In this document: one piece after another, positions 1-57,341 of the stretch | Layout: the number at the start of each line of letters is the position of its first letter | How positions within the stretch are numbered: the stretch's first letter is position 1 | Source of the DNA: an uncultured Endomicrobiia bacterium | Lineage (GTDB): Bacteria > Elusimicrobiota > Endomicrobiia > DTEH01 | NCBI GenBank assembly: GCA_937936785.1 | Contig: CALDDQ010000023.1 | Coordinates: 1 to 57,341, forward strand | Direction: 5' to 3' | Length of the DNA stretch: 57,341 bases | Notes under the pieces: generated by a model | The model's input: the letters and a program-made list of their open reading frames with translations, nothing else | Database searches by the model: none | Told to the model about the DNA's origin: nothing | Made by a program: the position numbers and the translations under genes

Positions 1-1660
1 AGAAAAACTTTACATAGGAGCAGCATGGTTGTCTGATACAGAACCGCAGATAGGTTGGCCTGTGATATTTGATGAGACTCCGCCATGTGCAATCTCAAAC
101 CTTACTGCGATAACAGGAGTATTTGATGGACAGGTAAAACTTTCCTGGACTTCACCTGGAGATGATGAAAATAATGCTACATTAAACAATGCTGTTTATA
201 GGATAAAATATTCTACAACATCGTTTACATTTTTTTCAAGTACAGAAAGTTATTCAGTTCAATTTGCAACTACAGGTGTAAGTCCGAACACACAAGTAAG
301 TTATGTTATAGGCGGTTTGTATGCCGGGACAACATATTATTTTGGTATAATAACACGAGACGATGCAGGCAATTGGTCTTTGTGGAACAAAGATGGAAAC
401 ACAAACACGTTAAATTATGCTTCGGCACAAGATTTGTCTCCACCGGCAGTTTCAGTTTTAAACACCACAAGTGCAAACCGTCAATTGACAGTTACTTGGC
501 AACACCCATCTCCTGACCCGGGTGATATTGACAAATATTGGGTATATGGTGCTACATTTAATTTTGTTAATATATCTGATGAGAATGTTATACATTATTC
601 TACAGTTACTTATCCTATGAAACAAACTACAATTGATAATTTAGTCAATGGTAGAACATATTATTTTAAAATAAAAACTTTTGACAAAGGAGATCAAGGT
701 AACGGGTTGTTTAGTATAGTTTTAGAGAGTATATTAAGCGTAGTTGTTAGTGGAATACCAAAAATTTCTCCTGCTACAAATCTTAATGCGAAACATAATG
801 GTAATTCAGTGAGTTTATCGTGGACAAATTCGTCAGATTCAGGTGCGTCCAATTTTGCCGGGTATAACATTTACCGTTCTTCAGTGTCAGTTTTAGGACC
901 GTTTTATTTAATTGCAAAACCGGGTAAAGTTGTAAGTTATACGGACACAGATGGTATAATAGCAAGTCAGGTTTATTATTATATAGTAAAATCTTCTGAC
1001 ACCGACGGAAGCGAAAGTGATTCATCAAACATTGCTACAGCAATACCGGACATAATTGCGCCGGAATTTTTTTCTATAGGACAGTTAACCAGTCGTGATT
1101 TAGGCAAATCTGTAGCACAGTTAAATGTTAAAATTGTAGATGATAGGTTTGAAAAAGATGACCGGTTAGGTAAAATTATAAGTTTGTCAGGAAAGTTTAG
1201 AAAAATAGGTGATACACAAGAAAATAATATAAATTTTGTCCCTGAATTTGTTAGTGGGATAAGTGAATATAGTGGTTTTGCAGAATTAAACTTTTCGTTA
1301 ATTACGATTGGTATTGAAGGGGTTGAGTATTATTTAGAAGCTAAAGACGAAGTAAATGTTAGCAGTTGGCCGGTTGGTGGTGGGTGGCTAAAAGTTGAAC
1401 CGACAAAAATTTTGCCAGAACAAAAGTTTGTTTCACCAAAAAATCCAGAGTTAGTGTTTGGTTCAGAAGCGCAAGAAGTGATAATTAGAGATTATGCTGG
1501 CAACGAACTATGGCGTGGGGATAGTAGCGGTGGGACAAAACTAATAATTTGGCGTGGTGAAGATAAACAAAATAAAAAGATAGAGTCCGGTGGGTATGTT
1601 TACGAAATTAAAACAAAAGATGGTAAGAAGAGGTATGGTGTGGCGGTGATTGTAAAATAA
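1..1660 (+). CDS. Secreted fibronectin type III protein with FlgD-like C-terminal domain (5' partial)
   Basis: The reading frame is open to the left edge (first full codon at base 2), so this is the 3' part of a longer gene; the TTG at 29 is not a real start. Three fibronectin III-like beta domains follow each other at about nt 80-440, 440-765 and 770-1055, each with the YYF/YYY-type F-strand pattern. A further beta-rich domain of unknown type spans about 1060-1420. The last 75 residues form a FlgD-Ig-like or type IX CTD-like domain ending in a GGYVYEIKTKDGKKR...VIVK pattern. Such proteins are exported and sit on or outside the outer membrane. The PorV-like gene downstream makes CTD-dependent secretion plausible (inference). 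The signal peptide and N-terminal domains lie outside the window. Confidence 0.8.
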   Translation, partial: EKLYIGAAWLSDTEPQIGWPVIFDETPPCAISNLTAITGVFDGQVKLSWTSPGDDENNATLNNAVYRIKYSTTSFTFFSSTESYSVQFATTGVSPNTQVSYVIGGLYAGTTYYFGIITRDDAGNWSLWNKDGNTNTLNYASAQDLSPPAVSVLNTTSANRQLTVTWQHPSPDPGDIDKYWVYGATFNFVNISDENVIHYSTVTYPMKQTTIDNLVNGRTYYFKIKTFDKGDQGNGLFSIVLESILSVVVSGIPKISPATNLNAKHNGNSVSLSWTNSSDSGASNFAGYNIYRSSVSVLGPFYLIAKPGKVVSYTDTDGIIASQVYYYIVKSSDTDGSESDSSNIATAIPDIIAPEFFSIGQLTSRDLGKSVAQLNVKIVDDRFEKDDRLGKIISLSGKFRKIGDTQENNINFVPEFVSGISEYSGFAELNFSLITIGIEGVEYYLEAKDEVNVSSWPVGGGWLKVEPTKILPEQKFVSPKNPELVFGSEAQEVIIRDYAGNELWRGDSSGGTKLIIWRGEDKQNKKIESGGYVYEIKTKDGKKRYGVAVIVK

Positions 1661-1720
1661 CTCTTGTAAAGTGGGAATAGGAAATCGTAAATAGCAAATA
1701 TAAAAGGTAAAAATAAAAAA

Positions 1721-2092
1721 ATGCGCAAAAGACCACATGAACATTTAGATGTTTGGAAAAAATCTATTGAACTAGTTGAAATTGATTACAAGATTACTGC
1801 GAAATTTCCTAAAGAAGAAGAAGTTTATGCATTGCCGTTACAATTGAGAAGATCTGTTGTATCAATAAGTGCTAATATTGCTGAAGGTTCAGCAAGACAA
1901 ACAAAAAATGATCTTAAGCAATTTTTATATATTTCGAGAGGTTCTATTAGTGAAGTAGAAACATAACTTTTAATTGTATTTAAATTAGGATATATTTCTT
2001 CAGAAGAATATGGAAATGTGATGGATTTATTAAATAATATTTCAAGTATGTTAACAGCATTTATAAAAAAACTAAAATTAAACGAGTTTTGA
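1721..2092 (+). pseudogene. Four-helix bundle protein (23S rRNA intervening-sequence family), interrupted by an in-frame stop
   Basis: The gene starts at ATG 1721 and encodes the hallmark IVP-family features: an LDVWKKSIELV opening, FPKEEEVYALPLQLRRS and SISANIAEGSAR. After ISEVET there is a TAA at 1964-1966, where the family normally has Gln (EVETQLL). CAA to TAA is a single change. The same frame then continues with LLIVFKLGYISSEEY and a typical C-terminal helix to the TGA at 2090-2092, giving a normal length of about 123 codons. The next gene starts on the following base. This looks like a recent nonsense mutation or a sequencing error. Such proteins are often encoded inside 23S rRNA genes, but no rRNA is present here. 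Their function is unknown. Confidence 0.85.
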
Positions 2093-3049
2093 ATGAAAAA
2101 AATATTTATAAAAATTTATTTTGGTATTTTACTTTTTACCCTTTGCTCTTTCCATTTTCCGATAAATTGTGCTTTCCAAGATTACGGTTGGTCGGTAAGA
2201 GCGGAAGGTATGGGTGGAATATTTACTGCAGTTAGTAACGATTCGTCAGGGATAATTTATAATCCGTCAGGGATAGGATATGTTACACAGAAATCAGTAG
2301 AGCTGATGTATACAAAACCGTATTTAGGTTTAGAAGGGGTAGATTTTGGGTTAATGTATGTAAGTGGTGTGGTACCGTTAGAGAAAGTTTCGTTAGGGAT
2401 AAATTATAACAATTACAACATAAACAATCTTTATAACGAATCAATTGTAATTTTATGTGGTGCAACAGGATTACAAAAGTTTAATCTTGATTTAGCGGAT
2501 ATAATGGTTGGGTTAAATATAAAATATTTGACTAAAAAGTATACTTTTGATTCCGAGTTTAAAAGTTTAGAACCTAATCTTGCTGAAAGTAAAAGTGTGG
2601 TGTCAATAGATTTTGGGAGTATGTATAAACCAACAGAAAAATTGTCTTTAGGTATAATGGTTAGAGATATAAGTTCACCCAATGTTGCTGTTATTGAAGG
2701 AAGTCAAGACATAGTTCCTATGATGGCACGGGTTGGAACTTTTTATAATTTTGGTGATTGGAAAGTGTTAGAAGATATAGGTATAGGATTTGATGTGGCA
2801 TATAGGATGCAAGATTGGGGTACAATTGAAGAGAAAGTTAGTTATGCAGTTGGTATGGAAACATTTTTGGCATTTCACACTTATGCTGTTCGGTTTGGGA
2901 TAAATAAGACAAGTATAAATTTTGGGTTTGGATTTTTTAGTAGATTGTCTGAGAGTTTAGGATTACAAATAAATTATGCAGTAGGAATTTCCAGGGTGTA
3001 TAGTGACAATTTAGGTAGTCATAAGGTGTCGTTAGAGTTTAGGTTTTAA
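2093..3049 (+). CDS. PorV/UPF0164-family outer membrane beta-barrel protein
   Basis: The protein has 318 residues. A signal peptide covers about residues 1-27 and ends before FQDYGW. Next comes the family signature RAEGMGGIFTAVSNDSSG followed by IIYNPSGIG, seen in PorV/PorQ and UPF0164 proteins related to FadL barrels. The rest alternates short hydrophobic strands and turns and ends in a terminal aromatic (SLEFRF), typical of a barrel. In Bacteroidota, PorV is the shuttle of type IX secretion for CTD-tagged cargo. Here the gene lies between two genes whose products end in FlgD/CTD-like domains, so a comparable role is possible but inferred. It starts directly after the stop of the broken four-helix gene, so the two may once have been cotranscribed. 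Confidence 0.78.
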   Translation: MKKIFIKIYFGILLFTLCSFHFPINCAFQDYGWSVRAEGMGGIFTAVSNDSSGIIYNPSGIGYVTQKSVELMYTKPYLGLEGVDFGLMYVSGVVPLEKVSLGINYNNYNINNLYNESIVILCGATGLQKFNLDLADIMVGLNIKYLTKKYTFDSEFKSLEPNLAESKSVVSIDFGSMYKPTEKLSLGIMVRDISSPNVAVIEGSQDIVPMMARVGTFYNFGDWKVLEDIGIGFDVAYRMQDWGTIEEKVSYAVGMETFLAFHTYAVRFGINKTSINFGFGFFSRLSESLGLQINYAVGISRVYSDNLGSHKVSLEFRF

Positions 3050-3191
3050 GTAATTAAAAATTGTATCCTAGTGCCAAAGGTGTAAATTAGGTATAGAGTT
3101 AATTGTCTGAGTTATTTTGTGCTATTTTATTTTTTATTATTTGTAATTAAAATCTTCTTTTCATCAAATTTTCTAAAAAAATCTATATTTA

Positions 3192-3220
3192 TTGTATTTT
3201 TAATAAAAAAACAGTATAAT
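3192..3220 (+). promoter_or_regulatory. Sigma-70-type promoter for the 3235 gene
   Basis: TTGTAT (3192-3197), a 17-bp spacer and a perfect TATAAT (3215-3220) lie in an otherwise featureless 185-bp AT-rich gap. Transcription would begin near 3227, only about 8 nt before the ATG at 3235. There is no Shine-Dalgarno sequence between them, so the message would have almost no leader. Confidence 0.55.
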
Positions 3221-3234
3221 AACTTTATGAATTT

Positions 3235-4173
3235 ATGAAAAAAAATGTTTTATTGTGCAAAATAATTTTTTTATTTTTATTTTTAGTGATTCAAAAACAG
3301 ACGGTATATTGCGCAAAAAAATTTGTAATAAAAAATCCAGGGTTTGAAAATGTTATAAAATTTAATTATTGGGACAAAATAGGTTCAGATTCAAGTATAT
3401 CGAGAAGTTCTAAAATTAAAAGGTCAGGTGTTTATTCATGTTTTTTTGATGATCCTACCGAAAATTATGAAAGAAGAGGAATAATAACTTCTGAAATTTC
3501 AGAAGCAGTTGGTGGTGAAATGTATGAAGTTGGAGCATGGTTTTATTTGGCATATAAAAGTGGGCTTGTTACAGATTCACAAATTAGATTAAGAATTATT
3601 TGGTATGATAGTAACAATGTAATAATTTCTACCAGTACATCTTCAGATTTAACAGTTACGGAATTTAATACTTGGGAATTGTTAACATTTACATCTAGTG
3701 CACCGATAAATGCTGTTGGTGCTAAAATTAGTATTTCAGTTAAAGAAACTGACGATAATAACAATGATATTTATGTAGATGATGTGTTGGCAGAAGAAAT
3801 ACCTTTACAATCTGAAACAACAAAAACTGTTGAAGTATTAAAGCCAAATCCATTCATACCACATTCAGGGGAAGAAACACGTATTGCTTATAACATACCT
3901 GTATCTGCTACAGAAGCAGTTTTGTTTAATAAAAGTATAAAAATTTTTAACATGTCAGGAAAAGAAATAATAACTCTTATGGATAATAGTACAAATTTTT
4001 TCACTGGTGTTAAAATGGACGATAATGTGGGAACAATTAGTTGGACTGGGACAGACAAGTATGGTTCAATAGTTCCAACAGGAGTGTATATAGTATATTT
4101 TGATGCATACAATCCTGTTACTGGGAAACGTTTTAGTGGTAAAGATATAGTTGTGGTAGGGAGAAAGTTTTAA
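3235..4173 (+). CDS. Exported protein with carbohydrate-binding-like domain and FlgD-like C-terminal domain
   Basis: The protein has 312 residues and a signal peptide at about 1-27. Residues ~30-190 form a beta-sandwich typical of CBM4/9-like or galactose-binding modules: a NPGFEN start, a central YEVGAWFYLAY strand, and an IYVDDVLAEE end, where the Asp-Asp-Val is typical of this fold. Residues ~200-312 form a FlgD-Ig-like domain with LKPNPFIPHSGEETRIAY, WTGTDKYGSIVPTGVYIV and a final DIVVVGRKF. This tail resembles that of the protein encoded at 1-1660. A cell-surface or secreted glycan-binding role is likely; the ligand is unknown. It has its own likely promoter at 3192-3220 and lies 48 nt before the next barrel gene. 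Confidence 0.65.
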   Translation: MKKNVLLCKIIFLFLFLVIQKQTVYCAKKFVIKNPGFENVIKFNYWDKIGSDSSISRSSKIKRSGVYSCFFDDPTENYERRGIITSEISEAVGGEMYEVGAWFYLAYKSGLVTDSQIRLRIIWYDSNNVIISTSTSSDLTVTEFNTWELLTFTSSAPINAVGAKISISVKETDDNNNDIYVDDVLAEEIPLQSETTKTVEVLKPNPFIPHSGEETRIAYNIPVSATEAVLFNKSIKIFNMSGKEIITLMDNSTNFFTGVKMDDNVGTISWTGTDKYGSIVPTGVYIVYFDAYNPVTGKRFSGKDIVVVGRKF

Positions 4174-4221
4174 TGTTAGTAAAACAATATAATAAAGTGA
4201 AAAATAGATAAAAGTAACAAA

Positions 4222-5814
4222 ATGAATAAAAAATTGATAAAAAAGGTATGGTTAAATTACTTTTTTATTTTTTTATTTTTTTATTTTTTTACTTTTCCGG
4301 TTCAATCTGCTTTTGAGCAGAGACAATTGTTTGCTCGTTCATCAGCGTTAGGTGGTGCATACAGTGCGTCTTATGGTGAAAGTGAGTCTATATACTACAA
4401 TCCTGCTGGGTTAATAAATCTGCCAAAGTATGATGTTGCTTTTTCATATACTAATCCTTATGGTATGAACATTTTGTCTGATACGACATTAAGTTTTGCT
4501 ACTGAAATAAAATCGTTTGGCAGGGTAGGATTTTTGTGGAACAGTTTTGGGTTTGATTTATACAATGAAAACAGTATTTATTTTGCATATTCACAAAATT
4601 TATCGTTAAACTTTTCAGTTGGTGCAAACATTAAATCTCAATCTTTAACTATAAAAGATTATGGTAGCAAAAGTGTTTTAGGGATAGATTTAGGTTTTAT
4701 GGGAATTATTTCTCCTTCAGTAATTACTGGTGTAGTTATAAAAAATGTCAATTCACCTGAAATTGTTTTAGAAGAAAAGTTGTCCCGTGAGACAGTTACA
4801 GGAGTTAGGCTTGAATTTATAAAAAATTCGCCAAGTTATATTGACATGATAAAACCGCAGTTGGAAGATGTATATTTTAAATTAGGGCAGGAAATATTTT
4901 TAAATCCAGTTTTAACACTTCGTACAGGTGTGGAAACAGGTTCTAAAGATAAACCTGCTAAGTACAGTTTTGGTTTTGGAATTTTTTATAAAGATTTTTT
5001 GTTTGATTACTCAAATGTAACACATCCGTATTTAGGTGTTCAGCATTTATTTTCATTAGGTATAAGGATAGGACAAAAAGAAAGTTTTGGAGATATAATT
5101 TTTGAAGATAAAAAACCGCGTCGAGGTGCTAAAAGTACAACAACTACAAAAACAAAAGATTTGTCAAAGTTAAGAATAAACTTAAACACAGCCACTGTAG
5201 AAGAACTTACCGAACTTCCCGGTATAGGACCAACTTCAGCACAACGAATAATTGAAACGAGACAGTTATTAGGTGGGTTTAGGTCTGTAGATGATTTAGA
5301 AGAAGTTCCACGGTTAGGGAAGGTTACTTTAGAACGAATAAAAAATTATGTTTATGTTGATGATCAGATGTCTTCTATAGAACAACCAAAACGTGTGTTA
5401 AAAGAACCAAGAAAAATTGTAGTAGAAAAAGTTTTTCGTGAGGAAGATTTTATAGAAAAACCAATTATTACTGAACCTGTGCAAGAGGTAGAAAAAGAAA
5501 AAGTTAAAGAACAAGTTTTGGACAGACCAGTCTTGGAAAAAGGTGTTACACTTGAAGTTGAACAGGTTAAAACCGAAGTTGTTATTTCTACACCGAAAAA
5601 AGAGTTGAGTGTAAGTGAAAAAAAATATAATTTAAACAAAATTACAGAAGAAGAGTTGAAATTGTTAGGATTTTCTGTTATGGATGCAAAAAATGTTATT
5701 CGGTATAGAACAAAATTTGGAAATTTTAAGTCAGTAGATGATTTAAACAAAGTGCCAAATATTAATAAAAGGTTTGTAGAAAAAATAAAAGATAGTATTT
5801 ATATAGAAGATTAA
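4222..5814 (+). CDS. PorV-like outer membrane barrel fused to two ComEA-type helix-hairpin-helix domains
   Basis: The protein has 530 residues. Residues 1-28 are a strongly hydrophobic signal peptide. Residues ~30-290 repeat the PorV/UPF0164 pattern (SSALGGAYSASYGESES then IYYNPAGL). At about 316-379 there is a clear ComEA/HhH1 unit: INLNTATVEELTELPGIGPT, RIIETRQLLGGF and SVDDLEEVPRLG. A Pro/Glu/Lys/Val-rich linker (about 385-465) leads to a second, more divergent HhH unit at 468-528 (YNLNKITEEELKLLGF, FKSVDDLNKVPNI). ComEA-type HhH domains bind double-stranded DNA without sequence preference. A barrel carrying two of them suggests DNA binding at the outer membrane, periplasmic side if the topology follows the signal peptide. 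The next gene begins on the base after the stop, which means tight coupling. Confidence 0.85.
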   Translation: MNKKLIKKVWLNYFFIFLFFYFFTFPVQSAFEQRQLFARSSALGGAYSASYGESESIYYNPAGLINLPKYDVAFSYTNPYGMNILSDTTLSFATEIKSFGRVGFLWNSFGFDLYNENSIYFAYSQNLSLNFSVGANIKSQSLTIKDYGSKSVLGIDLGFMGIISPSVITGVVIKNVNSPEIVLEEKLSRETVTGVRLEFIKNSPSYIDMIKPQLEDVYFKLGQEIFLNPVLTLRTGVETGSKDKPAKYSFGFGIFYKDFLFDYSNVTHPYLGVQHLFSLGIRIGQKESFGDIIFEDKKPRRGAKSTTTTKTKDLSKLRINLNTATVEELTELPGIGPTSAQRIIETRQLLGGFRSVDDLEEVPRLGKVTLERIKNYVYVDDQMSSIEQPKRVLKEPRKIVVEKVFREEDFIEKPIITEPVQEVEKEKVKEQVLDRPVLEKGVTLEVEQVKTEVVISTPKKELSVSEKKYNLNKITEEELKLLGFSVMDAKNVIRYRTKFGNFKSVDDLNKVPNINKRFVEKIKDSIYIED

Positions 5815-8142
5815 ATGGGAAATGTTAAAAAAAGTTTTTTAATTACTTTATTTTTTGTAGGGACAATTTTAGCTCAAGAAAATGAAATAAATTTTTCTAC
5901 TATACCAGTTTCTAAAAAGTTAGATATTAATGAAGATCTTGCACAACAACAAACACAGGAAGAAGATTTTGACCAATTAGAAGAGTTATATAAACAACTT
6001 GATGAAGTTGAGATAGATGTCGGTGAACAAGATTTGGGACAGGAAAGTGTTTCTACAGCAGTAACTTTAGATGAAGATATCAGTCTTGTTCAAGATGAGG
6101 ATGAACTTTTAGAAAGATTATCTCGTGATCCGGTAGATTTAAACACAGTATCATTTGTTCAACTACGAACTTTACCCGGGATAAATTCGCAACTTGCCAG
6201 AGAAATTATTCGTCATCGTAGGACTAAACCGTTTAAAACCAAAAGTGCATTACTAACAGTTAAAGGTGTTACACCTGAAGTTTATAAACGAGTTTCGCCA
6301 TATGTAACAGTAAAATCTGTTAAACAATTAAAAACAGATAAAAGAATTAAAGGACAGGTGCGTTTTAGAACTAAAATTTCAAAACCTGATTCTGCTGAAA
6401 CTTACTTGAAATATTATTCAACTTCACCTTTGCGTAATCCTATATATTTATATAACAGAACAGAATTTTCATACTCGTCAAAGTTAGATTTAGGATATTT
6501 ATTTTTATACCGACCGGAAGAACCACCGCCTACTTTTGATATGATACAAAAGTTTTATTTAAAAAAGTGGTGGTTAAAGTTGTATTCATTACCATATATT
6601 GACAAGGTTGTAGTTGGAAATTATAGAGCAGGATTTGGTTATGGATTAGTTTTTTATGAAAATACTACTGAAACCTTACGTCCGGTAAAACCTAAACCGA
6701 GAGGTTTAAGAGAAGATAAATCTTCCACTTATAATATAAATTTATATGGATTAGGAATGGAAACAGTTTTAGGTCCTATTGAAACAGCAGTAGTTTATTC
6801 TAAAAAAAGATATCAATTGTCAAGCAGTAAAGTTACTTCTGATAGTTACATAGATGAAGATTTGTTAAAAATAAAAAATTTAGATATTACTTTTAGTACT
6901 GTTAGTAGACAGGGTGAAAATTATGAAGATATATTGTTACCAGAGTTAGATAGGGCAAGCTTAACAGAGGAGTTGATAGGGTTTAATATTGTAACAAACA
7001 TTTTTAATATGCGTGTTGGTATGACATTTTACGAATCTATGTTTGACAAGGTGATTGATCCTGACAAAACAGACAATTCAGGTTATGGTGCTTTAGTGAG
7101 TAAATATGCAGAGTATTGGTCATCGGTATATCGTGGTAATCATTTAACAGTTGGTAGTATATATTTTGATTTACCGATGTCAATGTTAAACATTTATGGC
7201 GAATATGCAAGATCAAATGCTGGTGGTGGAAAGGATAACTTAGGTAATAGTATACTACCACAAGATGGGAGCGGGTTAAACTTGGGTTTTATTATACCAT
7301 ATAAAAAAGTAAGTTATTATTTTCTTTATACAAATTTAGATTCAACTTTTTATTCTCCCCATGGAGTTGGATTTAGAATTTATTCAGATGCAGATAATGG
7401 TCAGGTTGGTGTTAGGCATGGGTTAGAATATCATATTGACAATTTAAATTTAAAATTTAATTATGCTACGGGAAATATTTTTAGAAATTTATGGAGCGGA
7501 TATTCTACCAGCGAATCACCAAGGTATCCATCAAAGTATAACGAGATTATGTTTGAATCAAAGTATAAAATAAAAAAAACAGAGTTATATTTTAGATTAT
7601 TAGACGATATTCGTGAAAAATATATTAAATTAAGCAATTATAACGATTTATTACCACAAGAAAATAAACAAGTTGATCAAATAAATTTAAGACGAAGATA
7701 TCAAGTTACATACGATTTTACTAAAAATTTAAAAATGAGAGTTAGGTATGAAAACAGGTGGCAAATTTATGATTTGCCGGACACAAACAATAGTGCATAC
7801 TATGGCGAGTTAATGTTTTTGTCAATGAGATATAAATTTTCAAATTTAGATTTAAATACAGGATACAAAATTTATGATGCAGACAAAAATATTTATTTAA
7901 GCATTTTAAATCCTCAGTGGTACAATGTGTATATTTCAGAAACAGAAAACAATTCTGCAGGGGATAAATTTTATTTTACAATAACATCCAAGTTTGCAAA
8001 GAATGTTGTTTTATGGTTTAGGTATAGATATAAACAGTATTTTACAAAAAGTGGTGAAGATGTTATTTTATCAACAGAATTGTCTAAAATATTGAATTCT
8101 GTGGATCACGATTTTCGGTTTCAGGTAGATATTAACTTTTGA
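5815..8142 (+). CDS. Helix-hairpin-helix outer-membrane protein with large beta-barrel domain
   Basis: The protein has 775 residues. A short signal peptide ends near residue 20 (ILA/QEN). An acidic segment (~30-100) is followed by a ComEA-like HhH unit at ~106-168: DPVDLNTVSFVQLRTLPGIN, REIIRHRRTKPF and KSALLTVKGVTPEVY. The remaining ~600 residues are rich in alternating aromatic strands (LDLGYLFLYRPEE, VVVGNYRAGFGYGLVFYENT) and end in DHDFRFQVDINF, a C-terminal aromatic residue typical of barrels. Similar HhH-plus-barrel proteins are known as uncharacterised families in Bacteroidota and related phyla. The gene abuts the upstream barrel-HhH gene with no gap, so the two products probably act together. 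A DNA-capture or DNA-transit role is inferred. Confidence 0.75.
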   Translation: MGNVKKSFLITLFFVGTILAQENEINFSTIPVSKKLDINEDLAQQQTQEEDFDQLEELYKQLDEVEIDVGEQDLGQESVSTAVTLDEDISLVQDEDELLERLSRDPVDLNTVSFVQLRTLPGINSQLAREIIRHRRTKPFKTKSALLTVKGVTPEVYKRVSPYVTVKSVKQLKTDKRIKGQVRFRTKISKPDSAETYLKYYSTSPLRNPIYLYNRTEFSYSSKLDLGYLFLYRPEEPPPTFDMIQKFYLKKWWLKLYSLPYIDKVVVGNYRAGFGYGLVFYENTTETLRPVKPKPRGLREDKSSTYNINLYGLGMETVLGPIETAVVYSKKRYQLSSSKVTSDSYIDEDLLKIKNLDITFSTVSRQGENYEDILLPELDRASLTEELIGFNIVTNIFNMRVGMTFYESMFDKVIDPDKTDNSGYGALVSKYAEYWSSVYRGNHLTVGSIYFDLPMSMLNIYGEYARSNAGGGKDNLGNSILPQDGSGLNLGFIIPYKKVSYYFLYTNLDSTFYSPHGVGFRIYSDADNGQVGVRHGLEYHIDNLNLKFNYATGNIFRNLWSGYSTSESPRYPSKYNEIMFESKYKIKKTELYFRLLDDIREKYIKLSNYNDLLPQENKQVDQINLRRRYQVTYDFTKNLKMRVRYENRWQIYDLPDTNNSAYYGELMFLSMRYKFSNLDLNTGYKIYDADKNIYLSILNPQWYNVYISETENNSAGDKFYFTITSKFAKNVVLWFRYRYKQYFTKSGEDVILSTELSKILNSVDHDFRFQVDINF

Positions 8143-8233
8143 TGTTAGGCATTAATTTTAAGAAAGAGATAGTTAATGTACTAGAGGATTAAAAAAATTA
8201 GATAAAATATTGTGCAATGGGTAGGATAAAAAG

Positions 8234-8249
8234 TGTGATTATTATCACA
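8234..8249. promoter_or_regulatory. Perfect CRP-type palindrome TGTGA-N6-TCACA
   Basis: The half sites TGTGA (8234-8238) and TCACA (8245-8249) are an exact inverted repeat separated by 6 bp. This is the consensus spacing of CRP/FNR-superfamily cAMP-receptor sites. It lies in the 260-bp gap before the pilin gene, about 120 bp upstream of the predicted pilin transcription start. That is farther than classic activator positions, so the site may serve another promoter or act from a distance. No CRP-like regulator gene is in the window. Confidence 0.5.
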
Positions 8250-8328
8250 TAAATGTGTTAACATTGACATTTTTTCGTCTACGATTTTGTTGTTTAAAAA
8301 CAGAAAAATGAATATTATTTTTACAATC

Positions 8329-8357
8329 TTGACAATTTATTAGAAATGTAATATAAT
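8329..8357 (+). promoter_or_regulatory. Consensus sigma-70 promoter for the pilin gene
   Basis: TTGACA (8329-8334), a 17-bp spacer and TATAAT (8352-8357) match the bacterial housekeeping consensus at all twelve positions. The predicted start is near 8364, giving a leader of about 65 nt with a strong Shine-Dalgarno GGGGGGTG at 8415-8422. This fits a highly expressed structural gene. Confidence 0.8.
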
Positions 8358-8429
8358 AATAATAGAAGAATGAGGGTCTGTTATTTATTTTAATCCCAAA
8401 AAATGTTCTTCAGGGGGGTGAAAAGAAAA

Positions 8430-8903
8430 ATGAAAAAAAGTAAAGGTTTTACATTGATAGAATTGATGGTTGTAGTAGTTATTCTTGGTATATTAGCAGT
8501 GGTAGTAGCACCAAGAATACCTGATATGGTGAGAAAAGCAAACGAAGGTGCAACAAAAGGTTCGTTATCTACATTGAGATCAACATTGAACATTTATTAT
8601 AGTGATGTTGAGGGTTATTACCCAATAACAGCTTCAGGCGAGGTAGTTACAGGTACTTTTACAGGAGCTTTGGTTCCAAAATATATCAAAAAGATTCCAA
8701 CTGCAAAAGTTCCAACAGCACATCCAACAGTAACATTGTCCGGGGTTTATGGATATGCTTCAATTGGTTCTGCACCGACTATTCAGAATGAAGGGATAAA
8801 TGCGTGGGGTTATTGTGGAGTTGCAACAGCAAATGATTATGGTAGTATAATTGTTAACAGTGGATACAATGATACTGCAGGAACACCTTGGTATTCATAC
8901 TAA
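8430..8903 (+). CDS. Type IV pilin / type II pseudopilin-like major subunit
   Basis: The ATG at 8430 is preferred over the in-frame ATG at 8403 because the G-rich ribosome-binding site lies just before it; the product then has 157 residues. It begins with the class III leader MKKSKG, cleaved before FTLIELMVVVVILGILAVVV, the N-methylated hydrophobic helix, with Glu at +5. After the helix, APRIPDMVRKANEGATKGSL and YYSDVEGYYP are typical of GspG/PilA-like pilins from many uncultured Gram-negative phyla. The C-terminal part is a small beta domain with Thr/Gly/Tyr-rich turns. The gene is monocistronic between a consensus promoter and a perfect terminator. The prepilin peptidase gene follows. It is probably the major pilin, used for adhesion, twitching or DNA uptake. 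Confidence 0.93.
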   Translation: MKKSKGFTLIELMVVVVILGILAVVVAPRIPDMVRKANEGATKGSLSTLRSTLNIYYSDVEGYYPITASGEVVTGTFTGALVPKYIKKIPTAKVPTAHPTVTLSGVYGYASIGSAPTIQNEGINAWGYCGVATANDYGSIIVNSGYNDTAGTPWYSY

Positions 8904-8932
8904 AGTGTGATTATCTGAATGTGACATTTATT

Positions 8933-8976
8933 AAAGAGGTGATTACAAATGTTTGTAATCACCTCTTTCTTTTTTT
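8933..8976 (+). terminator. Rho-independent terminator after the pilin gene
   Basis: A 17-bp perfect inverted repeat (8933-8949 with 8952-8968, stem centred on GAGGTGATTACAAA) is closed by a minimal loop and followed by CTTTTTTTT. It begins 29 bp after the pilin stop. It separates the pilin transcript from the prepilin peptidase gene. Confidence 0.93.
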
Positions 8977-9006
8977 ATATAAAATAAAATTAGTAGCAAA
9001 TATTGG

Positions 9007-9034
9007 TTTAGTATTATCACGAATCTTATATAAT
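9007..9034 (+). promoter_or_regulatory. Possible promoter for the prepilin peptidase gene
   Basis: TTTAGT (9007-9012), a 16-bp spacer and a perfect TATAAT (9029-9034) lie between the pilin terminator and the ATG at 9051. The -35 match is weak, but a separate promoter is expected because the terminator isolates this gene. Confidence 0.35.
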
Positions 9035-9050
9035 AAATTTTTAATGTGTT

Positions 9051-9806
9051 ATGTTAATATTTTTTTTTGTTTTAGGCACAGTTTTTGGTAGTTTTGGTAA
9101 TGTACTAATTTATAGGTTACCTTTAAATCAATCTATTTTATTTCCATTTTCTTTTTGTCCTAACTGTAAGGAACATATAAAGTGGTATTATAATATTCCA
9201 GTTATAAGTTTTTTTATTTTGTCAGGCAAATGTAAAAGTTGTGGTCAAAAGATTAGTTTTATATATCCTTTTGTAGAATTTGTTTGTGGTCTAATGGCAG
9301 TTTTGTTGTTTTTTAAGTTTGAAAATTATGTTTATACAATGATTTTTTTTAATTTAAGTTTTGTCCTTTTTGTTATAGCAGTAATTGATTATAAAACGAT
9401 GGAAGTTCCTGATGTGCTTTCTAATTATTTGATAATTTCAGGTTGTTTAGTGTCAATTATAAATCCAGTTTTTGGAGATAATTTGGTAAACAAAGTTATG
9501 AATTCTTTATTAGGTGGTATGGTGGGATATGGTGTGATTTTTTTAATAGAACATATCGGAAATAAAATATTTAAAAAACCAGCAATAGGTTATGCTGATG
9601 TAAAAATTTTTGCTGCAATTGGGTTATATCTTGGGTATTTAGCAATATTTAAAATTTTATTTTTTGCTTCAGTGATAGCAACTATATATGTGTTATTTTT
9701 GTCTTTTAAAAGTAAAGAAAATATTTTTGGCAAATATATACCTTTTGCACCATTTATTTTTTTAGGAACATTTGGATATATTATTTTTTATTTAAATGTT
9801 AAATGA
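9051..9806 (+). CDS. pilD: Prepilin peptidase / N-methyltransferase, GspO/PilD family
   Basis: The product is a 251-residue inner-membrane enzyme that cleaves the leader of type IV prepilins and methylates the new N-terminal Phe. Visible family marks are the N-terminal GSFGNVLIYRLP segment, the zinc-type cysteine pairs CPNCKEHIKWYYNIP and CKSCGQKISFIYP, and the two aspartates of the aspartyl-protease active site (VIDYKTMEVPD near residue 118 and GYADVK near residue 183). About seven further hydrophobic segments follow. The usual SFLNVVIYRLP here reads SFGNVLIYRLP, a mild variant. The downstream gene starts within its stop codon (ATGA overlap), so the pair is cotranscribed and coupled. The pilin at 8430 is the obvious local substrate. 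Confidence 0.93.
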   Translation: MLIFFFVLGTVFGSFGNVLIYRLPLNQSILFPFSFCPNCKEHIKWYYNIPVISFFILSGKCKSCGQKISFIYPFVEFVCGLMAVLLFFKFENYVYTMIFFNLSFVLFVIAVIDYKTMEVPDVLSNYLIISGCLVSIINPVFGDNLVNKVMNSLLGGMVGYGVIFLIEHIGNKIFKKPAIGYADVKIFAAIGLYLGYLAIFKILFFASVIATIYVLFLSFKSKENIFGKYIPFAPFIFLGTFGYIIFYLNVK

Positions 9807-11512
9807 ACAAAAAAAAGATTTTTGCTACGAGTTTAGCTGTTGTGTTGTTGGTATCAATAAATTTTTTTCAAGCAATAAAAAATGATTTTGTTAATTATGA
9901 TGACGAGATTCTTGTCGTAAGAAATGATAATATAAAAGTTTTTTCATTTCAAAGTATAAAAAATTTTTTTATTTATCCATATCAAGGGCTATATCATCCA
10001 ATAGTGTTGTTATCTTATGCAGTGGAATACAAACTTTTTGGTTTAAATCCTGCGATTTTTCATTTAAATAATGTAATACTTCATTTGTTTAACTGTTTTT
10101 TTGTTTTTTATATATTTTATTTGTTAGAAAAAAATTTTGTGATATCATTTTTTGTATCAATATTGTTTGGAATACATCCTTTACAAGTAGAACCTGTAGT
10201 ATGGATTTCTGCACGCAAGGATGTTTTATATGCATTTTTTTATTTAATATCTATAATAAGTTATATACATTATATTAGAAAAAATGAAAAAAAATTTTAT
10301 CATATTTCAATTGTTATGTTTTTGTTATCTTTAATGTCAAAAGTTATGGCTGTGAGTTTACCGTTGGTGTTATTGTTGATAGATTATGTGTTTTTAAAAG
10401 AGGAAATTATAAAAAAATATTATAAAAATTTTTCAAACAAAGATTTTTTGATAAAATGTGTTACTAAAAAAATACCATTTTTTATAGGTTCAATTTTTTT
10501 TAGTATTATAGGATTTTTTATTCATTTTCCTATAGAACAAGTTGTTGTTGATAATAGAATTTCATTTTTATCCGGAATATACAATGCAAGTTATGGTATA
10601 ATATTGTATATAAAAAACATTTTTTATCCTACAAAACTATCTGTTTTATATCCTACATTTGAAAAAGTTGTTATACAAAATTGGTTTTGGTGGTTTTCTG
10701 TGGTAATATTTGTAGTTATAGGTATTTTTTTAGTTTTAGTAGAAAATAAAAAAGTATTATTTGGTATTATATTTTTTGTTATCACAATATTTCCAGTATT
10801 AAATTTTATTCCAATAGGTTTAGGCGTACCATCAGATAGATATGTGTATATATCATCATTAGGGATATTTTATTTAGGTGCATTGTTATGGAATTTTTTT
10901 ATACAAAAATATAATAGATATGATAAATATTTTTATATATTATTTGTGTTTATAATAATTTTGTTATCAAATACAACTTTTAACAGAATATTAGTTTGGC
11001 GAGATAGCATATTTTTATGGAGTGATGTGATAAAAAAATATCCTTTAGAAAATAGAGCATATAGCAATCGTGCAATGATATATTTTAGAAAAAAGATGTA
11101 TAATGAAGCGATAAAAGATTATACAAAAGCAATTAAATTAAAACCTAATTCCGCAAATTATTATTATGATAGAGGACTTTTATATTTTAATATTCAAGAA
11201 TATGAAAAATCTTTAAAAGACTATACAAGAGCGATTGAACTTAATGATAAATATTTAGAAGCATATAATAATCGTGGGAATGTTTATTTTGTAAAGAAAA
11301 AGTTTGACGAAGCGATAAATGATTATAATAAAGTTTTGAGTATAAATCCTGATTTTATAAATTGCAGGAATAACCGTGGTTTAGCATATTTTTATAAAAA
11401 AGAATACAAAAAATCTTATGATGATTTTATGTATATTTTGAACAAAGGGTATAAAGTAAACGACAAGTTGTTGTTAGAAATTAGAGAAAAAATAAATGAA
11501 AAAAAGTTATGA
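9803..11512 (+). CDS. TMTC-like polytopic membrane protein (putative O-glycosyltransferase) with C-terminal TPRs
   Basis: The protein has 569 residues. The first ~400 hold about ten hydrophobic segments. An early NYDDEILVVRND motif and HPIVLLSYAVEY, HLNNVILHLFNC and HPLQVEPVVWISARKDV motifs match the DUF1736/TMTC and GT39/GT83-like family, which uses lipid-linked sugars at the outer face of the membrane. Residues ~415-565 contain four TPR units (for example AYSNRAMIYFRKKMYNEAIK). It overlaps pilD by 4 nt. Glycosylation of pilin or another exported protein is a reasonable guess from this coupling but is not shown. The following gene starts 17 nt before its stop. Confidence 0.75.
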   Translation: MNKKKIFATSLAVVLLVSINFFQAIKNDFVNYDDEILVVRNDNIKVFSFQSIKNFFIYPYQGLYHPIVLLSYAVEYKLFGLNPAIFHLNNVILHLFNCFFVFYIFYLLEKNFVISFFVSILFGIHPLQVEPVVWISARKDVLYAFFYLISIISYIHYIRKNEKKFYHISIVMFLLSLMSKVMAVSLPLVLLLIDYVFLKEEIIKKYYKNFSNKDFLIKCVTKKIPFFIGSIFFSIIGFFIHFPIEQVVVDNRISFLSGIYNASYGIILYIKNIFYPTKLSVLYPTFEKVVIQNWFWWFSVVIFVVIGIFLVLVENKKVLFGIIFFVITIFPVLNFIPIGLGVPSDRYVYISSLGIFYLGALLWNFFIQKYNRYDKYFYILFVFIIILLSNTTFNRILVWRDSIFLWSDVIKKYPLENRAYSNRAMIYFRKKMYNEAIKDYTKAIKLKPNSANYYYDRGLLYFNIQEYEKSLKDYTRAIELNDKYLEAYNNRGNVYFVKKKFDEAINDYNKVLSINPDFINCRNNRGLAYFYKKEYKKSYDDFMYILNKGYKVNDKLLLEIREKINEKKL

Positions 11513-12749
11513 TATAATAATTGTTGGAGGAGGTAGCAGTGCAGGGTTTTTTTTAAGTTTTTTAAAAGATAAAAAATTTTTTAACAAACCAGGTATTTTA
11601 ATAATAGAAAAAATGTCTAAACCGTTCAAAAAAATTCGTGCTAGTGGTAATGGAAGATGTAATTATTCAAATTTAAATTTTAGTAAAGAAGATTATTATT
11701 CTTTTTCCGCAAGTGATAGTTGGAAAAGTTTTATGTTTGAAAAAATAAATGGGTTTGATTTAAAAAAATATCTTTTAGATCAAGGGATACCTTATAAATA
11801 TGATGAGTATGGAAGAGTTTTTCCATACACAAATTCTTCTCTAACAATAGAAAATTATTTTAATATTTGTATTAAGGATTTAGGAGTAGAACTTGTTTGT
11901 GATAGTGAAGTTAAAGAAGTATTTCAAAATAATGATAAAGATTATGTTGTTAAGATTTATGATAAAAATAACAATGTTACAATAATTGTTAGAACTAAAA
12001 CAATAATATTTGCAAGTGGTGGTTGTTCATATCCACAGTTAGGCACAGATGGTTCTTCTTTTAATATTTTAAAAAAGATAGGACATAAAATAACAAAAAC
12101 AGTTGCTGGGATTGTCGCGTTAGAAACAGAAGAAAAATTTTTTTCCTCTATTAAAGGGACAAAAATTGATTGTGGGATAAAATATAAAAATTTTTATAGA
12201 ACGGGTGAATTGTTGTTTACTGATTATGGAATTTCCGGACCTAATGTTTTATATGTTAGTAATTTAGTATCAATGGAATTAACAAAAGGTAAAGTTGTTT
12301 TGAACATAGATTTTTTACCACAGAAATATCTTACTTTACAGTATTATAAAAATTTGTTTAAGAACAAGAATGATACTTTAGAGAAAATTTTTAATGGAAG
12401 TTTAAATCTTAATTTTATAAAATTATTTGTTAATAAAGTTTTGTGTAAAAATTATACTTTAAAAGATAAAATTAATGATAAAATATTAGAGAAAATTTAT
12501 ATTAATCTTAAAAATTATAATACAACAATTATTGGAACAAGAACATACGAAGAGTCACAAGTGACTATTGGCGGAGTAAATTGTAACGAAATAGATCCTG
12601 TTAATTTGGAGTCTAAAATAAGTAAGAATTTATTTTTTATGGGAGAAATTATAGATTATACAGGAGGTTGTGGTGGGTATAACTTACATTTTTGTTCTGT
12701 TTGTGGTAAAATTTTAGCTGAAGAAATGTTTAAAAAATTTAATAATTAA
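11496..12749 (+). CDS. NAD(P)/FAD-dependent oxidoreductase, HI0933/BaiN (YhiN) family
   Basis: The protein has 417 residues. It opens with a Rossmann FAD-binding motif DIIIVGGGSSAGF and contains the family signature KKIRASGNGRCNYSN near residue 47. A second nucleotide-related segment, TIIFASGGCSYPQLGTDGSS, follows. The C-terminal ETG-type segment FFMGEIIDYTGGCGGYNLHF is diagnostic for this flavoprotein family. Members are cytoplasmic flavin oxidoreductases of mostly unknown substrate; BaiN in gut clostridia was linked to bile acid reduction, which need not apply here. The gene overlaps the 3' end of the TMTC-like gene by 17 nt, so it is part of the same transcript, but a functional link to pili is not evident. 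Confidence 0.9.
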   Translation: MKKSYDIIIVGGGSSAGFFLSFLKDKKFFNKPGILIIEKMSKPFKKIRASGNGRCNYSNLNFSKEDYYSFSASDSWKSFMFEKINGFDLKKYLLDQGIPYKYDEYGRVFPYTNSSLTIENYFNICIKDLGVELVCDSEVKEVFQNNDKDYVVKIYDKNNNVTIIVRTKTIIFASGGCSYPQLGTDGSSFNILKKIGHKITKTVAGIVALETEEKFFSSIKGTKIDCGIKYKNFYRTGELLFTDYGISGPNVLYVSNLVSMELTKGKVVLNIDFLPQKYLTLQYYKNLFKNKNDTLEKIFNGSLNLNFIKLFVNKVLCKNYTLKDKINDKILEKIYINLKNYNTTIIGTRTYEESQVTIGGVNCNEIDPVNLESKISKNLFFMGEIIDYTGGCGGYNLHFCSVCGKILAEEMFKKFNN

Positions 12750-12761
12750 AAAGGTGAATAT

Positions 12762-13670
12762 ATGGATAATGGTTCAATGGATTTGATAAAATTTAATTTT
12801 ACATCTATATTAGGTTGGTCTGTAAGTAGGTATGATAAATTTTCTATGTGCAAACGAGCGTATTATTATGATTATTATAGCAAAAATGAACCAATTGAGT
12901 TAAGAAACAAAATTGAAAAATTAAAGAAACTTACTTCCATATCTTTAGAACAAGGAAATATTGTTCATGATGTTATAAAGATTTTGTTAGAACGTCTTTT
13001 AAAGACAGAAAGACCTGTTGATGAAGAAAAATTTTTTAATTTCACAAGACGTAAAACTAATGAGTATATTAATAAAAAGGATTTTATAGAAACATATTAT
13101 AATAAGATAGAAAAAATTGATGAAGAAAAAATTTATACTGAAGTAGAAAAATATTTAAAAAATTTTTTATCTTCAGAAAGATACCAATGGATACTATCAA
13201 AAGCAGTAAAAAACAAAAACAAATGGATAATAGAACCGCCAGGGTTTGGTGAGACAAGGATTGGTGATTTAAAAGCGTATTGTAAGGTAGATTTTTTGTT
13301 TCCTGTAGAAGATGAAATTTATATTTTAGATTGGAAAACAGGTCGGCGTGATGAAAAAAAACATAGAAAACAGTTATTGGGATATTCTCTGTGGGTAAAT
13401 TTTCATTTTAAAAAAGAACCAGAAAAAATTTTCCCAATAGTAGCTTATATGCAACCGGTATATAATGAGTTTAAGATAGAATTGAACGAGTTTGATTTGC
13501 AAGAGTTTGTTACAATAGTAGAAAAAGAAACTCAAGAATTATATTCAATGTGTAAAAACATAGAACAAAATATTCCCAAGGATAAAGAAGAGTTTGAAAA
13601 AACAACTAATAATAAAATTTGTTTGTTTTGTAATTACCGAGAACTTTGCTATGATAAAAATATTAGTTAA
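12762..13670 (+). CDS. PD-(D/E)XK nuclease superfamily protein with Cas4/AddB-type cysteines
   Basis: The protein has 302 residues, preceded by an AAGGTGA ribosome-binding site. The RecB-like nuclease signature is present: GNIVHDVI (His of motif I), KVDFLF (Asp), ILDWKTGRRDE (D-x-K motif) and KQLLGYSLW (Gln/Tyr motif). One Cys near the N-terminus (SMCKRAYYYDY) and three near the C-terminus (ICLFCNYRELC) match the four-cysteine 4Fe-4S arrangement of Cas4, AddB and PDDEXK_1 proteins. No cas gene, CRISPR array, helicase or addA gene is nearby. DNA repair or recombination end-processing is more likely than CRISPR adaptation. The substrate is unknown. Confidence 0.82.
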   Translation: MDNGSMDLIKFNFTSILGWSVSRYDKFSMCKRAYYYDYYSKNEPIELRNKIEKLKKLTSISLEQGNIVHDVIKILLERLLKTERPVDEEKFFNFTRRKTNEYINKKDFIETYYNKIEKIDEEKIYTEVEKYLKNFLSSERYQWILSKAVKNKNKWIIEPPGFGETRIGDLKAYCKVDFLFPVEDEIYILDWKTGRRDEKKHRKQLLGYSLWVNFHFKKEPEKIFPIVAYMQPVYNEFKIELNEFDLQEFVTIVEKETQELYSMCKNIEQNIPKDKEEFEKTTNNKICLFCNYRELCYDKNIS

Positions 13671-13722
13671 ATATAAATTCTATGTTGCAAAAAAGGTTTG
13701 TTTTTTATAGAAAAGTAAACCT

Positions 13723-14586
13723 ATGAAAACAGGTATTGCAACAGGTATATTTGACCGCAATAAAATATCTTTAGAAGAAGCGTTAGCAATTATAAAACAA
13801 GTCGAGATAGAATATATAGAGTTATGGACAGTTTTTTATGGTGCAAAACCATTTTTTGCCTGGAAAGAAAAAAGTATAGTAGATAAAGTATCTAAATTTT
13901 GTGCAATAAATAATATTAAAATCCATTCTATTCATGCTCCATTTTCTTTTGAATACGAACTTGCTTCTTTAGATTGTGGAATAAGAACCAAAGTTATACA
14001 AGATATTAAAGAAGTTGTTGATGTTGCAAATGATTTAGGAACAAAAGTTGTGGTAGTTCATCCTGCGTCAAAACCTGATTCAAACAAAAATAATTTGTCA
14101 AAAGAAGAATATGAATTAAAATTTTCGTTTATAAAAGATGGGCTAAAAGAGATTGTGGAGTATATAATAAAAAAAAAATATAATGTTAAAATTGCGTTAG
14201 AAAACCAGTTGCCACACATAATGTGTTCTACTACGGAAGAATTGTTGGATTTAATCAATTCGTTAGACAAAAATATTGTTGGGGTTTGTTTAGATACTGG
14301 TCATGCAGAATTGTTTAATATTACTAACAGTTTGTGTGATATGATGGAAAAATTAAAAAATTATTTGTTAAATGTTCATGTTTCTGATACAAATGGAAAA
14401 AACGATGAACATTTGTTGTTCGGAGAAGGAAGAATAAGGTGGTATAATGTAGCAAAAATATTACAATCAATAAATTATCAAAATCCGTTTATGATAGAGA
14501 TATTGTCATTGCTAAAAGATACTGATATAAAAGTAACATTGTTAGAAGCAAAAAAAAGAGTTAAAACTTTGTTTAAAGATTGGTGA
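13723..14586 (+). CDS. Sugar phosphate isomerase/epimerase family TIM-barrel protein
   Basis: The protein has 287 residues with the AP-endonuclease-2/xylose-isomerase-like barrel. Metal-binding positions expected for the family are visible: His in KIHSIHAPF, Glu in KIALENQLP, Asp-x-x-His in VCLDTGHAE, His in LNVHVSDTNG and the final Glu in PFMIEIL. The segment after LNVHVSDTNGKNDEH (LLFGEGRIRW) is common in family members that act on small sugars or sugar acids. Substrate specificity cannot be read from sequence. It lies 52 nt after the nuclease gene and 4 nt before hisS, in a mixed housekeeping operon. Confidence 0.82.
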   Translation: MKTGIATGIFDRNKISLEEALAIIKQVEIEYIELWTVFYGAKPFFAWKEKSIVDKVSKFCAINNIKIHSIHAPFSFEYELASLDCGIRTKVIQDIKEVVDVANDLGTKVVVVHPASKPDSNKNNLSKEEYELKFSFIKDGLKEIVEYIIKKKYNVKIALENQLPHIMCSTTEELLDLINSLDKNIVGVCLDTGHAELFNITNSLCDMMEKLKNYLLNVHVSDTNGKNDEHLLFGEGRIRWYNVAKILQSINYQNPFMIEILSLLKDTDIKVTLLEAKKRVKTLFKDW

Positions 14587-14590
14587 TTTT

Positions 14591-15820
14591 ATGGATACAA
14601 TAAAATCTGTCCGAGGTGTTAGAGATATAATAGATGTTGAAGCAAAAAAATTAAGGTTTGTAGAAGGTATATGCAGAGAAACAGCGATTAGGTATGGATT
14701 TAAAGAAATAGTTTTACCAACGTTTGAAGATATAAAATTATATACTAAAGGTGTGGGTGATACTACGGATATTGTTCAAAAACAGATGTATGAGTTTGAG
14801 GACAAAAAAGGTAGAAAACTTGTTTTAAGACCAGAAGGAACTGCTGGAATAGTTAGAGTTTTTAATGAACATAATTTAAAAGAAAAGTTTTCGTTGAAAC
14901 GTTTTTTTTATTTTGGTTCTATGTTTAGATATGAACGTCCACAGAAAGGTAGATATAGAGAATTCTATCAGTTTGGTACAGAGATATTTTCTGAAGAATC
15001 GCCTGCTGCAGATTTGGTTTTAATAAAAAGTATAATTGAAGTATTTGAGAGACTAAATATTAACACAGAACTTTGTATAAACAGTGTTGGATGTAAAGAT
15101 TGTAGAATTAGTTATAAACAAAAACTTATTGACGCTTTGGAAAAAGAAATTTTATGTGATGATTGTAAATTGAGAATTGAAAAAAATCCGTTACGAATAT
15201 TGGATTGTAAAACAGATTCTGAAAAAATTAAAAATGTACCTAATATCATTGAAAGTTTGTGTGATAAATGTTTAGAAGATTATAATAATATAAAATCTCT
15301 ATTAAAAGACCAGGAAATAAATTATTTTGAAGACAAGATGTTAGTAAGAGGGTTAGATTATTACACAGGTTTTGTTTTTGAATTTAAAAGTAAAAGTTTA
15401 GATGCTGCTCAAAATACAGTTTGTGCTGGTGGTAGATATGATAATTTAGTTAACGATTTAGGAGGACAGGACATTTGTGCATGTGGATGTGCGTTTGGGA
15501 TTGATAGAATAATGGAAGTTATAAATTCAACTATTTTTCAAGTAGAAAAAAATAATAAAGTTGGGGTTGGAATTGTTTCGAACGAATATTTAAATTTTGC
15601 ACTGAAAGTAGTTGACAAAATAAAAAATTGTGTTGTAGTGGGACCTTTTAGTAATAGAAGTTTGAAATCGCAAATGAGATGTTTTGATAACGAAAAATGT
15701 GGTTATGTAATAATTGTAGGCAAAGAAAGTTTAAATAATGATATAATAGTAAAAAATTTGGAAAAAAATTCTCAACATATAATAAACATTGAAAAAATAA
15801 AAGAGGAAATTAACATATGA
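14591..15820 (+). CDS. hisS: Histidyl-tRNA synthetase
   Basis: This is a 409-residue class II aminoacyl-tRNA synthetase that charges tRNA-His. The opening SVRGVRDI, motif 1-like RYGFKEIVLPTFED, LVLRPEGTAGIVR, motif 2 MFRYERPQKGRYREFYQFG, the histidine-binding signature LVRGLDYYTGFVFEF and motif 3 CAFGIDRIM are all present. The C-terminal anticodon-binding domain runs from about residue 325 (KVGVGIVSNEYL). The family usually has GLER in motif 3, here GIDR, which occurs in other hisS genes. A GGTGA ribosome-binding site overlaps the end of the upstream gene. The next gene starts within its stop codon. Confidence 0.96.
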   Translation: MDTIKSVRGVRDIIDVEAKKLRFVEGICRETAIRYGFKEIVLPTFEDIKLYTKGVGDTTDIVQKQMYEFEDKKGRKLVLRPEGTAGIVRVFNEHNLKEKFSLKRFFYFGSMFRYERPQKGRYREFYQFGTEIFSEESPAADLVLIKSIIEVFERLNINTELCINSVGCKDCRISYKQKLIDALEKEILCDDCKLRIEKNPLRILDCKTDSEKIKNVPNIIESLCDKCLEDYNNIKSLLKDQEINYFEDKMLVRGLDYYTGFVFEFKSKSLDAAQNTVCAGGRYDNLVNDLGGQDICACGCAFGIDRIMEVINSTIFQVEKNNKVGVGIVSNEYLNFALKVVDKIKNCVVVGPFSNRSLKSQMRCFDNEKCGYVIIVGKESLNNDIIVKNLEKNSQHIINIEKIKEEINI

Positions 15821-16428
15821 TAAAAATAAAAAAGATATTTGTTTTAATACTAATTACTTTTTTTACATTTTATAGTAATATAGTTTTTTCACAACAGGAC
15901 CCAAATGTAAATTTTTCTACACAAACAATTGTGGCAGAAAAATTAAAGGTTGGATTTGATATTGATGATACATTGCTTTTTTCATCACCCAACTTTGAAC
16001 GAGCATTTAATTCTTCAGTAGAACCATATTCAAAAGAGTTTTGGATAATGGTTAACAAAAATGATCGTAAATATTCAAAGATTAAACCTACAGTGAAAAA
16101 AATTGTTGATAGACATTTAAAAAATGGAGATGAAGTTTATGTAATAACTGCCCGGGAACCGTATGGTGGTGAGTATCTAAAAAATTATATTTCAAAAACG
16201 TTTAATGTGCCTAAAAAAAATGTTTATTTTGTTCCTAATAATAAAACAGAAAAAATAAAAATTTTAGAATTGAACATTTATTATGGTGATTCTGATTCTG
16301 ATATGCGAGCAGCGATTGATGCAGGTGCGGTTCCTATAAGAATTTTAAGATCAAAAGAATCTTCATATAAAAAAAGTTATAATGTAGGAAGTTTTGGTGA
16401 AGAAATTATAGAAAATTCAGAGTGGTAG
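15817..16428 (+). CDS. aphA: Class B acid phosphatase, AphA-like (HAD superfamily)
   Basis: The protein has 203 residues. A signal peptide (~1-25, ending VFS/QQD) sends it to the periplasm. HAD motif I reads GFDIDDTLLFSSPNFERAF, with the two catalytic Asp residues. Motif II is VITAREP and the late motif is YYGDSDSDMRAAIDAGAVP. The ending IRILRSKESSYK and GSFGEEIIENSEW matches enterobacterial AphA closely. Class B enzymes release phosphate from nucleotides and other phosphomonoesters. It overlaps hisS by 4 nt (ATGA). It is shorter than E. coli AphA (237 residues) because the segment between signal peptide and motif I is short. Confidence 0.9.
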   Translation: MIKIKKIFVLILITFFTFYSNIVFSQQDPNVNFSTQTIVAEKLKVGFDIDDTLLFSSPNFERAFNSSVEPYSKEFWIMVNKNDRKYSKIKPTVKKIVDRHLKNGDEVYVITAREPYGGEYLKNYISKTFNVPKKNVYFVPNNKTEKIKILELNIYYGDSDSDMRAAIDAGAVPIRILRSKESSYKKSYNVGSFGEEIIENSEW

Positions 16429-16434
16429 AATATT

Positions 16435-19191
16435 ATGTTAAAAAAAATTAAAGTTGTAATATTTTTGTTTTTGTTGTCCATAGAACTGTTTTGTAAAATT
16501 AATTATTACGATTTAGGATTTTCTGCTCTGATTTCATCAAATTATGGTGTTTCAGAAGAAATGTTTAAGAAATCGTTTTTGTTAGAAGAGGACAAATCTG
16601 ATGAATCATTGTTTTTGTTAGGGAACACATATTTTTTGGATAAAAATTATGCAGAAGCAAAAAAATGTTATGAAGAATTATTAAAAAATAATAATAGTCA
16701 GTTTTATAAAATTGCTAAGTTTATGTATGCAGAAAGTTGTGTTTATACAAACGATTTTGATAATGCAGAGAAAATATATTCTTCAATAGATTTAAAACAG
16801 ATAGAATATCTCGAACCATATATTTTATACGGTAAAATATATTCTTTATATAGACTTGGCAAATACTCTTCTGTGCTAACAAATATATCTTTTTTTAATA
16901 GTAAGATAAAAGAAAACAAATTTTATGTTAATAAAGATGTTGAAGAACAAATTTTATATTTTTTAGCAGAATCCTGGTATAAAAAAGGATCGTTAAAAAA
17001 TGCTCAACGAGAATTTAATAAATTTTTATCTCTATATAAAGAAAGTGAATATTTGCCATATGTTAATTTACGGTTATCACAAATTTTTTCAGAGCAAAAA
17101 CAGTATTCTAATGCAGAAAATTTTTTAAAAGAACTTTCTTTTGAAAAGTTTAAAGGGAATAGTGAACTTGTTATAAAATATAATTTAAGTAAAATTTTAA
17201 TTAAACAGAAAAAATATGATTTAGCACAAAATGTTTGTCATCAAATTCTTAATAATGGATTTAGTGATAATTTGAGCGATTATGTGAGATTAGATTTAGG
17301 ATATATATTTTTTGAACAAAAAAAATATAATTCTGCAATAAATGTGTTGTCTAAGATAAAATCTAAAGATAGTAAAATTATGATGAATACTGAATACATT
17401 TTAAGTTTATCATATTTTTGTCTAAAAGAATATGACAAATCGTCTAAATTATTATCATATTTTGTTGAAAGATATGGACGAAAATCTAATTTGTATGATG
17501 ATGCGTGTTATTGGTTAGGTTTAAGTTATATGAATGCACAAAAGTATCAAGAATCAATTAATGTATTAAAAGGTTTGGTAGAAAAGAAAAGTTCAATATA
17601 TGCTAACCCATCAGAGTTTTTTATTGCAAAATGTTACATATATATGAAAGAGTTTGAACTTGCAAAAAATATATTTAGCAGATTATTAGATAAAACAAAA
17701 AATGAAGAAATTATAGCAAATATACTTTATGAACTTGGTGAATGTTATAAATTAACCTCTGAATATTCTATTGCAGAACAATATTTTGAAAAACTTGTTT
17801 CAAGAACAGATGAAAAAGGGTTAGATGCAAAACTTTCATTAGCAGATGTTTATTTAAGATCAAAAAGATACGATGAAGCAGAAAAGATTGTTTTGGATAT
17901 TATTAATAGCAAAAAAAATGATTCTAAAATATCTCATGCAAAACTTTTATTATTTATCGTTAAATATAATAGGAAAGAATATAATGTTGCACTAAATATT
18001 GCAGATGAAATATTAAGAACAGATTTTTCAAGACAAGAAAAATATTTTTTGATAAAAAGTTTATCTAATATACACATAAAAAATTATAATTATGATGAAG
18101 CATTAAAATATTTAAAAACACTGGTTGAATTGTCAAACAATTTAGATGATAAATTTTTTGCTGAAATACAAATGTTTAACTTAATATGTGCAAAAAATGA
18201 TACAAAAAATATAATACAAAAAATTTTAGATTTGGAAAAAATTTATTCTGAATCAAAATATAGAACATATTTATATTCCAAGGCAATAAGATATTTTAGT
18301 CTAAAAAATGACAGTCAAAAAGTTATGGAATATTTTGTAAAAATAAAAAATGATGAAAATACTTTAAGATTACTTTCAAGAGAAGATATATTTGAGTTAA
18401 TCAATATAGCTTTAAAGTATGATTTTAATAGAGGGCTATATCTGGCAGAATTAGTTCCAAAACTTTCACAGTTAGACCGTAGGGAAGTTATAGATATTTT
18501 AACTAAGGTTGGCAAGTTATGTCTGGAAAATAAAAATTATATTGCTGGATTAAAATTTGCTGCAATGATTAAACAAGTTTCAACAGATACTGATTCGTTA
18601 TTTTTTTCAGAGTATTTGATAGGAAAAATATATGAATCTATGGGAAAGTATTCTGATGCTAGCAATATTTATAAAAGTATTATAGAAAAATACAATGATT
18701 CCAAGCATATATCAAAAATATATGTGTCAATGATAAGACTTCAGATGAAATTGAATAATTATGACAATGTAAATAAATTTGAAAATATTTTATTAACACT
18801 TTATCCTGATGCTGAAGATACTTATGAATATTTATTTGAAACCGCACAAAAGTTTGAATTAGAAAAAAACTATGAAGAAGCAATAAAACGTTATAGTAGT
18901 GTAATAAATTCTAAAGACATAGAACGTCAATCTATGTCGCAAAAAAGTTTAGCAGATTGTTATTACAACCTTGGTAGGTATAAAGAAGCTTCAGTTGAAT
19001 ATTTAAAAATGGTATATATGTATCCTCAATATAAAAACTTATGTGCTGAAGCACAATATATGGTGGGAGTATGTTGTGAGAAACTTAAGCTTACAGATGA
19101 AGCGAAAAAAGCATATAATAGTTCAAGACAAAATTTTCCTGGCACTTTATGGGCACAAGAAGCAGAACAAAGACTAAAAATATTAAAGTAA
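16435..19191 (+). CDS. Large exported tetratricopeptide repeat protein
   Basis: The protein has 918 residues with a hydrophobic N-terminus (VVIFLFLLSIELFC) that could be a signal peptide or a lipoprotein signal with Cys at residue 20. The rest is an almost continuous TPR solenoid, for example LLGNTYFLDKNYAEAKKCYEE and CYWLGLSYMNAQKYQESINV. Spacing is close to 34-36 residues throughout, with TolA-binding/YbgF-like repeats near the end (AEAQYMVGVCCEKLKLTDEAKKAY). It probably scaffolds protein-protein contacts in the periplasm. The following two genes encode a barrel-like protein and an ExbB/TolQ subunit, so participation in an energy-transducing envelope complex is plausible. The starting ATG has no clear Shine-Dalgarno sequence. 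Confidence 0.8.
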   Translation: MLKKIKVVIFLFLLSIELFCKINYYDLGFSALISSNYGVSEEMFKKSFLLEEDKSDESLFLLGNTYFLDKNYAEAKKCYEELLKNNNSQFYKIAKFMYAESCVYTNDFDNAEKIYSSIDLKQIEYLEPYILYGKIYSLYRLGKYSSVLTNISFFNSKIKENKFYVNKDVEEQILYFLAESWYKKGSLKNAQREFNKFLSLYKESEYLPYVNLRLSQIFSEQKQYSNAENFLKELSFEKFKGNSELVIKYNLSKILIKQKKYDLAQNVCHQILNNGFSDNLSDYVRLDLGYIFFEQKKYNSAINVLSKIKSKDSKIMMNTEYILSLSYFCLKEYDKSSKLLSYFVERYGRKSNLYDDACYWLGLSYMNAQKYQESINVLKGLVEKKSSIYANPSEFFIAKCYIYMKEFELAKNIFSRLLDKTKNEEIIANILYELGECYKLTSEYSIAEQYFEKLVSRTDEKGLDAKLSLADVYLRSKRYDEAEKIVLDIINSKKNDSKISHAKLLLFIVKYNRKEYNVALNIADEILRTDFSRQEKYFLIKSLSNIHIKNYNYDEALKYLKTLVELSNNLDDKFFAEIQMFNLICAKNDTKNIIQKILDLEKIYSESKYRTYLYSKAIRYFSLKNDSQKVMEYFVKIKNDENTLRLLSREDIFELINIALKYDFNRGLYLAELVPKLSQLDRREVIDILTKVGKLCLENKNYIAGLKFAAMIKQVSTDTDSLFFSEYLIGKIYESMGKYSDASNIYKSIIEKYNDSKHISKIYVSMIRLQMKLNNYDNVNKFENILLTLYPDAEDTYEYLFETAQKFELEKNYEEAIKRYSSVINSKDIERQSMSQKSLADCYYNLGRYKEASVEYLKMVYMYPQYKNLCAEAQYMVGVCCEKLKLTDEAKKAYNSSRQNFPGTLWAQEAEQRLKILK

Positions 19192-19201
19192 TCAATGAAT
19201 T

Positions 19202-20638
19202 GTGAAAATAAAATTTGTTATTATCACTATTTTATTTGTTCCAAACATAATATATTTGTTAGAGAAAAATTTTGAAGAAGAACAACCTTTATATTTAGAA
19301 TTTTATCCACAACCAAAAATTATTGAAATACCTGTCATTGACTATGAAACTATTGAAGTTCCGTATAAAAAATATATCTCTGCAGAAATTAAAAAAAAAG
19401 AGTTATTAGATAAAGTTTATATTTCTAGTTCCACAGAAAAGATTATTTCAAAATCATTTTTTTGGGAAAAAAGTTATAGTTTTTTTGTAGAAACAGACAA
19501 AATCGTTCCTTCAGAAATATTTAAATTAAAAACACAAAATAGTTCAAAAAAAATTGAACAAAACAAAAATTATAATTATGTTGACATAAATCTGTTATAT
19601 AATAAAGTATTTGACAAACATATAGCAGGTTTTAAGTCAGAATTTTATTCAAAAAATTTTAATAATAGTTTAGAACAATATAGCATTTTTTTTAACTTTT
19701 TAAAAAATTATTTTAAAAACATATGTTTTTCTTACGAACCGGAAATTTTTTATATAAATAGTTCTGATGAGAATTTTATTTTTTATTTTATTTGGAATGG
19801 TTTAAATGTTAGTTATGTACCAAGTCATAATTACTTGTTTTCATTATATATTGTACCAGTAAATATAAATAATTCTTTTTTAAATTATTACATACTAAAA
19901 ACAATAATAAAAAACTATTTTTGGTATGATTTTAAAACAGAATTATCTTTAAGTGTTAATGACAAAACACAAGATGTATATTTTGAAACAGATTTAGAAC
20001 AAAAAATAGGATTGTTAAAAATAGAGTTAAATATGAACAAGAAATATTATTATAGTTATTTAAAAGAATATTTTATAAAGTTGCCCTATGTAAATTTTAA
20101 AAATTATAATGTTATAATACCTGATAGAAATGAATATTATGTTAAAACAACATTTGGTAACACAAATTCTAACCTTTATTTTGGATATAATAAAATAAAA
20201 TATGATTATTTCCCTACCTATAAATATGAAGGTACAACTGTAGTTGCGTACAATGAAATAGATGTTGAATATCCATTATACACGCTTGGGTTAAAAACTA
20301 AAAATAAAAATATTATTTTTACATATGAAATTAATTCTACTGCTGATAAAGAGGAGATATTGTTTATTCCTCAACAACAACAAAATATAATTCTTGAAAT
20401 AAAATTTTCAAAATTGCATATAAAAAATCTTATAGCAATAAAAAATAGAATGTATACAAATAAAAACAAAATGTTTTTGAATGATAATTTTGTGTACAAA
20501 ACTGATATAAGTTTTTTGTTAAGAGATGAAATAATGATAAATATTTTGTATACATTACCAATTTATGGAAAAAATTATTTACAACCCGGGATATATTTAG
20601 AACCAGAGGTTATGTTTGGCATGAAAATTTCGTTTTGA
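19202..20638 (+). CDS. Exported protein of unknown function, probably outer-membrane beta-barrel
   Basis: The protein has 478 residues starting at GTG 19202; I do not recognise a family. It has an N-terminal hydrophobic segment (~1-19). Residues 20-150 are charged and low in structure signals. From ~150 to the end there are many alternating hydrophobic/polar, aromatic-rich strands (YLFSLYIVPVNINN, SNLYFGYNKIKYDYFPTY). The final residues FGMKISF put Phe at the C-terminus, as in outer-membrane barrels. It lies 10 nt after the TPR gene and 30 nt before exbB/tolQ, so the three probably form one operon. A role as the outer-membrane partner of an ExbB-driven complex is only an inference. Confidence 0.55.
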   Translation: MKIKFVIITILFVPNIIYLLEKNFEEEQPLYLEFYPQPKIIEIPVIDYETIEVPYKKYISAEIKKKELLDKVYISSSTEKIISKSFFWEKSYSFFVETDKIVPSEIFKLKTQNSSKKIEQNKNYNYVDINLLYNKVFDKHIAGFKSEFYSKNFNNSLEQYSIFFNFLKNYFKNICFSYEPEIFYINSSDENFIFYFIWNGLNVSYVPSHNYLFSLYIVPVNINNSFLNYYILKTIIKNYFWYDFKTELSLSVNDKTQDVYFETDLEQKIGLLKIELNMNKKYYYSYLKEYFIKLPYVNFKNYNVIIPDRNEYYVKTTFGNTNSNLYFGYNKIKYDYFPTYKYEGTTVVAYNEIDVEYPLYTLGLKTKNKNIIFTYEINSTADKEEILFIPQQQQNIILEIKFSKLHIKNLIAIKNRMYTNKNKMFLNDNFVYKTDISFLLRDEIMINILYTLPIYGKNYLQPGIYLEPEVMFGMKISF

Positions 20639-20668
20639 ACAAAAAAGTTTTAATAAGGAGCCATTTTT

Positions 20669-21259
20669 ATGTTTGAATATTTTATAAAAGGTGGACCTGT
20701 GATGTGGCCATTGTTAGTTTGTTCTTTAGTGTCTTTAACAATAATAATTGAAAGGTTTATTTTTTTTAATAGTATAAAAGTTAATCACAGTTTAATACAA
20801 AAGTTTTTAGAATTGTTATCTAAAGGAGATATTTCTACAGCTTTTAAGATATTAGAAAAAATTTATACTCCATTTAAAGAGATATTTGAATCTGGAATAA
20901 AAAACTTAAATTCTCCATCAATAGAAACTATATTACAAGATACTGCAGAACAACAGATCCCAAAACTAGAAAAATATTTAACAATTTTAGCTTCAATAGC
21001 ATCGATTTCTACCTTGTTAGGTTTCTTAGGCACAGTTACTGGAATGATTAAAGCGTTTGAATCTATTGCAGCAGCAGGTACAGCTTCTCCTCAGATAGTT
21101 TCAAAAGGTATTGCGGAAGCTTTAACAACTACCGCAGCAGGACTTTTTATTGCAATACCTACAATAATATTTTACAATTATTTTAATTATAAAGTAGACA
21201 AATATGTTCATTCTATGGAACATTATATAAAAGAAATTTTAGACATTAGGAGAAAATAA
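20669..21259 (+). CDS. MotA/TolQ/ExbB proton channel family protein
   Basis: The protein has 196 residues, preceded by a good AAGGAG site. Three membrane helices are visible: residues ~8-28 (MWPLLVCSLVSLTIIIERF, with the conserved Glu-Arg), ~108-130 (LTILASIASISTLLGFLGTV followed by TGMIKAFE) and ~148-172 (ALTTTAAGLFIAIPTIIFYNY). These are the TolQ/ExbB signature segments, including the Thr residues of the proton path. The partner ExbD/TolR, normally the next gene, is missing here: the following gene, overlapping by one base, is an amidohydrolase. The protein may use an ExbD encoded elsewhere. The upstream TPR and barrel genes suggest an envelope complex. Confidence 0.92.
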   Translation: MFEYFIKGGPVMWPLLVCSLVSLTIIIERFIFFNSIKVNHSLIQKFLELLSKGDISTAFKILEKIYTPFKEIFESGIKNLNSPSIETILQDTAEQQIPKLEKYLTILASIASISTLLGFLGTVTGMIKAFESIAAAGTASPQIVSKGIAEALTTTAAGLFIAIPTIIFYNYFNYKVDKYVHSMEHYIKEILDIRRK

Positions 21260-22653
21260 TGAACCATGTTTCAGAAAAAAAACTTTTAATAAAAGATGCA
21301 TATTTAATTGCAACCATGGATGATAAAAATACCAAATATGATGGAGGTTATATTATTATTTCTGGGAACAAGATAGAACAAGTAGGGAAAGTATTACCTA
21401 AAGATATTGATTTAAAAAATTATGATGTAATAGATGCTAAAAACTGTGTGGTATTACCAGGTTTTATAAATACACATCATCATTTATATCAAACATTAAC
21501 TCGTTGTTTAAAGAAATCTCAAGACAAAGAATTATTTGATTGGTTATTATATCTATACGACATCTGGGGAAAATTTTTAAATCCTCAGACAGTTAGGTAT
21601 TCTACATTATTAGGTTGTGGAGAACTTTTGTTAACAGGATGTACGACTTGTGTAGATATGTTTTATGTATTTCCTTTTGACCAACCAAAAGATTTGTTAG
21701 ATTATGAAATTGAATCTGCAAAAGAAGTTGGGATACGGTTTGTATCTTGTAGAGGATCGATGTCTCGTGGTCGTGCTCAAGGTGGTTTACCACCGGATAA
21801 TTTAGTTCAAAAAGAAAATGAAATTATAAAAGATTATTTGCGTGTTGTTGATAAATATCATGATGGAAAAGATTTTTCAATGACACAAATAGTATTAGCT
21901 CCGTGTTCGCCATTTTCAGTTACTGAAGAGTTATTAACTCAAACCGCTCAACTTGCAAAAGAAAAAAAGTTGTTATGTCATACACATTTGGCTGAAACAA
22001 AAGATGAGGAAAAATATTGTATAGAAAACTTTTGTTTACGTCCGTTGGAATATTTAGAAAAATGTGGTTGGTTGAATGAAAGAAGTTTTTTTGCACATAG
22101 TATATATTTAAATGATGACGAGATTAAAAAAATTGCAGAATTTGGTTCTGGTATTTCACATTGTCCTACATCAAATTTACGACTTGGGTCAGGAATTATG
22201 AGATTGAAATATATGAAAGATGCAGGTGTGAATATAAGTTTAGCAGTAGACGGTTCGGCAAGTAATGATACTTCAAATATGTTAGCAGAATTAAGACAAT
22301 GTTTACTAATTCACAAATATTATTCTGGTCCAAGTTCTATTTCTGCTGAGGACATATTTTGGATAGCTACACGTGGTGGTGCAAAAGTTTTACATCGGGA
22401 TGATATTGGTTATATTTCAGAGGGTAAAGCAGCAGATATTGTAATGTTTAATATAAACAGATTAGGTTATATTGGATCTCTTGAAGATCCATTATCTGCG
22501 TTGTTATATTGTGGAGATTCACAAATTGCGCATATGGTTATAGTTAATGGTAAAATAGTGGTAAAAGAAGGTAAATTGGTTAATGTTGATGAAGAAAAAA
22601 TGTTTTACGAATATTTGTTAAAGTATAAGGATATTACAAATTATAGAAATTAA
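21259..22653 (+). CDS. Amidohydrolase, 8-oxoguanine deaminase / ATZ-TRZ-like family
   Basis: The protein has 464 residues and is cytoplasmic. Metal and active-site motifs of cytosine-deaminase-like amidohydrolases are present: FINTHHHLYQTLTR, LCHTHLAET, FFAHSIYL with HCPTSNLRLGSG, and the late Asp in AVDGSASNDTSNML. The Cys-Thr-Thr-Cys-Val-Asp-Met-Phe segment and RPLEYLEKCGWLNE are characteristic of 8-oxoguanine deaminases, which convert 8-oxoguanine to urate. Related enzymes act on other purines or triazines, so substrate assignment is moderate. It overlaps the stop of the ExbB-like gene by one base. A second related amidohydrolase lies at 27286, which suggests purine breakdown in this stretch. 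Confidence 0.8.
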   Translation: MNHVSEKKLLIKDAYLIATMDDKNTKYDGGYIIISGNKIEQVGKVLPKDIDLKNYDVIDAKNCVVLPGFINTHHHLYQTLTRCLKKSQDKELFDWLLYLYDIWGKFLNPQTVRYSTLLGCGELLLTGCTTCVDMFYVFPFDQPKDLLDYEIESAKEVGIRFVSCRGSMSRGRAQGGLPPDNLVQKENEIIKDYLRVVDKYHDGKDFSMTQIVLAPCSPFSVTEELLTQTAQLAKEKKLLCHTHLAETKDEEKYCIENFCLRPLEYLEKCGWLNERSFFAHSIYLNDDEIKKIAEFGSGISHCPTSNLRLGSGIMRLKYMKDAGVNISLAVDGSASNDTSNMLAELRQCLLIHKYYSGPSSISAEDIFWIATRGGAKVLHRDDIGYISEGKAADIVMFNINRLGYIGSLEDPLSALLYCGDSQIAHMVIVNGKIVVKEGKLVNVDEEKMFYEYLLKYKDITNYRN

Positions 22654-22678
22654 ATTTTTGTAAGTTTTTTAGAATTTT

Positions 22679-23404
22679 ATGTTGGATGTTTATGATATTA
22701 TATCTGAAGATGAAGATTTTTTGTTTATTAATAAACGAGCAGGGATTCTTTCTATTCCAGACAGGTTTAACCAAGAAAAGTTAAATCTTTATTCCATATT
22801 AAAACAAAAATATGAGCAAATATATGTAACACATCGTTTAGATAAAGATACTAGTGGGATAATATGTTTTGCAAAAAACAAAGATGCACATCGTAATATG
22901 TGTTTACTTTTTGAAAACCGTAAAATAAAAAAAACATATTTAGCATTAGTAAAAGGTCAGATGCAAAAATATAGTGGGATAATAAATGTTTCAATTGAAG
23001 AAAATAAAAATAATTCCGGGAAAATGAAAACATATTTTTTAGGCAAAAAATCTATAACAGAATATAAAGTGATTGAGATGTTTAAAGATTATACTTATGT
23101 TGAAGTAAATCCTAAAACAGGACGAACACATCAAATAAGAATACATTTTTTACATATTGGTCATCCACTGGCAGTTGATCCTATTTATGGAACTGATTCA
23201 GGAATATTTCTTTCAGACATAAAACCTGGATACAAAGTTTCTGGCAAAGAAAAACCTTTAATGAACCGTTTAACATTGCATTCTTACAAAATAGAATTTT
23301 TTGATTATAAAAAAGATAAAGAAATAAAAATTATAGCACCTTTACCAAAAGATTTTGAGATTACGTTAAAACAGTTAAGAAAGTATGGCAGTATTAAAAA
23401 TTAA
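22679..23404 (+). CDS. RluA/RluD-family RNA pseudouridine synthase
   Basis: The protein has 241 residues. The catalytic motif THRLDKDTSGIICFAKN contains the essential Asp (HRLDKDTSG). It is followed by KTYLALVKG and the late signature PKTGRTHQIRIHFLHIGHPL, both diagnostic of the RluA family. No N-terminal S4 domain is present, as in RluA/RluC-like short members. It modifies uridines in rRNA or tRNA; the target site cannot be told from sequence. It sits 25 nt after the deaminase gene with no Shine-Dalgarno sequence (TTTTATG context) and leads into a short run of close genes. Confidence 0.92.
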   Translation: MLDVYDIISEDEDFLFINKRAGILSIPDRFNQEKLNLYSILKQKYEQIYVTHRLDKDTSGIICFAKNKDAHRNMCLLFENRKIKKTYLALVKGQMQKYSGIINVSIEENKNNSGKMKTYFLGKKSITEYKVIEMFKDYTYVEVNPKTGRTHQIRIHFLHIGHPLAVDPIYGTDSGIFLSDIKPGYKVSGKEKPLMNRLTLHSYKIEFFDYKKDKEIKIIAPLPKDFEITLKQLRKYGSIKN

Positions 23405-23422
23405 AATTTTGGGACAATATTT

Positions 23423-23929
23423 ATGGAATATTTAAAATATATAATTTCTAATAAACATATTCATATTAAAGAAAAGATGTTGTTTTATAAAGATGTTGTA
23501 TCTTTAGTTTATAGCAAAGATTTTGATAAAAAGGTAGAACCTATATTTGAATTTTTTATAAAAAAAATTTTGCCACATTTTAAGATAGAAGAACTAATTT
23601 TTCTTTCAATAGAAAAATATTTAACAGTTAAAGAACAAAAAATTGTAAAAAAAATTATTGATGAACATATTATTGTCCTAAAGCAGTTAAATGAACTAAA
23701 AGATTTTGTTTTAGAGAAAGATATGAAAAGTTTGAAAATAAAAGAAATGTTTAAAACTAAGTTTAAAAAGATTGTTAATATTATTTTCAAACATACCGAA
23801 TTAGAAGATAAAAAACTTTTCCCAATTTATAAAAAATATGTTGGTGAAAATGTAATTAATAAAATTTTAAAAAGTAGCCAACTTAAACCTTATGTAAAAG
23901 AAGAATTAAAAAAGGAGTTAGGGTTATGA
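23423..23929 (+). CDS. Hemerythrin-like HHE domain protein
   Basis: The protein has 168 residues and is all helical. Spaced His/Glu/Asp ligands match the non-haem di-iron HHE pattern: His in the first helix (KHIHIKEKMLF), HFKIEE (HxxxE), IDEHIIVLKQL and KHTELEDKKLFP (H-x4-D). Such domains bind oxygen, nitric oxide or act in iron-sulphur repair (compare RIC/YtfE), but this protein lacks the Cys-rich ScdA N-terminal motif. The last four bases overlap the start of the next gene. Ligand assignment is by pattern only, so an alternative inactive four-helix bundle is possible. Confidence 0.68.
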   Translation: MEYLKYIISNKHIHIKEKMLFYKDVVSLVYSKDFDKKVEPIFEFFIKKILPHFKIEELIFLSIEKYLTVKEQKIVKKIIDEHIIVLKQLNELKDFVLEKDMKSLKIKEMFKTKFKKIVNIIFKHTELEDKKLFPIYKKYVGENVINKILKSSQLKPYVKEELKKELGL

Positions 23930-24411
23930 TAAAAGTAAAATTAGCAGATCTTATTTTTGATGAAATTGCACAGATGGGAATAATTTTGTTAGAAGATATA
24001 AATAACAAAAAAGTTTTACCTATATGGATAGGAATTTTTGAAGCACAATCAATTTTGTTTAAATTACAAAATATGTATTTTCCACGACCACTTACACATG
24101 ATTTGATAAAAAATTCAATTGAACTATTAGGTGGCAAGGTAGAATCTGTGATAATTTCTGCTATAAAGGATAATACCTTTTATGCACAAATAAATATAAA
24201 AAAGAATGACCAAGTATTAGTTTTAGATAGTAGACCATCAGATGCAGTTGCGCTGGCTATAAGAACAGATTCGCCAATATATGTTAGTGAAGATATAATG
24301 AATGTTTCTTCAAAAACAAAAGAGGAATTTACAAAAGAACAAAAAGATAAATTATATAAACAATTATTAGAATTTTCTGATGCAGAAAATGATTCAAAAT
24401 TAAAACATTAA
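23926..24411 (+). CDS. Bifunctional nuclease (BFN/DUF151) domain protein
   Basis: The protein has 161 residues. The BFN family features are clear: a KKVLPIWIGIFEAQSI segment, RPLTHDLIKNSIELLGGKV, and the signature LDSRPSDAVALAIRTDSPIY. BFN-domain proteins were described as RNase/DNase enzymes in plants and are widespread in bacteria with poorly known function. The gene is translationally coupled to the HHE protein (ATGA overlap at 23926-23929). The radical SAM gene starts 4 nt after its stop. Confidence 0.9.
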   Translation: MIKVKLADLIFDEIAQMGIILLEDINNKKVLPIWIGIFEAQSILFKLQNMYFPRPLTHDLIKNSIELLGGKVESVIISAIKDNTFYAQINIKKNDQVLVLDSRPSDAVALAIRTDSPIYVSEDIMNVSSKTKEEFTKEQKDKLYKQLLEFSDAENDSKLKH

Positions 24412-24414
24412 ACT

Positions 24415-25353
24415 ATGAAACCGAATTTTCATATTCAGTGGCATATAACAGAAAAATGTAATTTAAATTGTTTACATTGTTACAAAGAACCTTTTCGTAG
24501 AGAGCTTGCAATAGATAAATTAAAACTTGTCGCAGACAATATAATAAATTTTGTTAAAAAAAAAGGGTTTGTTTTAACATTAACTGTTACAGGTGGTGAA
24601 CCTTTTTTAAAAGATGAGGTATATAATTTGACAAAATATTTGAATTGTTTTAGCGAGATAAAAGAAATGAATTTTATTTCTAATGGCACAGTTTTGCCAA
24701 AAGAAAATTTTGTTATTATGAAAAAAATGAACAAATATTATGTTTCATTAGAAAGCTGGGATAAAGAAAACAATGATATTATAAGGGGAAAAAATGTGTT
24801 TGAAAAAGTGTTAAACAATATTAATATTTTGAAACAAAAAGGTTATAATATAGGAATAATGTTAACTTTAATGAATACAAACATAAAATTTTTAACTTCA
24901 AATTTTGACAAATTATACAAAATGTTAGAAAAATATCAAATCGATGAAATAATTTTTGAACGATTTGTTGCTGTAGGTAATGCTAAAAACAAAATCTATG
25001 AAGTTGTAGAAAATGATAATTTGTTAAAATTTTATAGCTCATTATCTGAATACTTTAAACTTGATTATAACGAAATAAAAGATTATAAAGCTTTAAAGAT
25101 AACTTTTTTGTATAAAGATGGTGATATAGTAGACAGTAGTATATATGGTGCTCAATGTACTTCTGGAAAAGATGGTGTTGCAATATTATGTGATGGGACG
25201 GTATATCCTTGTCGTAGATTGGATATTCCTTTAGGCAATTTGTTAAAAGACGAGCTTGAAAATTTAGTTCCTTGTGAGACAATTTTTAAAACAATACAAA
25301 ACAAAGATTTGTTTAATTGTTATGCAATGACAAAAAGTTTGAATAAAAATTAA
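24415..25353 (+). CDS. Radical SAM protein with short SPASM-like C-terminus
   Basis: The protein has 312 residues. The radical SAM cluster motif EKCNLNCLHCYKEP (CxxxCxxC) is near residue 15, followed by the LTVTGGEPFL (GGE) SAM-binding segment and SNGTVLP. The C-terminal part has an auxiliary-cluster-like layout, CTSGKDGVAILCDGTVYPCR then LGNLLKDE, as in SPASM/Twitch proteins. After that only one more Cys (NCYAMTK) occurs before the end, so the full set of SPASM cysteines is missing and a Twitch-like single auxiliary cluster is more likely. Members modify peptides or cofactors; no precursor peptide gene is visible nearby. The substrate is unknown. Confidence 0.85.
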   Translation: MKPNFHIQWHITEKCNLNCLHCYKEPFRRELAIDKLKLVADNIINFVKKKGFVLTLTVTGGEPFLKDEVYNLTKYLNCFSEIKEMNFISNGTVLPKENFVIMKKMNKYYVSLESWDKENNDIIRGKNVFEKVLNNINILKQKGYNIGIMLTLMNTNIKFLTSNFDKLYKMLEKYQIDEIIFERFVAVGNAKNKIYEVVENDNLLKFYSSLSEYFKLDYNEIKDYKALKITFLYKDGDIVDSSIYGAQCTSGKDGVAILCDGTVYPCRRLDIPLGNLLKDELENLVPCETIFKTIQNKDLFNCYAMTKSLNKN

Positions 25354-25370
25354 ACAAAGGGAGAAAAAAT

Positions 25371-26651
25371 ATGGCAATACATGTGTCAGAAAAAAAGAAA
25401 AATTATAGAATAAATCCTTTGCATATGGCTTGGGAACAGTTAGAAACAACGGCAAAATTTATCAAACTTGATTCTGGAATATTACAAAAGTTAAAATATC
25501 CCAAAAGAATACTTACTGTTTCTGTACCAATAAAAATGGACAATGGTAAAATTCAAGTTTTTAAAGGTTATCGTGTACAACATAATTTAGACCGTGGTCC
25601 TGGGAAAGGCGGTATTAGATATCATCCTGATGTGGACATTGACGAAGTTACTGCATTAGCGATGTGGATGACATGGAAATGTGCAGTAGTAAACATACCC
25701 TATGGTGGAGCCAAGGGAGGTGTTGTTTGCGATCCTACAAAATTGTCACAGACAGAATTAGAACATATTACCCGAAGATACATTTCAGAAATTGGTCTCA
25801 TTATAGGTCCGGAAAAAGATATTCCTGCACCTGATGTTAACACTAATGCACGTATAATGGCGTGGATTATGGATACTTACAGTATGAATGTTGGATATTC
25901 AGTACCAGGGATTGTTACTGGTAAACCATTAAGTTTAGGAGGTTCACGAGGTCGGGCAGAAGCTACTGGGCGAGGAGTAGTTTTTGTTACACAAGAAGCT
26001 ACAAAATATTTCGGTATAGATTTAACCAAAAGTAAAATTGCAATTCAAGGTTTTGGTAATGTAGGATATAACGCAGCACGGATATTTTATGATTTAGGTT
26101 GTAAAATTGTTGCAGTATCAGATGTTCAAGGAGGGATATATGATCCTGAAGGATTAGATATTCCTGCTGTTTATAAACATTCACAAAAAAATGGTAAAGT
26201 GCAAAATTTTAAAGGGACAAAAAATATTTCTAACAAACAATTGTTAGAAGTTCCTTGTGACATTTTAATTCCAGCAGCAATTGAAGGACAAATTACTGAA
26301 GATAATGCAAATAAAATTAAAGCTAAGCTGGTGGTGGAAGCGGCAAACGGTCCCACAACACCTCAAGCAGACAAGATTCTTGATCAAAGGGGAATAAAAG
26401 TTGTCCCAGACATTTTAGCAAATGCTGGTGGTGTGGTAGTATCATATTTTGAATGGGTACAAAGTTTGCAAGCATATTTCTGGAAAGAGAAAGATGTCCA
26501 ACAACGATTACAAGAAGTTATTGTGAACGCATTTGATGAAGTTGTGGAAGTAATGAAAAAATATAAAAAGATAAATATGCGTACCGCAGCAATGATTTTA
26601 GCGTTACAACGTGTTTCTGAAGCAGCAATTTTGAGAGGATTGTATCCATAA
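25371..26651 (+). CDS. gdhA: Glutamate dehydrogenase (Glu/Leu/Phe/Val dehydrogenase family)
   Basis: The protein has 426 residues with a good AGGGAG ribosome-binding site. The catalytic region GPGKGGIRYHPDVDIDEVTA, WMTWKCAVVNIPYGGAKGG with the active Lys, and PAPDVNTNARIMAW are all typical. The dinucleotide-binding domain has IQGFGNVGYNAA. It interconverts glutamate and 2-oxoglutarate with ammonia. Length and motifs fit the hexameric small-subunit enzymes found in thermophiles and anaerobes. Its neighbours in amine and purine breakdown suggest a catabolic, ammonia-releasing role, but biosynthesis is equally possible. Confidence 0.95.
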   Translation: MAIHVSEKKKNYRINPLHMAWEQLETTAKFIKLDSGILQKLKYPKRILTVSVPIKMDNGKIQVFKGYRVQHNLDRGPGKGGIRYHPDVDIDEVTALAMWMTWKCAVVNIPYGGAKGGVVCDPTKLSQTELEHITRRYISEIGLIIGPEKDIPAPDVNTNARIMAWIMDTYSMNVGYSVPGIVTGKPLSLGGSRGRAEATGRGVVFVTQEATKYFGIDLTKSKIAIQGFGNVGYNAARIFYDLGCKIVAVSDVQGGIYDPEGLDIPAVYKHSQKNGKVQNFKGTKNISNKQLLEVPCDILIPAAIEGQITEDNANKIKAKLVVEAANGPTTPQADKILDQRGIKVVPDILANAGGVVVSYFEWVQSLQAYFWKEKDVQQRLQEVIVNAFDEVVEVMKKYKKINMRTAAMILALQRVSEAAILRGLYP

Positions 26652-26690
26652 AAATTATTAGTAATGTCTAAAGATAAAAAGGTGAAATAT

Positions 26691-27221
26691 GTGAGAAAAA
26701 AAATATTTTTTAGTTTTTTACTGGCAATAATTTTGTTAAATTTTTTAGTAGCAAAAGATGTTCAAGAATTAAAAACAGTAGAATATGTTGATATAGAAAA
26801 ATATATGGGTTTATGGTATGAAATAGCAAAGTATCCTAACAAGTTTCAAAAAAATTGTGTTGCAACAACAGCAGAATATACATTATTAAAAAATGGCGAT
26901 GTGCAGGTAATAAACCGTTGTAAAAAAGGTTTATTAGATGGGGAATCAAATTTTATTAAAGGTAAAGCGTGGGTTTTTGATAAAAAAACTAATACAAAAC
27001 TTAAAGTACAATTTTTTTGGCCTTTTAATGGTGATTATTGGGTGATAGATTTGGGAAAAAATTATGAGTATGCTGTTGTCGGAGAACCAAAACGAAATTT
27101 TTTGTGGGTATTATCCAGAATACCAGAAATGGATGAAAAGTTATATGATGAAATTTTAATGCGTTTAGAACAAAAGGGTTATGATTTAAAAAAAATTGTT
27201 AAAACAGAGCAAAATAAGTAG
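26691..27221 (+). CDS. Lipocalin family protein (Blc-like)
   Basis: The GTG at 26691 is chosen because GGTGA (26681-26685) lies five bases upstream and gives a clean signal peptide (RKKIFFSFLLAIILLNFLVA); the in-frame ATG at 26664 would add nine residues. The protein then has about 176 residues. The lipocalin signature MGLWYEIAKYPNKFQKNC is followed by ATTAEYTLLKNGDVQVINRC, KGKAWVFD and YWVIDLG, with a late Arg in VLSRIPEM, all matching bacterial Blc. Blc proteins bind lysophospholipids or fatty acids in the envelope. There is no lipobox Cys at the end of the signal peptide, so it may be periplasmic rather than lipid-anchored. Confidence 0.9.
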   Translation: MRKKIFFSFLLAIILLNFLVAKDVQELKTVEYVDIEKYMGLWYEIAKYPNKFQKNCVATTAEYTLLKNGDVQVINRCKKGLLDGESNFIKGKAWVFDKKTNTKLKVQFFWPFNGDYWVIDLGKNYEYAVVGEPKRNFLWVLSRIPEMDEKLYDEILMRLEQKGYDLKKIVKTEQNK

Positions 27222-27285
27222 GTATAAGATAAATTTAACTTAAGTATAATATAAAAAATTGTTAGAATGTTATGGAGAAAATAAA

Positions 27286-28683
27286 ATGTTTACACTATTA
27301 GGTAATGGTATTTTGATTGATCCATTTAATAACAAAGTAATTGATAATGGTGGAATTTTATATAATGAAGAAGGAACAATTTTAGGTATTGATACAACTG
27401 ACAATTTACGTAAAAAAGTGTTTGAACTAACAAAAGATGAAAAAAAGTTGTATTTAAAAATTTTTGATGTTAAAGGAAAAACAATTTTGCCCGGGATGGT
27501 TTGTGCCCATCACCATTTTTATTCTTCGTTTGCACGTGGGTTAGGAATAAAAAATTATAATCCTAAAAATTTTGTCCAAATATTAGACCAACTATGGTGG
27601 AAATTGGATAACAAATTATCAAAAGAAGAAATTTATTATAGTGCAATAGTTGCGTTGATAGATTGTTTAAGGCGTGGTGTTACAACTGTTATTGACCATC
27701 ATGAATCACAAAGTTGTCAAATAGGAAGTTTAGAACAAATAAAGAAAGCAGTTGATATAGTGGGATTAAGAGCAAGTTTATGTTTAGGAGTTTCGGATAG
27801 GTACGGGAATGGTATTGAAGGATTAAAAGAAAGCGAGGATTTTATATCAAATTTAAGAGGTTCTATATTTAATATAAAAGAAAAATCTGTTTATGACAAG
27901 AGGATTTCTGCAGGTGGAATAATAAATGCTATGTTAGGGTTACACGCTTCTTTTACTGTAGAAGATAAGACTTTAAAAGAAGTTGCAAAACTTAAAGAAA
28001 AATATAATGTTGGAGTGCATGCACATTGTGGTGAAGATTTATCTGACGAAGAAGAATGTATTAAAAAATATGGTATTCGTGTTGTAGAACGGTTTAATAA
28101 TTACGGTTTATTAGGAAACAAAACTATTTTAGCACATTGTGTTCACATTGATGAAAAAGAAATGAAGATTTTATCTGACACAAAAACTAATGTTGTAGTA
28201 AATCCAGAATCAAATATGAACAATGCAGTAGGTTGCGCAGACGTGTTAAAGATGTTAGATTATGGAATAAATGTTGGATTAGGGACAGATGCAATGAGTT
28301 CAGATATGTTATCAACGGCAAGAACATTATTTTTAATGCAAAGGCACATAAAACAAAATTCTACGATAGGATTTGTTGAATCAGTAGATATGTTATTTAA
28401 AAACAACACAAAAATTGTAGAAAACATTTTTGGAAAAGAATATAACAAGTTTAAAGTGGGAGAATATTTAGATGCAGTAGTGTTTAATTATATTCCACCT
28501 ACTCCTGTAACAGAAAATAATTTTTATGGACATTTATTATATGGAGTTTTATATTCTTCAGTAGATACAGTTATTGTTAATGGAAAAATTTTGTTAAAAG
28601 AAGGACAGGTTGAAAATTTTTCTGAAAAAGATATTTTGAAAGAATCGCGGGTTGTTGCAGAAAAGTTTTGGGAAAAATTTTGA
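27286..28683 (+). CDS. ssnA: Putative aminohydrolase, SsnA-like
   Basis: The ATG at 27286 is preferred over an upstream TTG because GGAG precedes it by eight bases. The protein has 465 residues. The cytosine-deaminase-like motifs are VCAHHHFYSSFARGLG, a double-His VIDHHESQ, VHAHCGEDLSDEEEC, AHCVHIDEKE and GLGTDAMSSDMLS. These, with LWWKLDNKLSKEEIYYSA, are characteristic of SsnA, whose gene in E. coli lies in a cluster for putative selenium-dependent purine/hydantoin metabolism. The actual substrate is not established. It is a paralogue of the amidohydrolase at 21259 and shares the general metal-site layout. Gdh and a PLP enzyme nearby suggest nitrogen catabolism. Confidence 0.87.
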   Translation: MFTLLGNGILIDPFNNKVIDNGGILYNEEGTILGIDTTDNLRKKVFELTKDEKKLYLKIFDVKGKTILPGMVCAHHHFYSSFARGLGIKNYNPKNFVQILDQLWWKLDNKLSKEEIYYSAIVALIDCLRRGVTTVIDHHESQSCQIGSLEQIKKAVDIVGLRASLCLGVSDRYGNGIEGLKESEDFISNLRGSIFNIKEKSVYDKRISAGGIINAMLGLHASFTVEDKTLKEVAKLKEKYNVGVHAHCGEDLSDEEECIKKYGIRVVERFNNYGLLGNKTILAHCVHIDEKEMKILSDTKTNVVVNPESNMNNAVGCADVLKMLDYGINVGLGTDAMSSDMLSTARTLFLMQRHIKQNSTIGFVESVDMLFKNNTKIVENIFGKEYNKFKVGEYLDAVVFNYIPPTPVTENNFYGHLLYGVLYSSVDTVIVNGKILLKEGQVENFSEKDILKESRVVAEKFWEKF

Positions 28684-28775
28684 ATTATGAACTTGTATAA
28701 TTTTAAGCATGTTATGTTTAAAATAAATTTTACTAGAGAAAAAATTTTTTATTATATAAAATAAGGAGATTGTAA

Positions 28776-29456
28776 ATGTTAGAACAATATTTTAGTTCTG
28801 CAAATTTGTTAATGGTACCTGTAGCATACATTTCTGGTTTGTTGGTGTCATTAACTCCTTGTGTATACCCATTAATACCTGTTACAATAAGTTTTATTGG
28901 TGGACAAGGAAATATTTCCAGGTTTCGTGCTTTTATAATTTCGTTGTTATATGTATCAGGAATTGCAGTGACATATTCTATATTGGGTATTGTGGCAAGT
29001 TTAACTGGAAAAATATTTGGCATATTTTCCCGTAGTCCAATAATTTTTGTTATTGTAGGATTGTTATTTATTTTATTAGGAATAAATATGTTAGAAATAT
29101 TATATTTACCATTTTTAGAATTTAATTTTTTTAGTGTAAAATATAAACCAAGAAATTTAATTTCGGTATTTTTTGTAGGTACAATGTCAGGTTTTGTTAT
29201 TGGTGCATGTACTTCACCGGTTCTTGGAGCAATTTTATCATTTATTGCGATGAAACAAAATTTAGTTTTAGGAATCTTGTCAATGATATCATTTGCATTT
29301 GGTATGGGGACAATATTGATAATTCTTGGAACATTTAGTAACATAGTAATAGTTAAATCTGGTAAATGGATGATTTGGATAAAAAAAGTTTTAGGTATAA
29401 TTTTGTTAATAATGGGATTATATTTTATTTACACAGGTTTACTTATGATAATATAG
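28776..29456 (+). CDS. ccdA: CcdA/DsbD-like transmembrane thiol-disulfide transporter
   Basis: The protein has 226 residues with an AAGGAG ribosome-binding site. Six membrane helices are visible, arranged as an inverted repeat. The two redox-active Cys segments are LTPCVYPLIPVTISF in helix 1 and GACTSPVLGAIL in helix 4, the hallmark of CcdA/DsbD-beta. Such proteins carry reducing equivalents from cytoplasmic thioredoxin to periplasmic thiol proteins, for cytochrome c maturation or disulfide repair. No thioredoxin-like domain is fused and none is adjacent. A second CcdA-like protein is encoded on the minus strand at 31644-32363. Confidence 0.92.
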   Translation: MLEQYFSSANLLMVPVAYISGLLVSLTPCVYPLIPVTISFIGGQGNISRFRAFIISLLYVSGIAVTYSILGIVASLTGKIFGIFSRSPIIFVIVGLLFILLGINMLEILYLPFLEFNFFSVKYKPRNLISVFFVGTMSGFVIGACTSPVLGAILSFIAMKQNLVLGILSMISFAFGMGTILIILGTFSNIVIVKSGKWMIWIKKVLGIILLIMGLYFIYTGLLMII

Positions 29457-29492
29457 AAAATTTTTTTATTATTTTAAAAAAGGAGAATAAGT

Positions 29493-30956
29493 ATGGGCAT
29501 CCTATTAAATAAAATAAATAATGAAGTTAAAAAACGAACAATAAAACGTTGTAAAGAGAAAGGAATAATTTTGCCTACTTTTGCACAAATGAAAGATCCA
29601 AACAGAATATCAAGTAACCTAAAGTCCAAACTTAAAAATATAGGTTTATGGGATATAAATCCATTAAACCTTTTTAGGATAACCTGGAAAAACGATCCCA
29701 AAACTGGCGAGTTTGGAGAAGTGAATTATTTAGAATTACCAACATCAATAACAGGTGTAAAAGCTAAAATTATAGGTTTAGTTGGAAAATTTTTTCCAAC
29801 GGGAGCACACAAGGTTGGTGCTGCTTATGGATGTCTTGCACCACGGTTAGTAACGGGAGATTTTGACCCGGAAAAACAAAAAGCAGTTTGGCCTTCTACA
29901 GGAAATTATTGTCGTGGAGGAGCATTTGATTGTGCATTATTAGGTTGTGATGCGATTGCAATTTTGCCTGAAGAAATGAGTCAAGAACGGTTTGAATGGT
30001 TAAGAAGTATTGGTACGAAAGAAATTTTTGCAACACCGGGTTGTGAATCTAATGTAAAAGAGATTTATGACAAATGTTGGGAATTAAAAAATACACGTGG
30101 AAACGAAGTTATAATTTTTAACCAGTTTGAAGAGTTTGGGAATAGTTTATGGCATTACGAAGTTACTGGTTCTGCAGTTGAAGAAGTTTATAATAAATTA
30201 AGATTAAAAAATGAAAAATTAAAAGTTGCAGGATATATTTCAGCAACAGGTTCTGCAGGGACAATTGCTGCTGGTGATTATTTAAAAACAAAATTTGCAA
30301 ATATAAAAATTACATCTTCGGAAGCGTTACAATGTCCTACTTTATATTTAAACGGTTATGGTGGACACAGAATTGAAGGTATTGGTGATAAACATGTCCC
30401 ATGGATACATAATGTTAGAAATACAGATTGTGTTACGGCTATTGATGATGAAGTTACAATACGTTTAATGAGATTGTTTAATGAAGAAGTTGGGAAAAAC
30501 ACTTTGATAAAAGAAGGTGTGGATAAAACTTTAGTAGAAAAATTAAAGTTGTTAGGAATTTCAGGGATTTGTAATTTAGTTAGTGCAATAAAGTTTGCAA
30601 AATATTTTGAATTGAGTGAAAATGATGTTGTGTTTACAATTTTTACTGATTCTATGGAGTTATATGGTTCAAGAATAGAAGAATATGAAAAAAAATTAGG
30701 AAAATACACAGAAAAAGATGCATATAAAGATGTTCAATTATTGAACAATATATCAATTGATTGGTTTAAAGAGTTGGATTATTATGAAAGAAAATCTTTA
30801 CATAACTTAAAATATTTTACTTGGGTTGAACAACAAGGAAAGTCAGTAGAAGAATTGAACAGATTATGGGATCCAGAATTTTGGGATGAAATATTTTCTT
30901 CAGCGAAAGAAGTTGATAAATTAATTGAAGAATTCAATACTGAAATTTTAAAATAA
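29493..30956 (+). CDS. PLP-dependent enzyme of fold type II (cysteine synthase-like beta family)
   Basis: The protein has 487 residues with an AAGGAG site. The PLP lysine lies in FPTGAHKVGAAYG, and the substrate-binding loop is PSTGNYCRGGAFD, corresponding to the TSGNTG loop of cysteine synthase and threonine dehydratase. A Gly-rich phosphate-cradle segment, YISATGSAGTIAAGDYL, follows. The family is longer than normal cysteine synthase (about 310 residues) and has an unusual N-terminal part of about 80 residues. Members are annotated only as PLP-dependent lyase or synthase; diaminopropionate ammonia-lyase and cysteine synthase are relatives. The position after ssnA and ccdA suggests amino-acid catabolism, but the substrate is unknown. 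Confidence 0.8.
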   Translation: MGILLNKINNEVKKRTIKRCKEKGIILPTFAQMKDPNRISSNLKSKLKNIGLWDINPLNLFRITWKNDPKTGEFGEVNYLELPTSITGVKAKIIGLVGKFFPTGAHKVGAAYGCLAPRLVTGDFDPEKQKAVWPSTGNYCRGGAFDCALLGCDAIAILPEEMSQERFEWLRSIGTKEIFATPGCESNVKEIYDKCWELKNTRGNEVIIFNQFEEFGNSLWHYEVTGSAVEEVYNKLRLKNEKLKVAGYISATGSAGTIAAGDYLKTKFANIKITSSEALQCPTLYLNGYGGHRIEGIGDKHVPWIHNVRNTDCVTAIDDEVTIRLMRLFNEEVGKNTLIKEGVDKTLVEKLKLLGISGICNLVSAIKFAKYFELSENDVVFTIFTDSMELYGSRIEEYEKKLGKYTEKDAYKDVQLLNNISIDWFKELDYYERKSLHNLKYFTWVEQQGKSVEELNRLWDPEFWDEIFSSAKEVDKLIEEFNTEILK

Positions 30957-31039
30957 TATTTTAAAATAAAGGAGGGAAAATAAGAAACTAAAACTATAGA
31001 TAAAAAAAACTAAGGTAACTTAGATAAAAAGAGAAAAAA

Positions 31040-31603
31040 ATGATAAAAAAATTTTCATGGATAATATTGTTCATAGCAATTATATTAAATAGCATCTTTG
31101 CTTTAGAAAAAAGTCTTCTAAGTACAAATTTGTTGGGTGTAGCAGTGGGAATTATAAATGCAAAATATGAAATACCATTTAAAAATAACAAAACATTAGA
31201 ATTTGCAGGAGCAATTTTAGGACAAAATATTGGAGATTGGAAATTAAATGGATTTGGAATAGGAACAGGATATTATATTTATCCAAACAAAAAAATTTTT
31301 AAAGAACTTTTTTATGGACCAACAATAAATTTGTCAATGATAAATGCAGAATATACTTATGATACTATTGACACAAGTGTTTGGCCTTGGACTACAAGGA
31401 AGGTTACAGAAAAATCTATCGGGACATTAATTACTCTTGGGTTTGACTTGGGTTATAAATGGATTTTTGAAGGAGGTTTTTCTTTAGGTGTTGGTGCTGG
31501 TGTTGGTTTGAGTATAGGAGAAATTAAGGTGTCGGGAACTAAACTAAATTATGGTAGTACTGGATTAACAAGATTAAGTGTTGATGTAGGTTATGCTTGG
31601 TAA
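31040..31603 (+). CDS. Small exported protein, probable outer-membrane barrel
   Basis: The protein has 187 residues and I do not recognise its family. It has a signal peptide (~1-23, ending IFA/LEK). The remainder has Gly/aromatic alternating strands (FAGAILGQNIGDWKLNGFGI, GGFSLGVGAGVGLSIGEIKV) and ends in VDVGYAW, fitting an eight-stranded OmpA- or DUF3575-like barrel. An 83-bp gap lies upstream, with a GGAGGG sequence at about 30970 that is not near any start. It converges on the minus-strand pair with only 40 bp between, and no clear terminator hairpin is present there. Function unknown. Confidence 0.6.
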   Translation: MIKKFSWIILFIAIILNSIFALEKSLLSTNLLGVAVGIINAKYEIPFKNNKTLEFAGAILGQNIGDWKLNGFGIGTGYYIYPNKKIFKELFYGPTINLSMINAEYTYDTIDTSVWPWTTRKVTEKSIGTLITLGFDLGYKWIFEGGFSLGVGAGVGLSIGEIKVSGTKLNYGSTGLTRLSVDVGYAW

Positions 31604-31643
31604 TTGCTAAGATAAAAAAGTAAGTATAGGATTTTGTGTCCAA

Positions 31644-32363
31644 CTAACTTAATTTGAATAAAGTTTTTATCCCAAAGTAGATGTTTGTTATTCCAAAAAT
31701 AAGAAATATTATATATGTAATATAAGATATAAAAGTTTTTAATTTGTTTGATTTTTCATTTTTGAACCAATTTGTTGAAAAATATTTTATAAAGATAAGA
31801 ATTATAATTATAGGAGACAAAATTTCTCCGATAGTAAAAACTAAATTATAACATAAAATTTCCATAAAATTATAAGATTTTGTAAAAATATATCCGAGAA
31901 CAAAAATTTTTGGTAAGCAAAGGTTTAATCCTGAAAAAAGTCCAATAGTTACGGGAACTGATTTTGTTAATTTATTTATTAGTTGATTAATTAAATTGTT
32001 AAAAATATAGTTTGATAAATTTTTTTTTGGTTGTTTAGATGATAGATTTTTTTGTTTTTTTATTATTTGCGATAGACCAATTAATAAAAAAATACTGCCA
32101 AAAAAAATAGAAATAAAAGATGAAAAGTTAGAAGTATATTTTGCAAACATCTTTCCAAGGACTAAATATAATCCAAGAACAAAAACTGTTTGTGACAAAA
32201 TTTTGGTTATACTATACTTTATTATAGAAGACAAAAAAAAACTAAAATTTTTTTCTTGCAATGTCAAAGCTAAAAACAATATTGGATAACACGAAGTCCA
32301 ACAGAAAGAAATAGAAGATGAAATTCCAAGAATAAAAAGTTGTATTAGTAAAAACAAGTTCAT
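31644..32363 (-). CDS. CcdA-like polytopic membrane protein with paired cysteines
   Basis: The protein has 239 residues with about six hydrophobic helices. Cys-containing segments occur in helix 1 (ISFCWTSCYPILFL) and helix 4 (SGLNLCLPKIFVLGY), the same placement as in CcdA/DsbD thiol transporters. Sequence is divergent and the Pro after Cys is partly displaced (SCYP, CLP). It starts six bases after the stop of the upstream lipoprotein gene, so the two are one operon. A role in moving reducing power to the envelope, with the CxxCH lipoprotein as a partner, is likely by context. A heavy-metal or sulphur transporter of the same superfamily is an alternative. Confidence 0.65.
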   Translation of the reverse strand: MNLFLLIQLFILGISSSISFCWTSCYPILFLALTLQEKNFSFFLSSIIKYSITKILSQTVFVLGLYLVLGKMFAKYTSNFSSFISIFFGSIFLLIGLSQIIKKQKNLSSKQPKKNLSNYIFNNLINQLINKLTKSVPVTIGLFSGLNLCLPKIFVLGYIFTKSYNFMEILCYNLVFTIGEILSPIIIILIFIKYFSTNWFKNEKSNKLKTFISYITYIIFLIFGITNIYFGIKTLFKLS

Positions 32364-32369
32364 AGTATG

Positions 32370-32957
32370 TTAATTAAAAACTATCTTGAATAGATAATAT
32401 TTTTCAGAATCAATATTTTGTATGGAAATGATTTTAATTTCATCTAAACAACTTAAGAAAATATCTTTCTCTAAAGGTAAGAAATGACATGTAGAACAAC
32501 GATTGTTTGTATAATAATTAAAAAGAACACTTTCATCATATAAATGGTTACCCCAAAAGATAGTTTGTCTTGAAGGATATTTTTGGGTTTTTATATAGTC
32601 TTTAATATTTTGCCAGTTGATTGAATCTGTGCTTATATATACATCAATTTTAGGTGAGAAGTTGTTTATATAAATATTATCCCATAATTTCCAATCTATA
32701 GAAGCAACTGCAGTTTGTAGTTCTCTCAACGAAGAAGAAGATTCAAAAACACAAAAATTTTTTAGCCAAGGATATCCTTCAAAATAAAATAAAAAAAATT
32801 TTTGTTCTTTAAAATTGTATGAAGATGTATTTAACCGCGCATAAAAAGTTATGCTTCTGGTTTGTGTGTCAACTAAAATGGTAGATGTGTTTATAGATTG
32901 TTTTTTTTGGCAGGAAAAAAAGAAATAAAAAATTAAAAAAGGTATAAAAGTTCTCAT
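32370..32957 (-). CDS. Putative lipoprotein with YdjY-like domain and CxxCH motif
   Basis: The protein has 195 residues. A short hydrophobic segment ends in YFFFSC, a plausible lipobox with Cys at residue 16. The part from residue ~25 (ILVDTQTRSITFYARLN, then CVFESSSSLRELQTAVASID) matches the YdjY domain pattern. A CSTCH motif near residue 155 could bind haem c or act as a redox dithiol. No other haem proteins are near. It is the first gene of a two-gene minus-strand operon with the CcdA-like transporter, which fits a thiol-redox or cytochrome-c-type job in the envelope. Domain assignment is moderate. Confidence 0.55.
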   Translation of the reverse strand: MRTFIPFLIFYFFFSCQKKQSINTSTILVDTQTRSITFYARLNTSSYNFKEQKFFLFYFEGYPWLKNFCVFESSSSLRELQTAVASIDWKLWDNIYINNFSPKIDVYISTDSINWQNIKDYIKTQKYPSRQTIFWGNHLYDESVLFNYYTNNRCSTCHFLPLEKDIFLSCLDEIKIISIQNIDSEKYYLFKIVFN

Positions 32958-32963
32958 AAGTTA

Positions 32964-32993
32964 AATATATAAAATAAAATTTAATATTGTCAA
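32964..32993 (-). promoter_or_regulatory. Promoter for the minus-strand lipoprotein/CcdA operon
   Basis: Read on the minus strand: TTGACA (32993-32988), then TATATT after 18 bp (32969-32964), or the overlapping TATATA after 16 bp. The start point would fall at about 32957-32960, on or next to the ATG at 32957. No Shine-Dalgarno sequence is present, so the mRNA may be leaderless. Confidence 0.5.
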
Positions 32994-33030
32994 TGAAAAA
33001 TATAATTTGTTGTTTTCTTGTAGTAATATT

Positions 33031-33060
33031 TTTACAAACTATGGACAAATAAAATATAAT
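33031..33060 (+). promoter_or_regulatory. Promoter for the double-receiver regulator
   Basis: TTTACA (33031-33036), an 18-bp spacer and a perfect TATAAT (33055-33060) lie upstream of ATG 33099. The leader would be about 32 nt and contains GGAGG at 33086-33090. It is divergent from the lipoprotein promoter at 32964-32993. Confidence 0.6.
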
Positions 33061-33098
33061 TTAGTAATAATAAAAAGTAATTTTTGGAGGATCAAATA

Positions 33099-33872
33099 AT
33101 GAAAATATTAGTAATTGATGATGATGATACAATTCAAGAATATGTAAAACAATTATTAGAAAGTACTAACTTAGAACATGAGTCAGCATATACGGAAGCA
33201 GAAGCTAAAGAAAAGTTTAACAAAGGTGGTATTGATTTGTTTTTAATTGATATAAACTTGGGTACGCAACATGAAAATGACGGAATAGATTTGTGCAAAT
33301 ATTTTAAAAAAATAGAACCAAGAATTCCTGTGATAATGTTTACAGCAAGAGATTTAAAAGAATTTAAAATAGAATCGTTTAATTATGGTGCAGATGATTA
33401 TGTTATAAAGCCGTTTAGTCCGGAAGAACTTATTGCAAGAATAAAAAGAGTGTTAAGTAGGTATGGAAAAGAAATTGTTAGTAACAACAAAATGCGTAAA
33501 GTTTTAATTGTAGAAGATGACGAATCTGTCCAGAATGTTTTAACAAACATTTTAAAAAATAACAACTGTGTTTGTTTTACTACGAACAACACTGAAGATG
33601 CATTAAAACGTGTTTACGAAATAGAACCAGATCTTATAGTATTAGATCTTCTTCTTTCATCACAAAAAGAACATGCTGCGTTTGAATTTTTAACTTTTAT
33701 GAAACAGACAAAAAAAGATTTGCCAATAATTATTTTAACTGGTAGATATCAGGAACCTGCAGATAAAACTTTGGGGCTAAATCTTGGTGCAGATGATTAT
33801 ATTTTAAAACCTGTTGAACCGGATGAGTTTATTGCCAGAGTAAATGCAATTTTTCGTGGGTTTAATAAATAA
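33099..33872 (+). CDS. Response regulator with two receiver domains and no output domain
   Basis: The start at ATG 33099 follows a perfect GGAGG at eight bases. The protein has 257 residues. Receiver 1 (residues 1-120) has the acidic pocket DDDD, phospho-acceptor Asp in FLIDINLG, the switch Thr in MFTARD and Lys in DDYVIKPF. Receiver 2 (~137-257) has VEDDE, IVLDLLLSS, ILTGRYQ and DDYILKPV. Both domains keep all key residues. There is no DNA-binding or enzymatic domain, so it probably works by protein contact or as a phosphorelay hub. The only kinase-like protein in the window is at 47221; pairing is not shown. Confidence 0.92.
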   Translation: MKILVIDDDDTIQEYVKQLLESTNLEHESAYTEAEAKEKFNKGGIDLFLIDINLGTQHENDGIDLCKYFKKIEPRIPVIMFTARDLKEFKIESFNYGADDYVIKPFSPEELIARIKRVLSRYGKEIVSNNKMRKVLIVEDDESVQNVLTNILKNNNCVCFTTNNTEDALKRVYEIEPDLIVLDLLLSSQKEHAAFEFLTFMKQTKKDLPIIILTGRYQEPADKTLGLNLGADDYILKPVEPDEFIARVNAIFRGFNK

Positions 33873-33907
33873 TATAAAAATTTAAAAAGAGAGAAAGGAG
33901 TAAAAAA

Positions 33908-34666
33908 ATGAAAAAAAATATATTAAAATTGGTGTTGTTGGTTGTTCTAACAAATGTTGAAACTAAAATTTTTTCAGCGGACATGTTTGAAGAATTTAAA
34001 AATAATTTTCAACAACAATATGTTGATCCTGTAGCAAAAGATTTAACAGCTGTATTATGTGCAAATTCGTTAAATCAAGGAAGTGGTTTAGGTTTATTTT
34101 CTGCTACGCCACCGTCTATAGGATTAAATATTAGATTATATGCACCAATGAAAAAAATTGCTTCAGATAATATTTTGTTTAAAGATGGGTTAGGAGATGT
34201 TGAATATATATTTTTGCCTGTGGTACAAGTTGAAAAAGGTTTACCTGCAAAAATAGATTTAATTTTTAGAGGTATTAGTTTAGGAGATGTTACTATGTAT
34301 GGTATTGGTATAAAATATTGTATTTTTAAAAGTATACTACCTTTGATGCCCGAAGTTAGTTTTGCAGGTTTTTATAACCAGTTAATAGCAAAAGATATTT
34401 TAAGTTTAAATGCAATTTCGTTAAATGCAATAGTATCTTTAGGTGTGCCAGTATTAACACCGTATGTTGTTATTGGTATTGATAACGGGAACTTGAAAGT
34501 AGACAATAATGTTATTTTAGGAGATTTAAGTGGAAAACTTTCCAATGGGATAAGGTACGAAGCAGGTATAAATTTGTCTCTAATACCATTTATGTATTTA
34601 AACTTTTCCTATGGTCAGGCGTATTCTGATACAACGATGTCTGCTGGGATAGGATTAAAATTTTAA
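33908..34666 (+). CDS. Exported protein of unknown function, possible barrel
   Basis: The protein has 252 residues, with a GAAAGGAG site before the ATG. It has a signal peptide (~1-25, ending FSA/DMF). The mature part alternates strands and Gly turns (GLNIRLYAPMKK, IDLIFRGISLGDVTMYGIGI, YLNFSYGQAYSDTTMSAGIG) and ends GLKF, a barrel-like C-terminus with terminal Phe. Resemblance to DUF6588-type proteins is only suggestive. It lies 35 nt after the double-receiver gene and 4 nt before the HNH gene, so cotranscription with the regulator is likely. Confidence 0.55.
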   Translation: MKKNILKLVLLVVLTNVETKIFSADMFEEFKNNFQQQYVDPVAKDLTAVLCANSLNQGSGLGLFSATPPSIGLNIRLYAPMKKIASDNILFKDGLGDVEYIFLPVVQVEKGLPAKIDLIFRGISLGDVTMYGIGIKYCIFKSILPLMPEVSFAGFYNQLIAKDILSLNAISLNAIVSLGVPVLTPYVVIGIDNGNLKVDNNVILGDLSGKLSNGIRYEAGINLSLIPFMYLNFSYGQAYSDTTMSAGIGLKF

Positions 34667-34670
34667 AACT

Positions 34671-35267
34671 ATGTCTGAAGTTTTAGTTTTGAACAAAAAT
34701 TATATTGCAGTAAGTTTAACAAACTGGATCCGTGCTATACGTCTTTTATATCTTGACCGAGCAGATGTTATAGATGAAGAGTATAAGACTTATAGTTTTA
34801 ATGATTGGTTTGAGTTATCGCAAATAATAAAAGAAAATAAATCTGGTTTTGTTCACACGCCTAAGTTTAAAATTGCAATTCCTGAAATTATTGTGCTGAA
34901 ATATTATGATAAGATACAGTTAGAAGAACCACGGTTAACAAGAAAAAATATTTATGAAAATTATGAATATAGATGTTGTTACTGTGGTAAAAAATTTGAT
35001 ACTACGAAACTTAATATAGATCACGTAATGCCAAGATCAAGAGGTGGGAAGACGGAGTGGACAAATGTTGTAACTTCGTGCATAAGTTGTAATTTGAAAA
35101 AAGGTAACAAGACACCCGCTGAAGCTGGGATGAAACTGATTTTAAGTCCTCACAAACCGCACAGAAGAGTAAAGTTTGTCCTGACCTTAAAATCAAACAA
35201 AAAAATCCCGTCTTCATGGCAACGGTTTGTAGATACTTTGTATTGGAATAGTGAACTTGAAAATTGA
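34671..35267 (+). CDS. HNH endonuclease
   Basis: The protein has 198 residues. The N-terminal ~95 residues (VLNKNYIAVSLTNWIRAIRL, LDRADVIDEEY) match the stand-alone bacterial HNH family. The HNH core follows: YRCCYCGKKF, LNIDHVMPRSRGGKTEWTN, VVTSCISCNLKKGNKTP, with two CxxC zinc pairs, the Asp-His pair and the late Asn. Widespread chromosomal members are thought to act in DNA repair or as nicking enzymes, not as restriction enzymes. No methylase or phage gene is nearby. It is 4 nt behind the barrel-like protein gene. Confidence 0.9.
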   Translation: MSEVLVLNKNYIAVSLTNWIRAIRLLYLDRADVIDEEYKTYSFNDWFELSQIIKENKSGFVHTPKFKIAIPEIIVLKYYDKIQLEEPRLTRKNIYENYEYRCCYCGKKFDTTKLNIDHVMPRSRGGKTEWTNVVTSCISCNLKKGNKTPAEAGMKLILSPHKPHRRVKFVLTLKSNKKIPSSWQRFVDTLYWNSELEN

Positions 35268-35433
35268 GTGTTATTATAATATAAAATTTTGTTGCAAAAA
35301 AACATAAAAGTATAAATTTTTTTTTGTTTATTTATAGTTTTTTTGATAAAAATTTTTGAAATATACTTGAGTGTTTTATATATTTTGTTTTAAGAAAATC
35401 ATTTTGTAATAAATAAGATACAACAAAAATGTT

Positions 35434-35541
35434 TTGAATGTCAAAATTATACATTGTGTATAATTAGAAATTTCCTCCGTCCCTATTTTTGTAGGATGGG
35501 GGAGACGATGCAATTTATAATAATATGGGGAGGAAAATTTT
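35434..35541 (+). promoter_or_regulatory. Promoter and 5' leader with anti-Shine-Dalgarno pairing before the slipin gene
   Basis: The 274-bp gap 35268-35541 is mostly featureless A/T-rich DNA until a possible promoter, TTGAAT (35434-35439) with TATAAT (35459-35464, 19-bp spacer). The transcript would begin near 35471 with TTTCCTCC (35471-35478). This is perfectly complementary to GGAGGAAA (35529-35536), the ribosome-binding site of the slipin gene, and extends to 11 pairs with one bulged A. Between them TAGGATGGGGGAGA (35492-35505) offers the same CTCC an alternative G-rich partner. The layout could act as an on/off leader. No known riboswitch family was recognised. Confidence 0.4.
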
Positions 35542-36429
35542 ATGATATTACCACCAGGAGTATTGATGATATTAATTTTTTTTGCAATAATATATTTGTT
35601 TTCAGCAGTAAAAGTTGTTAAACAATATGAACGTGGATTGATAGAAACTTTAGGAAGATATACTAAAACAGTAGAACCAGGGTTAGTTGTAATTTTTCCG
35701 CCGTTACAAAGGGTAAGAATTGTCGATATGCGAGAACAGGTAATAGATGTTCCACCGCAGGATGTTATTACTAAAGATAATGTAATGGTAACAGTTGATG
35801 CAGTTATATATTTCCAAATTACAGATCCGTTTAAAGTGGTTTATGAAGTATCAAACTTTTCGTTAGCTTCGTTAAAACTTGCTCAGACAAATTTAAGGAA
35901 TGTGATAGGCGATTTAGAACTTGACCAGACATTGACCAGTAGAGAAAAAATTAATTTGCAATTAAGGCAAGTGTTAGATGATGCAACTGACAAATGGGGA
36001 GTAAAAGTTACAAGAGTAGAAATTCAAAAGATTGATCCACCGAGAGATATAACTGATGCAATGAGTAAACAGATGAAAGCTGAACGAGAAAAAAGAGCAA
36101 ATATTTTGGAAGCGGAAGGGTTTCGCCAAGCAGCAATTTTGAAAGCTGAAGGGTCAAAACTTTCAGCTATACTTGAAGCTGAAGGTCGTGCTGAAGCTAT
36201 AAAAAAAGTTGCTGATGCAGAAAAATATCAAATTGAAATTGTTTATAATGCGATACATTCTGGCCGACCAACAAATGATTTGATAGCGATAAAATATTTA
36301 GAAACATTACAAAAAGTTGCTGATGGTAAAGCAACAAAAATATTTTTACCTTTAGAAAGTAGTGGAATATTAAGTTCTATTGCCGGGGTGAAAGAGTTGT
36401 TCAATGAAGAAAAAAATGATAATAAATAA
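35542..36429 (+). CDS. SPFH/Band 7 slipin (stomatin-like) membrane protein
   Basis: The protein has 295 residues. One N-terminal membrane helix (~5-22) is followed by VKQYERGLIETLGRYTKTVE, VVIFPPLQRVRIVDMREQVI and DVPPQDVITKDNVMVTVDAV, typical of bacterial slipins. The helical coiled part carries the repeated AEG/EAEG units (LEAEGFRQAAILKAEGSKLS). Slipins form large membrane rings and usually pair with an NfeD protease-like partner; none is encoded next door. A strong GGGGAGG ribosome-binding site precedes the ATG and may be masked by the upstream leader. The Wzz-like gene follows after 14 nt. Confidence 0.93.
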   Translation: MILPPGVLMILIFFAIIYLFSAVKVVKQYERGLIETLGRYTKTVEPGLVVIFPPLQRVRIVDMREQVIDVPPQDVITKDNVMVTVDAVIYFQITDPFKVVYEVSNFSLASLKLAQTNLRNVIGDLELDQTLTSREKINLQLRQVLDDATDKWGVKVTRVEIQKIDPPRDITDAMSKQMKAEREKRANILEAEGFRQAAILKAEGSKLSAILEAEGRAEAIKKVADAEKYQIEIVYNAIHSGRPTNDLIAIKYLETLQKVADGKATKIFLPLESSGILSSIAGVKELFNEEKNDNK

Positions 36430-36443
36430 AAAGGAGAATTTGT

Positions 36444-37163
36444 ATGGAAAATATGCAAATGATAGATGAAGAAATAAGTTTGTTAGATATATTTAAATTT
36501 TTTATAAAGTATAAAACTTTAATTTTAGTAGTTACAATAATAACCTTTCTAATAGGATTTTTTCTTTCTACCAAAAGACAGAAGTTTAGTTACACAGCAG
36601 AATCTGGGATAGCTATAGTTTGGCCAAAGTTTGAAGTGTTACTTGAGTCAAAGATATTTATAAAAGATATTGGAGATATATTGTTTCAACAGTTTGAAAA
36701 CAGAAAAAGATCTGTTCAAGAATTATTAGTTTCAGAAACTGTTTTAACACCGATTATTGAAAAAGCGGAATCGGATGGTTTAATAAAAAAAGGAGAATTA
36801 ACTTACCTTGATTTTATAAAAAAAGATGCAAAAATTATAGAGGTAATATCTTCAGGTGAAATTATTAAATTTAGAGTCACGATGATAAAACCAGAATTGT
36901 CAAAACTTTTTGCACAAGAAATTGCAAAAAATGCAGTTGAAAAAATTCAAGAAGTAATGTCAAAAAATGACGATTTGGCTACTAAAATGTTTAAACAAAA
37001 AGAAAATTTTTCAGTAAAAATTGCTTATATCGGAGAACCAAAAGAAGTTTTGGTTGAAAGTAAAAAAAAGTTTTTGGTCATAAGTTTGATCGCTGGTATT
37101 ATAATTGGAATTTTCCTGTCTTTAATCAACGAAGCATATCAAAAAGTTAAAGGTCAATTATAA
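36444..37163 (+). CDS. Wzz-like polysaccharide chain-length / export protein
   Basis: The protein has 239 residues. Two membrane helices flank a periplasmic coiled region: residues ~22-42 (TLILVVTIITFLIGFFLS) and ~212-232 (KKFLVISLIAGIIIGIFLS). The opening EEISLLDIFKFFIKYK is the classic Wzz/PCP cytoplasmic start, and the Pro-rich segment just before the second helix (IAYIGEPKEVLVES) matches the PCP motif only loosely. No tyrosine kinase domain is present. It would set polymer length or assist export of the polysaccharide whose sugar nucleotides are made by the following genes. AAGGAG precedes the ATG. Confidence 0.8.
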   Translation: MENMQMIDEEISLLDIFKFFIKYKTLILVVTIITFLIGFFLSTKRQKFSYTAESGIAIVWPKFEVLLESKIFIKDIGDILFQQFENRKRSVQELLVSETVLTPIIEKAESDGLIKKGELTYLDFIKKDAKIIEVISSGEIIKFRVTMIKPELSKLFAQEIAKNAVEKIQEVMSKNDDLATKMFKQKENFSVKIAYIGEPKEVLVESKKKFLVISLIAGIIIGIFLSLINEAYQKVKGQL

Positions 37164-37171
37164 ATTTTTTT

Positions 37172-38251
37172 ATGAAGGCGTTGATTTTATCCGGTGGGAC
37201 AGGTAGTCGTCTTAGGCCTATAACATATACTTTTGCAAAACAGTTAATTCCTATTGCTAATAAACCAATTTTGTTCTATGGTTTGGAATCTATTATAAAA
37301 TGTGGGATAAAAGATATTTATATAATAGTTGGTGATACAGAAAAAGAAATAAAAAGTGCAGTTGGTAATGGAGATAGGTGGGCAGCAAATATTACGTATA
37401 TAAAACAAGAAGCTCCATTAGGTCTTGCTCATGCAGTTCTTATTTCAGAGAATTATATAAAAGATAGTAAATTTATTATGTATTTAGGAGATAATGTAAT
37501 AAAAAGTGGTGTAGAAAAGTTAGTAGAAGATTTTGCTAAATCTAAAGATATTGACTGTGAAATATTATTAAACAGAGTAAAAAATCCACAACAGTTTGGT
37601 GTTGCAGAATTTAAAGGTGATAAGGTAGTTAGATTAGTTGAAAAACCGAAAAAACCAGTAACTGACTATGCTCTTGTTGGAGTTTATATGTTTAACAAAA
37701 AAATTTTTGAAGCGGTAAAAAATATAAAACCTTCCTCAAGAAACGAGTTAGAAATTACTGATGCGATACAATATTTAATAGACAAAGGTTATAATGTAAA
37801 GCCGCACGTAATAACCGGTTGGTGGAAAGATACAGGTAAACTGGAAGATTTGTTAGAAGCAAACAGAATTTTTTTAGAAGAGATTGATTGTGAGATAGAT
37901 AAAAGAGTAAAAATTATAAATTCTACTATTGATGGTAAAGTAAAAATTGATTTTTCTGTAGAAAACAATGATGTAGAAATAATAAATTCTACAATTCGTG
38001 GACCGGTTATAATTGGGAAAGGAAGTAAGATAATAAATTCGTACATAGGACCGTTTACTTCTATATATCATAACTGTTATATAGAAAATACTGAATTGGA
38101 ACATAGTATAGTATTAAAAAATGTAAAAATTGTTGGTGTTAAAAGAATTACTGATAGTTTGTTTGGTAACAATGTTGAACTATTGGAAACAAATAAAAAA
38201 CCTAAAGCTATAAGAGTAATGGTTGGCGATTCAAGCAGGATAGAATTGTGA
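37172..38251 (+). CDS. rmlA: Glucose-1-phosphate thymidylyltransferase, long form
   Basis: The protein has 359 residues. The nucleotidyltransferase signature MKALILSGGTGSRLRPITYT with AKQLIPIANKPILFYG opens the protein, followed by MYLGDNVI (Asp for metal) and VEKPKKP. The C-terminal 110 residues form a left-handed beta-helix of hexapeptide type (IINSTIRGPVIIGKGSKIIN), which defines the long RmlA/StrD type seen in antibiotic and archaeal/bacterial polysaccharide clusters; short RmlA has about 290 residues. It makes dTDP-glucose from dTTP and glucose-1-phosphate. No Shine-Dalgarno sequence is visible (TTTTTTTATG). It starts the rml set. Confidence 0.92.
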   Translation: MKALILSGGTGSRLRPITYTFAKQLIPIANKPILFYGLESIIKCGIKDIYIIVGDTEKEIKSAVGNGDRWAANITYIKQEAPLGLAHAVLISENYIKDSKFIMYLGDNVIKSGVEKLVEDFAKSKDIDCEILLNRVKNPQQFGVAEFKGDKVVRLVEKPKKPVTDYALVGVYMFNKKIFEAVKNIKPSSRNELEITDAIQYLIDKGYNVKPHVITGWWKDTGKLEDLLEANRIFLEEIDCEIDKRVKIINSTIDGKVKIDFSVENNDVEIINSTIRGPVIIGKGSKIINSYIGPFTSIYHNCYIENTELEHSIVLKNVKIVGVKRITDSLFGNNVELLETNKKPKAIRVMVGDSSRIEL

Positions 38252-38322
38252 TTATAAATTATTAATTTTTTGGTTTAGTAGTTACTTATCTGATTGTTAA
38301 GTAAAAAATGAGGTTATAAAAT

Positions 38323-38784
38323 ATGATAAAAGATGTAGTTTTTAAAAAATTAAAAATGTTAAAAGATGATCGTGGAGCATTGTTTGAAATTTTACGAAGT
38401 GATGAAAAAGATTTTATAAGATTTGGTCAGGCATATGTTACTTGTTGTAACTATGGTTGGGTGAAAGGATGGCATTATCATAAAATACAGTATGACAACT
38501 TTTGTTGTGTAAAAGGGAAAGTTAAGGTTGTACTGATAGATTATAGAAAAGATTCTTCAACATATAACGAAATAAACGAATTTGTAATGGATAGTTACGA
38601 ACCATCATTTTTAAAAATTCCGCCGTTCGTTTTGCACGGGTTTGAATGTCTTTCAGAACCGGAATGTCGTGTGTTAAATATTCCTACAGAAGTTTATAAA
38701 TACGATTCTCCAGATGAATATCGGTTACCGTTGAATTCTAACGAGGTAAATTATCCTGATTGGAAAAATAAAAAAGGGTACTGA
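38323..38784 (+). CDS. rmlC: dTDP-4-dehydrorhamnose 3,5-epimerase-like cupin
   Basis: The protein has 153 residues of cupin type. VKGWHYHKIQYDNFCCVKGK corresponds to the RG-HYH strand of RmlC with the catalytic His, and KIPPFVLHGFECLSEPECRV to the PEGFAHGF strand. YKYDSPDEYRLPLNSNEV is the usual active-site/terminal segment. It is shorter than classic RmlC (~180 residues) but matches a shorter family that supports the same step or related 4-keto sugar epimerisation. Position between rmlA and rmlB supports an RmlC role. Confidence 0.8.
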   Translation: MIKDVVFKKLKMLKDDRGALFEILRSDEKDFIRFGQAYVTCCNYGWVKGWHYHKIQYDNFCCVKGKVKVVLIDYRKDSSTYNEINEFVMDSYEPSFLKIPPFVLHGFECLSEPECRVLNIPTEVYKYDSPDEYRLPLNSNEVNYPDWKNKKGY

Positions 38785-38852
38785 AAATATTTGTATATAG
38801 TTTCTGTGTAATAAAAAATTATTAGCAAAAAAATATTACAATAAAAAAATTT

Positions 38853-39854
38853 ATGAAAATAATAGTTACTGGTGGGTTAGGATTTATAGGGTCAAACTTT
38901 TGTAGATATATTGTCAACAAATACAAACAATATAAAATTTATAATATAGACAGTTTATCATATGCAGGTAATAAAGATAATTTAAAAGATATAGTTAAAA
39001 TGCCGAACTATTATTTTTTTAAAATAAACATTTGTGATAAAAAAAAATTAGAAGAAGTAATAAAAAAAATTGTCCCGGATTGTATAATAAACTTTGCTGC
39101 TGAAACTCATGTTGACAGATCTATTCTTGACCCGCAGGCGTTTATAAAAACTGATGTTATTGGCACATTTAATATTTTAGAACTTTCCAGAAAATACAAA
39201 GTTAAAAAAATGATACATATTTCCACTGATGAAGTTTATGGCTCAATTACAAAAGGTTCATTTTCTGAGACAGATAAGTTAGACCCAACATCACCGTATT
39301 CAGCATCAAAAGCTTCTGCTGATTTGTTAATATTGTCATACATTAAAACATATAACTTTCCAGCAATAATTGTGCGCCCAACAAATAATTATGGACCATA
39401 TCAGTTTCCAGAAAAATTGATTCCATTAATGATAACCAATGCTATAGAAGGTAAAAAGTTGCCTGTATATGGTAAAGGATTAAATGTTAGGGACTGGTTA
39501 TATGTAGAAGATACAGTTTGTGCCATTGATAAAATTTTGCACAAAGGGAAATTGGGACAGATTTATAATATAAGTTCAAAAAATGAACTAAAAAATATTG
39601 TTGTAGTAAAAAAAATTTTAAAATTATTAAATGTTTCAGAAAAACAAATAGAATTTGTAAAAGACAGGTTAGCACATGATTTAAGATATTCTGTAAATCC
39701 GAAAAAAGTTTTTAAGTTAGGTTTTATACCAAAATATAATTTTGATGAAGGGATAAAACTTACTGTTGATTGGTATAAAAAAAATGTTTGGTGGTGGAAA
39801 AAGTTAAAGACAAAACCTGAATTTAAAAATTTTTATAAGAAACAATATAAATAA
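38853..39854 (+). CDS. rmlB: dTDP-glucose 4,6-dehydratase
   Basis: The protein has 333 residues of extended SDR type. NAD motif TGGLGFIGSNFCRYI, FAAETHVDRSILDPQAFIKT and STDEVYGSI are present, along with the catalytic YSASKASAD (Tyr-x-x-x-Lys) and PTNNYGPYQFPEKLIPLMI. It converts dTDP-glucose into dTDP-4-keto-6-deoxyglucose. The start has an AATTTATG context without a Shine-Dalgarno sequence. rmlD begins 6 nt after its stop, which shows tight organisation. Confidence 0.96.
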   Translation: MKIIVTGGLGFIGSNFCRYIVNKYKQYKIYNIDSLSYAGNKDNLKDIVKMPNYYFFKINICDKKKLEEVIKKIVPDCIINFAAETHVDRSILDPQAFIKTDVIGTFNILELSRKYKVKKMIHISTDEVYGSITKGSFSETDKLDPTSPYSASKASADLLILSYIKTYNFPAIIVRPTNNYGPYQFPEKLIPLMITNAIEGKKLPVYGKGLNVRDWLYVEDTVCAIDKILHKGKLGQIYNISSKNELKNIVVVKKILKLLNVSEKQIEFVKDRLAHDLRYSVNPKKVFKLGFIPKYNFDEGIKLTVDWYKKNVWWWKKLKTKPEFKNFYKKQYK

Positions 39855-39860
39855 TTTTGT

Positions 39861-40748
39861 ATGAAAGTTGCAATTGTAGGTTGTGGAATGTTAGGGTATG
39901 ACTTGGTAAGAACATTTTTGGATAAAAAAGATGTTGAATTATTTTGTTATGATAACAAAATAACAGGTGATATTTTAGGAAAAAAAATTTATAATTTAGA
40001 TATAACAAATGCAAATCAAACCTATGAAACACTAACAAAACTTAACCCTGATACAATAATTTTAACTTCGTCAATAACAGATGTTGATTTTTGTGAAGAA
40101 AATTCTGATTTAGCATATAGAGTTAATACTATTGGAGTTAAAAATGTTGCTATTGCAGCACAAAAGTTTGATAGTTTATTAGTTTATCTATCAACTGATT
40201 ACGTGTTTGATGGAAAGAAGGGTAAAGAATATACTGAGTTTGACTTATGTTGTCCTTTAAATGTTTATGGGGAAACTAAGTTGCAAGGAGAAAATTTTGT
40301 AAGACAAATTTTAAACCGTTATTTAATAATTCGCACTTCGTGGATGTTTGGGAAAAATAGAAAAAATTATATTTCATACTGGTACACCTGCGTTTCAAAA
40401 GGTCAAAAACCGATAATTGTTGATGGTCAGGTTGGATCTCCTACATATTCAAAAGATTTAGCACAGAACATTTGTTATTTAATTAAAGAAAATAAAATAG
40501 GACTTTATAATGTAACAAATTTAGAAGGAACTGACCGGTTAACAGTGTTTAAAGAAATGTGTAAAATAATAGGAGTAGAATTTAATATAAAAAATATATG
40601 TTTAAAACCAGCCAATGATGTATTTAAAAAAGCTGTTCGTCCTATGGACACGAGATTGGATAATTTTATCTGGAAATTGGAAGATTTACCAAAAATTAGG
40701 TCGTGGAAAGATGCGATTAGAGACTATATATTTTACGATTTAAAATAA
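39861..40748 (+). CDS. rmlD: dTDP-4-dehydrorhamnose reductase
   Basis: The protein has 295 residues. The nucleotide-binding start MKVAIVGCGMLGYDLV is followed by the family's STDYVFDGKKGKEYTE and by NVYGETKLQGE, which holds the catalytic Tyr-x-x-x-Lys. RTSWMFGKNRKNYISYW and the late KAVRPMDTRLDN are also typical for RmlD. It reduces the 4-keto group to give dTDP-L-rhamnose. The Gly-Cys-Gly version of the GxxGxxG loop (GCGMLG) is slightly unusual. With rmlA, C and B upstream the full rhamnose pathway is present. Confidence 0.93.
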   Translation: MKVAIVGCGMLGYDLVRTFLDKKDVELFCYDNKITGDILGKKIYNLDITNANQTYETLTKLNPDTIILTSSITDVDFCEENSDLAYRVNTIGVKNVAIAAQKFDSLLVYLSTDYVFDGKKGKEYTEFDLCCPLNVYGETKLQGENFVRQILNRYLIIRTSWMFGKNRKNYISYWYTCVSKGQKPIIVDGQVGSPTYSKDLAQNICYLIKENKIGLYNVTNLEGTDRLTVFKEMCKIIGVEFNIKNICLKPANDVFKKAVRPMDTRLDNFIWKLEDLPKIRSWKDAIRDYIFYDLK

Positions 40749-40767
40749 AAGATTATAAGGATGTAAA

Positions 40768-42126
40768 ATGAAAAAATTAACTAAAAATAACCATAGTTTT
40801 AAAAAATCAAAAAAAGGTATATATAAAAAAGTTGCAGTTATAGGATGTGGTTATGTAGGTTTAACTTCAGGGATATGTCTTGCTAATATTGGACATAGAG
40901 TAATTTGTGTTGACAATGATGAAACAAAAATAAAAAGTTTAATATCAGGTAAAATTCCAATTTATGAACCTGGACTTGAAGATTTGATGAAAAAAGTAAC
41001 TTCTATAAAAACTGGGCCGAGATTAGAATTTAGCAATAGTTTAGAATATGCTATTAAAGAATCAGAGATAATTTTTGTAGCTGTTGGTACACCATCAAAT
41101 CCTGATGGTTCAGCAGATTTGTCCTATGTTGAAAATGTAGCAAGGACTATAGCGTTGAATATTGATGAGTATAAACTTGTAGTTGAAAAATCCACAGTCC
41201 CGGTCCAAACTGCAGATTGGATAAAAACTACCATTAATAGATATAAAAAAAATAATATAGAATTTGATGTTGCGTCTAATCCGGAATTTTTGCGTGAAGG
41301 ATCTGCTGTGAAAGATTTTATGTTTCCGGATAGAATTGTTATTGGTGTAGAAACAGAACGGGCTAAAAAGTTGATGTTAGAACTTTATGAACCAATAAAA
41401 GCAGAAAAAATTGTTGTTGACACAAAAAGTTCAGAGTTGATAAAACATGCTTCTAACTCGTTTTTAGCAATGAAAATTTCGTTTATAAACGCAGTAGCAA
41501 ATGTTTGTGAACGGACAGGAGCAGATATAGAAAAAGTTGCGTTAGGTATGGGACTGGATAAACGTATAGGTAGAAGTTTTTTAAATGCAGGGATAGGTTA
41601 TGGTGGAAGTTGTTTCCCAAAAGATGTGAAAGCGTTTATATGGATATCTCAAAATATAGGATATGATTTTGGTTTATTGAAAGAAGTTGAAAAAGTTAAC
41701 CAGACACAACGTAAGTTGTTTATTAAAAAAATTGAAGAAACATTGTGGATATTAAAAGATAAAAAAATAGGTGTTTTAGGGTTAGCATTTAAACCTGATA
41801 CAGATGATATTAGAGAATCGCCAGCAATAGATGTAATAAAAATTTTGAAAGAAAAAGGAGCAAAGTTGAAGGTATATGATCCAAAAGCTATGGAAAAGTT
41901 TAAAGTTATTTTTCCTGATTTAGAATACTGTAAAAATGTTTATCAGGTTGTTGAAAATAGTGATTGTTTAATTTTTTTGACCGAGTGGGATGAGTTTAAA
42001 AAAATCAATTTTAAAAAAGTTAAACAAATAATGTCTCAAGCAATAATTTTAGATGGTAGGAATATGTTTAGTCCGGAAAAAATGAAAAAGTTAGGATTTG
42101 TGTATAAAAGTATTGGTAGAGAATAG
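40768..42126 (+). CDS. ugd: UDP-glucose 6-dehydrogenase family
   Basis: The protein has 452 residues. NAD motif VAVIGCGYVGLTSGICLANI, VAVGTPSNPDGSADLSYVE and FDVASNPEFLREGSAVKDF are present, and the active Cys lies in NAGIGYGGSCFPKDVKAF. GLAFKPDTDDIRESPA and the C-terminal GR(E) also match. It oxidises UDP-glucose to UDP-glucuronate. Close relatives oxidise UDP-GlcNAc or GDP-mannose, so specificity is probable rather than certain. An N-terminal Lys-rich extension of about 24 residues precedes the Rossmann motif. The following gene (decarboxylase) and the epimerase at 49211 both use UDP-glucuronate. Confidence 0.92.
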   Translation: MKKLTKNNHSFKKSKKGIYKKVAVIGCGYVGLTSGICLANIGHRVICVDNDETKIKSLISGKIPIYEPGLEDLMKKVTSIKTGPRLEFSNSLEYAIKESEIIFVAVGTPSNPDGSADLSYVENVARTIALNIDEYKLVVEKSTVPVQTADWIKTTINRYKKNNIEFDVASNPEFLREGSAVKDFMFPDRIVIGVETERAKKLMLELYEPIKAEKIVVDTKSSELIKHASNSFLAMKISFINAVANVCERTGADIEKVALGMGLDKRIGRSFLNAGIGYGGSCFPKDVKAFIWISQNIGYDFGLLKEVEKVNQTQRKLFIKKIEETLWILKDKKIGVLGLAFKPDTDDIRESPAIDVIKILKEKGAKLKVYDPKAMEKFKVIFPDLEYCKNVYQVVENSDCLIFLTEWDEFKKINFKKVKQIMSQAIILDGRNMFSPEKMKKLGFVYKSIGRE

Positions 42127-42175
42127 AGAGAATAGAAATTAAATGTTTAATAAAATTATTTAAGGAATAAAAAAA

Positions 42176-43105
42176 ATGAGAATAGTAATTACAGGTGGAG
42201 CAGGGTTTATAGGAAGTCATTTATGTGATTTTTTAATTTCAAAAGGACATTTTGTTATTTGTGTAGACAATTTGTTAACAGGAAGTATGAAAAATATAGA
42301 ACATCTTTTTGGCAACTCAAAATTTTTGTTTATAAAGCACGATGTTACAAATTATATTCATATTCCCGGAAATGTAGATGTAGTTTTACATTTTGCCTCG
42401 CCTGCAAGCCCTGTTGATTATTTAAATTTACCGATACAAACATTAAAAGTAGGAGCGTTAGGAACTCATAAAGCATTAGGTCTTGCAAAAGAAAAAAAAG
42501 CTGTTTTTATGTTAGCATCTACATCAGAAGTTTACGGTGATCCGTTAATCAATCCTCAGAGAGAAGATTACTGGGGAAATGTGAACTGTATAGGTCCGCG
42601 AGGTGTTTATGATGAAGCAAAACGTTTTGCAGAAGCGATGGTTATGGCATATCACAGGTATCATAAGGTAGATATTAGAATTATAAGAATTTTTAATACA
42701 TATGGACCAAGGATGAGATTAAATGATGGAAGAGTTGTCCCAAACTTTATTTATCAAGCATTAAAAAATTTGTCTATCACTGTATATGGCGAAGGTAAAC
42801 AAACAAGATCTTTTTGTTATGTATCAGATTTAGTTGATGGCATATATAAATTACTATTTAAAAAATATCATAAACCAATAAATTTAGGCAATCCGTGCGA
42901 AATGTCTATTTTAGAATTTGCACAACTTATAAAAAAAATTACTAAAAGTAAAAGTAAAATAATTTATAAACCACTTCCACAAGATGATCCTCAACAACGT
43001 CGGCCAGATATTACAACAGCAAAAAAAATTTTATCTTGGGAACCAAAAGTTTTATTAAAAGATGGTCTTACAAAAACTATTAGTTATTTTAAGAAAATTG
43101 TTTAG
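42176..43105 (+). CDS. UDP-glucuronate decarboxylase (UDP-xylose synthase-like)
   Basis: The protein has 309 residues of extended SDR type, with an AAGGA site before the [69 protein letters not shown], the catalytic [32 protein letters not shown] and the terminal [15 protein letters not shown] are specific for UXS. It decarboxylates UDP-glucuronate to UDP-xylose. The preceding ugd gene supplies the substrate, so the two form a functional pair inside the polysaccharide region. Confidence 0.92.
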
Positions 43106-43123
43106 TTTTTAAAATGTAAGATA

Positions 43124-43152
43124 TTGTAAAATAATTATCAATATAATATAAT
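43124..43152 (+). promoter_or_regulatory. Promoter close to the bamA start
   Basis: TTGTAA (43124-43129), a 17-bp spacer and TATAAT (43147-43152); an overlapping TATAAT sits at 43142-43147. Transcription would begin near 43159, three bases before ATG 43162, and no Shine-Dalgarno sequence is present. This predicts a leaderless or nearly leaderless bamA message. Confidence 0.45.
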
Positions 43153-43161
43153 TTACACATT

Positions 43162-45432
43162 ATGAAAAAAAATAAAAAATTTATTGTAGTAACAATCATA
43201 GCATTATTAAATATAGTTGTGTATGCTGAAGCAAAAAAAATTTATTCTGTAGAGTTTAGTGGTTTAATTAATGTAAAAGTTCGTGATGCTAAAGCAAATA
43301 TAAAAACTAAAAAAGGCGATGTGTTTAATCAGAAGAATGTTAGTGATGATGTAGAGAAATTGTTATCTACGGGATATTTTGACAATGTAGAAGTTTTGTT
43401 TGATGAAGATACGAAAAAACTTATTTTTAAAGTTCAGGAAAAACCGTATATAAAAAAAATAGAATTTCGTGGAAATAAAAAAATTTCTTCGGGAAAACTT
43501 AGAGAAGAAATTGTTTTAAAAGAAAAAGAATATTTTGATGAAACGAAACTTTTTGATAGCAGAACTAAAATATTTGAGTTATATGATGAAAAAGGTTATG
43601 TTGATACTTTAGTTAATACTGAAAAAATTGTAGATCAACAAAATAAAGTTCATTTAATATTTTTAATCACAGAAGGTAAGAAAGTTGTAGTAGACAAGGT
43701 TGATATAGAAGGAAATGTCAAATATTCTCAAAAAAAGATTCGTAGTTTAATGGAAACTAAAAGGAAAAAAATTTTTAGAGAATATAAACTTAAAACAGAT
43801 TTAGAGAAAATAAATGATTTTTATAAAAATCGTGGGTATTATGATGTTAAAGTTTCAACACCACAGATTGTCTATGATGATGATAAACAGTTGGTAAAGA
43901 TTAAATTAACAATTTACGAAGGATTGTTGTATAAGATAAATAATATAACTTTTCATGGAAATAAAGTTTATTCTGATAAAAAGTTGTATAAATTACTTTC
44001 AATAAAAAAGAATAGTGTTTATAATCAGGAAATATTAAACATTTCAATTCAATCAATATACGAAATTTATGCTGATGAAGGATATTTAGGATTAAAAGTT
44101 GAACCTGAGATTACAAAAAATAGTGAAAAAGGTTTAATTGACATAAAATTTTTAATTGAAGAAAATAATAAAGTATATGTTGACAAAATTTATATTTCAG
44201 GTTTAACTTCTACAAAAGAAGAAGTTGTGCGCAGAGAAGTATTGTTATCAGAAGGAGAAGTTTTTAGTAATAGAAAACTACGTCGTAGTTTGGAAAAAAT
44301 ATATAACTTAGGATTTTTGGATGATGTAAAGGTTGACTTACAACCAGGTGGGTTAGCAGATACTGTTGATATTGAAATTAGTATTTTAGAAGGTAGACCA
44401 GGAATGTTATCTGCTGGTGCAGGGTATTCTTCCGTAGATCAACTTGTGGGTAATTTGCAGTTTTCACATTTAAACCTTTTTGGTCGTGCACAAAGGTTAA
44501 ATTTGATGTGGGAATTTGGTGCAAGAAGACAAAATTATGAAATTTCGTGGACTGAACCGTGGTGGTTAAAAAAACCAATGTCTTTAAATATTTCTCTCTA
44601 TGATACAGTTCGTCAACGAGAATATGGAACAGTGTATAGTGCTTATAAAGAACAAAGACAGGGGTTAGGATTAAGTTTAGGTCCGAGAATATCGGAATAT
44701 TTTAGTTTAGTGTTTTCATATTCATATGAAAATGTAAGAATATATGATGTTAGTTCTTTGGTTACAGATTCTATTTCAGAAGGGAAACGGTTAACTTCAA
44801 GTTTTACTTCACAGATAATTCAAGATACAAGGGATAACATTTTTGATGCATCTCGTGGGATGCGTAATTCGGTATCGTTACAGTTGGCTGGGTTTAGTGT
44901 TTTGGGTGGTGATGTGAAGTTTTATAAACCAATAATTAGATCATCTTTGTTTATTCCAACGTTCTGGAAGTTTGTGTTATCGTTTAATACTACGTTGGGA
45001 TATATAGAAGGTATTGACGGGTTTGATTTGGACAATATTAAATATGAAAAATTTTATGTTGGTGGAGCAGAAACTGTTCGCGGATATAGGTATCGTGAAT
45101 TAGGGCCTAATGACGGTGGAAAAGTTATGTTTGTGTTTAATACGGAATATAAATTTCCCATAGTTCAAGAAAATAGGAGAACAATTTTGCAAGGAGCGCT
45201 GTTTTATGATTTAGGTGGTTCATGGAGAGAGTTTAGTAATGTAAGGTTTGATATTGGAAGTTCTGAAGATTGGAATAAAAACATTTGGGATAACAAGCTT
45301 AAACAGGCTGTTGGTTTTGGGATAAGGTTTACAACACCAGTTTTTCCAATAAGGTTAGATTGGTCTTGGGCGTTAGAACCAAGGGCTACAGATACTATGC
45401 AGTTTTGGTTTACTATAGGGCAGATGTTTTAA
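43162..45432 (+). CDS. bamA: Outer membrane protein assembly factor BamA
   Basis: The protein has 756 residues. A signal peptide (~1-22, ending VYA/EAK) is followed by five POTRA domains up to about residue 385. Each shows the beta-alpha-alpha-beta pattern, for example KKIEFRGNKKISSGKLREEI and KVYVDKIYISGLTSTKEEVV. The barrel runs from about 395 to the end, with FSHLNLFGRAQRLNLMWEFG and the loop-6 motif VRGYRYRELG near residue 640. The protein ends in FGIRFTTP...WFTIGQMF. BamA inserts barrel proteins into the outer membrane. It heads the bamA-skp-lpxD cluster, placed between sugar-nucleotide genes. Confidence 0.96.
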   Translation: MKKNKKFIVVTIIALLNIVVYAEAKKIYSVEFSGLINVKVRDAKANIKTKKGDVFNQKNVSDDVEKLLSTGYFDNVEVLFDEDTKKLIFKVQEKPYIKKIEFRGNKKISSGKLREEIVLKEKEYFDETKLFDSRTKIFELYDEKGYVDTLVNTEKIVDQQNKVHLIFLITEGKKVVVDKVDIEGNVKYSQKKIRSLMETKRKKIFREYKLKTDLEKINDFYKNRGYYDVKVSTPQIVYDDDKQLVKIKLTIYEGLLYKINNITFHGNKVYSDKKLYKLLSIKKNSVYNQEILNISIQSIYEIYADEGYLGLKVEPEITKNSEKGLIDIKFLIEENNKVYVDKIYISGLTSTKEEVVRREVLLSEGEVFSNRKLRRSLEKIYNLGFLDDVKVDLQPGGLADTVDIEISILEGRPGMLSAGAGYSSVDQLVGNLQFSHLNLFGRAQRLNLMWEFGARRQNYEISWTEPWWLKKPMSLNISLYDTVRQREYGTVYSAYKEQRQGLGLSLGPRISEYFSLVFSYSYENVRIYDVSSLVTDSISEGKRLTSSFTSQIIQDTRDNIFDASRGMRNSVSLQLAGFSVLGGDVKFYKPIIRSSLFIPTFWKFVLSFNTTLGYIEGIDGFDLDNIKYEKFYVGGAETVRGYRYRELGPNDGGKVMFVFNTEYKFPIVQENRRTILQGALFYDLGGSWREFSNVRFDIGSSEDWNKNIWDNKLKQAVGFGIRFTTPVFPIRLDWSWALEPRATDTMQFWFTIGQMF

Positions 45433-45441
45433 TTTAAAAAT

Positions 45442-46137
45442 ATGATTCTTAATAAAATTTTAATTCTTACCATATTAAATACATTTTTAATACAGTATGT
45501 TTATAGTATAGAATTAACTTCAACAGATGTTTCAGTAATTCGTATTGGGATAGTGGATATGGACAGAATATTAGAAAACTATTCCATAGCACAAAAAGCT
45601 CAAGAAAATATTATAAGTTTTAAAGAAGCAAAAATGTCTACTTTGGCTGAGATAGAAAAAGAGATAGATGATTTAATGAAAAAAAGAATTTCTTTAAATA
45701 CAGAAATTGAACAGTTACAGGTTCAAATAGATAAAATAGTTATTTCTCAACAAAAATCTTTAGAATTGACATCTCAATCAACAGAAAGTTATATTCAAAA
45801 AGATGTTGAACAAGATAGTGAAATAACGAAACAAAATATTGAAGAAAGTATAAAACAACTTAAGAATGATATAGAAGTAAAACAAAAAAATTTTGATGAA
45901 GTAAGTAAGACAATTGATGAAAAAAAAGAAATGCTAAAGATAAAAAAACAAGAAATAGAATATGAGATCTTAAAATATAAAGAAAAGTTAGAAGCAGAAA
46001 TTTTTGCACAGTTATATAGTATTATAGAAAAAGTTGCTAATAAAGAAAAACTTAATTTAGTAATAGACAAAACAGCAATATTATTTGGTGTTTCGGAGAT
46101 TGACATAACAGATAAAGTTTTAAAAATGTTAAAATAA
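45442..46137 (+). CDS. skp: OmpH/Skp-family periplasmic chaperone
   Basis: The protein has 231 residues. A signal peptide (~1-22) is followed by the family start [21 protein letters not shown] long coiled coil (residues ~55-195) is rich in Glu/Lys/Gln, and the terminal [14 protein letters not shown] with [10 protein letters not shown] completes the OmpH pattern. It is longer than E. coli Skp (161), mostly from extra coiled coil. It holds unfolded barrel proteins for BamA, and its gene starts 9 nt after bamA. lpxD follows after 13 nt. Confidence 0.9.
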
Positions 46138-46150
46138 AAAAATTTTTAAG

Positions 46151-47173
46151 ATGATATTAAAAGAATTATTACAACTTGTCAATGGAGAAATAAAGGTTTC
46201 TCCGCTATCAGGTTTTTCACAGATAGATAGTATTGAAATCTTTGGCATTAATACTTTAAAACATGCTTCAGAAAAAGAGTTGAGTTTTTTTAGTAATCAA
46301 AAAAATTATGATGAATACAAAAAAACAAAAGCAAAGGTAATTTGTGTTGAAAAAAAGTTTTTTAAAGAAAACTTTTTAGATAATAATAAAATAATTATTC
46401 TGGTTAATAATATTAAAGAAACAATAAAGATTTTGTTAGACGAGTTTTATCAAGATGAAATTATAGAACCTAAAATTAGTTCTTCAGCAATAATCTCGGA
46501 TAAAGTTTATCTTGGTGAAAATGTTTCAATAGACGACTACACTATTATAAAACAGTTTTCTAAAATTGGTAATAATACAACAATAGGTGCTTTGTGTTAT
46601 ATTGGAAAAAATGTTGTCATAGGTAATAATTGTAAAATTTATCCTATGGTAAAAATTTTAGATGGGACAAAAATTTCTGATAATGTTATTATTCATTCTG
46701 GGACAGTTATTGGTAGTGATGGGTTTGGGTATTTAAAAGATAAAGATGGTAAACATCAAAAAATTAAACAAGTTGGTATTGTGGAGGTATCTTCTAATGT
46801 TGAGATAGGTGCTAATGTGACAATAGACCGTGCAACAATGGGAAAAACTTTTATTGCCGAAGGAACAAAAATTGATAATTTGGTGCATATTGCACACAAT
46901 GTAGAAATAGGAAAAAATTGTTTGATAATAGCACAGGTAGGTATTGCTGGTTCTTCAAAAATTGGTGATAATGTAATTTTAGCAGGGCAGGCTGGTATTA
47001 AAGACCATGTTATTATTGGAGACAACAGTATTGTTGCAGCACAGGCAGGAGTGATATCAGATATAGATAGTGGAAAGGTAGTTTCCGGATATCCTGCAAT
47101 AGACCACAAAGAACAGATGAAAATTATTGCAATTATGAATAAATTGCCAAAAATTTATAAGAATAATAAATGA
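46151..47173 (+). CDS. lpxD: UDP-3-O-(3-hydroxyacyl)glucosamine N-acyltransferase
   Basis: The protein has 340 residues. The N-terminal LpxD uridine-binding domain (residues ~1-100, with [15 protein letters not shown]) precedes a left-handed beta-helix of hexapeptide repeats. [20 protein letters not shown] and [17 protein letters not shown] are diagnostic, and the catalytic His lies in [12 protein letters not shown]. It adds the second acyl chain in lipid A synthesis, so the cell makes LPS or a lipid-A-like lipid. No other lpx genes are in this window. Confidence 0.96.
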
Positions 47174-47220
47174 TATAATTTTTTAAGTGAGGACATTGTA
47201 GTAGAATTTTTTTTGAACCT

Positions 47221-49200
47221 ATGGATGACAACAATTTTAATAGGAATATTAACAAATTTGGTAATGAAGTTGGCAAAGAAGAAAATCTTCCAGTAGAAAC
47301 TTCACAAAAATATAATTCAGAACAACAAGAACTACAAAAAGTTGAAACATTAAAAATGCAATTAGATGCATTAGAAAGAAAATATAACATGGAAAAAATT
47401 TTACTTGACGAAAGAACAAGAATAAAACAAGAAGAAATTAACACTTTAAAAGCGCACATCTCTGAACAGAGAACTGATTTTAAGATAGAACTTAAGAAAC
47501 GAGAGGATGAAATTAGTAGTTTAAAACAAAAAATTTTTGAGTTAGAAAATAAATATTCAATAGAAATTTCTACCTTAAAAGAAAAAATAAAAAATAAAGA
47601 AGAAGAAATAAAAGATTTAAATACCAAATATGAACAGGACAAAAATAAACTTTTTCAAGAAATAGAATTTTTAAAATTACAGATAAAAACTAAAGAAGAA
47701 CAAACAAGTCAGTTAGAAAATGTTTTAAAAAAACGTGAAACTGAACTTTTGGCACAGATAGAATGGAAACAACAGGAGTTGTTAATGTTGAAATCACGTT
47801 TCGAGGAAGAAATAACAAAATTACAATCACAGATAAATATACAAAAAAATGATTATGAAAAAATCTTATATGAAAAAAAATGTGAATTAGAAGATGTTAA
47901 AAGTTCTTTATTAAAAGAAATAAATGAATTAGAAGTAAAATATGCACAAAAACAGGCCAAAGTAGAAAACTTGTTTAATCAAATAAGTGAACTACAAAAA
48001 GAGTATTATGACAAAAAAAATTTGTCTGATATTTTATCTAATCAAATTTTTGAACTTAAAAGTGAAAACAGGATTTTAAAAGAAACAATTTATTCTCCAG
48101 ATAATATTGCAAAATCAAAAATTATAGAATTGTTAGATAAAAATTTTGAATTAGAAAAAAATGTTGTTAAATTACAGCAAGATATTGCAAAAGAAAAAAA
48201 AGAAAAAGAAGATCTGTTGTTTGAAAAAAATGAAGAGATAAAAAATTTAAAACTTGATCTGGAGAAATATAACCAACAACTATCCGAACAATCAAACAAA
48301 TTTAAAGAAGAAATAGAAAAAGATTATCAAAAAAAGATTTTAAAATTAGAAGAGGAAAAATCTGTTTTATTATCTGAGATTGAAGTTTTAAATTCAGAGG
48401 TGGAAAATAAAGTTTTACGTGCACAAATTAAGGTCAAAGAAAAAGATGATATATATGAAAATTTTATAGAAAATTTGTTTTTTGGATTAGTTAATAAAAT
48501 TAAAGACATAATAACAATCTCCAACAAAGTAATTGAATCTTCTGAAAATCTAATAAAAGAAATAATAAAAAAAATAAGTGTTACAAAGAAAACTGTTTTT
48601 GATAAACTTTTTGCTAAAATTAGACTATACAATGATATGAGCGAAGTTTTAGAAAAGTTTAAAAACAACTTTTTTATTTTAGCAGAAAATTTTAAAAAAA
48701 TATTATTTTTTTTAGATGAATTTGGTAATTTGACAAAACCGATTGTGTTAAATAAACAAAAGGTTAAAATGGATGTTTTATTAAATAAAGTTTTTGATTC
48801 ATACAAAGAACTTCTTTACAATAAAAAAGTTCAGATAACTACAGAATTTGAAAAAGTTCCACAGACAAATGTTGATGAACAAAAAATTGAGTTTGTATTT
48901 AAATCAATTATTGACAATGCATTAGAATCTTTGTCAAAAGATGGGAATATAAAGGTACAACTATTTTTTGAGAAAGAAACTAATATGATAGGTATAAGGT
49001 TTATTGATAATGGCGAAGGAATATCTAAACAGGATATAGAGAAAATTTTTCAGCCATTTTTTACTACAAAAAATAATCATAATGGATTAAGTTTATCATT
49101 AGTACAAAAAATTTTAATAGTTCATAGTGGAAAAATTATAATTAATAGTGAAAAAAATAAAGGCACTACTGTAACTGTAAGAATACCGGTTTTATCTTAA
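47221..49200 (+). CDS. Coiled-coil protein with histidine-kinase-type ATPase domain, no visible phospho-acceptor His
   Basis: The protein has 659 residues, with no signal peptide or membrane helix. Residues ~25-395 are a continuous Lys/Glu-rich coiled coil. A helical part (~400-510) takes the place of a dimerisation domain. Residues ~515-659 are a GHKL ATPase: N box [14 protein letters not shown]1 [10 protein letters not shown] box [10 protein letters not shown] and G2 [10 protein letters not shown], ending [15 protein letters not shown] see no H-E/D-x-x-x-P box, so it may use another protein as phosphate carrier or not be a kinase. It sits between lpxD and a UDP-glucuronate epimerase. The double receiver at 33099 is a possible partner. 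Confidence 0.8.
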
Positions 49201-49210
49201 GGAGAAGGAG

Positions 49211-50218
49211 ATGAATATTTTAGTAACTGGTGCAGCGGGGTTTATAGGTTTTCATACTGCAAAAAGATTGTTGCTGGACAATAACAGAGTTATAGGTTTG
49301 GACAATGTTAATAATTATTACGATACAAGATTGAAATATTCAAGAATAAAAATTTTAAAAAAAAATAACAATTTTAAATTCTACAAAATAGATTTAAAAG
49401 AAAAAACAAAAGTGTTGTCATTATTTAAAAAAGAAAAGTTTGATTATGTAATTCATCTTGCAGCTCAAGCTGGAGTTAGGTATTCAATAATAAATCCATA
49501 TGTTTATGTTGATAGTAATTTAGTAGGTTTTATAAACATCTTAGAAGGATGCCGAAATAATAAAGTGAAACATTTAGTATATGCATCATCAAGTTCGGTA
49601 TATGGAGCAAACACAAAGATGCCATTTTCTGTCCACCACAATGTTGATCATCCGGTATCACTTTATGCAGCAACAAAAAAGGCGAACGAACTTATGGCAC
49701 ACACATATTCTACACTTTATAAATTACCAACTACAGGATTACGATTTTTTACTGTATACGGTCCTTGGGGAAGACCTGATATGGCATTGTTTAAGTTTAC
49801 AGAATCAATATTAAAAGGAAAAACTATTGAAGTTTATAATTATGGTAATATGGAACGAGATTTTACTTATATTGACGACATCGTTGAAGGAATTGTTCGT
49901 GTTATGAATAAAGTTCCTAAACCAAACAAAAGATGGCGTGGGGACAAACCTGATTGTTCAACAAGTTTTGCTCCATATAAAATTTATAATATTGGTAATA
50001 ACAATCCGGTTAAACTTACAAAATTTATAGAGGTTATAGAAAAGTGTTTAGGTGTAAAAGCAAATAAAAAGTTTTTACCAATACAACCCGGTGATGTGCC
50101 AAAAACATTTGCAGATGTTGATGATTTAATTAAAGATGTTGGTTTTAAACCCGCAACTTCAATTGAAGTAGGAATAAAAAATTTTGTAGATTGGTATAAA
50201 AAATATTATAAAGTTTAA
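49211..50218 (+). CDS. UDP-glucuronate 4-epimerase family protein
   Basis: The protein has 335 residues, with an AAGGAGAAGG ribosome-binding site. [72 protein letters not shown], the catalytic [14 protein letters not shown] and [16 protein letters not shown] match the GAE/CapI group. The GRPDMA(L/P)F segment is characteristic of this group. It converts UDP-glucuronate (from ugd) to UDP-galacturonate. It begins 10 nt after the HATPase gene. Confidence 0.92.
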
Positions 50219-50240
50219 GATAAAAAGTTATAATTTTGAA

Positions 50241-51359
50241 ATGAAAAAAATTTTGTTTATTTTTGGTACACGACCAGAAGCAATTAAACTTGTCCCATTG
50301 ATAAAGAAGTTTAAGTTTGAACATAACAACTTTAAAACCAAAGTTTGTATTACATCACAACATAAAGAAATGTTGGAGCAAGTTTTGAGTTTTTTTAAAA
50401 TAAAAGTTGATTATGATTTAAACATAATGACACAAAATCAAAGTTTGTTTAGCATAACATCACTCATAGTTAAAAATCTGGAAAAAGTTTTAGATGAATA
50501 TAAACCTGACTTAATATTTGTTCAAGGAGATACAACAACAGCGTTTGTTAGTGCTTTATGTGGATTTTATAAAAAAATTAAAGTTGCACATATAGAAGCA
50601 GGACTTAGAAGTTATAACAAATATTCACCTTTCCCTGAAGAAATAAATCGTGTTTTGATTTCTCACATTGCTGAGTATCACTTTGCACCGACTAAACTTT
50701 CTATGGAAAGTTTAAAAAAAGAAGGAATTAAAACAAATGTTTGGTGTGTAGGCAACACTGTTATAGATGCATTATTTTTAACATTAAATATAATAGAAAA
50801 AGAAGAAAAAAAATATTTCAAGTTTTTTAATTTTATAGATTTTAGTAAAAAAGTTATTTTGGTAACAGGTCATAGACGAGAAAGTTTTGGTGAACCGTTT
50901 AAACAAATATGTTTAGCAATAAAAGATTTAGCAGAAAAGTTTAAAGATGAAGTGGAGATAGTTTATCCTGTACATTTAAATCCTAATGTAAGAAAACCGG
51001 TATTTGGAATTTTAAAATGGGAAAAAAATGTCCATTTGATAGAACCATTATCTTACCCATATTTAGTTTGGTTACTTAACAAATCATATTTTGTCTTAAC
51101 TGATTCCGGTGGTATTCAGGAAGAATCACCTTCTTTAGGTAAACCAGTTTTAGTTATGCGTAATGTAACAGAAAGAATTGAAGGGATAAAATCAAGCACT
51201 GCAAAACTTGTTGGGACAAAAAAAGAAAGTATTTTTAAAAATGCAGAAGAACTTTTAATTAACAAAGATTTATACCAAAAAATGGCAAAAGCAAAAAATC
51301 CGTATGGCGATGGAAAATCAGCAGAAAAAATTGTTGAAATTGTGAAAAATAATTTGTGA
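50241..51359 (+). CDS. wecB: UDP-N-acetylglucosamine 2-epimerase (non-hydrolysing)
   Basis: The protein has 372 residues. The signature FGTRPEAIKLVPLIKKF is followed by TSQHKEML, VQGDTTTAFVSAL, VAHIEAGLRSYNKYSPFPEE, VTGHRRESFGEPF and DSGGIQEESPSLGKPVLVMR. These hold the catalytic Asp/Glu/His residues of WecB/MnaA. It makes UDP-ManNAc from UDP-GlcNAc. A second, truncated relative begins at 57283; that one has the shorter GARPQFIK motif typical of WbpI/WlbD-type epimerases. The promoter of the next gene follows after about 45 bp. Confidence 0.95.
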   Translation: MKKILFIFGTRPEAIKLVPLIKKFKFEHNNFKTKVCITSQHKEMLEQVLSFFKIKVDYDLNIMTQNQSLFSITSLIVKNLEKVLDEYKPDLIFVQGDTTTAFVSALCGFYKKIKVAHIEAGLRSYNKYSPFPEEINRVLISHIAEYHFAPTKLSMESLKKEGIKTNVWCVGNTVIDALFLTLNIIEKEEKKYFKFFNFIDFSKKVILVTGHRRESFGEPFKQICLAIKDLAEKFKDEVEIVYPVHLNPNVRKPVFGILKWEKNVHLIEPLSYPYLVWLLNKSYFVLTDSGGIQEESPSLGKPVLVMRNVTERIEGIKSSTAKLVGTKKESIFKNAEELLINKDLYQKMAKAKNPYGDGKSAEKIVEIVKNNL

Positions 51360-51404
51360 TGTTTTGAAGTAAAAGTTTATAACATAAATTTTTTCTTTTT
51401 ACTC

Positions 51405-51433
51405 TTGACATAGAAGTTTGTATTTTATAAAAT
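51405..51433 (+). promoter_or_regulatory. Promoter for the MarR-type regulator
   Basis: TTGACA (51405-51410), a 17-bp spacer and TAAAAT (51428-51433). The transcription start would be near 51440. This rules out the in-frame TTG at 51418 as a start and supports ATG 51475 as the start codon. Confidence 0.6.
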
Positions 51434-51474
51434 GTTCAAGAATTGAACAAAAAATTATAAACAAATTAAATTTT

Positions 51475-52038
51475 ATGAACGAAAAAGAGTTTGCTATAAT
51501 AAAAGAGATATCGCAAAATTTTTCTATAGACCAAAGAGAAATTTCTCATAATACAGGTTTGTCTTTAGGATTGACAAATTTAATTATCAAAAGGTTGATA
51601 AAGAAAGGTTTTATAAAAGTTAAACAATTAAATGGTAGGAAGATAAATTATATTCTTACTTCAAAAGGGTTTAAAGAGAAGGTTAAAAAATCCTATAATT
51701 ATACCATAAAAACAATAAAACTTTTTAAAGAAATAAAAATAAAAATACAAGAACTTATACTAAACTTTCAAAAACAAGGTATAAAAAAATTTATAATCAT
51801 AGGTAATAACGAACTAACTGACTTGACAGAATTTGCTTTTGAAACATTTCCTGATGTTAAGAATTTTAAGTATTATTTCATAAGAGATGTTCATCTAATT
51901 AACAAATTAAAGAAAGAAGAAAAAGTTGTAATATTTTATACTGAAACAAAAGATTCTATAAACAAACTCAAACAAGAGAATCAAAGCAATATTGTTTATT
52001 TATTAGATTTTCTTTCTGAATCAAGGATATTTTTATAA
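51475..52038 (+). CDS. EPS-associated MarR-family winged-helix regulator
   Basis: The start at ATG 51475 fits the promoter position and the family start (MNEKEFAIIKEISQN). The protein has 187 residues. Winged-helix residues ~12-70 include QREISHNTGLSLGLTNLIIK and GFIKVKQLNGRKINYIL with the DNA-recognition helix and wing. The C-terminal half (IKKFIIIGNNELTDLTEFAF, then KVVIFYTETKDSINKL) looks like a small alpha-beta ligand or scaffold domain; the GNNELTDL segment recurs in this EPS-linked family. It probably controls nearby polysaccharide genes. It is monocistronic: degraded DNA follows. Confidence 0.82.
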   Translation: MNEKEFAIIKEISQNFSIDQREISHNTGLSLGLTNLIIKRLIKKGFIKVKQLNGRKINYILTSKGFKEKVKKSYNYTIKTIKLFKEIKIKIQELILNFQKQGIKKFIIIGNNELTDLTEFAFETFPDVKNFKYYFIRDVHLINKLKKEEKVVIFYTETKDSINKLKQENQSNIVYLLDFLSESRIFL

Positions 52039-52049
52039 ATGAATTTTAA

Positions 52050-52274
52050 GAAGGTAGGATAAAAGTATTAAGACCTGAACATTTAGTTGGTCTAAAAATT
52101 CAAGCAATAGCAAATGATAAAGAAAGAACTGTTCGTGAATTTGTTGATATTGAAGAATTGATGAATTTTTATAAAGACAGTTTGGCCTGGCAACTACTGG
52201 AAGAATATTTTAGTTTATTTGAACTAAAAGATAAGTTTAAAGAATTAAAAAAGAAATATGGTAAAACTAACTAA
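52050..52274 (+). pseudogene. C-terminal remnant of AbiEii/DUF6036-like nucleotidyltransferase
   Basis: A frame open from 52050 (directly after a TAA) reads EGRIKVLRPEHLVGLKIQAI, AND and then FVDIEELMNFYKDSLAWQLL with a final FSLFELKDKFKELKKKYG before TAA at 52272-52274. The RPEHLVGLKIQAIAND and DIEEL patterns are the C-terminal half of AbiEii-like nucleotidyltransferases found in toxin-antitoxin-type pairs. No start codon or nucleotidyltransferase core (GGxxL/hxD) precedes it; the N-terminal half is missing. It overlaps the next remnant, as such pairs often do. Confidence 0.65.
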
Positions 52275-52487
52275 AGAAGAAAAAAAAGAAATTAAAACTC
52301 TTGCTAAATCAAAAAAATTAAGATAAGATTTTAAGAAAAATCTCAAGTGGTAAAATAGGATCCTTTTATTGTAAATGGTAAGATAGATGTTAAAAATTTT
52401 TTGAATTTTCTGGACTAATATAACCAGTTTATAAACCATACTCCAAAACCGTTTGAAAAAATTTCAACAAAGAAAAACAAACTTTAA
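52258..52487 (+). pseudogene. Broken small partner gene of the AbiEii-like pair
   Basis: ATG 52258 begins MVKLTKEEKKEIKTLAKSKK and stops at TAA after LR. After a frame change, the frame from 52359 reads DPFIVNGKIDVKNFLNFLD, a stop at 52416-52418, then [20 protein letters not shown] and KL before TAA at 52485-52487. The pieces together match a small conserved protein often encoded next to AbiEii-like nucleotidyltransferases (FINHxPKPF ending). At least two stops and one frameshift show decay. Part of the 450-bp gap 52039-52498 is thus explained by old gene remnants. Confidence 0.6.
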
Positions 52488-52498
52488 TGGGAGAAAAA

Positions 52499-54486
<1,988 letters not shown>

Positions 54487-54571
54487 TTTAGCATACAATT
54501 TAGTTTTTGACAGAAATGGTAATTTTAATAATCGTAATAAAAAAATCTTTTAATAGGTTAGGAATACTAAA

Positions 54572-56146
54572 ATGGTTATAGAAAAGAAATTTATTGGTCA
54601 AGCAGGATTAGGATATTGGGGAAAAAACATACTACGTGTACTTTATGAACTTGGTGTTATTAAAGTTGCTAGCGACTCTTCTTTAGATATTTTAAACGAA
54701 AGAAAGAAACAATTTCCCAATATCAGATTTACAACTTCTTTTGAGGATATTTTAGATGATTCGGATATAAAAGGAGTAGTTATATCAACACCTGCAGCGA
54801 CACATTATGAATTAGTTAAAAAAGCTCTATTAGCTGGAAAAGATGTATTTGTTGAGAAACCATTAGCATTAAAAGTTGATGAAGGTGAAGAACTTGTTGA
54901 GATAGCTGAAAGAGAGAATAGAATTCTTATGGTAGGACATATCCTTCAATATCATCCTGCTATTATAAAATTAAAAGAATTGATTACTTTAGGTGAGCTT
55001 GGTAAGATTTATTACATTTACTCTAATCGTCTAAATATTGGGAAACTTAGAACTGAAGAAAATATTTTATGGAGTTTTGCACCTCATGATATTTCTGTAA
55101 TTATTATGCTTCTTGGTGAAAAGCCAATAAATATTTCTGCTATTGGAGGTGATTATATAAGTAAAAATGTTCATGATATTAGTATTACAAATCTTAAATT
55201 TAGCAATGGTATAAAATCTCATATTTTTGTAAGTTGGATTCATCCATATAAAGAACAGAAACTGATAGTTGTGGGTTCAAAAGCTATGGCTGTTTTTGAT
55301 GATTTAACTGAAGAAAAATTATTTGTCTATCCACATAAGATTGAGTGGAAAGATGGGAAAATTCCTATAGCGCAGAAAGCAGATTACAAAATCGTACAAG
55401 TTGCAAAATGTGAACCACTAAAGTTAGAGATTGAACATTTTCTTAGCTGCATAGAAACAAGAACTACCTCAAAGACTGATGGCAAAGAAGGACTGGAAGT
55501 TTTAAAAGTACTAGAACAAGCAGAAAAATCTATAAGTGGTCATGGTATAAGTTCTTTTTCTTCTAATTTTACATCTTATTTTGTTCATGAAACAGCATAT
55601 ATTGATGAAAATGTTGAGATTGGAGAAGGAACAAAAATATGGCATTTTTCCCACGTGCTTAAAAACTCTAAAATTGGTAAAAATTGCATAATAGGTCAGA
55701 ATGTGGTTATAGGCCCGGAAGTAAAAATAGGAAATAGATGTAAAATTCAAAATAATGTTTCGGTATATAAAGGAGTAAATATTGAAGATGATGTTTTCTG
55801 TGGTCCTTCTTGCGTATTTACAAATGTTTATAATCCGCGAGCATTTATAGAGAGAAAACATGAATTCAGAGAAACAATTGTTAAAAAAGGATCTACAATA
55901 GGAGCTAATGCTACAATAGTTTGTGGAGTTACTATTGGTGAGTATTCTTTTGTTGCAGCTGGTGCAGTAGTAAAAAAAGATGTACCACCTTATGCTATAG
56001 TAGCAGGTGTGCCAGCAAAACAAATAGGATGGACATGTAAGTGTGGAACTACTCTTAGGTTCATTACTAACAAATCTATTTGTGAATATTGTGGTAATGA
56101 ATATGAAATAAAAGACAATAAACTCGTTGTATTAAAGGAGGTTTAG
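54572..56146 (+). CDS. Fused Gfo/Idh/MocA sugar dehydrogenase and left-handed beta-helix acetyltransferase (WlbA-WlbB type)
   Basis: The protein has 524 residues with two enzymes in one chain. Residues ~7-330 are an NAD-dependent oxidoreductase of the WlbA/WbpB group: [39 protein letters not shown] and [12 protein letters not shown]. Residues ~335-500 are a hexapeptide acetyltransferase of the WlbB/WbpD group: [39 protein letters not shown] and [16 protein letters not shown] zinc ribbon closes it (CKCG then CEYCGNEY). The pair oxidises C3 and later acetylates the 3-amino group of UDP-GlcNAcA derivatives. The stop is followed at once by the aminotransferase start. Confidence 0.9.
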
Positions 56147-57286
56147 ATGAAAGGAATACCGATGCTTGATCTATATGCGGAATATCTTTATATGAAAGAT
56201 GATATAGATAACGCTATAAAAAAATGTCTTGAACATCAGAAATGGATACTTGGACCAGAAGTTGTTGAGTTTGAAAGAAAACTTTCAAAATATTTTGAAG
56301 TAAGAAATTGCATAGGTGTCTCCTCAGGTACTGATGCTTTACTTTTAGCCATTAGAGCACTTGCTATTAAAAAGAAAGGAGATGAATTTTGGAACACAGA
56401 TGATTTAGTTATCACTACTCCGTTTACGTTTACGGCCACGGGAGATACGATAATTAGAGCAGGAGCAATGCCACTTTTTGTAGATATTGATCCAAGTACT
56501 TATAATATTGATTCAAAAAAAATTATAAGAGCAATAGAAGAATATAGAGACAAAGTTGTTGGTATAGTTCCTGTACACCTTTATGGATTGCCATGTAACA
56601 TGGATGAAATAATGGAAATAGCAAAGAAGTTCAATGTTTTTGTTGTTGAAGATACTGCGCAGGCATTCGGATCAAAATGGAGTAATAAAAAAGTAGGAAC
56701 AATTGGTGATATTGGAGCTTTAAGTTTTTTTCCTTCTAAAAATCTTGGTTCTTTTGGAGATGCAGGTGCTGTTATTACCAACGATGATGAAATATCAGAA
56801 CTTGTTAGAATGCTTAGAGTTCACGGAGGTAGAGACAAATACAATGTGGATTACTTAGGATATAAAGCAAGACTTGACACAATTCAAGCAGCAATTTTAC
56901 TTGTAAAACTTAAATATATAGATGAGTTTAATGAAAAAAGGAGAAAAATAGTTCAAATTTACAATGAAAGTTTAAAGAATATAGAAGAAATAGTTTTGCC
57001 TTCTATTGTGGATGGACATGTATATCACCAGTATACTATAAGAATACTTGATGGAAGAAGAGATGCTTTAAAAAAACATTTAAGTGAAAAAGGTATAGAT
57101 AGCATGGTATACTATCCTTTGCCACTACAAAAAATGAAGGTATTTGAGGGAAGGAGTAAAATATTTGAAGAATTAAAAGAATCTGAAAAGGCATCAAGAG
57201 AGGTTCTTAGTATACCAATAGAGCCTCTTATGAAAGAAGAAGAGGTTTGCAAGGTTATTGAAGCAATAAAGGAGTTTTTTAAATGA
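56147..57286 (+). CDS. DegT/DnrJ/EryC1-family aminotransferase (WlbC/WbpE type)
   Basis: The protein has 379 residues, with an AAGGAGG site inside the upstream gene. IGVSSGTDALLLAIRAL, PFTFTATGDTIIRAGAMPLF with VDIDPSTYNID, VVEDTAQAFGSKWSNKKVGT and the PLP-binding Lys in FFPSKNLGSFGDAGAVI are typical. It puts an amino group at C3 of the keto sugar made by the WlbA domain of the previous gene. In its first 70 codons Leu is mainly CTT (7 of 10), unlike most genes in the window, which prefer TTA. It overlaps the next gene by ATGA. Confidence 0.93.
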   Translation: MKGIPMLDLYAEYLYMKDDIDNAIKKCLEHQKWILGPEVVEFERKLSKYFEVRNCIGVSSGTDALLLAIRALAIKKKGDEFWNTDDLVITTPFTFTATGDTIIRAGAMPLFVDIDPSTYNIDSKKIIRAIEEYRDKVVGIVPVHLYGLPCNMDEIMEIAKKFNVFVVEDTAQAFGSKWSNKKVGTIGDIGALSFFPSKNLGSFGDAGAVITNDDEISELVRMLRVHGGRDKYNVDYLGYKARLDTIQAAILLVKLKYIDEFNEKRRKIVQIYNESLKNIEEIVLPSIVDGHVYHQYTIRILDGRRDALKKHLSEKGIDSMVYYPLPLQKMKVFEGRSKIFEELKESEKASREVLSIPIEPLMKEEEVCKVIEAIKEFFK

Positions 57287-57341
57287 AATTAGCAAGTATA
57301 GTTGGGGCAAGACCTCAGTTTATAAAACTTAAAAATTATTT
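57283..57341 (+). CDS. UDP-N-acetylglucosamine 2-epimerase family, WlbD/WbpI-like (3' partial, cut by window end)
   Basis: The first 19 codons read MKLASIVGARPQFIKLKNY. The VGARPQFIK start is typical of the WbpI/WlbD 2-epimerases that convert the diacetamido-glucuronate sugar to the manno form. It begins inside the aminotransferase stop (ATGA). The rest lies beyond the window. With the two genes before it, this gives the WlbA-B-C-D order. Confidence 0.8.
   Translation, partial: MKLASIVGARPQFIKLKNY

Follow-up and report, generated by a model that had tools for sequence, protein, structure and literature searches.

The window analysed here, a contig (C23) of 57,341 nucleotides, belongs to a 1.56 Mb genome (G000 in our survey) that is 96% complete; among named organisms, its closest relatives are Endomicrobia bacteria (phylum Elusimicrobiota). 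Two of its genes, here termed A and B, follow one another with no gap between the coordinates of their open reading frames (Table 1). Conserved neighbours precede them, and a type IV pilin gene and a prepilin peptidase gene lie on the 3' side of B. A few genes further 3', at 12,762-13,667, the window also encodes a 302 aa PDDEXK_1 / Cas4-like nuclease.

Table 1. Coordinates of the features discussed, in the window and at related loci
Feature	Sequence	Position	Strand	Remarks
fn3 / FlgD_ig surface protein	window	29-1660	+	conserved neighbour (Pfam; relatives' loci)
PorV/PorP-family barrel without HhH	window	2093-3049	+	conserved neighbour (NCBIfam; relatives' loci)
Exported protein with T9SS/FlgD_ig-like C-terminal domain (CTD)	window	3235-4173	+	conserved; precedes A in most lineages
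Gene A	window	4222-5814	+	530 aa; signal peptide, 14-strand barrel resembling PorV, two HhH domains of ComEA type
A, barrel region	window	4312-5073	+	residues 31-284; AlphaFold2 strands 72-283; PorV best PDB match
A, HhH unit 1	window	5173-5358	+	residues 318-379; canonical LPGIGP; HHH_3 76.9 bits; AlphaFold2 helices
A, HhH unit 2	window	5611-5811	+	residues 464-530; first hairpin degenerate; HHH_3 48.7 bits; AlphaFold2; pI 9.2
Gene B	window	5815-8142	+	775 aa; signal peptide, then an acidic helix, a basic HhH unit and a large barrel of the outer-membrane type
B, HhH unit	window	6127-6312	+	residues 105-166; HHH_3 58.2 bits; net charge +6.8, pI 10.7
B, barrel	window	6346-8139	+	residues 178-775; about 24 strands, C-terminal F; AlphaFold2; TonB-dependent-receptor-like in PDB
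Sigma-70 promoter of pilin gene	window	8329-8357	+	perfect, TTGACA-17-TATAAT
Type IV pilin	window	8403-8903	+	PF07963; start probably 8430
Intrinsic terminator behind pilin	window	8933-8968	+	strong, 16-pair
Prepilin peptidase (A24)	window	9051-9806	+	PF06750, PF01478
CTD protein	STE_202, L034	116-769
A	STE_202, L034	775-2253
B	STE_202, L034	2268-4259
ComEC2	STE_202, L034	4428-7328
ComEC2 with staphylococcal nuclease insert	L069	6232-9606
ComEC2 with staphylococcal nuclease insert	L070	2381-5767
ComEC2 with staphylococcal nuclease insert	L071	7773-11171
Apparent signal peptide + SpoVG protein	L083	9088-9726
Apparent signal peptide + SpoVG protein	L081	12896-13561
Apparent signal peptide + SpoVG protein	L052	3225-3908
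Apparent signal peptide + SpoVG protein	L026	16246-16938

Using Pfam, HHH_3 domains are found in A at residues 318-377 and 464-530 (protein-level E 4e-34) and in B at residues 105-165 (E 1e-14). The NCBIfam comEA and ComEA-repeat models agree with these calls, and both proteins carry the HHH_3 / comE-type HhH region of a ComEA-type receptor, with scores below the cut-off of 152 bits against the whole-protein comEA model TIGR01259 (109.6 bits for A, 28.8 for B). The motif of the first unit of A is canonical, yet the unit is slightly acidic in the window's genome; the second unit is basic, and its first hairpin has no GxG, reading LGFS instead of LPGIG. The N-terminal part of A matches the NCBIfam model PorV_fam with E 3e-15, its 56.7 bits being below the cut-off of 90, and the PorV equivalog model gives 19.0 bits against a cut-off of 250. 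The AlphaFold2 model of A (mean pLDDT 63.7) has 14 long strands followed by two four-helix HhH folds at residues 326-376 and 476-525, and its best matches among solved structures are the T9SS PorV chains 8gl6_F and 6h3i_F, so that a PorV-like 14-strand barrel fold is predicted with moderate model confidence.

The model of B (mean pLDDT 59.4) opens with a long acidic region at the N-terminus, followed by an HhH fold at residues 114-163 and then by about 24 long strands at residues 178-774. Among solved structures it most resembles TonB-dependent receptors such as BtuB, which have 22-stranded barrels as against the number predicted for B at low pLDDT. Pfam detects no plug family in B, and the N-terminal region of the model is made up of the helix and the HhH, the latter strongly basic by charge calculation. 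The models of A and B were built from 6 and 7 sequences and are of moderate to low confidence, at which the topology is clear and an open pore is beyond their reach. Outer-membrane barrels usually have both termini in the periplasm, and all three HhH units, that of B ahead of the first modelled strand and those of A after the last, should therefore face that compartment. The original prediction, a PorV-like barrel with two HhH units in A and one such unit with a large barrel in B, agrees with the HHH_3 matches, the sub-threshold PorV_fam match and the two models, as do its open reading frames, their order and spacing and the abutting of A and B with the coordinates found here; its count of three ComEA-like units stands, with the correction that one hairpin of the last unit of A is degenerate.

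The order CTD-bearing exported protein, A, B recurs in the same family (G001-G004) and in G007 and G010, which belong to another family of the class; wherever the contigs extend far enough, PorV-like and fn3 genes lie on the 5' side in these genomes. Since this order is conserved across several families, the pairing of A and B is not a matter of chance. An alignment of the barrel part of B alone, used as query, recovered relatives. The B proteins of G043, G045, bacterium STE_202 and the Bacteroidota genus Phocaeicola are remote but, taken as a group, homologous to that of the window (hhalign 99.9%, E 5e-32, residues 99-775). Fusion of HhH to a barrel, which the original prediction had called rare for the PorV-like type, is uncommon but not unique; a B-like HhH-barrel occurs in Phocaeicola as well. 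One Phocaeicola genome (G295) has both a 312 aa frame with three HhH units (L086/L090, C8:42553-43215) and a 682 aa HhH-barrel (L033:8404-10452). In several lineages, proteins that appear to carry a signal peptide and have a C-terminal SpoVG domain lie beside the pair, and one is encoded on contig C10 of the window's genome; SpoVG is a DNA- and RNA-binding family that is normally cytoplasmic. At two loci (L076:16861-18420 and L052:6477-8144) a sequence resembling the S23-type four-helix bundle stands in frame ahead of PorV-like barrels; it may be a gene of its own, part of a fusion or a mobile insert.

The HhH content varies among other Elusimicrobiota, with additional units in G128 and G007, units in A only in G246 and G004, and none in G042 and G060; the latter two together with G075, G176 and G282 have a pair, or a B, that is HhH-less. 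The HhH-less versions retain the same gene order, and since they keep the scaffold, the barrels may have, or may once have had, another and older role. Together with the PorV-like sequence and fold of A, and with the CTD/FlgD_ig proteins and further PorV-like genes that adjoin A in nearly every lineage, this would fit a unit for surface attachment or type IX-like secretion in which A serves as a PorV-type shuttle for the adjoining CTD proteins, B is its partner barrel and the HhH units bind a ligand other than DNA or are relics. We regard this as unlikely, because it leaves the co-occurrence and linkage with ComEC2 described below unexplained and does not account for the retention of canonical ComEA-type motifs or for the basic HhH of B, and because PorV paralogues without HhH, which are abundant in the surveyed genomes, could do the sorting.

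The window's genome encodes DprA, a ComEC (ComEC1) and a type IV pilus set, with one secretin preceded by pilM-N-O-P-like genes, and with two PilB-like ATPases, PilT and PilC encoded side by side. A genome-wide search found no HHH_3 match over the cut-off besides A and B, and the genome therefore has no free ComEA. HHH_3 matches in frames of 720-760 aa in other genomes of the class were excluded as ComEA candidates, their size and score fitting the transcription accessory protein Tex, which we take them to be. In ComEC1 (L026:8290-10482, C10) the MBL motif reads HAHFPH, with proline for the usual aspartate; judging from this motif, the domain may be inactive.

A second, divergent ComEC, here termed ComEC2, is 950-1130 aa long across Elusimicrobiota. 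That of the window's genome (C8:3946-7302, 1118 aa) lies on a different contig from A and B; its domains are OB/DUF4131, Competence and a degenerate MBL. Usually, a nuclease domain of the ComEC type is found as a stand-alone protein 3' of ComEC2; this MBL protein matches the C-terminal domain of ComEC and has an intact HxHxDH motif. On contig C8 (L028:3946-10182) a PDDEXK_1 nuclease comes after ComEC2 and the stand-alone MBL protein after that, an arrangement kept in G001-G003. The order in G128 is ComEC2-MBL-PDDEXK, and G007, G045 and G051 have ComEC2, a UvrD helicase (by Pfam in G007 and G045) and the MBL protein. In G001-G003 the OB region of ComEC2 carries a staphylococcal nuclease domain (PF00565) as an insert; in the window's own ComEC2 the insert is degenerate, the DGDT, Glu and Arg motifs being lost in the alignment. 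That several nucleases travel with ComEC2 (MBL, PDDEXK and, in G001-G003, the staphylococcal nuclease insert) would suit an uptake of DNA for food, nucleotides or repair and not for transformation, in which A and B import duplex that the nearby nucleases degrade. This seems rather improbable to us, DprA being present and ComEC-type channels studied so far passing one strand intact, though the two uses can coexist.

Among 295 Elusimicrobiota genomes, ComEC2 was detected in 11 and an A protein extending into the HhH part in 15; nine genomes, which span six family labels, have both (Fisher p = 6e-12 over the 295 genomes, kinship ignored). At the genus level eight genera share the two, three have A only and one has ComEC2 only (p = 2e-8, kinship likewise ignored). 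The genomes having ComEC2 without such an A (G051 and G053) are 86-89% complete, with ComEC2 contigs that end close by, and those having A with HhH and no detected ComEC2 (G004, G010, G049, G055, G239 and G246) are in some cases fragmented. ComEC2 is absent from all surveyed other genomes of the class that have neither A nor B. A perfect match between the HhH pair and ComEC2, drawn from 36 genomes, was dropped in view of the exceptions in the survey of 295, which leave a strong association and not a rule. The genes are also linked. In bacterium STE_202 the CTD protein, A, B and ComEC2 are encoded consecutively on one strand; in G045 and G043, from two other families, A, B, several PorV-like genes, a CTD protein and ComEC2 are co-directional within about 12 kb, with 7-12 kb on one strand between the A-B pair and ComEC2; and in G007 a single contig carries the pair and, about 19 kb away, ComEC2.

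Next to B, the pilin gene has a good ribosome-binding site ahead of position 8,430, which makes this the more likely start than 8,403, and its own perfect promoter and terminator mark it as a separate transcription unit. Pilin and peptidase genes lie 3' of B only in G000, G001 and G003, three genomes of one family, and this adjacency is absent in G002, G004, G007, STE_202, G043 and G045. They were accordingly rejected as a general part of the A-B unit. The same distribution and the separate transcription weigh against A and B being type IV pilus accessories, for example on the secretin side or in pilus docking, that bind DNA for adhesion to extracellular DNA or biofilm; we consider this very improbable, even with a pilus encoded in the genome and the pilin and peptidase genes following B in those three genomes. 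The original prediction had placed the pair beside pilin and peptidase genes, had proposed looking for the pair near pilin genes and comEC in relatives, and had read the whole as DNA uptake in which the barrels themselves supply the ComEA function. The position of the two genes holds, apart from the shifted pilin start, and comEC linkage was found, but the pilin neighbourhood, confined to one family and transcribed separately, is weak evidence; the uptake role is well supported by the co-occurrence and linkage with ComEC2.

Since the pair is the genome's only source of ComEA and is linked to ComEC in independent lineages, the best explanation is that A and B are an outer-membrane DNA-uptake site with the ComEA function anchored to barrels and feeding ComEC2, which we hold to be probable. 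It is supported by A and B being the sole HHH_3 proteins of a genome that has type IV pilus genes, ComEC1 and DprA, by the nuclease and helicase genes 3' of ComEC2, by the high pI of the HhH unit of B and by the fold matches of A to PorV and of B to TonB-dependent receptors. It is weakened by the pairs or B proteins that lack HhH, by the six genomes with A-HhH and no detected ComEC2, by the slightly acidic first unit and degenerate second unit of A, by the position of the window's ComEC2 on another contig and the loss of catalytic residues from its nuclease insert, and by the confidence level of the models.

At such an uptake site, DNA would be drawn to the cell by the pilus or otherwise and would cross the outer membrane at or beside the A-B pair, possibly via the wide barrel of B. 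Soluble ComEA binds the incoming duplex and stops it from sliding back; here the HhH domains of A and B would bind the emerging duplex and block back-sliding in the same way, before the DNA is handed to ComEC2. The stand-alone ComEC-type metallo-nuclease would help to make single strands, as might the staphylococcal nuclease insert or the UvrD helicase in relatives. Observed are the domains, the predicted folds, the conserved pairing, the tie to ComEC2 and the lack of another ComEA; where A and B are located, that they bind DNA, that B is the channel, what the pilus contributes and uptake as such we infer together with this route. A more far-reaching version, which we put forward tentatively, is a second, dedicated import pathway, possibly independent of the pilus and related to the outer-membrane step of Bacteroidota, in which barrels with an HhH ratchet replace the secretin and free ComEA and feed a ComEC2 whose nuclease is split off or replaced by the staphylococcal type.

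The literature searched yielded no account of the A-B pair or of the ComEC2 operon and no paper on HhH-PorV fusions, and A and B with ComEC2 look like a previously undescribed form of bacterial DNA-uptake machine. If this is true, a barrel with its own DNA-binding ratchet, tied to ComEC, would be a concrete candidate for the outer-membrane DNA import step in bacteria without the classic route, and would make that step testable in transformable Bacteroidota strains.

Among known systems, the Gram-negative ComEA of Vibrio cholerae (PMC3879209) shares with A and B the exported tandem HHH_3 / comE-type HhH and genomes with type IV pili, ComEC and DprA, but is a small periplasmic or membrane-anchored protein, whereas the HhH units of A and B are fused to outer-membrane barrels and there is no free ComEA. 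The type IX proteins PorV and PorQ (PDB 8gl6, 6h3i) are closest in structure to the barrel of A, with sub-threshold sequence similarity and with CTD proteins adjoining; unlike them, A ends in HhH domains and has B as its partner. ComEC2 has the OB (DUF4131), Competence and degenerate MBL domains of ComEC / Rec2 (PMC12455585, PMC6299819), but it is a second, larger copy, with the active MBL as a protein of its own and, in G001-G003, with the staphylococcal nuclease insert. In Porphyromonas gingivalis, PGN_0421 ("ComEA") is likewise a ComEA-domain protein in competence: PMC11532111 gives its domain as residues 94-165, reports that its deletion abolishes competence and states the outer-membrane import step of this species to be unclear. 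It is not claimed here as a proven orthologue of B; since a three-HhH protein and an HhH-barrel coexist in a Phocaeicola genome, the position of the HhH given there is insufficient by itself for such a match. Transformation of Riemerella anatipestifer needs the three-HhH protein RA0C_RS02645 and a barrel-type protein of the outer membrane (PMC8459023); there the HhH protein and the barrel candidate are separate, where A and B have the two fused.

Follow-up and report, generated by a model that had tools for sequence, protein, structure and literature searches.

A soluble coiled-coil protein with a histidine kinase-type ATPase domain and no phospho-accepting histidine: a probable pseudo-histidine kinase

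What does a protein do that carries the ATPase domain of a histidine kinase and a long coiled coil, and lacks the histidine that would accept the phosphate? This question is raised by P0001, a gene at positions 47221..49200 (plus strand) of the 57,341-nucleotide stretch of DNA analysed here (the window). From its ATG start the open reading frame runs for 659 stop-free codons (659 aa) in a tightly packed gene run, with gaps of 47 bp and 10 bp to its neighbours; a promoter/terminator scan stayed at chance (71 vs 62.9 ± 9.7 and 2 vs 1.8). A preliminary description, made from the letters of the sequence, had called the product a soluble GHKL ATPase with about 370 residues of coiled coil, and all three attributes were borne out. 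Residues 31-400 (47311..48420, plus strand) are rich in E, K and L (E+K account for 35%), contain no transmembrane segment and show a heptad-type hydrophobic periodicity of 3.5-3.6 residues (near 3.55; z = 8.2) that was reached in none of 500 shuffles. A 19-residue Kyte-Doolittle scan of the whole protein gave no window hydrophobic enough for a membrane helix, the maximum of 1.52 being located within the ATPase domain. HATPase_c (PF02518) matched residues 552-657 with E = 2.4e-20, and no PAS or other sensor domain was detected by Pfam search.

Together with an AlphaFold model, this match places the ATPase (CA) domain at residues 540-659 (48838..49197, plus strand). The model was built from eight sequences and gave a pLDDT of mostly 82-96 for the CA domain and about 70 for the lid; a single-sequence model was poor (pLDDT 44.7). 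Closest to the model were ZraS (Z 25.4), YycG and HK853, with DivL also among the matches (Z 22.2), and a sequence comparison of the CA domain with the PDB likewise returned ZraS (9jfj, E 4e-16) and, among other matches, SpoIIAB (E 4.4e-05). The N box (IIDNALES, 563-570), G1 (DNGEGI, 596-601) and the F box (QPFFTTK, 611-617) are kept. The original statement that all ATP-binding boxes are intact does not hold for the G2 box in the ATP lid (49072..49095, plus strand), which in the alignment reads NNHNGLSL in place of xxGTGLGL. Comparison of NNHNGLSLS with the canonical xGTGLGL shows that the first and third glycines correspond to His620 and Ser624; GxGxG thus reads HNGLS, with one of three glycines left. 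The first of these glycines is also absent from coiled-coil kinase relatives that retain their histidine, so the change in G2 alone is no proof of lost ATP binding.

The preliminary description had further noted that no H-box is visible, and indeed P0001 has histidines only at positions 79, 620 and 635 and none across residues 80-619; a Pfam search gave no HisKA match at E <= 1. Alignment, along with two helices of low pLDDT ahead of the CA domain in the AlphaFold model, points to a DHp-like helical hairpin without histidine at residues 404-507 (48430..48741, plus strand). In a profile alignment helix 2 aligns to famH, a family of coiled-coil kinases introduced below. As this local match covers helix 2 onward only, we infer the register of helix 1 from a 19-residue stretch that aligns with LEDLARGFAHRVRNYLGIMS of the coiled-coil kinases of the phylum and puts Asn425 (AAT, 48493..48495, plus strand) at the place of the phospho-accepting histidine (GLVNKIKD vs GFAHRVRN). 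The distance from the H position to the helix-2 landmark is then 76 residues, compared to 46-47 in the family, making the hairpin about 29 residues longer. A MAFFT register that set EVLEKFKNN against the H-box was rejected, as the profile alignment places this stretch in helix 2. Neither of the two registers has a histidine at this place, and the absence of histidine is independent of how helix 1 is aligned, as every register lacks it.

P0001 is therefore a histidine kinase core that has lost its catalytic residue (Asn425 for His) and has a changed G2 box, which is what is called a pseudo-histidine kinase, and judging from its sequence it is probably such a protein, serving as a nucleotide-binding scaffold or sensor. 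Among known systems, DivL of Caulobacter (PDB 4q20) resembles P0001 in that the DHp-CA fold is kept (Foldseek E 1.6e-13, for the predicted model) and the histidine is replaced, by Tyr550 in DivL and by Asn in P0001. PAS sensor domains are hallmarks of the DivL family. P0001 differs in having about 370 residues of coiled coil in place of any detected PAS or other sensor domain, and its identity to DivL is 17-18%; with no PAS match, and with Asn where that family has Tyr or Ala in place of His, it falls outside this family. The NtrB/ZraS-type HisKA kinases are closest to the CA domain both in sequence and in the model (ZraS 9jfj), and differ from P0001 in possessing the histidine, a transmembrane sensor and a regular G2 box. 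PMC4211667 describes DivL as having neither kinase nor phosphatase activity, yet as binding a phosphorylated receiver specifically, its CA domain being dispensable for DivL activity. By this precedent, such a loss of histidine can yield a receiver sensor. According to PMC9491836, a frameshifted ChrS pseudokinase still influences signalling, and native ChrS-HrrS heterodimers were detected. Pseudo-histidine kinases are a recognised class, with the histidine missing in 722 of 76,471 HisKA domains in a published survey (PMC12632262). A literature search, which is no proof of absence in print, yielded a single general publication on coiled-coil or His-less kinases and none joining both with the presumed phylum (Elusimicrobia/Elusimicrobiota).

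Orthologues of P0001 were searched for in 59 relatives, 95 genomes of the class and 340 genomes of the phylum, and none was found among the best 4, 7 or 8 candidates scored per genome in the phylum searches, so that misses are possible there. Four genomes of the same family that were searched in full also lacked an orthologue, and a contig scan of named relatives returned 7 distant kinases only. In the class search and in one phylum search the profile included P0001, whose own score there is circular. The search for similar architectures, suggested as a check from the start, did reveal two families of soluble coiled-coil kinases in the phylum. The first, for which we coined the name famH, comprises 14 proteins from 13 genomes (loci L053-L058 and L089-L096) of about 445-495 aa, and the phospho-accepting histidine is kept in all 14. 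Like P0001, they show a coiled coil followed by DHp-CA, no transmembrane segment that we could see and a short ATP lid without the first glycine. The second family (f16; loci L137 and L145-L164, L137 being the same gene as L145) consists of long coiled-coil kinases comparable to P0001 in build and size (L137 has 630 aa), also with a lid lacking the first glycine, and unlike P0001 it has kept the histidine in 19 of 20 fetched loci and has a receiver gene adjacent in the loci read. The exception, L155 (G249, 211-2145), shares the exchange of His for Asn (VAGVANQMAN vs VAGVAHQIAN), and its neighbouring receiver retains the Asp motif; this exchange comes from a single genome and could be a sequence error. 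Aligning homologues thus brought up no overlooked histidine in the helical region of P0001: what is conserved in the relatives (14/14; 19/20) is Asn in P0001, which favours the initial reading as a scaffold or non-canonical kinase.

In the 340-genome search of the best candidates per genome, the top non-self match of P0001 (E 7.2e-28, 32%) was to L132, a famH member that is the same gene as L089, with canonical kinases close behind. A famH CA profile gave 119.4 bits for the CA domain of P0001 and 116.6 for the next non-family ORF in the set compared; with DHp+CA and full-length profiles several canonical kinases scored above P0001. The match of P0001 to the famH N-terminal profile had E 0.025 and a high bias, reached 13.7 bits in its best domain and left the motif region unaligned, and the N-terminal motif ADFWKRRYDEE of famH is absent. 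Three famH operons (G041, G057 and G024) encode, in this order, a giant protein, a PorP/LysM-like protein, the famH kinase and a receiver with an extra C-terminal part; in G007 kinase and receiver are not neighbours. The PorP/LysM label is backed by Pfam in two relatives and was given by eye in the genome of P0001, and the labels FN3-like and beta-propeller for the giant proteins were assigned by eye. In the operons read, famH therefore differs from P0001 by its histidine, its N-terminal Trp motif, the PorP/LysM-kinase order and, mostly, a receiver gene next to it.

The genome of P0001 has ten HATPase_c loci, of which six (L001-L006) have a clear H-box and two (L009 and L010) look like non-kinases, presumably GyrB and MutL. 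The remaining two are coiled-coil proteins without the histidine, P0001 and HK2 (L008), the latter in one cluster with a further protein, HK1, on contig C6. HK2 (L106:8834-9973, minus strand; also L108-L114) has Arg at the His position in the alignment in all eight loci (G000-G005, G011, G015), keeps HATPase_c in the two loci tested by Pfam and is followed by the gene of a TPR-transmembrane protein. HK1 (L175:1646-2602, minus strand; also L177-L179) is a 318-aa coiled-coil protein that carries the famH N-terminal motif and a DHp with Asn aligned at the place of His, and lacks the CA domain; orthologues in G001, G002 and G003 (57-66% identity) have Asn, Leu and Thr at this place. HK1 is accompanied by receiver-like, transmembrane, repeat-domain proteins (L106:17473-18639, minus strand; L174:2453-3649; L177-L179), which in the two genomes tested (G000, G005) were not recognised as Pfam Response_reg; counterpart receivers beside His-bearing kinases (G041, G024, G057) were recognised. 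The place of the Asp is taken by Glu in G000 (read by alignment) and by Asn in G001, Ala in G003 and Asn in G005 (read by eye, as was G002). The receiver of G002 keeps the Asp without the acidic pair, and this makes co-loss in the strict sense less convincing. A 683-aa protein in G048 (L182:1492-3543) seems to fuse coiled coil, DHp remnant, receiver-like stretch and repeat domain, which suggests that the kinase-like and receiver-like parts belong to one complex.

Other proteins of related appearance were seen in passing. The usual H-box reads SHEIRTP, and two small kinase-like proteins in Bacteroidota records (L042:7965-8870 and L043:3091-4017) have SNIRNEINNP at this position and are possible His-to-Asn pseudo-kinases. 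In G002, a 371-aa protein of almost pure coiled coil (L098:11810-12925, minus strand) lies beside a polA-like gene and shows no ATPase domain.

The presence of HK1, with a DHp and no CA domain, in the same genome speaks for a first alternative, namely that P0001 is an active kinase of another sort whose GHKL domain phosphorylates a partner in trans, either as a Ser/Thr kinase similar to SpoIIAB/RsbW or as the CA domain for a partner such as HK1. The kept N, G1 and F boxes and the SpoIIAB match (E 4.4e-05) would agree with this, yet we consider it unlikely, given that G2 retains one of its three glycines, that no anti-sigma/STAS gene was seen beside P0001 and that HK1 itself lacks the histidine and so offers no obvious target.

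Trees of the CA domain bear on the origin of P0001; three short rows were left out first and the long branches L004 and L042-L046 later. In an early tree P0001 grouped with famH and HK2 (85/94); in a fuller tree it fell outside the famH+HK2 set (98/94), within a larger group that comprised 29 rows (98/91). Constraining famH, HK2 and P0001 together cost 0.29 lnL (p-AU 0.397) and, with a later row set, gave a lnL higher by 3.68 (p-AU 0.618), so this grouping was rejected in neither case. In the first of these two rounds P0001 with HK2 alone gave a p-AU of 0.157 and P0001 with L137 a p-AU of 0.221. The later row set contained L137 and nine of the 20 long coiled-coil loci that had been fetched, and there P0001 with the long coiled-coil set (f16) gave a cost of 5.1 lnL and a p-AU of 0.295. 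We dismissed P0001 as a famH orthologue, since the early tree speaks for it and the fuller tree against it, and since another gene, HK1, is the syntenic famH-like copy of this genome. P0001 is a long branch in all CA trees, and this, the lack of orthologues in the four fully searched genomes of its family and the degenerate G2 and H boxes might indicate that the gene is decaying or is a lineage-specific leftover of little function. This appears improbable: the frame runs through 659 codons uninterrupted by a stop, its neighbours in the tight gene run are 47 bp and 10 bp away, the CA fold residues are kept (pLDDT mostly 82-96) and the coiled-coil periodicity is intact.

A role as a dedicated receiver phosphatase, in which the His-less DHp still dephosphorylates a receiver, is more doubtful still. 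Asn or Thr at H+4 is the phosphatase residue, and HK2 has one of these in seven of its eight loci; P0001 has Asp429 at H+4, and no receiver lies beside it. PMC12632262 does state that the phosphatase activity of HisKA proteins does not need the conserved histidine. Phosphorylation at an unusual site such as His79, the sole other histidine outside the CA domain, is very improbable, as this residue lies within the coiled coil about 345 residues ahead of the H position and no HPt-like motif was seen.

The genomic neighbourhood offers a hint at function. Directly upstream of P0001 and on the same plus strand lie genes for BamA (43162..45432; POTRA and Omp85 by Pfam), an OmpH/Skp-like protein (45442..46137, Pfam) and LpxD (46151..47173, Pfam), the last ending 47 bp before P0001, and an NAD-dependent epimerase-like gene, identified by eye, starts 10 bp downstream (49211..50218, plus strand). 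Sugar-nucleotide genes occur on both sides within the window, so its description as a polysaccharide locus was correct. These genes stand where famH kinases have the PorP/LysM gene and the receiver gene, neither of which adjoins P0001. No receiver gene of any kind is adjacent; a tandem two-receiver protein without output domain (window positions 33084-33872), about 13 kb upstream, is a conceivable partner. The genome as a whole has 19 matches to the receiver domain PF00072. The idea of a conserved envelope operon with lpxD was abandoned, as G001-G005, G007, G024, G037 and G057 have no such gene beside lpxD (ORFs of at least 130 aa; G041 gave no lpxD match). In G007, G024, G037 and G057 lpxD is followed by lpxC, which in the genome of P0001 is encoded on another contig and hence is not missing. 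With no such gene beside lpxD in nine other genomes and no orthologue in the phylum search, the position of P0001 is unique as far as searched, and the earlier hint at control of envelope assembly is weak. A role in envelope or sugar control is possible, and it is the neighbouring genes that suggest it.

We propose that the ancestor of P0001 was one of the phylum's soluble coiled-coil histidine kinases, that the coiled coil stands in for a membrane sensor and may hold the protein as a dimer or larger assembly, and that loss of the histidine would have ended autophosphorylation. P0001 would then work through binding to a partner, which may be a receiver domain or else a second kinase-like protein with a coiled coil. 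The DHp/CA unit of P0001, possibly switched by ATP or ADP, would dock this partner and so alter its activity or location, as DivL does in Caulobacter. A bolder and rather improbable extension is that coiled-coil kinases and receivers of the family jointly lost His-Asp phosphotransfer and now form the permanent framework of a machine in the envelope that comprises a giant surface protein, a PorP/LysM barrel and a transmembrane repeat protein, with P0001 as a free ATP-binding third member that provides a nucleotide switch in trans to the CA-less HK1.

Pseudo-histidine kinases are already known, and few have been studied; P0001 is best called a coiled-coil variant, one more and rather isolated case. 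More interesting than P0001 itself is the loss of the histidine in coiled-coil relatives from the same and neighbouring genomes. The histidine appears to have been lost several times among the soluble coiled-coil kinases of one phylum, and one His-less gene set, that of HK1, comes with degenerate partner receivers, whereas more distant genomes keep both residues. The same complex thus exists in matching live and dead forms, which could be used to test directly what role a kinase-receiver pair has once phosphate transfer is gone.
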